Below are positions 1-38,981 of a stretch of 38,981 nucleotides of DNA, in pieces. How positions within the stretch are numbered: position 1 is the stretch's first letter; each line of letters begins with the position of its first letter. The DNA comes from an uncultured Bacteroidales bacterium (GTDB lineage Bacteria; Bacteroidota; Bacteroidia; Bacteroidales; UBA4417). The stretch covers positions 1-38,981 of the forward strand of contig CAIJPI010000013.1 in assembly GCA_903822525.1 (NCBI GenBank). Direction: 5' to 3'. The notes beneath the pieces are model-generated. The model was given only the letters and a program-made list of their open reading frames with translations, was not told the DNA's origin and ran no database searches. A program made the translations under genes and the position numbers.

Positions 1-13
1 AGTTTCCAGTTAA

Positions 14-62
14 ACTTCTGACTTCCGACTTCCGACTTCTGGCTTCCAACTTCTGGCTTCCA
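14..62. repeat. Seven-unit 7-nt tandem repeat
   Basis: Seven consecutive degenerate 7-mers fill this stretch: ACTTCTG, ACTTCCG, ACTTCCG, ACTTCTG, GCTTCCA, ACTTCTG, GCTTCCA, followed by a partial AC. The units differ mainly at the last two or three bases. The array lies just upstream of the amidohydrolase gene and runs close to the window edge, so its full length is unknown. No function is evident; it looks like an intergenic simple repeat. Confidence 0.85.
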
Positions 63-120
63 ACAAAATATTTTTACCCACTAAATTAGCAGTAGAACCA
101 TTCAGATATAAAATTAAACC

Positions 121-1773
121 ATGATTAAAACACTAAAAGCATTGATTTTCTTATCGGTGTTATCACTTATAACAGGATTATTTTCATGTCACGATATGAA
201 GAAGAAAGCTGATCTGATCATTTATAATGCTAAAATTTATACTCCTGACAGTGTTGCAGCGGGAGTGAATTGCATAGCTGTTAAAAATGGCAAAATCCTG
301 CAACTTGGATCTGATGCTGAAATCAGAAGCCGATACTGGGCGCCTGAAAACATTAACGCTTCAGGCACTTTTGTTTATCCGGGATTTACCGATGCACATT
401 CGCATTTTACAGGTTTTGCACTTGGCCTGAGGTATGCCGACTTGTCCGTGGCAACATCCTTTAATGATGTCCTTGAGATCCTGAAAGTATACAGAAAGCA
501 GCATCCTAACGGATGGATTGTGGGCCGGGGCTGGGATCAGAACAAGTGGGATGAAAAGATTTTTCCTGATAACAGGCAATTAAATACATTATTCCCTGGT
601 GTTCCTGTGGTTCTGTCAAGAGTGGATGGCCATGCCGTACTAGCCAGTGAGGCAGCAATTAAAGCTGCTGGCCTGGTATTCCCCGGCAAAAGCAATGAAG
701 CTGTTCTGCACAATGGGGAATTCACCGGTATTTTTCTGGAAGGCATGACCGATAAACTGAGGAATGCCATCCCACTGCCTTCGGTAAATGAGATCACAGA
801 CTTAATGACCGAAGCTACACGTTTGTGCCACGAAGCAGGCCTTACAGCCGTTACCGATGCCGGACTTAACAAATCAGAAATCCTGCTGCTCGATTCACTT
901 CAAAAAGCCGGAAAAATAAGTCTTCGCATTGATGCCTGGATGAATCCAAACGAAGAAAACTATGCATACTTTATGAAAGATACCGTGTACCATACTCCTT
1001 TTCTTAGAGTGGGTGCCATTAAAATATATGCTGACGGAGCTCTGGGATCACGTGGAGCCTGCCTTTTAAGCCCTTATGCCGACGATGCTCCTAACCAGGG
1101 TATCCTGGTTACATCCTCTGCTGAACTTTCAGCCATCTGCTTGCAAGCCTATAAAAAAGGTTTCCAGATCAACACGCATGCTATCGGCGATTCGGCCATA
1201 CGAATGGTACTTCATGCCTACAGCAACTTCCTGAAGCCTGAAGATGACCGGCGCTGGCGGATTGAACATGCCCAGGTTGTAAATGAAAATGACTTTAAGC
1301 TATTTGCCCAATATCACATTATTCCCTCGGTTCAGGCAACTCATGCAACTTCCGATATGGAATGGGCCGGAAACAGATTGGGACCTGACCGGGTAAAAAA
1401 TGCTTATGCATATAACAGGCTTCTTCAGCAGAATGGCTGGCTTCCTAATGGTACTGATTTCCCGATTGAAAGCATTGAGCCGCTGAAAACATTTTATGCA
1501 GCTGTAGCCCGAAAAAATCCTTCTGGTAATCCACCTGATGGTTATATGAAAGAAAACGCCCTATCCCGGTCTGATGCGCTTAAAAGCATAACCTGCTGGG
1601 CTGCAAAAGCCTCCTTCACCGAGAACGAAAGAGGAAGCATTGAGGTGGGAAAAGACGCAGATTTTACAATATTGAATACCAATATAATGGTGACACCCGA
1701 AGACAAGTTGTTAAAAACAAAAATTCTGTATACCATAGTGAATGGTAAAACTGTTTACAAAGCAAAAAAATAA
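121..1773 (+). CDS. Amidohydrolase family 3 (YtcJ-like) lipoprotein
   Basis: A predicted metal-dependent hydrolase of the amidohydrolase superfamily, YtcJ/amidohydrolase_3 branch, whose members act on amide or related C-N bonds; the substrate cannot be read from sequence. The N-terminus is a lipoprotein signal (hydrophobic residues 5-20, lipobox ending at Cys23), so the enzyme is probably anchored in the envelope. Metal-site motifs are intact: TDAHSHF with H93 and H95, NTHAIGD and RIEHAQ in the middle, and NGTDFPIE towards the C-terminus. The 550-residue length is normal for the family. It is preceded by a 7-nt repeat and followed by an OsmC gene after a gap of about 120 bp, so it may be monocistronic. 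Confidence 0.85.
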   Translation: MIKTLKALIFLSVLSLITGLFSCHDMKKKADLIIYNAKIYTPDSVAAGVNCIAVKNGKILQLGSDAEIRSRYWAPENINASGTFVYPGFTDAHSHFTGFALGLRYADLSVATSFNDVLEILKVYRKQHPNGWIVGRGWDQNKWDEKIFPDNRQLNTLFPGVPVVLSRVDGHAVLASEAAIKAAGLVFPGKSNEAVLHNGEFTGIFLEGMTDKLRNAIPLPSVNEITDLMTEATRLCHEAGLTAVTDAGLNKSEILLLDSLQKAGKISLRIDAWMNPNEENYAYFMKDTVYHTPFLRVGAIKIYADGALGSRGACLLSPYADDAPNQGILVTSSAELSAICLQAYKKGFQINTHAIGDSAIRMVLHAYSNFLKPEDDRRWRIEHAQVVNENDFKLFAQYHIIPSVQATHATSDMEWAGNRLGPDRVKNAYAYNRLLQQNGWLPNGTDFPIESIEPLKTFYAAVARKNPSGNPPDGYMKENALSRSDALKSITCWAAKASFTENERGSIEVGKDADFTILNTNIMVTPEDKLLKTKILYTIVNGKTVYKAKK

Positions 1774-1896
1774 GTTCTGCGCAATATCAACTGGTTCCAG
1801 AAATACAACCCGTATCATCTGATATCGTTTTTTTAAAACCTGGTGAGCGTATCCATCTATTTACCTGTTTATCAAATTCTTGAATCAAAATATAGT

Positions 1897-2313
1897 ATGG
1901 CTCAACAAGCGAAAGTTACCTGGCAAAGCAATATGGCATTCGAAGCTACAGTGAATGGTCATACAATTATTATGGATACAGATGCTGCTGCCGGCGGAAA
2001 CGATTCGGGTCCAAGACCCAAAATCCTTCTTCTGGCAGGTCTGGGAGGCTGCACCGGTATGGATGTAGTGTCAATATTATCTAAAATGAAAGTGTATCCT
2101 GAAAAATTCTGGATGGAGATTTCAGCCGAAATGACTGATGAACATCCAAAAGTCTATAATCAGATTAAAATTATATACTATTTTAAAGGCGAAAACCTGG
2201 AGCTTGATAAACTGAAGAAAGCAGTAAACCTGTCAAAAGAAAAATATTGCGGTGTATCAGCAATGCTCTCAAAAACGGCTGAAATACAATCAGAAATAAT
2301 AATACAGGATTAG
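1897..2313 (+). CDS. OsmC/Ohr-family protein
   Basis: A 138-residue OsmC-like protein. Known members are thiol-dependent peroxidases that reduce organic hydroperoxides in the cytoplasm. The two signature cysteines are present: C52 in GLGGCTGMD and C118 in KEKYCGVSAML. The spacing fits the YhfA-like OsmC branch. I chose the ATG at 1897 because family homology begins at MAQQAK; the frame stays open upstream to a GTG at 1843, but those 18 residues do not look like OsmC. The stop codon lies inside the left arm of a hairpin shared with the convergent NUDIX gene. Confidence 0.85.
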   Translation: MAQQAKVTWQSNMAFEATVNGHTIIMDTDAAAGGNDSGPRPKILLLAGLGGCTGMDVVSILSKMKVYPEKFWMEISAEMTDEHPKVYNQIKIIYYFKGENLELDKLKKAVNLSKEKYCGVSAMLSKTAEIQSEIIIQD

Positions 2314-2330
2314 TGCTGCTAATCCTGTTT
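2304..2330. terminator. Bidirectional terminator made of two stop-codon ends
   Basis: A perfect 10-bp inverted repeat, ACAGGATTAG (2304-2313) and CTAATCCTGT (2319-2328), with a TGCTG loop. The OsmC stop is in the left arm and the NUDIX stop in the right arm, so both proteins end Gln-Asp-stop. The plus strand continues with TTTCAGTTTTTC, which suits an intrinsic terminator; the minus-strand tail is less T-rich. Confidence 0.75.
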
Positions 2331-2996
2331 CAGTTTTTCAGCCACATTTAATAACAGATGGATTAATTCGCTGAATATCATAGCTGTAGCTCCCCACATA
2401 AATTCACCTCCAACCATAAAACCTGGCGCTTCAACTGTCCTATGCTTCTTGAAGGAAAGCGTTTTATCAACGCACTTTTCATACCTGATTTCTTTAAAAA
2501 TATCTATCTCAATCACTCTTTGCACTTCAGTAGCATCTGGTTGAAAAACAGGACGTTGCTCCTGGAAAGCAATAAACGGGTATATAATAAAGTTGCTGGG
2601 CTGGACATAAAAACGGCTTAGTTGGCCAATAAGTTCCATTTCATCCGGAATAATTCCAATTTCTTCCTGAGCTTCCCTGAAGGCTGTCGATTTAAAGTCT
2701 TCATCCGATTCTTCTTTTTTTCCTCCCGGCAGGCTGATCTGTCCTGAATGTGCACCGTCGTATTCATTTCGCAGTATGACAACCGAATACAATCGATTTT
2801 CGAACGGATACAAAATAATTAATACAGCACTTTCCAACGCATGATCAGGTGGATGGCCATTTTTCAAATCGTGAATGCGGATTCCGGGAGCAAGTTTCAG
2901 ATGGGCTTCCACTCCTGGCAATCCAAGTAAAAGCTCTGCTTTCAGATAATCAATAAACTGCCTGAATTCGTATTTTGACCTAAAATTGTATTCCAT
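2319..2996 (-). CDS. NUDIX hydrolase, CoA pyrophosphatase type
   Basis: A NUDIX hydrolase predicted to cleave coenzyme A or its derivatives into 4'-phosphopantetheine and 3',5'-ADP. The Nudix box ends in REAQEEIG, and the upstream segment R-N-E...H-S-G-Q-I-S-L-P-G-G matches the CoA-pyrophosphatase (NudL/PCD1) signature, including the one-residue-longer gap between GG and the following Glu. The ATG at 2996 gives 225 residues. A TTG at 3035 would add 13 residues but is a weaker start. It is divergent from clpS and convergent with the OsmC gene. Confidence 0.85.
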   Translation of the reverse strand: MEYNFRSKYEFRQFIDYLKAELLLGLPGVEAHLKLAPGIRIHDLKNGHPPDHALESAVLIILYPFENRLYSVVILRNEYDGAHSGQISLPGGKKEESDEDFKSTAFREAQEEIGIIPDEMELIGQLSRFYVQPSNFIIYPFIAFQEQRPVFQPDATEVQRVIEIDIFKEIRYEKCVDKTLSFKKHRTVEAPGFMVGGEFMWGATAMIFSELIHLLLNVAEKLKQD

Positions 2997-3095
2997 CCCG
3001 AAAAATAATTCTTTTGTATTAAACCTTAACAGCAAAGTATTTGTTTTATTGCGACAGGAAATATTTTTGGAACGGAAAATATATTAAGTAAGTGC

Positions 3096-3103
3096 TACCT
3101 TTG
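3096..3103 (+). promoter_or_regulatory. Bacteroidota -7 element before clpS
   Basis: TACCTTTG matches the Bacteroidota -7 consensus TAnnTTTG exactly and lies 17 nt before the clpS ATG. A TTTG occurs at 3066-3069, but its 26-nt spacing is longer than usual, so the -33 element is uncertain. Confidence 0.55.
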
Positions 3104-3119
3104 CACTTTTAGTTTTATC

Positions 3120-3392
3120 ATGAAAAAACAACAACTCAAATCAGCACCTTCAGTTTCGGAATTGTTAACAAGCCGGATGGAACTTATCTTGTATAATGAT
3201 GATGTAAATTCATTTGAATTTATAATTGAAAGCCTGATTGAAATTTGCGATCACAATCCTGAGCAGGCTGAACAATGTGCTGTCACAGCTCATTTCAAAG
3301 GCAAATGCTGCATTAAATCAGGCACATTAAATGAATTATCCCCTATGAACAACGAACTCAATAGCAGGGGAATATCAACTGTTTTAGCCTAA
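3120..3392 (+). CDS. clpS: ClpS adaptor of the Clp protease
   Basis: A 90-residue ClpS-family adaptor, which binds N-degron substrates and delivers them to the Clp ATPase. Visible family features are the LYNDDVNSFEF strand-helix near residue 23, EQAEQCAVTAHFKGKC in the middle, and a C-terminal segment around ELNSRGIST. The length is normal. The gene starts behind a TAnnTTTG element and is followed 13 bp later by an M48 metalloprotease, suggesting a two-gene proteostasis operon. The probable partner, clpC, lies at 25653-28262. Confidence 0.88.
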   Translation: MKKQQLKSAPSVSELLTSRMELILYNDDVNSFEFIIESLIEICDHNPEQAEQCAVTAHFKGKCCIKSGTLNELSPMNNELNSRGISTVLA

Positions 3393-3405
3393 ATTATTAA
3401 AATCC

Positions 3406-4311
3406 ATGAAGTATCTTAGAATCCTTATCATATTCCTTATTGGACTTTCAGTAATTTCCTGCTCAAAAGTTCCTATTACAGGCCGTAAACAGCTGAAACT
3501 GATACCTTACAGCACTATGATGGAAATGGGGCAGACCAATTATGCAACATTCCTGAAAGAAAACCCGGCAATAAATCCTCCTACAAGGTCCTCAGCAGAA
3601 GTTTCAGCGGTCGGAGTCCGCATCAGCAAGGCTGTCGAAAAATACCTGAGAGACAATAAATTGGGAAATAAAGTTGAAGGCTATAAATGGGAATTTAATG
3701 TTGTTGATAGTCCTGATGCAAATGCATGGTGTATGCCTGGAGGTAAAGTAGTGGTTTATACTGGAATTTTACCTCTCACCAAGGACGATGCAGGCCTTGC
3801 TGTAGTTATGGGCCATGAAATTGCTCATGCCATTGCCGAACACGGAAACGAACGCATGAGTCAGCAATTAGCTGTCGAAGCTGCCGGAATTGGCCTTGAT
3901 ATTTATATGCAACAAAAGCCTCAGCAAACCAGGGATATTTTTATGTCAGCCTTTGGTATCGGTTCTCAGGTTGGCATGCTGGGGTATTCGCGTCAGCATG
4001 AATTGGAAGCTGATAAACTTGGTTTGGTTTTTATGGCCATGGCCGGTTTTAATCCCGAACGTGCAGTTTCATTCTGGCAGGATATGTCGAAAGTTGGAGG
4101 GAATAAACCTCCTGAAATTCTAAGTACGCATCCCAGCGATGCACACCGCATCGATAAAGTAAAAGAGTTTCTGCCTGAAGCCCTTAAGTATTATTCATCC
4201 AATGCACCAGAACAGGTTAAAAATACAAATCAAACTAAAGCTGTTACTCCTGATCCTAAAAAACCTGTCACTCCAGCTGATAACAGGAAACCCGGGGTTA
4301 AAATAAAATAA
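3406..4311 (+). CDS. M48-family zinc metalloprotease lipoprotein
   Basis: A predicted periplasmic-side zinc endopeptidase of the LoiP/BepA-like M48 group. The N-terminus is a lipoprotein signal with Cys19 at the cleavage point, followed by the VPITGRKQL segment typical of this group. The HEIAH motif at residues 137-141 supplies two zinc ligands and the catalytic Glu. ELEAD at 199-203 supplies the ExxxD third-ligand motif. The C-terminal 35 residues or so are rich in Pro, Thr and Lys and look disordered. Known relatives take part in outer-membrane protein quality control. It probably shares a transcript with clpS. Confidence 0.88.
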   Translation: MKYLRILIIFLIGLSVISCSKVPITGRKQLKLIPYSTMMEMGQTNYATFLKENPAINPPTRSSAEVSAVGVRISKAVEKYLRDNKLGNKVEGYKWEFNVVDSPDANAWCMPGGKVVVYTGILPLTKDDAGLAVVMGHEIAHAIAEHGNERMSQQLAVEAAGIGLDIYMQQKPQQTRDIFMSAFGIGSQVGMLGYSRQHELEADKLGLVFMAMAGFNPERAVSFWQDMSKVGGNKPPEILSTHPSDAHRIDKVKEFLPEALKYYSSNAPEQVKNTNQTKAVTPDPKKPVTPADNRKPGVKIK

Positions 4312-4427
4312 TCTTCTAAAAGTTATTTGTTTTCTTTTAATTGCTGTTATTAAAATTCATAATTTAGCCTGTGAATCTGACATTTCATTCAATCATGAAA
4401 TTACAGGTAATTTAAAATTTAAACTAT

Positions 4428-4895
4428 ATGTCCTGGCTTTTAATTATTATCCTCATTACACTGGGATTACTCTTTCTGCTTCTCGAAATTCTTGTCATTC
4501 CAGGCTCTACTCTTGCCGGCATTCTTGGCTTTGGACTTCTTTTTGTTGGACTGTGGCAGGCTTATGCATCAAAAGGTACCACCGAAGGCCATATAACTCT
4601 AGTATCCACGCTTTTGGTTACCGTTATAGCACTTTACTTTGCATTTAAATCCGGAACCTGGAAACGAATGGCCCTCAAAACAACCAGTGATGGTAAGATG
4701 GATCAGATGGAAGGCAAAGAAATTAATGAAGGCGATACAGGAACAACCATTTCACGGCTTGCACCTTCAGGTAAAGCTATGATAAACAATCATATAATTG
4801 AAGTTCACACCTATGGTGAATTTATCGACCACGAAAAGGAGATTACGGTCATCTCGGTAAAAGAAAATAAAATTATTGTAACCACTAAAAAATAA
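4428..4895 (+). CDS. NfeD-like membrane protein
   Basis: A 155-residue NfeD-family protein. The first 75 residues or so form two or three transmembrane helices (about 3-21, 27-46 and 56-74). The C-terminal half, residues 90-153, has the Gly- and Val-rich pattern of the NfeD OB-fold domain ([18 protein letters not shown], then [13 protein letters not shown]). It is the short form without the ClpP-like serine protease domain. It lies 5 bp upstream of floA, the usual pairing of NfeD with an SPFH partner in membrane microdomains. Confidence 0.85.
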
Positions 4896-4900
4896 GCCTC

Positions 4901-5899
4901 ATGACTCCTATGTTTTCAATTGTTGCTATTGGTATAGCCTGTTTGGTCGGGTTATGGATCATTTTTTATTTTATTCCGGTTGGATTATGGTTCACTGCCC
5001 TGCTTTCGGGTGTGCGAATTTCTCTTATCCAGCTTGTATTTATGCGTTGGCGTAAAGTCCCGCCATCAGTAATTGTTTCGGCACTTATTACCAGTACCAA
5101 AGCTGGCTTATCGTTATCGCGCGATCAGCTCGAAGCCCATTACCTTGCAGGAGGAAGAGTGAAATCCGTTGTAAACGCCTTAATTTCAGCCGATAAAGCT
5201 AATATACCTCTCGACTATAAATCGGCTACTGCCATCGACCTGGCCGGACGCGATGTTTTTGAAGCTGTTCAGATGTCGGTAAATCCGAAAATCCTGGATA
5301 CTCCTCCGGTTGCAGCTGTTGCAAAAGACGGAATTCAGCTAATAGCAAAAGCAAGGGTGACCGTTAGGGCAAATATCAAGCAACTTGTTGGAGGTGCCGG
5401 CGAGGAAACCGTACTTGCAAGGGTAGGAGAGGGAATTGTATCTTCCATCGGATCAGCTGAAAATCATAAACATGTGCTGGCTAACCCCGATACAATTTCC
5501 AAAGTTGTACTTGCTAAAGGTCTTGATTCGGGAACAGCTTTCGAAATTCTTTCCATTGATATAGCCGATATTGATGTTGGAAAAAACATAGGCGCCATGC
5601 TTCAGATGGATCAGGCAAATGCTGATAAAAATATTGCTCAGGCCCGCGCCGAAGAACGTAGGGCAATGGCTGTTGCCAACGAACAGGAAATGAAGGCAAA
5701 AGCCCAGGAAGCCCGTGCAACAGTTATTCTTGCTGAAGCTGAAATCCCAAAAGCTATAGCCGAAGCTTTCCGTACCGGGAATCTTGGAATCATGGATTAT
5801 TATAAGTTTCAGAACGTACAGGCCGATACCCGTATGCGCGATTCTATAGCCGATCCAAATCAAAATCGTTCAGGCCAAACCGGGAAACAGGGCGAATAG
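4901..5899 (+). CDS. floA: Flotillin-like protein FloA
   Basis: A 332-residue SPFH/flotillin-like scaffold of the FloA (YqfA) type, thought to organise membrane microdomains. An N-terminal hydrophobic region (residues 5-47) forms a membrane hairpin; the SPFH core follows to about residue 235; then an Ala/Glu-rich coiled segment ([18 protein letters not shown]) promotes oligomerisation. Length and segment order match the family. It is translationally close to nfeD and closed by a strong terminator, so nfeD-floA is a self-contained operon. Confidence 0.9.
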
Positions 5900-5927
5900 A
5901 TATAGTTAAGGAATGCTATAATTTAAT

Positions 5928-5956
5928 AAAGCCCGGAAAAAACCGGGCTTTTTTTA
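5928..5956 (+). terminator. Intrinsic terminator after floA
   Basis: A 9-bp perfect stem, AAAGCCCGG (5928-5936) and CCGGGCTTT (5943-5951), with an A6 loop, followed directly by a run of T. Confidence 0.93.
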
Positions 5957-5989
5957 TACTTTTTGCGCTCAGATTTGTTGTAGTTAAGA

Positions 5990-8194
5990 ATGAAAGAAAT
6001 TTTGATGAAAAACCAGGAACTGACAGGGAATTACCGTACGCTTTATAAAGAGCTGTTAGGATCATGTGGTTACATTACTGAAAAGAGTAACCGCCTGCTG
6101 ATCAAACAAGCATTTACCGAAGTACTGAATCATTTCGGTGATGCCCGGAATGCTCAGGGTGAATTCCAGCTCGCTCATTCGGTTTCTGTGGCCTGTATTA
6201 TTGCTGATGAAATGGGACTCGACACCTCAAGCATATTATCAGCTTTGTTGCAACAGATGCCGGTGCCGGCCAAAAGCGAAAACGATATATTTGAAAAGAA
6301 GTTTGGTAAAGAAACATTGAATATTGTTCTGAAACTGCAGCAGATTTCAGCTATCCGTATGGATAAAATTTCAATAATGCCTGAGAATTTTATTCAGCTC
6401 CTTCTCAGTTTGTCGCACGATATACGGGTGCTTTTAATAAAACTGGCCGAACGTATTCACCTTATGCGTCACATCGATTTGCTTCCGGAAATGGAACAGA
6501 AGCAGATTTCAATCGAAACGTCAAATCTTTACTCTCCTCTGGCTCACAGGCTCGGACTCTATAAAGTAAAATCCGAACTTGACGACCTGGCAATGAAGCT
6601 CTCCATGCCGGAGGTTTATCACAGCATTGAGAAGAAGATCCTGGATACCGCAGCGGAGCAAAAAAGGTACTTTGACGAATTTATCGTGCCTATTCGCAGC
6701 AGCCTTACTGCAGCAGGACTCGATTATGAAATAAAGACCCGTACCAAATCTATTCCTTCCATTTATTCAAAAATGAAGAAACAGGAAATTGAATTTGACG
6801 AAGTCTTCGATTTTTTTGCCATACGTATAATAATTAACAGCCTTCCGGAAAATGAAAAAGCAGAATGCTGGAAAGCCTATTCGCATGTAACAGATATTTA
6901 TCCACCCAACACATCCCGGCTTCGCGACTGGATATCAGCTCCGCGGCCAAATGGATATGAATCTTTGCATGTCACAGTTGAAGCCCCTGGAACAAACTGG
7001 GTAGAAGTACAGATTCGTACCCATCGTATGAATGAGCATGCCGAAAAAGGTATGTCGGCACATTGGAGATACAAGGAACAAAAAGGCGAGAAATCAGGTG
7101 CCGATGAATGGTTGGGTAATATCCGGAGTGTGCTCGAAAACTACACTCCCGGTGATGATGAAATTGCGCGGACTGCAGGCATGAAGGCATTCTCGGATCA
7201 TATTTTTGTGTTCACACCCGAAGGACATCTTAAGAAACTTCACCGGGGAGCTACTGTACTGGATTTTGCCTTCGATATCCATACGGATATTGGTCAGCAT
7301 TGCAATGGGGCCAAGGTTAACAGCCGATATGTCCCGCTGAAATATGTGCTGAAAACCGGAGACCGTATCGAGATAATCACTGCTAAGAACCAGAAACCAA
7401 ATATAGACTGGCTCAACTGGGTGACTTCATCCAAAGCAATTACAAAAATAAAGCGGATACTGAAAGATGTTGAATTTTCGCAGAGCGAGGCTGGCAAAGA
7501 CCTTTTATTCCGGAAATTGGGTCAGTTAAAAATTGACTATACGGATGATATCGGAAACAAACTGGTACTTTACTACAAAGCCGCAAGCGCTCTTGATTTG
7601 TTCCATGGTCTGGCCGAAGGTAAATATGAGATTCAGAAAATCAAGGAAGCCCTTCAGCCCGTTGTCAAAACAGAAGAGATCCGCCCTGTACTGAAAGCAT
7701 TCACTAAAATTGATATTTCCCAGGTAAAATCAGGAAAACAAAAACCTCTGGTAATTATTAATGATAATACTCCATTGGCAGATGTTAAATTTGCACGTTG
7801 TTGTCAGCCTGTGTATGGCGACGAAATCTTTGGCTTTGTAACTGTTACCGAAGGCATTAAGATTCACCGTTCAAACTGCACCAATGCCTCCGAAATGCTC
7901 GAACGTTACCATTACAGGGTAGTGCAGGCACGCTGGGCCGAAATGGCAGAAGTATCTTCCTATATTGCAACAATCAGGATCAGTGGCAACGATCAGCCGG
8001 GTATACTCAGCGATATTACAAATGTAGTGTCGGGCGATCTCAAAGCCAATATCAGATCTGTAAACCTTAACTCACACAATGGCAAATTTGATGGCGCCAT
8101 TATGGTTAATGTCAATGGCAAAGCACATCTTAATCTGATTTTAGGGCGATTAGTCAAGATAAAAGGGATAAAGAAAGTTAGCAGAGAAAACTAG
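5990..8194 (+). CDS. relA: RelA-type (p)ppGpp synthetase, hydrolase site degenerate
   Basis: A long RelA/SpoT homologue of 734 residues with the full domain order: pseudo-hydrolase (about 30-200), synthetase (about 235-365), TGS (about 400-465), helical and CC-type zinc-finger region (ARCCQP), and C-terminal ACT. The synthetase motifs look intact: RTKSIPSIYSKMK at 251-263, LRDWISAPRPNGYESLH at 311-327, and EVQIRT at 339-344 with the catalytic Glu. The hydrolase is not intact: H63 is kept, but the family HD pair reads Q88-Q89, and KLADRxHNMR reads KLAERIHLMR at 151-160. I infer a synthetase-only enzyme, with hydrolysis supplied by another protein. A second in-frame ATG at 6005 is an alternative start. 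Confidence 0.9.
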   Translation: MKEILMKNQELTGNYRTLYKELLGSCGYITEKSNRLLIKQAFTEVLNHFGDARNAQGEFQLAHSVSVACIIADEMGLDTSSILSALLQQMPVPAKSENDIFEKKFGKETLNIVLKLQQISAIRMDKISIMPENFIQLLLSLSHDIRVLLIKLAERIHLMRHIDLLPEMEQKQISIETSNLYSPLAHRLGLYKVKSELDDLAMKLSMPEVYHSIEKKILDTAAEQKRYFDEFIVPIRSSLTAAGLDYEIKTRTKSIPSIYSKMKKQEIEFDEVFDFFAIRIIINSLPENEKAECWKAYSHVTDIYPPNTSRLRDWISAPRPNGYESLHVTVEAPGTNWVEVQIRTHRMNEHAEKGMSAHWRYKEQKGEKSGADEWLGNIRSVLENYTPGDDEIARTAGMKAFSDHIFVFTPEGHLKKLHRGATVLDFAFDIHTDIGQHCNGAKVNSRYVPLKYVLKTGDRIEIITAKNQKPNIDWLNWVTSSKAITKIKRILKDVEFSQSEAGKDLLFRKLGQLKIDYTDDIGNKLVLYYKAASALDLFHGLAEGKYEIQKIKEALQPVVKTEEIRPVLKAFTKIDISQVKSGKQKPLVIINDNTPLADVKFARCCQPVYGDEIFGFVTVTEGIKIHRSNCTNASEMLERYHYRVVQARWAEMAEVSSYIATIRISGNDQPGILSDITNVVSGDLKANIRSVNLNSHNGKFDGAIMVNVNGKAHLNLILGRLVKIKGIKKVSREN

Positions 8195-8223
8195 CAAACA
8201 CTAATATGGTTCGTTATTAATTC

Positions 8224-8231
8224 TATATTTG
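8224..8231 (+). promoter_or_regulatory. Possible -7 element for the 8286 gene
   Basis: TATATTTG matches TAnnTTTG and lies 54 nt before the ATG at 8286. No clear TTG is visible at the expected -33 position, so this is tentative. Confidence 0.35.
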
Positions 8232-8285
8232 TCAGTAGTAAAATTATAGCAAGCTTTTAACTTCAAAACTTGGAATTCCCTCATT

Positions 8286-8759
8286 ATGCAATTCCCCGGT
8301 TATACTACTGGCTCTGTCGCGCTTCAGGAAGGGGAATGGCTTCTCTTCAAAATTCACAATCTCATTCAATTACAGGATGGAAACTGGTATTATGTTCTTC
8401 AGGATATAAATGGGATGAAACATTTCCTGACAGCTGAATATTACACGAATTATAATTTAAAGGTTGGTGAAGAGATAAGCTGTAAGATTGACAGGATAAA
8501 CTGTACCGGAAGAATTTTCCTCGAGCCGAAACATCCTTATTATACTGAGAATGAAATTTACACTTTCGACCTGCTAAATTATACAGAACAAGGAGATGAA
8601 ATCAGTCTGCTGGTGAAAGGTTTTGGGACTGAAAATGCGGAAGTAAGAGTTTTCGTTACACCAAAAATGGATTTTAGTACCCTGAAAAGTGTCAAATGCA
8701 TTGTCAAAAGCATTAAAAAAGGAGAAATTATACTTGAATTATATCCTTTTATTGTTTGA
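8286..8759 (+). CDS. Unrecognised 157-residue protein with OB/S1-like segments
   Basis: I do not recognise a named family. There is no signal peptide or membrane helix, so it is probably cytoplasmic. The sequence alternates short beta-prone stretches. Two segments resemble beta-barrel (OB or S1-like) edges: VGEEISCKIDRINCTGRIFLEP near residue 62 and KSVKCIVKSIKKGEIILEL near the C-terminus. This suggests a nucleic-acid or small-ligand binding fold, which is inference only. It lies between relA and the large non-coding RNA, with no visible terminator between it and the RNA promoter. Confidence 0.7.
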   Translation: MQFPGYTTGSVALQEGEWLLFKIHNLIQLQDGNWYYVLQDINGMKHFLTAEYYTNYNLKVGEEISCKIDRINCTGRIFLEPKHPYYTENEIYTFDLLNYTEQGDEISLLVKGFGTENAEVRVFVTPKMDFSTLKSVKCIVKSIKKGEIILELYPFIV

Positions 8760-8803
8760 TATATATTCTTAAATATTAATAATCAATCATTTACTTTTAA
8801 AAT

Positions 8804-8830
8804 GAGGTTATTAACAATTGTTCACAACTC
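8804..8830. promoter_or_regulatory. Imperfect dyad centred on AACAATTGTT
   Basis: A 10-bp perfect palindrome, AACAATTGTT (8813-8822), sits inside a wider imperfect dyad that begins GAG and ends CTC. It lies about 40 nt upstream of the predicted -33 element of the non-coding RNA, where an activator or repressor site would be reasonable. No regulator can be assigned. Confidence 0.35.
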
Positions 8831-8867
8831 ATGTGTAATCAATGTTGGGTTTTTCCCGGATAAACAC

Positions 8868-8899
8868 TTGACACAGGGGTGCAAAATGTTGTAATTTTA
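8868..8899 (+). promoter_or_regulatory. Promoter of the large non-coding RNA
   Basis: TTG at 8868-8870, a 21-nt spacer, then TAATTTTA at 8892-8899. This is one mismatch from the Bacteroidota consensus TAnnTTTG, with the same 21-nt spacing as the near-perfect clpC promoter in this window. Transcription would begin near 8905. Confidence 0.6.
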
Positions 8900-8943
8900 T
8901 TTCACCGGACGAGATCATGGTAACCGGCCCTGGAGAGGCTGCT

Positions 8944-8968
8944 GAACTTCTGAGAAGGAGGAAAGTTC
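8944..8968 (+). other. Hairpin with Shine-Dalgarno-like loop
   Basis: GAACTT (8944-8949) pairs perfectly with AAGTTC (8963-8968). The 13-nt loop between them contains AGAAGGAGG, complementary to the anti-Shine-Dalgarno end of 16S rRNA. No start codon follows at normal spacing. It lies near the 5' end of the large RNA. Confidence 0.5.
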
Positions 8969-9449
8969 TGATCCCAACGAAACTGATGTTTCTTTCTCGC
9001 AAGAGTTTTTTACAAAAGCTGGTTGAAAGCTGGAATGCACGAAAGAGTCAAAGGGCATGTGGCACCCTGTACCGATTGACCGCAAGGAATTGAAGTAGAG
9101 GCGCATCGAAAGATGCAAAAGGCAAAAGGATTGAGATAGCGAATTGGAAACAAAACGCAATTGAAACCAAATCTGCTGAAACCCGATCTGAAAAGACTGG
9201 CAAGTAAAAAAGAAAACACCTTAGCTGCAGTAAGTACCTGATGATACTCATCATGCAGGGATGAAACAAACAAAAGCCGCAAGGTAATTGGATGCGTAAT
9301 TCCCACGATCGCCGAAGCGCGGCACACGGCAGGAAAAGCAATTCTGGCAACAGAGCAGCCAACCGGGCCGAAGCCAGAGGAAGCCGGAAGCCGCAAGGCT
9401 GAAAGCCAGTCAGGCGAGCCGGGGTTCCCGGGGATGTAAAAATTCCCGA

Positions 9450-9486
9450 TACCTACAGAAGTTATCAAACTCACGGGTATGATAAC
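9450..9486 (+). other. Candidate H-type pseudoknot in the large RNA
   Basis: GTTATCA (9461-9467) and TGATAAC (9480-9486) form a perfect 7-bp stem with a 12-nt loop. Loop bases GGGTA (9475-9479) can pair with TACCT (9450-9454) just upstream, with one T-G wobble, giving crossing helices. Seen by eye; not tested by folding or covariation. Confidence 0.5.
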
Positions 9487-9755
9487 AACAAACGCTCCGA
9501 ATGCAGGAACCGACAACGCGTAAGCGTGGCCACAACATGAATTCCGAAAGGGACAATGTTTAAAGCCCGGTAACACTCTGAAAGTTCTTCCTCGTGAAGG
9601 ATACTGCTGAGTGAAACCAGTGCCGGAAAAAACAAAGCCTGGTGCTTGCACCTGCTTTGAACAACAACAGGGCAATTCTATATGTTTTGCCAATCTGTAA
9701 ATTCTGCGAAGCAAACGCCGGCCACAATCAACAGTTACGGCTGCTGAAAGTGAAG

Positions 9756-9795
9756 TAGGGAACTATCCGACAGGATGGTTCCCTATTGCTTTTTA
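9756..9795 (+). terminator. Strong intrinsic terminator of the large RNA
   Basis: A 13-bp stem (9756-9768 with 9773-9785, one T-G wobble) is capped by a GACA tetraloop and followed by TTGCTTTTTATT. It ends the structured region about 96 nt before the trkA start codon. Confidence 0.93.
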
Positions 9796-9832
9796 TTCGG
9801 ATTTCAATAAATTTTTAAAGTTATTTGATTGC

Positions 9833-9866
9833 TTGTGGGTTTTCAATCGTATTCGACGTAAATTTA
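9833..9866 (+). promoter_or_regulatory. Possible trkA-trkH promoter
   Basis: TTG at 9833-9835 and TAAATTTA at 9859-9866, with 23 nt between. This is one mismatch from TAnnTTTG and lies between the upstream terminator and the trkA ATG at 9892. If real, the potassium genes need not depend on readthrough of the RNA terminator. Confidence 0.4.
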
Positions 9867-9891
9867 CCGTCATTAAAAATACATTTATACT

Positions 9892-10587
9892 ATGGCGGGG
9901 AATAAATATGCTGTAATCGGCATCGGACAGTTTGGAAAAGCTATTGCAAAAGCTATTTCGGCAAAAGGTTACGAAGTAATGGCTATTGACAGCGACTCAG
10001 AAATAATTGACAGTATTGGTGATGATGTTGCCTATGCTGTTGCTCTCGATGCAACTGATAAGCGGGCATTACAGGGACAGGGCATCGAAGAATATGATGC
10101 CGTGGTTGTTGCTATAGGTTCCGACTTCGAACAACGCCTGCTTTGTGCTTCTGTTCTGCTTGACTTAAATGTAAAACGCATTATTACCCGGGCTAACGGA
10201 GAAGCGCAACGGATCATACTTGAAAAAATGGGTATCACCGAGGTACTTTCACCCGAAGAGGAAGTTGGTATTATCGTTGCCGAACGAATGCTAAACCCTA
10301 GCATTGTAAGTTACCTTCAACTCCCTGATAATCATCGTGTGGTTGAATTACTGAGTCCGAAAAACTGTATAAACAAAACATTCGGAGATATTGATTTACG
10401 CGACAAATACAAACTCAGTCTGATCACTGTTAAAGAAGAACTCAGGATAATTAAAGATGGGAAAGAAACCATTGAACATCATATTATTGGGGTTCCCGAT
10501 TCAAAGCAATCCCTGCAGGCAACTGACAGACTGGTAATTTTCGGGCACGTTCAGGATATTGACCGGTTTCTGGAAATCAATACCTAA
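9892..10587 (+). CDS. trkA: TrkA/KtrA potassium uptake regulatory subunit
   Basis: A 231-residue cytoplasmic gating subunit of a Trk/Ktr potassium channel. The N-terminal RCK_N domain shows a Rossmann nucleotide-binding loop, VIGIGQFGKAIA, followed by an acidic strand end (MAIDSD) and DATD; these bind NAD(H) or ATP/ADP in the family. The C-terminal RCK_C domain occupies about residues 140-231. It has a single RCK unit, so it resembles KtrA rather than the double-length enterobacterial TrkA. It ends 3 bp before trkH, an evident operon, and lies directly downstream of the large structured RNA. Confidence 0.92.
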   Translation: MAGNKYAVIGIGQFGKAIAKAISAKGYEVMAIDSDSEIIDSIGDDVAYAVALDATDKRALQGQGIEEYDAVVVAIGSDFEQRLLCASVLLDLNVKRIITRANGEAQRIILEKMGITEVLSPEEEVGIIVAERMLNPSIVSYLQLPDNHRVVELLSPKNCINKTFGDIDLRDKYKLSLITVKEELRIIKDGKETIEHHIIGVPDSKQSLQATDRLVIFGHVQDIDRFLEINT

Positions 10588-10590
10588 GGT

Positions 10591-12405
10591 ATGCTTAAAG
10601 ACAGGATTTTCCGGCTCAGGGAGTTTATCAACATCAGACTTTATGCTCACAGGTCATATGTTGTCAGGGCTTTGCACCTGGCAAGTATTATCGTATCCTT
10701 AGTTGCCATTACGGCTATTATATACCAGCATGGTTTCCCCCAGACACCTTATAACCTTCGTATAACAGAATCTATTATTGAGGTTAGTCTGATTTTTTAT
10801 GTACTAAAGTTTTTAACACGAATTTTCTACGATTTCCATCCTATTGATTTCATCAGGACAAACAAATTTGAGGGGATCCTTTTGTCATTGATTGCACTTG
10901 ATGAATTGGCGAGTTTATTCACCGGCACTCACCTTGTACAACAGTTTATGAGAGCAGTCGGGTTCCCTGGGATTCATACTTATTATAACCTATTTATCCA
11001 GTTTTACTTTTTCCTCATTATTGTTGTTGAACTTGGAAAAGCAGGAAGATTTATCGATTATATCCATATCGGGCCTTCCGGATTACTGGCTTTATCATTT
11101 GTATTCATTATTCTTGCAGGAGCAGGGCTGCTGTTGTTGCCCGAAATGACGGTTTCCGGCATTAGCCCTATAGATGCATTATTTACTTCAACCAGTGCAT
11201 GCTGCGTAACAGGGCTGATTGTGGTTGATACCGCATTTTGCTTTACGCTGAAAGGCAAAACGATTATTATGCTTTTAATTCAGGTCGGCGGGCTTAATAT
11301 CATATCTTTTGCAACTTTATTTGCTACATTTTACCGCAATTCAGCAGGAATCAGAATGCAGTCGCTGATCAAGGATATTGTTTCGGCTGATAAAATAAGC
11401 AATACCAGGGGATTGCTCCGAAAAATATTCCTATACAGTATTGTAATTGAATTATCAGGCGCTGCTTTACTATTTATTACATGGCCCAATGAGCTGATAT
11501 TTAAAGGAATAGGGGAGAAGATATACTTTTCGGTATTTCATTCGGTTTCAGCTTTCAATAATGCCGGGTTTGGTTTATTTACTGACAATTTGTACGACAT
11601 TACTGTTAGGCATGCCTATAATCTTCAGCTTGTTATAGCTGCACTTATTTCATTGGGAGGGATAGGATTCATTGTGCTGGAAGATGTATTTGGTTTAAAA
11701 AACATCTTACTCCGGCGTAAGGTTAAATGGAAAAGACTTCAGGCACATTCGCGCATTGCCCTGTATACTTCAGGAATATTGGTTTTATCGGGAGCGGTAG
11801 TATTTTACCTTGTTGAATTCAACCATTCGATTGAAGGATATGGGATTTATGGCAGTATAGTTTCATCTATATTTCAATCCGTGACCTGCCGAACTGCAGG
11901 ATTTAATTCGGTCGACTTTACCCACCTGGGCCAACCTGTTCTAATCTTCATGATGTTCCTTATGTTCATCGGGGCATCACCGGGCTCAACTGGAGGCGGT
12001 ATTAAAACAACAACTTTTTCGGTTATACTTCGTTCAGCTTTAAGTACAATCAGGGGACGAAAAAACGTAGAAATCGTAAAACATACTATTTCGGGTGATA
12101 CCATTAGCAAAGCTTTTTCGATAGCATTGTTTTCAATTTCGCTTATCTTTATTTCTACATTTATGTTATCGATTACCGAACCCGATAAGAGTTTTATCAG
12201 CCTCTTGTTCGAAGAAATATCAGCATTCGGCACAGTTGGTTTGTCAACCGGAATTACATCTTCCTTAAGCTTCGCAGGAAAAACTATAATCATTCTTACC
12301 ATGTACATTGGAAGGATAGGCACACTTACACTGGCTCTGGCTATAACAAAGCGAATAGTATATACAAAATACCGGTATTCGGAAATTAATGTACTGGTTG
12401 GCTGA
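10591..12405 (+). CDS. trkH: TrkH/KtrB-family potassium channel subunit
   Basis: The membrane pore subunit, moving K+ inward through four pseudo-repeats. The filter regions can be read in order: TSTSACCVTGL (199-209), SVSAFNNAGFG, SVTCRTAGFN and EISAFGTVGLSTG, each with the conserved Gly. At 604 residues it is longer than a typical KtrB (about 450). The extra 155 or so N-terminal residues include several hydrophobic helices (about 27-46, 60-80, 93-112 and 131-148) before the canonical first repeat, which starts near GPSGLLALSF. Start chosen at the ATG 3 bp after trkA. Cotranscribed with trkA. Confidence 0.92.
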   Translation: MLKDRIFRLREFINIRLYAHRSYVVRALHLASIIVSLVAITAIIYQHGFPQTPYNLRITESIIEVSLIFYVLKFLTRIFYDFHPIDFIRTNKFEGILLSLIALDELASLFTGTHLVQQFMRAVGFPGIHTYYNLFIQFYFFLIIVVELGKAGRFIDYIHIGPSGLLALSFVFIILAGAGLLLLPEMTVSGISPIDALFTSTSACCVTGLIVVDTAFCFTLKGKTIIMLLIQVGGLNIISFATLFATFYRNSAGIRMQSLIKDIVSADKISNTRGLLRKIFLYSIVIELSGAALLFITWPNELIFKGIGEKIYFSVFHSVSAFNNAGFGLFTDNLYDITVRHAYNLQLVIAALISLGGIGFIVLEDVFGLKNILLRRKVKWKRLQAHSRIALYTSGILVLSGAVVFYLVEFNHSIEGYGIYGSIVSSIFQSVTCRTAGFNSVDFTHLGQPVLIFMMFLMFIGASPGSTGGGIKTTTFSVILRSALSTIRGRKNVEIVKHTISGDTISKAFSIALFSISLIFISTFMLSITEPDKSFISLLFEEISAFGTVGLSTGITSSLSFAGKTIIILTMYIGRIGTLTLALAITKRIVYTKYRYSEINVLVG

Positions 12406-12719
12406 TAACCAACTGTCAATCAAATTAAATTCGGATGGAATTTATGTTACGAAAGTGTTATTGCTGTAGATTCTGAAGTAAGACATATCTGACCCTGATT
12501 TAAATGTTGTCCCACAGTTGTTAGCCCGTTAACCCAAAAAAGTACAAAAATGCTATAAAAAAAGAAAGGAGAGGTGGTCATCCTCTCCATTCAGTGTTTT
12601 TTAATTATTTGCAAGAAAAAAAAAATGCTGTTCGATTATTTTCAGGGGCTAAAGTATAATTATCTCACAAATAATGAATACAAATCATTGTTAAAAGTTG
12701 TTAATAAAAACTATTCCTT
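12406..12719. other. Convergent intergenic region, trkH to the 12720 gene
   Basis: A 314-bp AT-rich spacer between convergent genes. The only clear element is the bidirectional terminator at 12568-12588. No open frame with coding character or RNA gene was recognised. Confidence 0.6.
12561..12602. terminator. Bidirectional terminator
   Basis: GGAGAGG (12568-12574) pairs with CCTCTCC (12582-12588) around a 7-nt loop. On the minus strand the hairpin is followed at once by TTTCTTTTTTT; on the plus strand a T run begins 8 nt later. It therefore suits the minus-strand gene better but can serve both. Confidence 0.7.
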
Positions 12720-13037
12720 TTAGTCGTCTGATTCTTTTTCCTGTGATTTTTCCTTGTCTTCATCTTCTTCCCTTTCATCATTTTCTTTCATATCGAGTGT
12801 TGAATCAAAGAAGTCCTCATCTTTATCCGATTTGGTGTCAATTTTTACAGGTACTTTTATCAGGTAACTGGCTTCTTCCGTATCAAGTGTTATAGCAAAA
12901 AAGAAAGAACCACCTGGAAGAGGGACTTTAGTTGTATGATTGATCCAGCCCAAAGGATATTTTTTCCGAATGGCTTCCATTAAATCAGGAGTGACATTCG
13001 CATAGTTGATTATCAGCTTTTTACGATTTTGTTGCAT
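12720..13037 (-). CDS. Unrecognised small protein with highly acidic tail
   Basis: Not assigned to a family. The ATG at 13037 gives 105 residues; a TTG at 13070 would add 11. The N-terminal 70 residues look folded: NYANVTPDLMEAIRKKYPLGW, then VPLPGGSFFFAITLD, then EASYLIKVPVKI. The last 35 or so residues are nearly all Asp, Glu, Lys and Ser and are probably disordered. No signal peptide is present, so it is probably cytoplasmic. It is upstream of a terminator and is not in an obvious operon. Confidence 0.65.
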   Translation of the reverse strand: MQQNRKKLIINYANVTPDLMEAIRKKYPLGWINHTTKVPLPGGSFFFAITLDTEEASYLIKVPVKIDTKSDKDEDFFDSTLDMKENDEREEDEDKEKSQEKESDD

Positions 13038-13141
13038 TTGTTTTGCAATTTTTTCAGAATGAGAGCGCAATTATACGCAAGAAAAATAAAACAACATAGG
13101 TTTTTTGATAAATTAACAAAGATTTTTTATCAACCTGCCGT

Positions 13142-15169
13142 CTAATTAACTTTTTCAAGAACGATTGCAGTGCGGCATGTAAAATAAATGCTTAGCTGGT
13201 TGGTTGAGGTAGTTTCATCGAATTGGGTCGAATATACCATTTCCTCATTTATCCTTCCATGTCCCCCGAAATTTGCATGATCGGTGTTAAGAATTATTTT
13301 GTATTTCCCAGCCTCAGGTACTACAAAAGTATATCCGGGAATTGACCCGTCAGCATGGAAATTATAAAGAAATATCAATCCTGCTCTTTCATAAATAAGA
13401 CACTTGTTTGTTTCATCACAATTTAACTGATTGGCATACAGCGTACTTAAGAGCTTACTTTCCTTCATTGTTTTAATCATTGCCCGGTCAAAATCTGAAA
13501 GGTAATGATATCGCAGCAGCGGATTATCCATTAATGACCAGTGCCGGCAGGCATGCTTATAACTCCAGTCGTTGCCTTCGCGCGGAAAATCGATCCACTC
13601 CGGATGTCCGAATTCATTGCCCATGAAATTCAGGTACGCCTGGCCACCAAGCGAAATTGTGATAAGCCTTAGCATTTTATGGAGTGCAATACCTCTTTCA
13701 ACTACTATATTTTCATCCGACGACTGCATATTGAAATACATCTCTTTATCCATCAGCCTGAAAGCTATCGTTTTATCACCGACCAACGCCTGATCGTGCG
13801 ACTCGCAGTAGGTTACAGTTTTAACATAAGGCAACCTGTCGTTTAATACCTGCCACATTTCGCCCATGCTCCATTGTTCGTCAGGAACATCTTTCAGGTA
13901 CTTAATCCAGAAATCAGGAATTCCCATGCCCAACCTGTAATCAAATCCAAGCCCTCCATCTTCGATAGGGAAAGTCAGCCCAGGCATTCCTGAAACATCT
14001 TCGGCAATAGTGACTGACTGAGGATTTATGGAATGGGCCAGATGGTTGGCTAGCTGAAGGTATGTAACAGCATCGAATTCAACACCCTGTGTGAAATATT
14101 TATCAATATGATCAATGGGTTCATCGCCATGGTGAAAATACAGCATCGAACCTACACCATCAAAACGAAATCCATCAAAATGAAATTCTTCAAGCCAGAA
14201 ACGGATATTCGATAAAAGGAACTGAAGAACTTCGGTTTTGCCATAATCGAAAAGCTTCGAATCCCAGTTGGGATGTTCGCCCCGGCTTCCGGCATGAAAA
14301 TACTGGGTTTCAGTTCCATCAAATAGATTTAAACCTTCGTGAAGGTTCTTCACTGTATGCGAGTGAACAAGATCCATAATAACGGCAATGCCCATACTAT
14401 GTGCCGTAAGTATAAGATTTTTAAGATCTTCGGGGGTGCCGAACCTGGATGAAGGAGCGAAAAAACTCGACACATGGTAGCCAAAAGAGCCGTAATAAGG
14501 ATGCTCCTGTATAGCCATAAGCTGAACAGCATTGTAACCAGCCTTTTTAATCCTGGGGAGAATATTTTCGGTAAATTCGTTATACGTGCCGAGACCTTCT
14601 TTTTCCTGAGCCATGCCTACATGAGCCTCATAGATAAACAGGTCGCCAAGTTTGCGGATATCAAACTGATCATTTTCCCAATTAAATTCGGGCGAGAACC
14701 AAAGTTGTCCACTGAAATTTTTAGTATCCTCATCCTGAACTACTCTCCTGATATAAGCAGGAATCCGCAGCTGATCGCCAATGGAACTCTTTACAAGAAC
14801 TTTTATTTTACTTCCGTGCGAAAACACCGACTTATAGTACTCGGCACTTATTTTAATTTCCCAAATTCCATTGTCCTTTTTTTGCAGGGGATGTGAAAAC
14901 TGATTCCATTTATTGAAATCACCTGTAAGAAACAAGCCATGAGCACCGGGAGCCCATTCACGGTATACCCAGCAATTTTCAGCAGGAATAAAGTGAATGC
15001 CCATATATTCATAGGCAGAAGCAAAATGCTCAATGCTGCCCGAAATGTTTTCAAGAATTCCTAATTTCGCAATAAACCTGTTATGCCTGGCTGTAATTTC
15101 GCCAGCTGCTTGTTCCAGCCATGGATCCAATTCAATTAGCCGCGGTAGTTTCTCTTTATTTTTCATCAT
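13142..15169 (-). CDS. glgB: 1,4-alpha-glucan branching enzyme (GH13)
   Basis: Transfers alpha-1,4 glucan segments to alpha-1,6 positions during glycogen synthesis. The N-terminal CBM48-like domain is visible around EWAPGAHGLFLTGDFNKW (71-88). The GH13 barrel follows with DLVHSH (266-271), nucleophile D337 in DGFRFDGVG, acid/base E390 in TIAEDVSG and D459 in ESHDQ. A C-terminal beta domain completes 675 residues. The motifs and size resemble the eukaryotic-type GH13_8 branch that some Bacteroidota carry. Two adjacent ATGs (15169 and 15166) are possible starts. An SRPBCC protein gene lies upstream on the same strand, about 100 bp away. Confidence 0.88.
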   Translation of the reverse strand: MMKNKEKLPRLIELDPWLEQAAGEITARHNRFIAKLGILENISGSIEHFASAYEYMGIHFIPAENCWVYREWAPGAHGLFLTGDFNKWNQFSHPLQKKDNGIWEIKISAEYYKSVFSHGSKIKVLVKSSIGDQLRIPAYIRRVVQDEDTKNFSGQLWFSPEFNWENDQFDIRKLGDLFIYEAHVGMAQEKEGLGTYNEFTENILPRIKKAGYNAVQLMAIQEHPYYGSFGYHVSSFFAPSSRFGTPEDLKNLILTAHSMGIAVIMDLVHSHTVKNLHEGLNLFDGTETQYFHAGSRGEHPNWDSKLFDYGKTEVLQFLLSNIRFWLEEFHFDGFRFDGVGSMLYFHHGDEPIDHIDKYFTQGVEFDAVTYLQLANHLAHSINPQSVTIAEDVSGMPGLTFPIEDGGLGFDYRLGMGIPDFWIKYLKDVPDEQWSMGEMWQVLNDRLPYVKTVTYCESHDQALVGDKTIAFRLMDKEMYFNMQSSDENIVVERGIALHKMLRLITISLGGQAYLNFMGNEFGHPEWIDFPREGNDWSYKHACRHWSLMDNPLLRYHYLSDFDRAMIKTMKESKLLSTLYANQLNCDETNKCLIYERAGLIFLYNFHADGSIPGYTFVVPEAGKYKIILNTDHANFGGHGRINEEMVYSTQFDETTSTNQLSIYFTCRTAIVLEKVN

Positions 15170-15270
15170 TCCTGGTCAAATCTGATATTTCGTTAACTTA
15201 CGCTGATTCCTGCAATTTAAGGTTTAATTTCCAAAAATGGACATTTTTTATACTCTTTCCAGATAACTAT

Positions 15271-16272
15271 CTATTTTACAGGATAATATATATTCGTCTG
15301 CCATTTCCCTGAATCGGATTCCAGATTTGGATTGGAAACATATTCTTCCCAGGGTGGACCTGTAACTGTTAACTCCCTGTTTTTAATGCATGTTTGTAAT
15401 GCCTTATATGCACTTTGTATTGAATGATAGGGCCCGAAATATTTTATCAAAACAGTTTTGCCCGATTCTTTCAAAGTACAGTTCAATCCGTCTTTAACAG
15501 GGGTAAGGGAATCAATAGGTATACATGCTTCAATATCAAAAATACTGTCAGTACTATAATGAAAGATCGCCAGGGGAGGGGCTGAAGGAGTTAGTTTGCC
15601 CGATTTCATAAAACGGGCCACTTTCTTATACATCGTCGTCAGTTTCGACGAAATTGTTGCCTGCGAAGCCGTGTCACGCAACGAAAGGAGTACCTGAGCC
15701 GGTAAGGCAGAATCTATAATTTCGAACCCATTCACCTTTTTAATCTCTTTCACCAGCCTTTCAAGGTTAGATAATCCCCTAACTAAATCAGGGCCGACCA
15801 TACGATCCGAAAATAGTCCGAACCACCTTGTTAAAGGATTCATACCAAGATCTGTTTCTATGTTCCAGATAACTTCAATACTATCTTTTACCTGTATAAA
15901 GTGGAATTCACCGGTTGATTTGCCATTTTTTCCATAATCCATAAGTACCTGTACCCATTTGTCGGTCACACTTGAATGAATGGAAATACAACCATTTCCA
16001 ATATTCTTATCCTGGCTATACCAGGTATATCGTGATCCAACGCCTGATGCTGGTCCGGAGAAACTAATCTGCATATTTGTATCTAACTGCAGCCAGGGCG
16101 ACCATTTCTCCCAGTTCGTCAATGTATTAACCTGTACATAGATGTCATGCACTGATGCTTTCATCATTCTTCTTCTTTCAACATTAACTTTACGGGAAAG
16201 GAAAAAACCAATAGCTAATACCGCCAGAGCTGTAAAAGAGATAAAGAATAGTATACGCCTTACTGTCTTCAT
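15271..16272 (-). CDS. Membrane-anchored SRPBCC plus GyrI-like protein
   Basis: A 333-residue protein with an N-terminal hydrophobic helix (about 5-26) that anchors it to the membrane or acts as a signal. Residues about 35-180 fit a START/SRPBCC (polyketide cyclase-like) fold: NTLTNWEKWSPWLQLD, then WYSQDKNIGNG, then a C-terminal helix. Residues about 195-333 resemble the GyrI-like/AraC effector-binding fold, with VLIKYFGPYHSIQSAYKAL and GPPWEEY near the end. Both folds bind hydrophobic small molecules in known proteins, so a ligand-binding role is likely, but the ligand is unknown. It may be cotranscribed with glgB. Confidence 0.75.
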   Translation of the reverse strand: MKTVRRILFFISFTALAVLAIGFFLSRKVNVERRRMMKASVHDIYVQVNTLTNWEKWSPWLQLDTNMQISFSGPASGVGSRYTWYSQDKNIGNGCISIHSSVTDKWVQVLMDYGKNGKSTGEFHFIQVKDSIEVIWNIETDLGMNPLTRWFGLFSDRMVGPDLVRGLSNLERLVKEIKKVNGFEIIDSALPAQVLLSLRDTASQATISSKLTTMYKKVARFMKSGKLTPSAPPLAIFHYSTDSIFDIEACIPIDSLTPVKDGLNCTLKESGKTVLIKYFGPYHSIQSAYKALQTCIKNRELTVTGPPWEEYVSNPNLESDSGKWQTNIYYPVK

Positions 16273-16372
16273 TACATAACAAACAAATAGTTCTGTAAAA
16301 ATACAAAATAATAATAAGATTGTATTTGGAAGAATTACCCTGTTTTTATTTGTTAGACTTAATTTAAATCAC

Positions 16373-16403
16373 TTGCCTGCAGAACGATTTTTAATTATTT
16401 TTA
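16373..16403 (+). promoter_or_regulatory. Probable promoter of the 16428 lipoprotein gene
   Basis: TTG at 16373-16375, a 20-nt spacer and TATTTTTA at 16396-16403, one mismatch from TAnnTTTG. It lies 24 nt before the start codon. Confidence 0.5.
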
Positions 16404-16427
16404 CACCTGAATTATAAAACCCAACGT

Positions 16428-16835
16428 ATGAAAACTCTAATTTTTATTTCATTAATTGTTATATCCTTATTTTCAGCATCCTGTACCGAAAAAATAGGTG
16501 GAAATGCCGATCTGCAGACGATTGATTTTGTAGTTCTGAAATCAGATTGGGTAGAATATGGTATTCTTGGAACTCCGGGATATGGTTTTGCTGTTGACCT
16601 TATTATGCCTGAACTTACTGACAATGTTATACAGAACGGTATGGTTAGCCTTTATATCAAATCAGGCGAATCATGGACTCCGGTACCTGTTTACATTTAT
16701 CATGATGGCTATCAGGGTGGATACATCTATGCTCTGAAAAGAGGATTATTTTCGATAGAGTATTACGAAAGTGATCAGCAGACTATAAGGCCAGAAACTC
16801 AGACTTTTCGGCTTGTAGTTGTTCAACCTATTTAA
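16428..16835 (+). CDS. Small hypothetical lipoprotein
   Basis: 135 residues. The N-terminus is a lipoprotein signal: hydrophobic residues 4-17 and a lipobox ending at Cys19 in FSASCTEK. The rest has no recognised catalytic motif and alternates beta-prone stretches with several Tyr and Trp (SDWVEYGILGTPGYGFAVDL, then PVYIYHDGYQGG). A small beta-sandwich exported to the envelope is likely; the function is unknown. It is flanked by its own promoter-like sequence and a terminator, so it is probably monocistronic. Confidence 0.75.
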   Translation: MKTLIFISLIVISLFSASCTEKIGGNADLQTIDFVVLKSDWVEYGILGTPGYGFAVDLIMPELTDNVIQNGMVSLYIKSGESWTPVPVYIYHDGYQGGYIYALKRGLFSIEYYESDQQTIRPETQTFRLVVVQPI

Positions 16836-16855
16836 AAAACCTGAATCAAATCAGG

Positions 16856-16883
16856 AAAGCCTCGCGTAGTGAGGCTTTTTTAA
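16856..16883 (+). terminator. Intrinsic terminator after the lipoprotein gene
   Basis: AAAGCCTC (16856-16863) pairs with GAGGCTTT (16871-16878) around a 7-nt loop and runs into T residues. Confidence 0.9.
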
Positions 16884-16946
16884 TGGCATCCTTTGCATTT
16901 TTCATGTACGCCTCAATTATTAGCTAAATATCTCATTAATAATCAT

Positions 16947-18230
16947 ATGGAAAGAGAAACAAAAATAGAATGTCCCAATTGCGGTGCTGAGATTAACGTA
17001 AATGAGATTCTATACCATCAGCTTGAAGATGATTTTAAGAAAAGATATACAGCTCAGCTTGCTGAAGAAAAGAAAAAATATGATGCCGAACTTGAGCTTT
17101 TGAATATACAGAAAGATGAATTCGAGAAGAAAAAGCAAAAGGAAAATGAACTCTTTCAGGAAAAATTGCAGTCGAAACTAAAAGAGGAGCGGATTATTAT
17201 CGAAAAACAGCTTAAGACGAAAATCACGGAAGAGCAGTCGGAGCAGGTTGCAAATATGCAAAAGGAACTGCTGGAACAATCCGAAAAACTGAAAGAATTA
17301 AGTAGGAGCAGGGCTGAAATAGAAAGGCTTAAAAGGGAAAAAGATGAGCTGAAAGACAGTGTAATGGCCGAAGCTGAGCGTACACTCAATCAAAAGCTTG
17401 TTGAAGAAAAGGATAAAATCAGAAAAACCGAACAGGATCGTAATGAACTGGCAATAAAAGAATTACAGAAACAGCTCGAAGATCAGAAACGACTTACCGA
17501 AGAGATGAAACGTAAGCAGGAGCAAGGCTCCATGCAATTACAGGGTGAAGTGCAGGAACTGGCAATCGAAGAATGGCTTGCAGCAAGTTTTCCTCTCGAT
17601 ACCATCGAAGAAATTAAAAAAGGAGCCAGGGGTGGCGACTGCATTCAAACTATCCACACCCGCACAAAGCAAAATTGCGGCACTATTTATTATGAAAGTA
17701 AACGCACCAAGGACTTTCAACCCAGTTGGATTGAGAAATTCAAGAATGATATTCGCGACAGAGGCGCTAATATCGGAGTACTTGTAACGGAAGTTCTGCC
17801 ATCGGATATGGATCGGTTGGGGCTCAAAGACGGTATCTGGATATGCACCTATGAAGAATTTAAAGGACTCTGCAAGGTATTACGCGAATCCATCGTACAG
17901 GTAAGTAACGCTATAGTATCGCAGGAAAATAAAGGCGACAAAATGAGTTTGTTGTATGATTTCCTGACCTGTAACACATTCAGGCTGCAGATAGAATGTA
18001 TTGTTGAAGGCTTTACCCAAATGCAGACAGAATTGGAAAGCGAAAAACGAGCTATGCAACGAATCTGGAAATCACGCGAAAAACAGCTTGAGAAGGTAAT
18101 TTTCAATACAATTGACATGTACGGTTCTATAAAAGGAATTGCAGGAAACGCAATAGGAACGGTTAAATCGCTTGAATTACCACATGCTGATTTCCAGGAA
18201 GAAACCGAATCTGGTGATCAGGAGAATTAA
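16947..18230 (+). CDS. DUF2130 coiled-coil protein with nuclease-like core
   Basis: 427 residues from the ATG at 16947; the frame extends upstream to 16893, but those 18 residues overlap the terminator region and look unlike the family. The N-terminus has a CPNCG knuckle (C9, C12). A long charged coiled coil follows (about 25-205). The DUF2130 core then runs from about 210 to 320, with GARGGDC near 226 and YYESKRTK near 248. This order of Asp and E-x-K resembles a PD-(D/E)xK nuclease site, so DNA cleavage or binding is plausible but unproven. Homologues are widespread and uncharacterised as far as I know. No signal peptide is present. Confidence 0.8.
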   Translation: MERETKIECPNCGAEINVNEILYHQLEDDFKKRYTAQLAEEKKKYDAELELLNIQKDEFEKKKQKENELFQEKLQSKLKEERIIIEKQLKTKITEEQSEQVANMQKELLEQSEKLKELSRSRAEIERLKREKDELKDSVMAEAERTLNQKLVEEKDKIRKTEQDRNELAIKELQKQLEDQKRLTEEMKRKQEQGSMQLQGEVQELAIEEWLAASFPLDTIEEIKKGARGGDCIQTIHTRTKQNCGTIYYESKRTKDFQPSWIEKFKNDIRDRGANIGVLVTEVLPSDMDRLGLKDGIWICTYEEFKGLCKVLRESIVQVSNAIVSQENKGDKMSLLYDFLTCNTFRLQIECIVEGFTQMQTELESEKRAMQRIWKSREKQLEKVIFNTIDMYGSIKGIAGNAIGTVKSLELPHADFQEETESGDQEN

Positions 18231-18338
18231 GTTCTTGGTTATTTCCGGTATCATTTCTGATTTAAACATAAGTATATTTTTACATATATAGATTTAGTGT
18301 GAGTTTTTTCATATTATTGCAGCTAAAACCTCTTTAAA

Positions 18339-21149
18339 ATGAAAAGATCTTTACCCTCATTATTGCTATGTGTGCTTTTCTTTTTCCAACTCAATACTTC
18401 TTTCGGTCAGAAAAATTCAAAATCTGTACTTCTGAGTGAAGACTTTGATGGACTAAGCGTTTTGCCAACAGGCTGGGCAGCCTATACCGCCGGTTGGGAT
18501 ATGGTTTTTGCAGCCACCGATCAGATTCACTTTTTTAAGCAGAGTTCAACTGCCGACCAGTTAATCCTTTTAACCCCGACGCTTGATCTGACAAACGCCA
18601 CACAACTTACATTTGACTTTAAAAGTGTAAATGCTGTAACTACGCTAAAAGTTGGAACCATGTCAAATCCAACCAACCCATCTTCTTTCGTTTTACTTAC
18701 TTCATTTCAGGCCGATACAGCCTTTCATACCTACACCGTTCCACTTGGCACGCTAACTGGCAACAACCACCTGGCTTTCAGCTGGAACGGCGTCTTTTTT
18801 TATACGGCTCTGCTCGATAATGTGCTGGTAGTTGACGATCCAATTGTTTTTGGAGCTCCGGCAGGAGTGAGCAACCTTCGGATTACGCCATCCCCAACAG
18901 GTAATCTTACGGCTGCTGTTTCCTGGACAAATCCATCCCTGGATGCTGATGGAAATCCTTTGACCGATCTGGACTCAATTGTACTCCAGATAAACGGGCA
19001 ACACTATAAAACATTCAACCTGGTACAGATAGGCTCTCCGTTTACAACTACTGTTAATGTTCCTGTTCCTGGATTTTATGCTGCTACGGTAATACCGTAT
19101 AACTCATCGGGTGCAGGCGCCACACAGACCACATCACCTGTATGGGTGGGACTCGATGTGCCTGCAGCACCTCGCAATCTTACACTCAATTCCATTGAAC
19201 ATACCGCCACACTTACCTGGTCAAAACCTGACAGCGGTGCATCCGGACAATATTATAATGGAATAGTTGATTTTTACAATGTCATACGTGCCGATGGTAA
19301 ACCCATGGTAGTGCCCGGAACGGATACCACCGTTACATTTATGAATGATGAACCCGGAACTTTCAACTTTAAAGTCATACCTTATAATGCATCGGGCGAA
19401 GGCATTTCGGCAACTTCAAATGCACGGGCCTTCTTAATTGATGATTATCTGCTTTGGGAAGACTATTGGGTTTCAGTACCGGCGCTGGACTGGACCAAGC
19501 AGGGATACGATGAATATTCATGGTGGCAATTCCCCTGGGATGATGCCGGAGGAGAAGTTCCTGAAATGGTATTTCAACGTGACGATGGCCCCTCAGTAGG
19601 CGAATCACGCATGGTTTCACCTGTATTAAATACCTCCGGCCTTGGAGCTGTAACTCTCGAATTTAGCCAGATGCACCTTGCTGTTACAGGTGGATATAAT
19701 TTTATGGTAAAAACCTCCAGCGATGGTGGTGTTAACTGGCATACAGCCTGGACTATTCCCGTAAAGGAAGAAATCGCTGCTCAAAATGTTTCACTTGTAA
19801 TTCATAACAGTGATGTTGGATCTGCTTCTTTTCAATTTGCACTGGCTATTTCGGGCGGACAATTTCAAAATGAATATATTGCACTGGATAATATACGGCT
19901 GAAACCTGTTGCAGGTATCGATATGGCTGCAAAAGAAATCCAGTTGCCGGTTGTTGTTCATCCTGCGGATGTGTTAGTTCCAAAAACTGTTATCCAAAGT
20001 CTGAGCGCAACCGATATGGATTATAGTATTCACATGACGATAAGCGATGAAACTGGCGTTATATACAACTCAATGGTGAATACTACAATAGTGAGTGGTT
20101 CATTCGATACAGTTACGTTCGAAAACTGGAATGTAGTTGAAGGTGCATACAGAACAAGAGTTGTTGTTAGCTGTGCCGGGGATGTGAACCAGGTAAACGA
20201 CACAATTTTCCGGGATTTTACAGCATATTATACTTCGGCCAGGAGCATGGTTATACTTGAAAAAGGAACCGGAACCTGGTGTACTTATTGTCCGGGAGCC
20301 GCTATGGGTTATGAAGACCTTCTTGAAAACGGAAAACCTGTAGCGTTGATATCCTACCACAGCGGCGATGTGTTTGTGACTCCAGAAGGAACGCAAAGAC
20401 TTAATTATTATGGTGTTACAGGTTACCCAACCGTAATTTTTGATGGATTAAAGCCTTCGGTAGGAGGGAATCATTCCCAAAGTTTATATGGCACTTACCT
20501 GCCATTTGTTGAAGAAAGAATGAGCATAGAATCACCGATACAAGTATCATTGTCAGACTATAATTATACGGATAAACTTCTCTCAGCAAAAGTAAATATT
20601 GCATCTCTTTCGCCTATTAAGAATAAAAACCTGGTACTTCGGGCTGTGCTAACTGAATCGCATATTCAATACGAATGGCAGGATCAGACCGAGATAAATG
20701 CGATGGAAAGGCTTATGTTTGGCGGAGCTGCAGGTACAGCCATCGATTTAGCTGATAAAAACGATAATCTGACAATCAGTTATACTATTGATCCTTCGTG
20801 GGTATTAGGCGAATTGAAGCTGGTAGTTTTCGTTCAGGATACTGTTACTAAAGAAATCTTCAACGGAGATATGCAGGTGCCATTAAGCATTCATGAATAC
20901 AATAACGAGAAGCTCGGAATTTTCCCTAATCCTGCCCGTGATGCCGTTTATATTACAAACCCGGCCTCAGCATCACAAGGCTCGCTGCTTGCAACTGTGA
21001 GTGATTTAATGGGAAGAATCATGATTACTTCACAGGATATAAACCAGAACAGTAAAATTGATGTATCCCGACTGAATAACGGCTTTTATCTGATTAAACT
21101 GACTGACGGTGAAAGGACCTGGTTCGCAAAGCTTGAAATTGCGCGATAG
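18339..21149 (+). CDS. Secreted T9SS-sorted protein with Omp28-like thioredoxin-fold domain
   Basis: 936 residues. A signal peptide (1-23) is followed by a MAM/cleaved-adhesin-like beta domain (about 30-165), two FN3-like repeats (about 170-275 and 278-370), and a second adhesin-like domain (about 375-520). A linker leads to an Omp28-like region in which WCTYC at 647-651 gives a thioredoxin-style CxxC. The C-terminus from about 859 (GIFPNPARD, then GFYLIKLTDGERTWFAKLEI) is a type A type IX secretion sorting domain. The protein should be exported to the cell surface or medium; the CxxC suggests thiol-redox activity or a structural disulfide. The gene is flanked by a terminator and appears alone. 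Confidence 0.85.
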   Translation: MKRSLPSLLLCVLFFFQLNTSFGQKNSKSVLLSEDFDGLSVLPTGWAAYTAGWDMVFAATDQIHFFKQSSTADQLILLTPTLDLTNATQLTFDFKSVNAVTTLKVGTMSNPTNPSSFVLLTSFQADTAFHTYTVPLGTLTGNNHLAFSWNGVFFYTALLDNVLVVDDPIVFGAPAGVSNLRITPSPTGNLTAAVSWTNPSLDADGNPLTDLDSIVLQINGQHYKTFNLVQIGSPFTTTVNVPVPGFYAATVIPYNSSGAGATQTTSPVWVGLDVPAAPRNLTLNSIEHTATLTWSKPDSGASGQYYNGIVDFYNVIRADGKPMVVPGTDTTVTFMNDEPGTFNFKVIPYNASGEGISATSNARAFLIDDYLLWEDYWVSVPALDWTKQGYDEYSWWQFPWDDAGGEVPEMVFQRDDGPSVGESRMVSPVLNTSGLGAVTLEFSQMHLAVTGGYNFMVKTSSDGGVNWHTAWTIPVKEEIAAQNVSLVIHNSDVGSASFQFALAISGGQFQNEYIALDNIRLKPVAGIDMAAKEIQLPVVVHPADVLVPKTVIQSLSATDMDYSIHMTISDETGVIYNSMVNTTIVSGSFDTVTFENWNVVEGAYRTRVVVSCAGDVNQVNDTIFRDFTAYYTSARSMVILEKGTGTWCTYCPGAAMGYEDLLENGKPVALISYHSGDVFVTPEGTQRLNYYGVTGYPTVIFDGLKPSVGGNHSQSLYGTYLPFVEERMSIESPIQVSLSDYNYTDKLLSAKVNIASLSPIKNKNLVLRAVLTESHIQYEWQDQTEINAMERLMFGGAAGTAIDLADKNDNLTISYTIDPSWVLGELKLVVFVQDTVTKEIFNGDMQVPLSIHEYNNEKLGIFPNPARDAVYITNPASASQGSLLATVSDLMGRIMITSQDINQNSKIDVSRLNNGFYLIKLTDGERTWFAKLEIAR

Positions 21150-21191
21150 TTGGTTTTGAAATAAATTTTAGTCAGGAAAATGGCTTTAAAA

Positions 21192-21226
21192 ATGCCTTAC
21201 AACATCTGTAAGGTATTTTTTTTTGT
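21192..21226 (+). terminator. Intrinsic terminator after the Omp28-like gene
   Basis: ATGCCTTACA (21192-21201) pairs with TGTAAGGTAT (21207-21216), 10 bp with one G-T wobble and a 5-nt loop, followed by a T-rich tract. Confidence 0.92.
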
Positions 21227-21500
21227 TTTTAGTAAAGTGTAAGTTTAGCTAAGTGATGGATTTAAGTGATTAGCGATTTACGAAGTGGTTATAAACCGTG
21301 AAGATTTTAATTCTTCCAGATTCAGGTATTCAACTGAAATCATTTGTATTTTGTTTCCACAGATATATGATCGTATTTTTATCATTTCAGCAATAACATG
21401 CTTTTCCACATAAGGATTCATTTCAGTAGTAAAGTTGAATAGTATTACCCTCAAAATAGCTCAAAATTAACACCCATAATTAATATTATGTTAAATAGCA

Positions 21501-21535
21501 TTTCTGAAAAAAGAGCCGGACATCATGCCGGCTCT
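21501..21535 (-). terminator. Intrinsic terminator of the gyrA-TPR transcript
   Basis: AGAGCCGG (21512-21519) and CCGGCTCT (21528-21535) form a perfect 8-bp stem. On the minus strand it is followed by TTTTTCAG, just after the stop codon of the TPR gene. Confidence 0.88.
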
Positions 21536-21558
21536 CCTTTTCTCATTATCAGGTAATA

Positions 21559-22749
21559 TTACATATTACTCAGCTTAGCATTGATAACGCTTAATTTATC
21601 AGTTATTTTTAAGCGGGTATAAATTTCTTTCAATGAAATAAGAGTTGGTTTATCCTGTGCCTGAAGCGTTTCGCATTTTTCGAGATACGGTAAAGCAAGA
21701 TTCAGATAGTTATTTCCATCGGCCAACATATTATCGTATTTCACTGTTTCGCTTATCGGCAGTTTATTTGCTTCGTTTATAACTTCGCCGCCTTTATTAA
21801 AATATAATGCACCCAGGTTGAACAACGCATCGAAATAATTCGAATCAACGGCTAAGGTTTCTTTGTACGATTTGATGGCTTCGTTGAAGTATTTAGTTCT
21901 TTCATCCTCAGGAAGTTTGGTATCATTTTTCAGCAGATCATAGGTTACTCCTACTGCGTATAGAACCGAAACATTTTTGGGTTCTTTCTCTTTAGCAACC
22001 ATCAGGCTCGAAATCGCTTTTGCATGGTTATTTGTAGAAATATACATATTAGCCTCAGTAATTATAAGATCCGTATTACCAGGGAAAGCAGTTTTACCCA
22101 AATCTAATATACCTGTAGCTTTATCGAGATCGCCTTTATCTTTATATAAGTTTGCGAGTGCTGAATAAATACTTACCTCTTTCATTTTAATATCAACCAG
22201 GAATTGGTATTTTTCAATGGCTTTATCGAGGTAAGCTTTATCAGCGGCTGCCTTTTTCTCGAGGCATAAAGCTGCACCGTAATGGGCCAGGGTATCCGTG
22301 GTATGGTTTTCTTTGCTGATATTAATTGCCTTATCAAAAAGTGGCATGGCATTGTCAAAATCATTCTGCTGAAAAAACGAGATCCCTGCGTTGAAAAATT
22401 CGCCTCCAATAGCACCCAAACGTGCTGCAATATCAGGTTTATATTCTTCTTTGGTATCCAGTGCGCTTGCTTTCGTATACGCATCATAAGCAATATTCAG
22501 AGCATCAGGAGCCAGTATTGCTTTTGCCGGGGAAATCTGAATATCCAGATAAATACCACCTTTGTAATACCATACTTTGGCGTCAGAAACAGCTTCAGGA
22601 TAAGCAACAGCTTTGTCAATAAATTCTTTAGCCTTTACTAAATCCTTTTTCATCCAATAGTTGTATGCTGAAGTACGGTCTTTCTTCATCTGAGCGAAAG
22701 CAGCACTCACCAGCATAATTAGGGCAAATAAAACAAGAGTTCTTTTCAT
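21559..22749 (-). CDS. Exported TPR-repeat protein
   Basis: A 396-residue protein with an N-terminal signal peptide (residues 1-20, ending AAFAQ). The mature part is a run of tetratricopeptide-like helix pairs; clear units include FFQQNDFDNAMPLFDKAINI, a unit around YKDKGDLDKATGILD, and ALFNLGALYFNKGG. TPR scaffolds mediate protein contacts, and in Bacteroidota such periplasmic proteins are common, but no partner can be named. The gene follows gyrA by 62 bp on the same strand and ends at a shared terminator, so the two may be cotranscribed. Confidence 0.82.
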   Translation of the reverse strand: MKRTLVLFALIMLVSAAFAQMKKDRTSAYNYWMKKDLVKAKEFIDKAVAYPEAVSDAKVWYYKGGIYLDIQISPAKAILAPDALNIAYDAYTKASALDTKEEYKPDIAARLGAIGGEFFNAGISFFQQNDFDNAMPLFDKAINISKENHTTDTLAHYGAALCLEKKAAADKAYLDKAIEKYQFLVDIKMKEVSIYSALANLYKDKGDLDKATGILDLGKTAFPGNTDLIITEANMYISTNNHAKAISSLMVAKEKEPKNVSVLYAVGVTYDLLKNDTKLPEDERTKYFNEAIKSYKETLAVDSNYFDALFNLGALYFNKGGEVINEANKLPISETVKYDNMLADGNNYLNLALPYLEKCETLQAQDKPTLISLKEIYTRLKITDKLSVINAKLSNM

Positions 22750-22811
22750 TTCCTTAACTTTTTAAAATTTGATTATTATTTTAGTTAATGTTTAATTATT
22801 TACTATAAAAA

Positions 22812-25382
22812 TTATTCCTCTGTACCTGGTTCAATAGCTTCGGTTTCTGCAACTGTTCCATCATCGGTATCACCGTCGATGCTTTCGGCACCTTCCAACC
22901 CTTCGAGGAGTTCCAGATCATCTGTTTCTTCCAGTTCGCATTCCACTTTTGCAACAGCTGCAATTCCATCCTCATCTTTCAGGTTTATCAGCCTTACTCC
23001 CTGGGTAGCCCGACCCATTACTCTCAGATCGCTTACACCCATGCGGATTATAATTCCGGAGAGATTTATGATCATTAAGTCATCTGTGTCTATCACATTT
23101 TTAATTGCAATGAGGCTTCCGGTTTTTTCGGTAACATTTATGGTTTTAACACCTTTCCCTCCCCTGTTTGTTACCCTGTAATCGTCGAGATCCGAACGCT
23201 TACCGTATCCTTTTTCGGATACTACCAGGATAGATTCTTCCGGCCCATTCACACATATCATGCCAATAACCTCGTCATTTTTCCCTCCCAGCGTTATCCC
23301 TCTTACTCCGGTTGCAGTACGGCCCATAGGTCGGACTGTTTTTTCATTAAAACGTATTGCCCTGCCACTGCGCAATGCCATCAGTACTTCGCTGGTGCCA
23401 TTGGTAAGCCTTGCTTCAAGCAACTGGTCGCCTTCATTAATATTGATAGCATTGATACCATTCTGGCGCGGCCTCGAATAGGCTTCGAGTGACGTCTTCT
23501 TGATAGTTCCTTTCTTGGTACAAAGAATAATAAAATTGCTGTTTACATATTCTTCATTTTTTATGTCTTTCAGATTAATAATTGCTCTTACCTTGTCATC
23601 CGACTCAATATTCAGCATATTCTGAATGGCTCTGCCTTTCGAGGTTTTTCCACCTTCAGGTATTTCGTAAACTCTTAACCAGAAAACTTTCCCCTTTTCG
23701 GTAAAGAAAAGCATGTAGTTGTGCGCAGTAGCGATATACAGGTGTTCGAGGAAGTCTTCTTCCCTGATATCCGTTCCGCGTGCACCACGTCCTCCCCTGC
23801 TCTGCCTGCGGTATTCAGTAAGCGGTGTGCGTTTCATATACCCCATATGGGAAATGGTAATCACAACAGCTTCGTCGGCAATAGTATCTTCAATTCTGAA
23901 ATCTTTTGCACTGAGTTCGATACGGGTTTTACGTTCATCGCCGTATTTATCCCTGATTTCGATAAGTTCAGTTTTAATGATTCCAAACTGAAGCGTTTCG
24001 TCTGCAAGTATGCTCAGGTAATATGTGATGATCTTCATCAATTCAGCATATTCTTCTTTTAGCTTATCACGTTCGAGGCCGGTAAGGCGCTGTAAACGCA
24101 TATCAAGAATAGCTTTGGCCTGGATTTCGCTGAGCGAAAAACGTTCCATCAGATTCGTCCTTGCTTCTTCAGGTGAAGCAGCAGCCCTGATAATCCGGAT
24201 TACTTCATCAATATTATCGAGAGCAATCAAAAGACCTTCAAGAATATGTGCACGTTTCTGAGCTTCAGCAAGTTCGAACCTTGTACGCCTGAGAATTACT
24301 TCGTGACGGTGATCGATAAAATGGCCGATCAACTGTTTAAGGTTAAGCTGATAAGGGCGTCCTTTAACCAGTGCAATGGCATTGGTGCTGAATGAAGTTT
24401 GAAGCGCAGTATACTGATACAATTTATTCAGCACAACATTCGAAACAGCATCTTTTTTCAGTTCATATACAATCCGGAGTCCGTTACGGTCACTTTCATC
24501 GCGGATATCATAAATTCCTTCAATTTTTTTCTCATTAACAAGATCAGCTGTCTTTTTAATCATTTCAGCCTTGTTAACCTGATAAGGTATGGAAGTAAAT
24601 ACAATTGCTTCCCGGCCTTTTTCGTCGGTCTCGAAAGTAGACTCACCCCTCATTACCAAACGGCCACGACCGGTTTCATACGCTTCGCGCACGCCTTCGT
24701 AACCGTAAATTATACCACCGGTAGGGAAATCAGGAGCTTTGATATACTTCATCAGGTCCTCTATAGTAATTTCCTTATCGTCGATATAGGCGATGCAGCC
24801 ATTAATAATTTCCGTAAGGTTATGAGGCGGAATATTGGTAGCCATACCAACAGCAATACCGGAAGTTCCGTTAATTAACAGGTTAGGTATTTTGGCAGGT
24901 AATACTGTAGGTTCTTCGAGAGTATCGTCAAAATTCAGCTTAAAGTCGACAGTATCTTTATCAATATCTGCCAGCAATTCCTCGGCTAATTTACGAAGGC
25001 GGACTTCGGTGTAACGCATGGCAGCAGGACTGTCGCCATCAATTGACCCAAAGTTACCCTGACCATCAACCAAAGGATAGCGTAATGACCAATCCTGGGC
25101 CATACGCACCATGGCATCGTAAACCGATGTATCACCATGTGGGTGATATTTACCAAGAACTTCCCCTACAATACGGGCTGATTTCTTGTACGATCGGTTG
25201 GAAAGTACGCCTAAATCAAGCATGCCGTATAATACCCTTCTATGAACAGGTTTTAGTCCATCGCGCACATCGGGAAGTGCACGCGATACAATAACCGACA
25301 TCGCATAATCGATGTAGGCACCTTTCATTTGTGTTTCTATATTAACAGGTAATATTCTTTCCCCGTCCTGAATGTTATCCAT
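22812..25382 (-). CDS. gyrA: DNA gyrase subunit A
   Basis: The breakage-reunion subunit of DNA gyrase, which introduces negative supercoils with GyrB. The N-terminal core includes catalytic Tyr124 in [10 protein letters not shown]. The quinolone-contact region reads [10 protein letters not shown], placing Thr85 and Asp89 at the E. coli Ser83 and Asp87 positions. The C-terminal beta-pinwheel carries a GyrA-box-like SRGGRGARG and repeated blade motifs. The last 40 or so residues form an acidic tail ([15 protein letters not shown]). The 856-residue length is normal. A -7-like CGAAAGTA on the plus strand at 25432-25439 may mark its promoter. Confidence 0.96.
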
Positions 25383-25431
25383 TTCTTAAACCCTTCATTT
25401 ATAACAACTTAAGTTATCGCCAACAGTACAA

Positions 25432-25466
25432 CGAAAGTACGCTTTTTTTTGATATAAAAAATGCAA
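25432..25466 (-). promoter_or_regulatory. Possible gyrA promoter
   Basis: Read on the minus strand, TACTTTCG (25439-25432) is one mismatch from TAnnTTTG, and a TTG lies 24 nt further upstream (25466-25464). It is about 50 nt before the gyrA start. Confidence 0.35.
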
Positions 25467-25570
25467 TTCAATGCTTTTTCAATACAATTTCAAACATTTG
25501 CCTGTTGATAACATCAAAATACTGAAAATGAATGTTTAAGCAAAGAAAAGTGATTCATACCGGAAAACTA

Positions 25571-25603
25571 TTTGCAGACTTGTATGTTTATATTGTAATT
25601 TTG
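25571..25603 (+). promoter_or_regulatory. clpC promoter
   Basis: TTTG at 25571-25574, a 21-nt spacer and TAATTTTG at 25596-25603 match the Bacteroidota -33/-7 consensus without mismatch. It is the best promoter in the window and lies 49 nt before the clpC ATG. No CIRCE-like operator was noticed next to it. Confidence 0.75.
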
Positions 25604-25652
25604 AGGTGGTTTTAATAAATATGAATTAATAAGAATTAGGATAGTAAAATAC

Positions 25653-28262
25653 ATGGAAGCAAAGTTCTCACAGAGAGTAAAAGATGTATTGTCTTTTAGC
25701 CGCGAAGAGGCTATCAGGCTGGGGAATGAATATATAGGCGTTGAGCACCTTCTTCTGGGTATGATCCGCGAAGGGGAAGGCCTGGCCATCCGGATTCTGG
25801 GATACCTGAATGTGGATATGGCTGAATTGCGCCGGACCATAGAAACTGCAATTATCAATCCTGCAAACCGGAATAAAGCAAATGACAATCTCCCACTGGT
25901 GAAACAAGCCGAACGTGCGTTAAAATTAACATACCTGGAAGCCAAACTTTTCAACAGCGAATTAATTGGTACAGAACATCTTATGCTTGCTATTCTGAAA
26001 GATGAAGACAACCTTGTTACCCGATCAGTTAAAAAATATAATGTGGACTACGATTTATTTAAAGAAGAGGTAAAATCATACCTGATATCCGGCGAAGATG
26101 CTTCACAGTCTTCAGAAGAACGTGAAAAATCATTCGGTGAAACGGATTCCGACCCCAAGGATGAACTTTCGGGCGGCTCACAGGATGATGATCCCGATGA
26201 AGGAGGTGGTGGGATCGAAAATCTGAAGAAGACCGCCGACAGCAAATCAAAAACCCCTGTGCTCGACAATTTTGGCCGTGACCTTACGAAAGCAGCAGAG
26301 GAAAACCGACTTGATCCCATAGTTGGGCGAGAGAAAGAACTTGAAAGGATTTCGCAAATCCTTAGCCGTCGCAAAAAGAACAACCCCATACTGATCGGCG
26401 AACCCGGAGTTGGAAAGTCAGCTATTGCCGAAGGACTTGCACTGCGTATCATTCAACGTAAAGTTTCAAGAGCCTTATTTAACAAAAGAGTTTACACCCT
26501 CGATCTGGCATCGCTTGTTGCCGGAACAAAATACCGCGGACAGTTTGAAGAACGCATGAAGGCTGTTTTGAACGAGTTGGAGAAAAACAGGGATATTATT
26601 CTGTTTATTGATGAAATCCATACCATTGTTGGAGCCGGTAATGCCAGCGGATCGCTTGATGCCAGCAATATGTTCAAACCAGCTCTGGCACGTGGCGAAA
26701 TACAATGCATTGGTGCTACCACCCTGGATGAATACCGTCAGTATATCGAAAAAGACGGCGCTCTCGAACGCAGGTTCCAGAAAATAATTGTTGATCCTAC
26801 CTCGCCCGATGAAACGGTTACCATTCTGAACCAGATAAAAGAAAAATACGAGGATCATCACCTGGTAAAATATACTCCTGAGGCCATCACTGCCTGTGTA
26901 ACGCTAACTAACCGCTACCTGACCGACAGATGTCTTCCTGATAAGGCTATTGATGCTCTTGATGAATCTGGCGCCCGCGTTCACATCTCGAATATGCATG
27001 TTCCGGTTGAGATTGTAACAACCGAAAGCCTTATAGAAGATATCAGGCAGAAGAAAATGAAAGCCATAAAAAGCCAGAAATATGAGGAAGCTGCACGCTA
27101 TCGTGATGATGAGCGAAAAGCACAGGCTCAGTTAGAGGCTTTGAAACAGAAATGGGAGGAGGATTCAAAAGTCAACCGCCAACTGGTAACTGAAGACAAT
27201 GTTGCCGAAGTGGTTGCCATGATGACTGGTGTACCTGTACAGCGGATTGCCGAAAACGAAAGTTCCCGCCTGATGAATATGGAGCTTGAACTGGGTGGTT
27301 CGGTGATTGGCCAGGAATTGGCAATCAAAAAAGTAGTGAAAGCTATTCGCCGTAACCGCGCCGGGCTTAAGGATCCGAATAAACCAATCGGGACTTTTAT
27401 TTTCCTCGGACCCACAGGAGTTGGAAAAACTCACCTTGCAAAGGTTCTTTCGAGGTATCTTTTCGACACTGAAGATGCCCTGATACGAATTGACATGAGT
27501 GAATACATGGAAAAATTCGCTGTTTCACGTCTTGTTGGTGCACCTCCGGGCTATGTTGGGTACGAAGAAGGCGGTCAACTTACTGAAAAAGTACGCCGTC
27601 GCCCCTACTCTATCGTTTTACTTGATGAAATCGAAAAGGCTCATCCTGATATTTTTCACATTCTGCTACAGGTGCTTGATGATGGTCAGCTAACAGATAG
27701 CCTTGGCCGGAGAGTTGATTTCAAGAATACGATTGTTATAATGACATCCAACATAGGATCCAGGCAGTTAAAGGACTTTGGTGCAGGCGTAGGCTTCAGT
27801 ACAAGCGCACGCCAGTCGCAGAGTTCGAGCATTGCACAGAGTGTAATAGAAAATGCTTTGAAAAAATCATTTGCACCTGAGTTTCTGAACAGGATTGATG
27901 ATGTGATCATCTTCGATTCGCTTGAACGTGAAGATATTCATAAAATCATTGATATTGAACTCTCGCATCTCTTTGACCGCATCCGTTCTATGGGTTATGA
28001 ACCCCGTATAACAGAAAGAGCGAAGGATTATATACTCGAAAAAGGCTGGGATGAACAATTTGGTGCACGTCCGCTGAAAAGAGCCATCCAGAAATATGTC
28101 GAAGATATGCTGGCTGAAGAGATAATTCTCACAAAATTAGGCCCAGGCGATATCATCAATATCGATTTCAATCCCGAAATAAAGGATATGCAGATTGTGG
28201 TCGAAAAACACGAAGTAACAGCAATTGAAGAAACGCCCCCACCTACCGGGGAGGCTGAGTAA
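25653..28262 (+). CDS. clpC: ClpC-type AAA+ unfoldase
   Basis: An 869-residue class I Clp/Hsp100 ATPase that unfolds substrates for ClpP. Two Clp_N repeats occupy residues about 1-145. An acidic, Gly- and Ser-rich linker (150-200) follows and is longer than usual. The first AAA+ module has Walker A GEPGVGKS at 249-256 and Walker B LFIDEIH. A mid-domain carries a UVR-like segment ([16 protein letters not shown]). The second AAA+ module has GPTGVGKT at 586-593 and [12 protein letters not shown], and a C-terminal D2-small domain completes the protein. The UVR-like insert favours ClpC over ClpA or ClpB. Monocistronic, with a strong promoter and terminator; clpS in this window may act with it. Confidence 0.95.
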
Positions 28263-28283
28263 TATTTACCCTACAAATTTTAC

Positions 28284-28320
28284 AAAAAGACGCTTCCGTT
28301 TGAAGCGTCTTTTTTTTATT
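28284..28320. terminator. Terminator after clpC (bidirectional)
   Basis: A 13-bp stem (28284-28296 with 28302-28314) around a CGTTT loop, followed by T residues. The A-rich left flank allows it to work on the minus strand as well, downstream of the convergent HD gene. Confidence 0.92.
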
Positions 28321-28376
28321 TCAAGAGATTACTCCTCATTAAATCAAGCAGTTAAAAATGCAAAACGTTCATCATT

Positions 28377-29027
28377 TTACTCACCATCCCATTCGAGGTA
28401 AAACTGATCAAGAAAAGCGAGCATGAAAGCATGTCGTTCTTCAGCCATTTTTCTTCCGGTTCCGGTATTCATCCGATCCTTCAGAAGCAGCAGTTTTTCA
28501 TAAAAGTGGTTTAGTGAAGGTGCATCACTGTTTTTGTATTCTTCTTTCGTGAGATTAAGATTAGGTTTGACATCAGGATTATAGATGGCCCTTCCTTTGT
28601 GCCCGCCATAGTTAAACGTACGCGCAATCCCGATAGCACCAAGTGCATCAAGCCTGTCGGCATCCTGTATTACATCCAGCTCGGGAGATGTAAATTTTTG
28701 AGGAAGCTTACCTCCTTTAAATGAAATATTGGAAATAATATTTTCAACATGCTTAATTACTGAATCATCAACCTGTAGAGTTTGTAAAAACTCACGAGCC
28801 ATGCGCGGGCCGATTTCTTCATCGCCACCGTGAAATTTCGAATCAGCAATGTCGTGTAATAATGCACCCAATTCCACTATAAAATTATCGACATTTTCAA
28901 AACCGGCAATATGCTTTGCTGTTTTCCAGACTCTGTATATGTGCCACCAGTCGTGGCCTCCTTCAGCATCTGACAAGCTGTTTTTCACAAAATCAATAGT
29001 ACACTTTATAATATCCTGTTTTTCCAC
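28377..29027 (-). CDS. HD-domain phosphohydrolase (YedJ-like)
   Basis: A 216-residue HD-superfamily metal-dependent phosphohydrolase. Metal-binding motifs can be read: GGHDWWHIYRV near residue 18, LLHDIADSKFHGGD near 52, and IQDADRLDALGAIG near 115. These match the YedJ/YpgQ group, for which nucleotide or pyrophosphate hydrolysis has been proposed; the substrate here is unknown. The start codon is GTG; no nearer ATG fits the family N-terminus. It is convergent with clpC and downstream of the acyl-CoA dehydrogenase gene, from which a terminator separates it. Confidence 0.82.
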   Translation of the reverse strand: MEKQDIIKCTIDFVKNSLSDAEGGHDWWHIYRVWKTAKHIAGFENVDNFIVELGALLHDIADSKFHGGDEEIGPRMAREFLQTLQVDDSVIKHVENIISNISFKGGKLPQKFTSPELDVIQDADRLDALGAIGIARTFNYGGHKGRAIYNPDVKPNLNLTKEEYKNSDAPSLNHFYEKLLLLKDRMNTGTGRKMAEERHAFMLAFLDQFYLEWDGE

Positions 29028-29090
29028 TTTATACTGTTTTATATCCGTGAAAGTAGAATATATTTTGAATATACAAATGGTGTCAACTAA

Positions 29091-29124
29091 AAAAAAATAA
29101 GCGTCCCGAACCGGAACGCTTATT
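29091..29124 (-). terminator. Terminator after the 29146 acyl-CoA dehydrogenase
   Basis: A 9-bp stem, 29096-29104 with 29116-29124, encloses a partly pairable loop. On the minus strand it runs into eight T residues. Confidence 0.85.
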
Positions 29125-29145
29125 TATAGTGGCATGTACTCCTGA

Positions 29146-30924
29146 TCAGAATTTATAGGCATTATTTTCAATAAGCCTGTCGGCGATATGCCTGCGGGCT
29201 TCTTTAACATTAACACCTGCAACATTTGTCAATTTCCCGATTGCAGCATTCAGTTTTAGCGATTCCTCAGCGTTTGCGAACGAGTTAACGGCATCGCGTG
29301 CTGATTTGCGTACAAGGTCGGCAGTATCGTAAATAAAAACATCGAGCATATCGCGGAAGATAGCTGCATCTCCGGTCATACCCTGGATTTTTTCAACACG
29401 TAGTGACAGCGATTCGGCAATATAGGTTACCATGATCATTTCGGAAATATTGTTCATCACTTCCTGCTCCTTAACCAGTTTATTGTCAAAGAACCGGGTC
29501 ACTCCGTGAATTGTGATCAGGCTTACTTTTTTGAAATTTGCAAGGTAGCGGCGTTTCTCATCATAGTAGCTTTCATTTTCAACTTTGCAGCTAGAGACAT
29601 TTTCGAGGTCATTATAAAGCTTTTCAGCCGGGCCAAACAAGTCAAAGTCTCCTTTCTGCGCGCGTTTAATAGCTGTATCGGCAATGAGTAGCCGGTTAAT
29701 TTCGTTGGTCCCTTCAAAAATGCGGTTAATACGCGAATCGCGGTAGCCACGCTCAACGGCCATCTCGGCCGAGTATCCCATTCCTCCATGAATCTGAACG
29801 GCTTCATCGATTACATAATCAAGAGCTTCGGAGCCATAAACCTTTAAAATTGCAGCTTCAACAGCATAATGGCTGATACCTTCGATGGTAGCACGGCCAT
29901 AATCCATACCTGATTCTTTATTTATGGCAATCAGATCGTCAATATCTTTACTAACGCGATAGGTTGCTGATTCAGCAGCAAAGGTTTTAATAGCCTGTTG
30001 AGCAATTTTATGTTTGATGGCACCAAAAGTGGATATCTGAACGTTGAATTGCTTGCGTTCGTTGGCATACTTTACCGAATCGTTAATTGCCTTTTTAGCG
30101 GCTCCTAATACATTTGCACCCAGTTTTATACGTCCCATGTGCAGAATACTGAGAGCAATCCTGAAACCTTCTCCTTGCTTTCCTATCATATTTTCGACAG
30201 GAACTTTAACATCATTATAAAATATCTGGGCAGTAGACGAACCTTTTATACCCATCTTTTTCTCGTCAGGGGCAATAACGACACCTGGCATACTGCGCTC
30301 AACAATAAAAGCACTGAGGATACGATCGGTGCCCACTTTGGCAAATACGGTCTGAATATCAGCAAAATTGGCATTGGTGATCCACATCTTTTGTCCGTTC
30401 AGAATGTAATGTGAACCATCTTCGGATAGCCGGGCATTTGTTTTCCCTGCATTGGCATCACTGCCTGCGCCAGGTTCAGTAAGGCAATATGAGCCAATAA
30501 GCTCACCTGTTGCAAGTTGAGTAACATATTTCTGACGTTGGGCTTCACTACCGTAATAAGCTATAGGCAATGTGCCTATACCGCAATGTGCCATAAATGC
30601 TACCGAGAAAGAATACCCTGCGCCAATCGTTTCGGCGGCCAGCATCTGGGTAACAAAGGATTGGCCGAAACCACCAACATCCTCAGGTAACGCGATTCCC
30701 ATCAATCCAAGCTCTCCTGATTTTTCAAGTGTAGTTCTCATCAGTTTAATATCCGGACTATCGATTTTATCCATATTCGGATAAACCTCAGTCTCAAGAA
30801 AATCCTGGCAGGTTTGCGCAATCATCAATTGTTCGTCATCGAATTCTTCAGGTATAAAAACATCTTTGGCTTCGACAGTATCCACAAGGAACTCACCGCT
30901 TTTTAATACTTTTCTGTTTTCCAT
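29146..30924 (-). CDS. Acyl-CoA dehydrogenase
   Basis: A flavoprotein that introduces the alpha,beta double bond into acyl-CoA and passes electrons to ETF. Family motifs are clear: YCLTEPGAGSDA and MWITNANFADI in the middle domain, GMGYSAEMAVERGYRDSR and the FEGTNEINR segment holding the catalytic Glu. At 592 residues from the ATG at 30924 it is longer than short-chain enzymes; the extra C-terminal helical domain is typical of long-chain, VLCAD-like types. A TTG at 30933 is an unlikely start. It is separated from the etf genes by about 340 bp and a weak terminator, so it probably has its own promoter. Chain-length specificity cannot be read. Confidence 0.9.
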   Translation of the reverse strand: MENRKVLKSGEFLVDTVEAKDVFIPEEFDDEQLMIAQTCQDFLETEVYPNMDKIDSPDIKLMRTTLEKSGELGLMGIALPEDVGGFGQSFVTQMLAAETIGAGYSFSVAFMAHCGIGTLPIAYYGSEAQRQKYVTQLATGELIGSYCLTEPGAGSDANAGKTNARLSEDGSHYILNGQKMWITNANFADIQTVFAKVGTDRILSAFIVERSMPGVVIAPDEKKMGIKGSSTAQIFYNDVKVPVENMIGKQGEGFRIALSILHMGRIKLGANVLGAAKKAINDSVKYANERKQFNVQISTFGAIKHKIAQQAIKTFAAESATYRVSKDIDDLIAINKESGMDYGRATIEGISHYAVEAAILKVYGSEALDYVIDEAVQIHGGMGYSAEMAVERGYRDSRINRIFEGTNEINRLLIADTAIKRAQKGDFDLFGPAEKLYNDLENVSSCKVENESYYDEKRRYLANFKKVSLITIHGVTRFFDNKLVKEQEVMNNISEMIMVTYIAESLSLRVEKIQGMTGDAAIFRDMLDVFIYDTADLVRKSARDAVNSFANAEESLKLNAAIGKLTNVAGVNVKEARRHIADRLIENNAYKF

Positions 30925-31268
30925 TTTCTGCAAATCGTTGTTAATATATGGCTTATTATGTTTGTCTCAAAAACAGGAAAAATCTTTCAACCTTACAAAT
31001 TATTTCATCCGATTTAAAGCATCCCATTGAAAAGCCTTTTTCAGGATACCTGTCTGATTGCGGGTGTTGTAAGGATTCAGAAATCCGGGCGAAAAGTACA
31101 AAATAACATAACCTGGATTTGCATATGTTAATAAATATTTAATAGCAAGATATGAAAGGAAATAGCATAAAAAAAAAGAACGCCCTGAAAAGAGCGCTCT
31201 ATATGGTTAACTGTTGTCAATCAAAATTTTACGTATTCACTACCTGTTTATTCGGACAGGCAAAGTAT
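30925..31268. other. Intergenic region between two acyl-CoA dehydrogenases
   Basis: 344 bp. It contains a minus-strand terminator-like hairpin at 31171-31200. I found no clear TAnnTTTG element for the downstream gene and no RNA gene or repeat. Confidence 0.5.
31171..31200 (-). terminator. Imperfect terminator of the etfB-etfA-acd unit
   Basis: Positions 31177-31186 pair with 31191-31200 at 8 of 10 positions around a GAAA loop. On the minus strand the stem is followed by a T-rich tract, so partial readthrough into the next acyl-CoA dehydrogenase gene is possible. Confidence 0.6.
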
Positions 31269-32972
31269 CTACATTTTAAAGTCATTAATATCTTTTGGAT
31301 GACAGTTATTGATAAAACTTACAGCGGAAATATTTTCAGCCCGGCCTTTACGGATAAAAATATCAGCTGATTTAGCATAGACTTCACTTCTGTTGGCATC
31401 ATAAAGCAGCAGATATCCAATCAAAACATTAGCGGCCATTTCAACCAGACGACGTGCATGAAAATCAAAATATTCATTATCGTTGAATTCATTCACTTTC
31501 TCAACCGTTTTCCCATATTGTTCGGTCATTTTTTCGAGTGTGCCCCTGAGGTATTCCAATTCGGGTTTCACAGCTAACTGTCCGCGTTCGCGCATGTTTG
31601 AAAGGTAAGCTCCGTTACCAACGCTGCGCAGCGCTGCAACCACCTGAAGCTGTGAGGTTCCTTCGTAAATAGTTGTTATGCGGGCATCGCGATAAATACG
31701 TTCGATCGGAAAATCTTTCATATAGCCTGTACCGCCAAAAATCTGAATGGCATCATAAGCAATCTGGTTGCATCCTTCGCTCGAATATAACTTTACCAGC
31801 GGGGTAAACATATCTGCAAGTTTCTGATACATTTTAGCCTCCTGACGTTCTTCCGTTTCCAGTTTACGATCGTGTGAAGTAAAATTATAGGCTTTGTAAA
31901 TATCAACGTATCTGGCAGTTTCATAAAGTAAAGTACGCATGGCATCAATCTTTACTTTCATATTGGTAAGCATCTCATATACAGCAGAGTATTTTATGAT
32001 AGATTTACCAAATTGCTCACGTTCATTAGCATATTTAAAGGCTTCACGGTATGCTGCTTCAGCAATACCAACTGATTGAGATCCAACACCAAGCCGTGCT
32101 GAATTCATAAGCGACATAACATATTTGATCAGGCCAAGTTTGGTATCGCCGATCAGTTTTGCCGGAGCATTATGAAAAACGAGTTCGCAGGTAGGCGATC
32201 CTTTAATACCAAGTTTATTTTCGATACGGCGAACGGTAACGGCTTTTTCATTCCTGTCGTAAACAAATAACGAAAGGCCGCGGGCATCAGAAGTTCCTTC
32301 TTCCGAACGAGCCAGCACGAGTGAAATATCAGCATCGCCATTCGTTATAAAGCGTTTTACTCCATCCAGAAGCCACCTGTGCTTATGAATATCGTATGTA
32401 GCTTTAAGCTGAACTGCCTGTAAGTCAGAACCTGCATCAGGTTCAGTAAGATCCATGGCTGCAGTAGCTCCTTTATAAAAGCGTGGCAGGAACTCATTTT
32501 TTATTTCTTCGGAACCGAACTCATGTATAGTTTCGGCACAATCCTGTAATCCCCAGATATTTGCAAATCCTGCATCAGCACGCGATACAATTTCGCCTGA
32601 CATTACATAAGGAACTGTTGGGATGTTGAGCCCGTCGTATTCACGCGGAAGTGTAAAGCCAACAAGTCCGGCTTTCACCAGGGCGTCGTAATTCTGCTGC
32701 GTTCCCCTGGCATATTTTACTTCGTTATCGATCAGCTCCGGTCCTTCTTTGTCAACGGATTCAGCATTAGGGCCAATGATTTCAGCGCTGATCTCACCAA
32801 TGATTTCCATTACTTTATCGTAATTATCAATGGCATCTTCAAAATCGAGAGGCGCAAAATCGTATTTCTCTTTCTGGCTATAGCCTGACTCCTTCAGTTT
32901 CACTATTTTCTCCATCAGGGGATGGTTGAGATGAAACTTCAGATGGGGATTGTCGTTATAGAAATTTTCCAT
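31269..32972 (-). CDS. Acyl-CoA dehydrogenase, ETF-linked
   Basis: A second acyl-CoA dehydrogenase (567 residues) that shares the family fold with the 29146 protein but differs clearly in sequence. Motifs: MDLTEPDAGSDLQAVQLKA, RFITNGDADISLVLA, and IFGGTGYMKDFPIERIYRD followed by IYEGTSQLQ with the catalytic Glu. The C-terminal extension again suggests longer acyl chains. It starts 14 bp after etfA on the same strand, so it is almost certainly cotranscribed with etfBA and uses that flavoprotein as its acceptor. Confidence 0.92.
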   Translation of the reverse strand: MENFYNDNPHLKFHLNHPLMEKIVKLKESGYSQKEKYDFAPLDFEDAIDNYDKVMEIIGEISAEIIGPNAESVDKEGPELIDNEVKYARGTQQNYDALVKAGLVGFTLPREYDGLNIPTVPYVMSGEIVSRADAGFANIWGLQDCAETIHEFGSEEIKNEFLPRFYKGATAAMDLTEPDAGSDLQAVQLKATYDIHKHRWLLDGVKRFITNGDADISLVLARSEEGTSDARGLSLFVYDRNEKAVTVRRIENKLGIKGSPTCELVFHNAPAKLIGDTKLGLIKYVMSLMNSARLGVGSQSVGIAEAAYREAFKYANEREQFGKSIIKYSAVYEMLTNMKVKIDAMRTLLYETARYVDIYKAYNFTSHDRKLETEERQEAKMYQKLADMFTPLVKLYSSEGCNQIAYDAIQIFGGTGYMKDFPIERIYRDARITTIYEGTSQLQVVAALRSVGNGAYLSNMRERGQLAVKPELEYLRGTLEKMTEQYGKTVEKVNEFNDNEYFDFHARRLVEMAANVLIGYLLLYDANRSEVYAKSADIFIRKGRAENISAVSFINNCHPKDINDFKM

Positions 32973-32986
32973 TATGGTCAGTTGAT

Positions 32987-34009
32987 TTACTTCGAGTTTT
33001 TCTTGTAATATTTGATCATTTTCGGTATCACGTCAGCAACATTTCCGATGATTGTATAGTCGGCAATATTATTAATAGGAGCACTAATATCGGTATTGAT
33101 AGAAATGATCTGAGCCGACTGATCCATCCCTGCCCTGTGCTGAACAGCACCTGATATTCCGCAGGCGATGTAAAGTTTAGGTCTTACAGTAACTCCCGTC
33201 TGGCCTACCTGGCGTTCATGTTCAACAAACCCGGCATCAACAGCTGCACGCGAAGCGCCAACCTGTGCGCCCAGTATATCGGCAAGTTGAAACAGCAGGT
33301 TGAAATTTTCCTTCGATCCAACACCATATCCTCCCGAGATAATAACCTGTGAATTCTTGATATCGATCTTGCTCTTTTCCATGTGACGCTCAATGATGGT
33401 AACTGCAAAGTCATCATCCTTAAGAATATTCTTGGCATCGATCTTTTTAAGTTTACCTTTAAACTTGTTTGAGAACACCTCCTTTTTCATCACACCTTCC
33501 CTTACTGTAGCCATCTGAGGACGAGTTTCAGGATTGATGATGGTTGCGATAATATTTCCGCCAAAGGCCGGCCTGATCTGGTACAGAAGATTTTTATATT
33601 CTGTCTGTGTTTTGTTTTCGAAATGGTCGCCGATTTCGAGACTGGTACAATCAGCGGTAAGGCCGCAACGGAGTGCTGAAGCAACGCGTGGGGCAATATC
33701 ACGGCCAATGCTGGTGGCTCCGAAAAGGGCTATTTCCGGTTTTTCTTTTCCAAACAGATCAAGGATAATCGAAGCATGAGGAAGCGTGGTATAAGGGAAT
33801 AGTCTTTCTTCATCGGCATAATGTATCACATCGACCCCAAACGGGTATAGTTGTGATTCAAGGTTTGAAACTTTATAACCGATTACAACAGCTTCCAGTT
33901 TAACATTCAGGTCAATAGCCAGTTTCTTGCCTTTCGATAAGAGTTCAAGGCTGACATCGGCTATCAATCCGTCCTCGGTAACTTCGCAATAAACAAATAT
34001 GTTGTTCAC
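32987..34009 (-). CDS. etfA: Electron transfer flavoprotein alpha subunit
   Basis: The 340-residue FAD-binding subunit of ETF, which accepts electrons from acyl-CoA dehydrogenases. The C-terminal FAD domain is well conserved: VIISGGYGVGS, then GASRAAVDAGFVEHERQVGQ, GVTVRPKLYIACGISG and AVQHRAGM. The N-terminal half is the ETF alpha/beta fold. The start codon is GTG. It lies between etfB (42 bp upstream) and an acyl-CoA dehydrogenase (14 bp downstream). No extra ferredoxin domain is present. Confidence 0.94.
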   Translation of the reverse strand: MNNIFVYCEVTEDGLIADVSLELLSKGKKLAIDLNVKLEAVVIGYKVSNLESQLYPFGVDVIHYADEERLFPYTTLPHASIILDLFGKEKPEIALFGATSIGRDIAPRVASALRCGLTADCTSLEIGDHFENKTQTEYKNLLYQIRPAFGGNIIATIINPETRPQMATVREGVMKKEVFSNKFKGKLKKIDAKNILKDDDFAVTIIERHMEKSKIDIKNSQVIISGGYGVGSKENFNLLFQLADILGAQVGASRAAVDAGFVEHERQVGQTGVTVRPKLYIACGISGAVQHRAGMDQSAQIISINTDISAPINNIADYTIIGNVADVIPKMIKYYKKNSK

Positions 34010-34051
34010 GTGCTTTAGGTATTAGTCAGTAATATTAAATTTCTTGTTTAT

Positions 34052-34924
34052 TTAGCCAATTATATGGCTGCTGATCAGATCCTGCATCAGAGTATCAATT
34101 TCCTTGTCGGTACTCCCCATTACTTTAGAATCTTTGTGCTGAAAAACAACATTTTCGATCTTTTTCACCTTGGTTGGCGAACCCGAAAGGCCCAGCATTT
34201 CAGTTTCAGCGTTTAAATCGTCGGCAGTCCACTCATCAATAAGCAGGTATGGCCTGTCGCTGTATAATTCGGTATAATCCTTTGTTTCGTTCTGAAGTTC
34301 GGTAACTGTGCGGGCATGCTTGTATTTCATAAGCAGTTTGGCAACACGCTGACGACAGACAGGAGCTGATCCATGAACAGTAATAGCTGCAGGCAAAGTA
34401 GAATTTACTACTTCCACTCCCCTTTCGAGACGGCGTTTAACGATAATTTTTTTTGCATCAACCGAAAGAATTTCTTCAGCATATGTTATCTGAGGAATAC
34501 CAAGCTTTTCAGCAGTCTGTGGGCCTACCTGCGCAGTATCTCCATCTATGGCCTGCCTTCCGGATATAACCAGGTGATATGGTGCTAATTTTTTAACAGC
34601 CAGTGATAAAGCATACGATGTTGCCAGCGTATCGGAGCCCGCAAATTTTCGGTCGGTAATAAGATAACCTCTGTCGGCACCACGGTACATTGCTTCACGA
34701 ATGATCTCAGCTGCACGGAAAGGACCCATGGTTAAAAGAATAACTTCAGCTTCAGGGATTTTATCCTTAATACTCAAAGCCTGCTCCAGGGCGTGTAAAT
34801 CTTCGGGGTTAAAAATAGCAGGCAGGGCTGCCCTGTTAACGGTGCCATCAGCTTTCATGGCATCTTTTCCAACATTCCGGGTATCCGGAACCTGCTTGGC
34901 TAACACAATTATTCTAAAACGCAT
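34052..34924 (-). CDS. etfB: Electron transfer flavoprotein beta subunit
   Basis: The 290-residue partner of EtfA. The N-terminus IIVLAKQVPDT and the central AIDGDTAQVGPQTAEKLGI stretch are typical, as is the later LERGVEVVNSTLPA segment. It is the first gene of the etfB-etfA-acd unit and has a TAnnTTTG element about 45 nt upstream. ETF types that bifurcate electrons cannot be told from simple ones by eye. The neighbouring membrane Fe-S genes favour transfer to the quinone pool. Confidence 0.94.
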   Translation of the reverse strand: MRFRIIVLAKQVPDTRNVGKDAMKADGTVNRAALPAIFNPEDLHALEQALSIKDKIPEAEVILLTMGPFRAAEIIREAMYRGADRGYLITDRKFAGSDTLATSYALSLAVKKLAPYHLVISGRQAIDGDTAQVGPQTAEKLGIPQITYAEEILSVDAKKIIVKRRLERGVEVVNSTLPAAITVHGSAPVCRQRVAKLLMKYKHARTVTELQNETKDYTELYSDRPYLLIDEWTADDLNAETEMLGLSGSPTKVKKIENVVFQHKDSKVMGSTDKEIDTLMQDLISSHIIG

Positions 34925-34968
34925 AAATCGTAAATCAGGTTGTGACTTTAAAAATCAGTTTTCTAAGC

Positions 34969-35004
34969 CAAATGTATTATGTGAAGGGAAATTGCTGTTG
35001 CAAA
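34969..35004 (-). promoter_or_regulatory. Probable etfB operon promoter
   Basis: On the minus strand TACATTTG (34976-34969) matches TAnnTTTG exactly. A TTTG lies upstream at 35004-35001 with 24 nt between, slightly longer than in the clpC promoter. Confidence 0.5.
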
Positions 35005-35139
35005 ATTACACTTTTAAGATAAACTCCAAAATAAAAAAGCTGTAATGAAGCATGAATCAATGATTTAAATATGCAATAAAATGCATATCTACCTATATAT
35101 GAATATGTTATCCTGTTCATATTTTGATTGAACAATAAC

Positions 35140-35170
35140 CACAAATCGCCTGCTTGCAGGTGATTTCGTG
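35140..35170. other. Long intergenic hairpin with CTTG loop
   Basis: About 13 base pairs with one G-T pair and one bulged base (35140-35152 with 35157-35170), capped by CTTG. No clear T run follows on either strand, so it is not an ordinary terminator; it could be a processing or stability element between the CCG protein gene and etfB. Confidence 0.5.
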
Positions 35171-35308
35171 ATTCTAACAAAGACCTTAAAATGATATAGC
35201 AGGCATGAGGAATTTAAAGAAAATAACTGAAAATCTTGACCTGATTTTGTACTAAAACTAATAAACAGCCTGCAATACCTTACATTTAATAATCAATTAA
35301 ACTACTGA

Positions 35309-36100
35309 TTACAAATCAAGTGCCTGAACTATGAGTTCTGCAATATCTAAATTTTTAACATCCTCACTGTTTTTGTATTTCAGCCCGTCGGTGAGCATGG
35401 TCATACAAAACGGACAGGCCGTAGCTACTATTTTTGCTTCGCTACGTAATACTTCTTCTGTTCTTTCAATAAAGACCTCCTTTTTACCCGGTTCCGCCTC
35501 CTTAAACATCTGGGCACCACCTGCTCCACAACAAAATGAAAAACTTTTATTCCTTTCCAGTTCTACAAAATCGCTTGTGAGTTTCTTAAGAATACTGCGT
35601 GGTTCAGCATAAATATCATTTCCACGCCCCAGGTAGCACGGATCATGATAGGTGATTCGGGCATTACCAAGCATGCTTGAATCAATTTTAATGCTACCGT
35701 TTTCGATATATTTATCCAGGAACTGAATGTAATTAATAACTTCATAGTTCCCTCCGAGATCGGTATATTCGTTCTTGAATATATTGAAACAGTGGGGACA
35801 AATGGTTATTATTTTTTTTACTTCATAGCCATTGAGGATGGCAATATTCTGCAGAGCCTGCATCTGGTATAGCATTTCGTTTCCGGCCCTACGTGCTGGA
35901 TCGCCGGTACACGATTCCTCTTTACCCAGAACGGCATAGCTTATATTGAGATGGGTCAGAATTTTGGCAAATGCACGGGTAACTTTTTTATACCTGTCGT
36001 CGAAAGCGCCGGCACAACCTACCCAAAAAAGGTATTCTGGTTTTTCGCCTTTAGCAAACAAATCGGCCATAACAGGGATTTCTATTTTCTTCGTTTCCAT
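35309..36100 (-). CDS. HdrB-like CCG-domain Fe-S oxidoreductase
   Basis: 263 residues with two cysteine-rich CCG (DUF224/HdrB-like) domains that bind non-cubane or linker Fe-S clusters. First set: C29, C64 in EESCTGDPARR, C101 and C104 in CPHC. Second set: C155 in HDPCYLGRG, C190-C191 in FCCGAGG, C229 and C232 in CPFC. Such a protein corresponds to the catalytic end of EtfD-like ETF:menaquinone oxidoreductases. Its natural partner is the cytochrome-b/4Fe-4S protein at 37638-38957; an amylase gene now lies between them. It is soluble and should dock on that membrane subunit. Confidence 0.85.
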   Translation of the reverse strand: METKKIEIPVMADLFAKGEKPEYLFWVGCAGAFDDRYKKVTRAFAKILTHLNISYAVLGKEESCTGDPARRAGNEMLYQMQALQNIAILNGYEVKKIITICPHCFNIFKNEYTDLGGNYEVINYIQFLDKYIENGSIKIDSSMLGNARITYHDPCYLGRGNDIYAEPRSILKKLTSDFVELERNKSFSFCCGAGGAQMFKEAEPGKKEVFIERTEEVLRSEAKIVATACPFCMTMLTDGLKYKNSEDVKNLDIAELIVQALDL

Positions 36101-36166
36101 TGTGTGTCTTTATTGATCTATCATAAACTAATAAGGTTGCTATCCAAGCAACTTCCAACAACTTGA

Positions 36167-37561
36167 TTATTTTATCAAAATAAGGTATTCGAACGCGCTT
36201 AATTCCAGTGTGTTATCCAACGAAACAGCCGTTCCATCCATAGCATCCTTCCAGGATATATTCCTTAGGCTGGCAGGTACAGTAAAGGTTTTGGACGAAT
36301 TGCGTGTATTAACTAAAACAACAACCTTATCGTCCTGGGTTTCCCGTTCGAAAGCGGCGATGTCGGGATCGGAAAAGGATGTCAAAGTTCCGGAACGCAG
36401 GGCGGGATGTATTGCCCGAAGATTCATCAGCTGCTTATATTTAGCAAACATATCGGGGTTTGTAGTCCAGTTGATAGGCGAACGGCTGAAAAACGGAAGT
36501 TTTACCGGGCAACCGACTTCCTGTCCATTATAGATCAATGGGACACCGCCCATGAATGCTGAACAGACAAATGCGGCCATCGAAGCCTGTTTGCCTCCAA
36601 ACAAGCCCAAAGGGGTATCGTCCCAGGCGCATTCGTCGTGGTTCGAGGTAAAGCGCAGCTTGTGGGAATTAGCCGGAATAGAGCCGTATTCGCTCAAATG
36701 AGTAGTATACAGTATACTTGCTGATTGGCTATATTTAAATACGCTTTTGTCTTTGGCAAAGAAATCCCAGCCAAAATTCAATTTGAAACCCGCCGCAAAA
36801 TGATCCGGGCGCGAGCCTTCGGCCAACAAAATCATTTTCCGGTTGGGGATGTTCATAAGAGAATCTATCGCTTGTTTCCAGAATGAAAAAGGCACATAAT
36901 CAGCAGCGTCACACCTGAAACCATCAATATTTGCTGTCAGCACCCAATATTTCAGCGATCTTATCATTTCGAGGCGCATGGCGGAATTATCAAAATTGAG
37001 ATCGGCTACATCCTGCCAGTTGGTTCCGGCTGGGTTAATGATGTTGCCGTTTCCATCCTGTGTGTACCATGCTTTGTTCGAAATCCAGGGGTTATCCCAG
37101 GATGTGTGGTTAGCAGCCCAATCGAGTATCACGGCTATTTTGAGTTTGTGTGCTTCGCGTACGAGGGTACGCAAATCTTCCAGCGTCCCATATTCTGGAT
37201 TTACCTCCTTATAATTTCTGATGCAATAGGGCGAATTCACGGTTTTAATGACACCGATGGGGTGTATGGGCATAAGCCAGATAACGTTCACGCCCAAGGC
37301 TTTAATAGAATCGAGGCGGGGTAAAATTCCTGCAAAATTACCCGAAGCACTGAACGCCCTTTCATTAATCTCATACATCGTTATATCCGGCGTATTTGGC
37401 ACTTCAGCGAAAGGTGTTTCGTACTGTGCAGGATCTTTTGGAAGAGTATCTTCAGGAATTACCGGATCGGCAATTTTTTCGTCCTTGCCACAACTTAAGG
37501 CTGACAGCAGCAGTGCCAGAAAGCAATAAAGTATTGTGAGCCTTAAAGTTTTATTATTCAT
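36167..37561 (-). CDS. GH13 alpha-amylase family lipoprotein
   Basis: 464 residues. A lipoprotein signal ends at Cys24 (LLSALSCGKDEK), so the enzyme is envelope-anchored. The GH13 barrel shows VNVIWLMPIHPIG, DWAANHTSW (147-155), nucleophile D218 in DGFRCDAAD, acid/base E248 in LLAEGSRPD and D309 in FTSNHDE. A short C-terminal beta domain follows. It should hydrolyse alpha-1,4-glucans such as starch or glycogen fragments. No susC/susD genes are nearby, so it is not in a classic polysaccharide-utilisation locus. Its position between two electron-transfer genes is odd. Confidence 0.88.
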   Translation of the reverse strand: MNNKTLRLTILYCFLALLLSALSCGKDEKIADPVIPEDTLPKDPAQYETPFAEVPNTPDITMYEINERAFSASGNFAGILPRLDSIKALGVNVIWLMPIHPIGVIKTVNSPYCIRNYKEVNPEYGTLEDLRTLVREAHKLKIAVILDWAANHTSWDNPWISNKAWYTQDGNGNIINPAGTNWQDVADLNFDNSAMRLEMIRSLKYWVLTANIDGFRCDAADYVPFSFWKQAIDSLMNIPNRKMILLAEGSRPDHFAAGFKLNFGWDFFAKDKSVFKYSQSASILYTTHLSEYGSIPANSHKLRFTSNHDECAWDDTPLGLFGGKQASMAAFVCSAFMGGVPLIYNGQEVGCPVKLPFFSRSPINWTTNPDMFAKYKQLMNLRAIHPALRSGTLTSFSDPDIAAFERETQDDKVVVLVNTRNSSKTFTVPASLRNISWKDAMDGTAVSLDNTLELSAFEYLILIK

Positions 37562-37637
37562 GAATTTGGAATCTTTAATTGAATATGAAACCGCAAATTA
37601 TAATTGATTAAATCAGGTTGAGCAAACAGAAGCAATA

Positions 37638-38957
37638 TCAGTTAGCCTTCATTTCGAGGTTCTCAGCCCAATGCAGACGGTCTTCGGACGAATATTGCCA
37701 GGGAGCACCGTTATTTTCGATGTTGCTGAACATAGTTTTCAGCCCGCTGGGAGCGCTGTTTTGCTCCATCACCAGATAACGCCTCATATCTACTATAAGT
37801 GTCGGATGGTTGATATTAACCGGGCATTCCTGGGCACAAGCATTACAGGTGGTGCAGGCCCAAAGTTCCTCTGTCGAAATATAATCTTCCAGCAATGCTT
37901 TATTGTCATTAAATTCTTTGCCGGTTTTCACCAAACCAGGCCCTTTTTCTTTCATTCGGGCACGCAGGTCCATAAAAATTTTGCGGGGCGAAAGTCTTTT
38001 CCCGGTTGTGTTCGCCGGGCAAACCGATGTACATCGGCCACATTCGGTACATGTCAGCGAGTCGAAATAGTTTTTCCACGAAACATCTTCTACATCCTTC
38101 ACGCCAAAACGGCTGATGGGAGCATCGGCTGCCGGTATGTCAAAAGTAGCATTTGGATCGAGCATCATTTTCACTTCACGGGTTATGTCGTCCATATTGG
38201 TAAGCTTACCGAGCGGTTCGAGGCGCGATAGAAAGGTGTTGGGAACCGAAAGGAAAACATGGAAGTGTTTGGAATAAGGCAATATGTTTGCAAAGACAAA
38301 GATCAGCATGATATGTGCCCACCAGCATATTTCGTATACCAGACTTACTCCGTTAGCTGGCAAACCATTGAAAAGCCCAGCCAGTAGAATGCCTACAGGA
38401 TAATTTCCGTAAATAGTTTCGCCCGTAACGAGCTGTAATTGCACATAAGCTGCATTCATTCCAATCAGCGAAAGCATCAGCAACAATATCATGCTCAGCG
38501 CGATATTGGCATCCTGGTGCGATATTTTTTTCATTTCAATGCCTTCGAAACGGGAAATATGCACAAAGAGCCTTCGAACCAGAAAAACTATAATTGATAT
38601 GGCGACAACCAAAGCAAATACGTCGCCCGAAGCCATGATTATAGTATGCAATCCGCCCAGAACTTTCAGGGATTTCTCAACGCCAAAAAGGCCGTCAATA
38701 ATCATTTCGACGCTTCCAAACAGGATAACACAAAAACCCCAGAACACCAGTGCGTGCAAAAAGCCTATAACCGGCCGACGGAAAATTTTCGTCTGCCCAA
38801 TTGCAACGTCAAGCATAACCATAAACCGCTTGCCAAAATCACGGATGGGGAAGTTGGCTTTGGTAAATTTAAAATAGCTGATCAGCCTGCGAATGGTGAA
38901 GGTAAAAACGCCCAGGGTAATCAGGATAGTGAGCGCAAAAACAATCTGCTTTATCAT
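37638..38957 (-). CDS. Membrane cytochrome-b/HdrC-like 4Fe-4S subunit (EtfD-like)
   Basis: 439 residues. The N-terminal half has about five to six membrane helices (about 3-22, 64-84, 108-128, 150-172, 185-200 and 208-226). Histidines H68, H104 and H215 are placed to hold b-type heme, as in NarI-like domains. The C-terminal half has two 4Fe-4S motifs: CTECGRCTSVCP (303-314) and CTTCNACAQECP (368-379). This matches the membrane part of EtfD-type ETF:menaquinone oxidoreductases. With the CCG protein at 35309 it would complete the complex and move electrons from EtfAB to the quinone pool. The ATG at 38957 lies 24 bp inside the window edge, so upstream genes are not visible. Confidence 0.87.
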   Translation of the reverse strand: MIKQIVFALTILITLGVFTFTIRRLISYFKFTKANFPIRDFGKRFMVMLDVAIGQTKIFRRPVIGFLHALVFWGFCVILFGSVEMIIDGLFGVEKSLKVLGGLHTIIMASGDVFALVVAISIIVFLVRRLFVHISRFEGIEMKKISHQDANIALSMILLLMLSLIGMNAAYVQLQLVTGETIYGNYPVGILLAGLFNGLPANGVSLVYEICWWAHIMLIFVFANILPYSKHFHVFLSVPNTFLSRLEPLGKLTNMDDITREVKMMLDPNATFDIPAADAPISRFGVKDVEDVSWKNYFDSLTCTECGRCTSVCPANTTGKRLSPRKIFMDLRARMKEKGPGLVKTGKEFNDNKALLEDYISTEELWACTTCNACAQECPVNINHPTLIVDMRRYLVMEQNSAPSGLKTMFSNIENNGAPWQYSSEDRLHWAENLEMKAN

Positions 38958-38981
38958 AATAAATTGATTAACAGTAAAAAA

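Follow-up and report, generated by a model that had tools for sequence, protein, structure and literature searches.

Evidence for a structured RNA family across class Bacteroidia with an upstream DnaA-box-like array

RNA families that are old, widespread and conserved in sequence usually serve basic roles, and few new ones as large as the one described here appear. Among the closest described systems, OLE is a large chromosomal RNA, presumed to be a ribonucleoprotein scaffold, with a partner gene encoding OapA and a kink turn for OapC. 6S RNA has long flanking helices and is conserved in shape more than in sequence. The genes for ROOL and GOLLD reside in phages and prophages; in GOLLD the 3′ region is conserved while the rest varies, and many members exceed 800 nt (PMC12286853). 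The raiA motif (ModT), a stand-alone chromosomal structured RNA found by comparison in many species, occurs in Bacillota and other groups (PMC11706538).

We analysed a window of 38,981 nt from an uncultured Bacteroidales bacterium (contig CAIJPI010000013.1 of assembly GCA_903822525.1), in which a first-pass annotation had marked positions 8905–9795 as a large RNA recalling OLE, GOLLD and ROOL. That likeness holds for size and density of structure but not for kinship, since the family to which the RNA belongs is chromosomal, class-wide and mostly 230–650 nt long. Like GOLLD, it is large and of unknown function, with a conserved 3′ region and a variable rest; unlike GOLLD, which is phage- or prophage-borne and often lies near tRNA islands, it has a core that ties 5′ and 3′ ends together, members down to 230 nt and no viral copy of its 5′ pattern. 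ROOL is likewise large, ornate and of unknown function, but it is a phage- or prophage-borne cage-former with a different distribution. OLE shares the chromosomal setting, the size and the presumed scaffold role; however, it is found in Bacillota with its OapA and OapC partners, and no DnaA-like array has been described for it. The Rfam models of OLE, GOLLD and ROOL matched neither the window nor any of 37 relatives' loci. The raiA motif differs in host groups and core sequence, again with no Rfam match. With 6S RNA the family shares paired ends, an A/U-rich internal loop and a minimal size near 230 nt, whereas its near-invariant loop, short closing helix (P1), large extra arms and separate 3′ hairpin and terminator set it apart.

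Searches for known families bore out the earlier view that the RNA has no recognised relative in Rfam. Neither the window nor the 37 relatives' loci had a match in Rfam 15 at the gathering threshold, and the window yielded only chance matches at E ≤ 10, with E of 2.7 or worse. RNase P, tmRNA, SRP RNA and group I and II introns gave no Rfam or ARAGORN match in the window. The Rfam 6S model (RF00013) was silent in all 14 carrier genomes, which says little because the model fails equally on the control Bacteroides, for which experiments have demonstrated a 6S RNA and its product RNAs (PMC7366714). 6S-Flavo (RF01685) gave one sub-threshold match only, elsewhere in Draconibacterium orientale. In the searchable open literature, the coverage of which is partial, no description of the family was found by motif or keyword.

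Positions 8904–9794 almost certainly encode a large folded RNA (Table 1). The predicted start at 8903–8904 and the end of the T run at 9794 place its limits within 1–2 nt of those first proposed. The plus strand of 8905–9795 folded at −281 kcal/mol, whereas dinucleotide shuffles gave −242 ± 8 (z = −5.0, 0 of 20). The promoter-like sequence noted at first pass is of the sigma-ABfr type, the consensus of which is TTG followed by TAnnTTTG (PMC7366714). The terminator is also present, with a stem of 15 pairs (9754–9768/9773–9787, then TTTTT up to 9794) instead of the 13 bp first reported. GNRA hairpins occur as described, for example CTC-GCAA-GAG (8996–9005) and GCATC-GAAA-GATGC (9103–9116), and further ones are TCTG-GCAA-CAGA (9343–9354), GCC-GCAA-GGC (9390–9399) and ACGC-GTAA-GCGT (9516–9527); several show compensatory change among relatives. 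The T-poor composition was confirmed, at 17% T in 9010–9714.

Table 1. Positions of the predicted RNA gene and associated features in the window
Feature	Position	Strand	Basis
DnaA-box-like site 1 (TTATTAACA)	8808..8816	-	kept at about -94 in relatives
DnaA-box-like site 2 (TGTTCACAA), other palindrome half	8819..8827	+	peak at -84/-83 from RNA start, 108 loci
DnaA-box-like site 3 (TGTGTAAT, degenerate here)	8832..8839	+	peak at -71/-70; TGTGNATA in many relatives
DnaA-box-like site 4 (TGTTGGGT, degenerate here)	8843..8850	+	peak at -60 in relatives
-33 promoter element TTG	8868..8870	+	invariant in alignment A2, nearly so in A5
-7 promoter element TAATTTTA (relatives: TATnTTTG)	8892..8899	+	conserved in alignments of relatives
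Structured RNA gene, about 891 nt	8904..9794	+	fold stability, genus relatives, covariation
5′ motif ACCGGACGAGATCATGGT	8904..8921	+	alignments; family-wide P1 covariation
Multi-branched arm of variable middle	9036..9257	+	stem 9036-9040/9253-9257, inner helices e.g. 9183-9189/9194-9200
Second multi-branched arm	9503..9707	+	stem 9503-9508/9702-9707; helices 35-47 of genus covariation analysis
3′ motif GCCGGCCACAATCAACAG	9717..9734	+	alignments; model R2 match to window
Conserved 3′ hairpin, UACG loop (CAC...GTG)	9723..9752	+	helix 48 of genus covariation analysis; helix 2 of 3′-domain alignment, 14/14 pairs with double changes
Intrinsic terminator, 15-pair stem and T run	9754..9794	+	structure comparison, covariation

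As the first-pass annotation had claimed, protein coding does not account for the region: the sense frames are full of stops, relatives share no conserved reading frame, and conservation among them follows no codon-position pattern. The antisense frame at 9010–9714 (minus strand, 234 aa) was rejected as a gene, with stops in seven of seven relatives, indels that are not multiples of three and no codon-position bias. This frame is longer than any from 500 simple shuffles (0/500), yet it is broken in every relative; its length is due either to the T-poor composition or to chance.

Full-length relatives with 73–84% DNA identity were recovered by blastn in six other species of the genus; in a seventh (L008) blastn similarity was confined to the ends, although the gene is clearly the same. 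The genus structure obtained with RNAalifold has 237 pairs, with 91% of cells paired, a percentage that is biased because the structure was derived from seven of the eight sequences on which it was scored. The double changes are not explained in this way: covariation was pervasive, with 73 pairs carrying double changes compared with 25.8 ± 3.6 after shuffling and about 14–29 for slid structures. In the arm at 9036–9257, double changes were found in 4 of 5 outer pairs and in all 6 pairs of the inner helix 9183–9200. Such compensatory change in RNA helices means that selection acts on the RNA. Full-length relatives, covariation and the lack of an Rfam match thus all support the initial reading of a discrete, large structured RNA. 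In the window's genus, an invariant AAGCAA before the 3′ motif (9704–9717) is complementary to TTGCTT at the terminator base (9787–9792), a pairing that might form a switch between terminator and core.

The family extends well beyond the genus. R1, a covariance model covering the final 131 nt of the RNA, found matches in 17 genera of the order (23 of 393 genomes). Several features that played no part in the search recur in these matches: the 22-bp palindrome GTTATTAACAATTGTTAATAAC, a promoter of sigma-ABfr type, a 5′ motif AYCAAGTGAGCGATAAAAGG whose distance from the palindrome is fixed at 103–105 nt, and a hairpin-rich middle of very variable length followed by a 3′ motif AATAACAGTARCTTGGC, a hairpin and a terminator. 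A second model of the 3′ domain (R2) was built from 25 sequences, none from the window's genus, so that its match to 9710–9794 of the window (E = 2.9e-8) is an independent test of membership. R2 found the domain in 54 of 345 sampled genomes of class Bacteroidia (32 genera); among 395 genomes sampled across the phylum, matches were confined to the same class. Scanning 84,980 species genomes with an exact 21-nt 5′ pattern gave at least 118 genome loci. Among the matches listed, 92 of these loci (64/80 + 28/38) carried the 3′ domain at E < 1e-6, mostly in the expected orientation and 230–730 nt downstream of the 5′ motif; several of those without it end at contig edges, and it was absent from both Prevotella matches and from the clearly non-Bacteroidota chance loci, labelled cyanobacteria, Pantoea, Armatimonadetes, Holophagaceae and others. 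The family, which is absent from searchable catalogues, spans the whole class, and its named carriers include the culturable Draconibacterium, Algoriphagus, Cyclobacterium, Roseivirga and Marivirga, together with Tangfeifania, Mangrovibacterium, Mariniradius and Aquiflexum. We therefore hold with very high confidence, from sequence comparison, that an unlisted family of structured RNAs exists across class Bacteroidia. It is marked by the motifs GAGNGAUAAAAGG and AAUAACNGUARCYUG, and its members range from about 230 to 890 nt. On the same comparison, the 890-nt size is special to the window's genus, the window RNA being a diverged and enlarged member.

The family shares a core in which the two ends of the RNA are tied together. 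The 3′ domain, in an alignment of 99 sequences, had changes on both sides in 32 of 36 pairs, with 804 double-change cells (248 ± 17 after shuffling) and a score of 0.62 (0.22 shuffled, about 0.09 with partners slid), figures to be read knowing that fitting the alignment to the model gives the structure an advantage, and that the sequences came by three different routes. The end-tying helix forms between the 5′ motif AYCARGYGAGNGAUAAAAGG and the 3′ motif GYCANAAUAACNGUARCYUGR. When mutual information was calculated for every 5′ column against every 3′ column in 104 distinct RNAs (756 column pairs), ranks 1 and 2 both fell in helix P1 (5′-YCARGY/RCYUGR-3′), neighbours but two, with A-U/G-C at one of these pairs and C-G/U-A/G-C/A-U at the other; rank 4 fell in a second helix, P2 (GGC/GYC; C-G/U-A), assigned outside the window's genus. 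P1, which has six pairs family-wide, and P2 enclose an internal loop of 11 × 12 nt, GAGNGAUAAAA / ANAAUAACNGUA. Most of its positions are 95–100% conserved, so that some 23 unpaired nucleotides on the two facing sides hardly vary; conservation on the 5′ side is partly ascertainment, because many loci were fetched by the 5′ motif, whereas the 5′-pattern scan imposed no such selection on the 3′ side. Single-sequence folds of the shortest members gave the same closing stem.

Both motifs have diverged in the window's genus. P1 in the window would pair CCGG at 8905–8908 with CCGG at 9718–9721; being self-complementary, these strands cannot themselves covary, and CCGG 8905–8908 could alternatively belong to a local hairpin. 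By our reading, P1 would be extended, with changed pairs, in three relatives of the genus: CCGGAU/AUCCGG (L008), CCGGAU/AUCUGG (L010) and CCGGAC/GUUCGG (L012).

Just upstream of the window RNA, at 8807–8850, lies an array of DnaA-box-like sites that the first-pass annotation had left unremarked. Site 1 is half of a near-perfect palindrome GTTATTAACAATTGTTCACAAC (8807–8828), which occurs once in its own genome at up to one mismatch. Across 108 loci, the interval from −125 to −30 contained 101 forward copies of TGTKNATAA (expected 2.7 ± 1.5) and 56 reverse copies, compared with 11 and 7 in a control stretch further upstream. The sites are locked at −94 (reverse), −84, −71 and −60, at least one being present in 92 of the 108 loci, and the 13- and 11-nt steps between sites correspond to roughly one turn of the helix. 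Promoter, 5′ motif and array spacing are fixed in the window as in the family. The canonical DnaA box TGTGGATAA is perfect in only 7 of 108 loci; lineages L139 (three perfect copies), L109, L159 and L184 have canonical boxes. Domain IV of E. coli DnaA reads DHTTV. The corresponding residues are DHATV in the window's own genome, G315 and Draconibacterium sediminis, and DHSTV in Marivirga (L103, L104, L261, L256); as a guess, these changes may go with the shifted site TTATTAACA. The array suggests, but does not prove, a link between the RNA and the replication cycle. The only other triple TGTKNATA array in the window's own genome, TGTGCATA with 14-nt spacing at L106 (G000:C340:6382-6417), lies away from the RNA.

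The RNA region (8760–9890) lies between a conserved ORF of 157 aa (8286–8759), itself downstream of spoT, and trkA–trkH (9892–12405). No neighbouring gene was conserved family-wide when loci were compared across families, and there is thus no genetic pointer to a partner; a conserved neighbour as partner was rejected, since neighbours change between families. The RNA is most naturally read as acting in trans, with a promoter and a terminator of its own. The origin of replication was also rejected as the locus, with dnaA lying 99 kb from the RNA in G315 and 600 kb from it in Marivirga arenosa. By GC skew and gene orientation, the RNA lies about 55 kb (Marivirga) and about 65 kb (G315) from a terminus-type switch, compared with 0.6–1 Mb in Draconibacterium orientale and G719; because these distances differ between genomes, neither origin nor terminus is a constant position for it. 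A phage or plasmid origin was rejected: the 5′ pattern had no match in 2.9 million viral contigs, and phage and plasmid records gave no blastn match to the window RNA.

Comparison of relatives supports the predicted promoter, terminator, tied ends, invariant loop, variable middle, 3′ hairpin and four-site array. From these features we propose that 8904–9794 is a stand-alone non-coding RNA gene with a probably abundant product, which would act in trans as a ribonucleoprotein scaffold. The invariant internal loop would be the functional site, most likely binding a protein encoded elsewhere, while the variable arms might add bulk or further contacts. The array would be bound by DnaA, or by a protein of the same site preference, which would set transcription, and the amount of RNA would therefore follow the replication state of the cell. 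We consider the whole chain, from a chromosomal RNA that acts in trans as a scaffold, through a partner bound at its loop, to synthesis controlled by DnaA, about evenly balanced between right and wrong. A more tentative proposition is that this would be the first case of a large structured non-coding RNA controlled directly by DnaA, as part of a class-wide ribonucleoprotein of Bacteroidia that reports or regulates replication state. Against the chain weigh, in the window's genus, the deviation of TTATTAACA from the canonical box, the degeneracy of sites 3 and 4, the diverged 5′ and 3′ motifs and a P1 that cannot itself covary, and, across the family, a locus away from the origin, the lack of a shared neighbour gene and the partial ascertainment of 5′ conservation. 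The nearly invariant two-sided loop is an immediate target for a partner search, and through the array a direct connection of a non-coding RNA with the replication cycle can be put to the test.

Two alternatives concern the array. A regulator other than DnaA might read it, in which case the scaffold function would stay and the replication link would fall; the rarity of perfect canonical boxes fits this, and the core site, in the window's order the palindrome TTATTAACA/TGTTAATAA, would suit a dimeric regulator. Direct repeats at the observed spacings are nevertheless typical of DnaA arrays, perfect boxes do occur in four lineages, and D-H-x-T-V is retained in the carriers' DnaA, its third residue being A or S, which might explain the shifted site, making another regulator somewhat unlikely, if a serious contender. 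The DNA itself could instead be functional, as a DnaA-titrating site like datA or DARS with the transcript as by-product. The fixed array and the presence of roughly one palindrome per genome where it is present would agree with titration, but the compensatory changes show selection on the RNA, and a fixed distance between array and promoter is expected of a transcriptional operator; we regard titration as very improbable.

Other alternatives concern the RNA of the proposed scaffold. It might form an RNA-only homo-oligomer like ROOL, GOLLD or OLE, with no protein needed at the conserved core, as the size of the window member, its dense GNRA hairpins that could dock, and the GOLLD-like division into conserved 3′ region and variable remainder (PMC12286853) would allow; this is improbable given that ROOL and GOLLD are phage-borne (PMC12286853) while viral, phage and plasmid matches are lacking here, that members of 230–300 nt are small for a cage, and that no model of these families matched. 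A ribozyme, with the loop as catalytic core closed by P1 and P2, would explain why some 23 facing nucleotides resemble catalytic-core conservation, but no Rfam ribozyme model matched, there is no sign of a substrate strand or a processing pattern and the 3′ end is a plain terminator, so we give it a rather lower probability. The chance that a known family was missed is slight: Rfam lags behind publication and the literature search covered open-licence papers only, but Rfam 15 was silent on the window and the 37 relatives' loci, Bacteroidota go unmentioned in two genome-wide discovery papers, and motif and keyword searches were empty. That the RNA is a diverged 6S, sequestering RNA polymerase through an A/U-rich loop that mimics an open promoter, is as improbable as titration; paired ends, the 11 × 12 nt loop, minimal forms near 6S size and the near silence of both 6S models in carriers speak for it, while a nearly invariant loop and a P1 of only six pairs speak against it.

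Several loci have neighbours of interest. The 157-aa protein has no Pfam match and is encoded directly upstream of the RNA in all examined genus loci and in family f6; its AlphaFold model (pLDDT 83) bears a weak likeness to tandem OB folds (Teb1, HIN domains, S1 domain), and it might bind nucleic acids and be a candidate local partner. spoT and the OB-fold gene adjoin the RNA in two families. SRAP (SOS response-associated peptidase; one representative tested) lies beside the RNA in eight loci (L142, L151, L154, L180, L186, L189, L231, L237). In 10 of 114 loci (L055, L218, L037, L027, L014, L244, L217, L056, L185, L214), the gene for the primase DnaG (Toprim and DnaB-binding domain; one representative tested) lies in convergent orientation, about 330 nt downstream of where the RNA begins. 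The RNA occurs twice, its copies about 0.7–2 kb apart, in L194, L216 and L248 (Aquiflexum, Cognataquiflexum and a Chitinophagales MAG).
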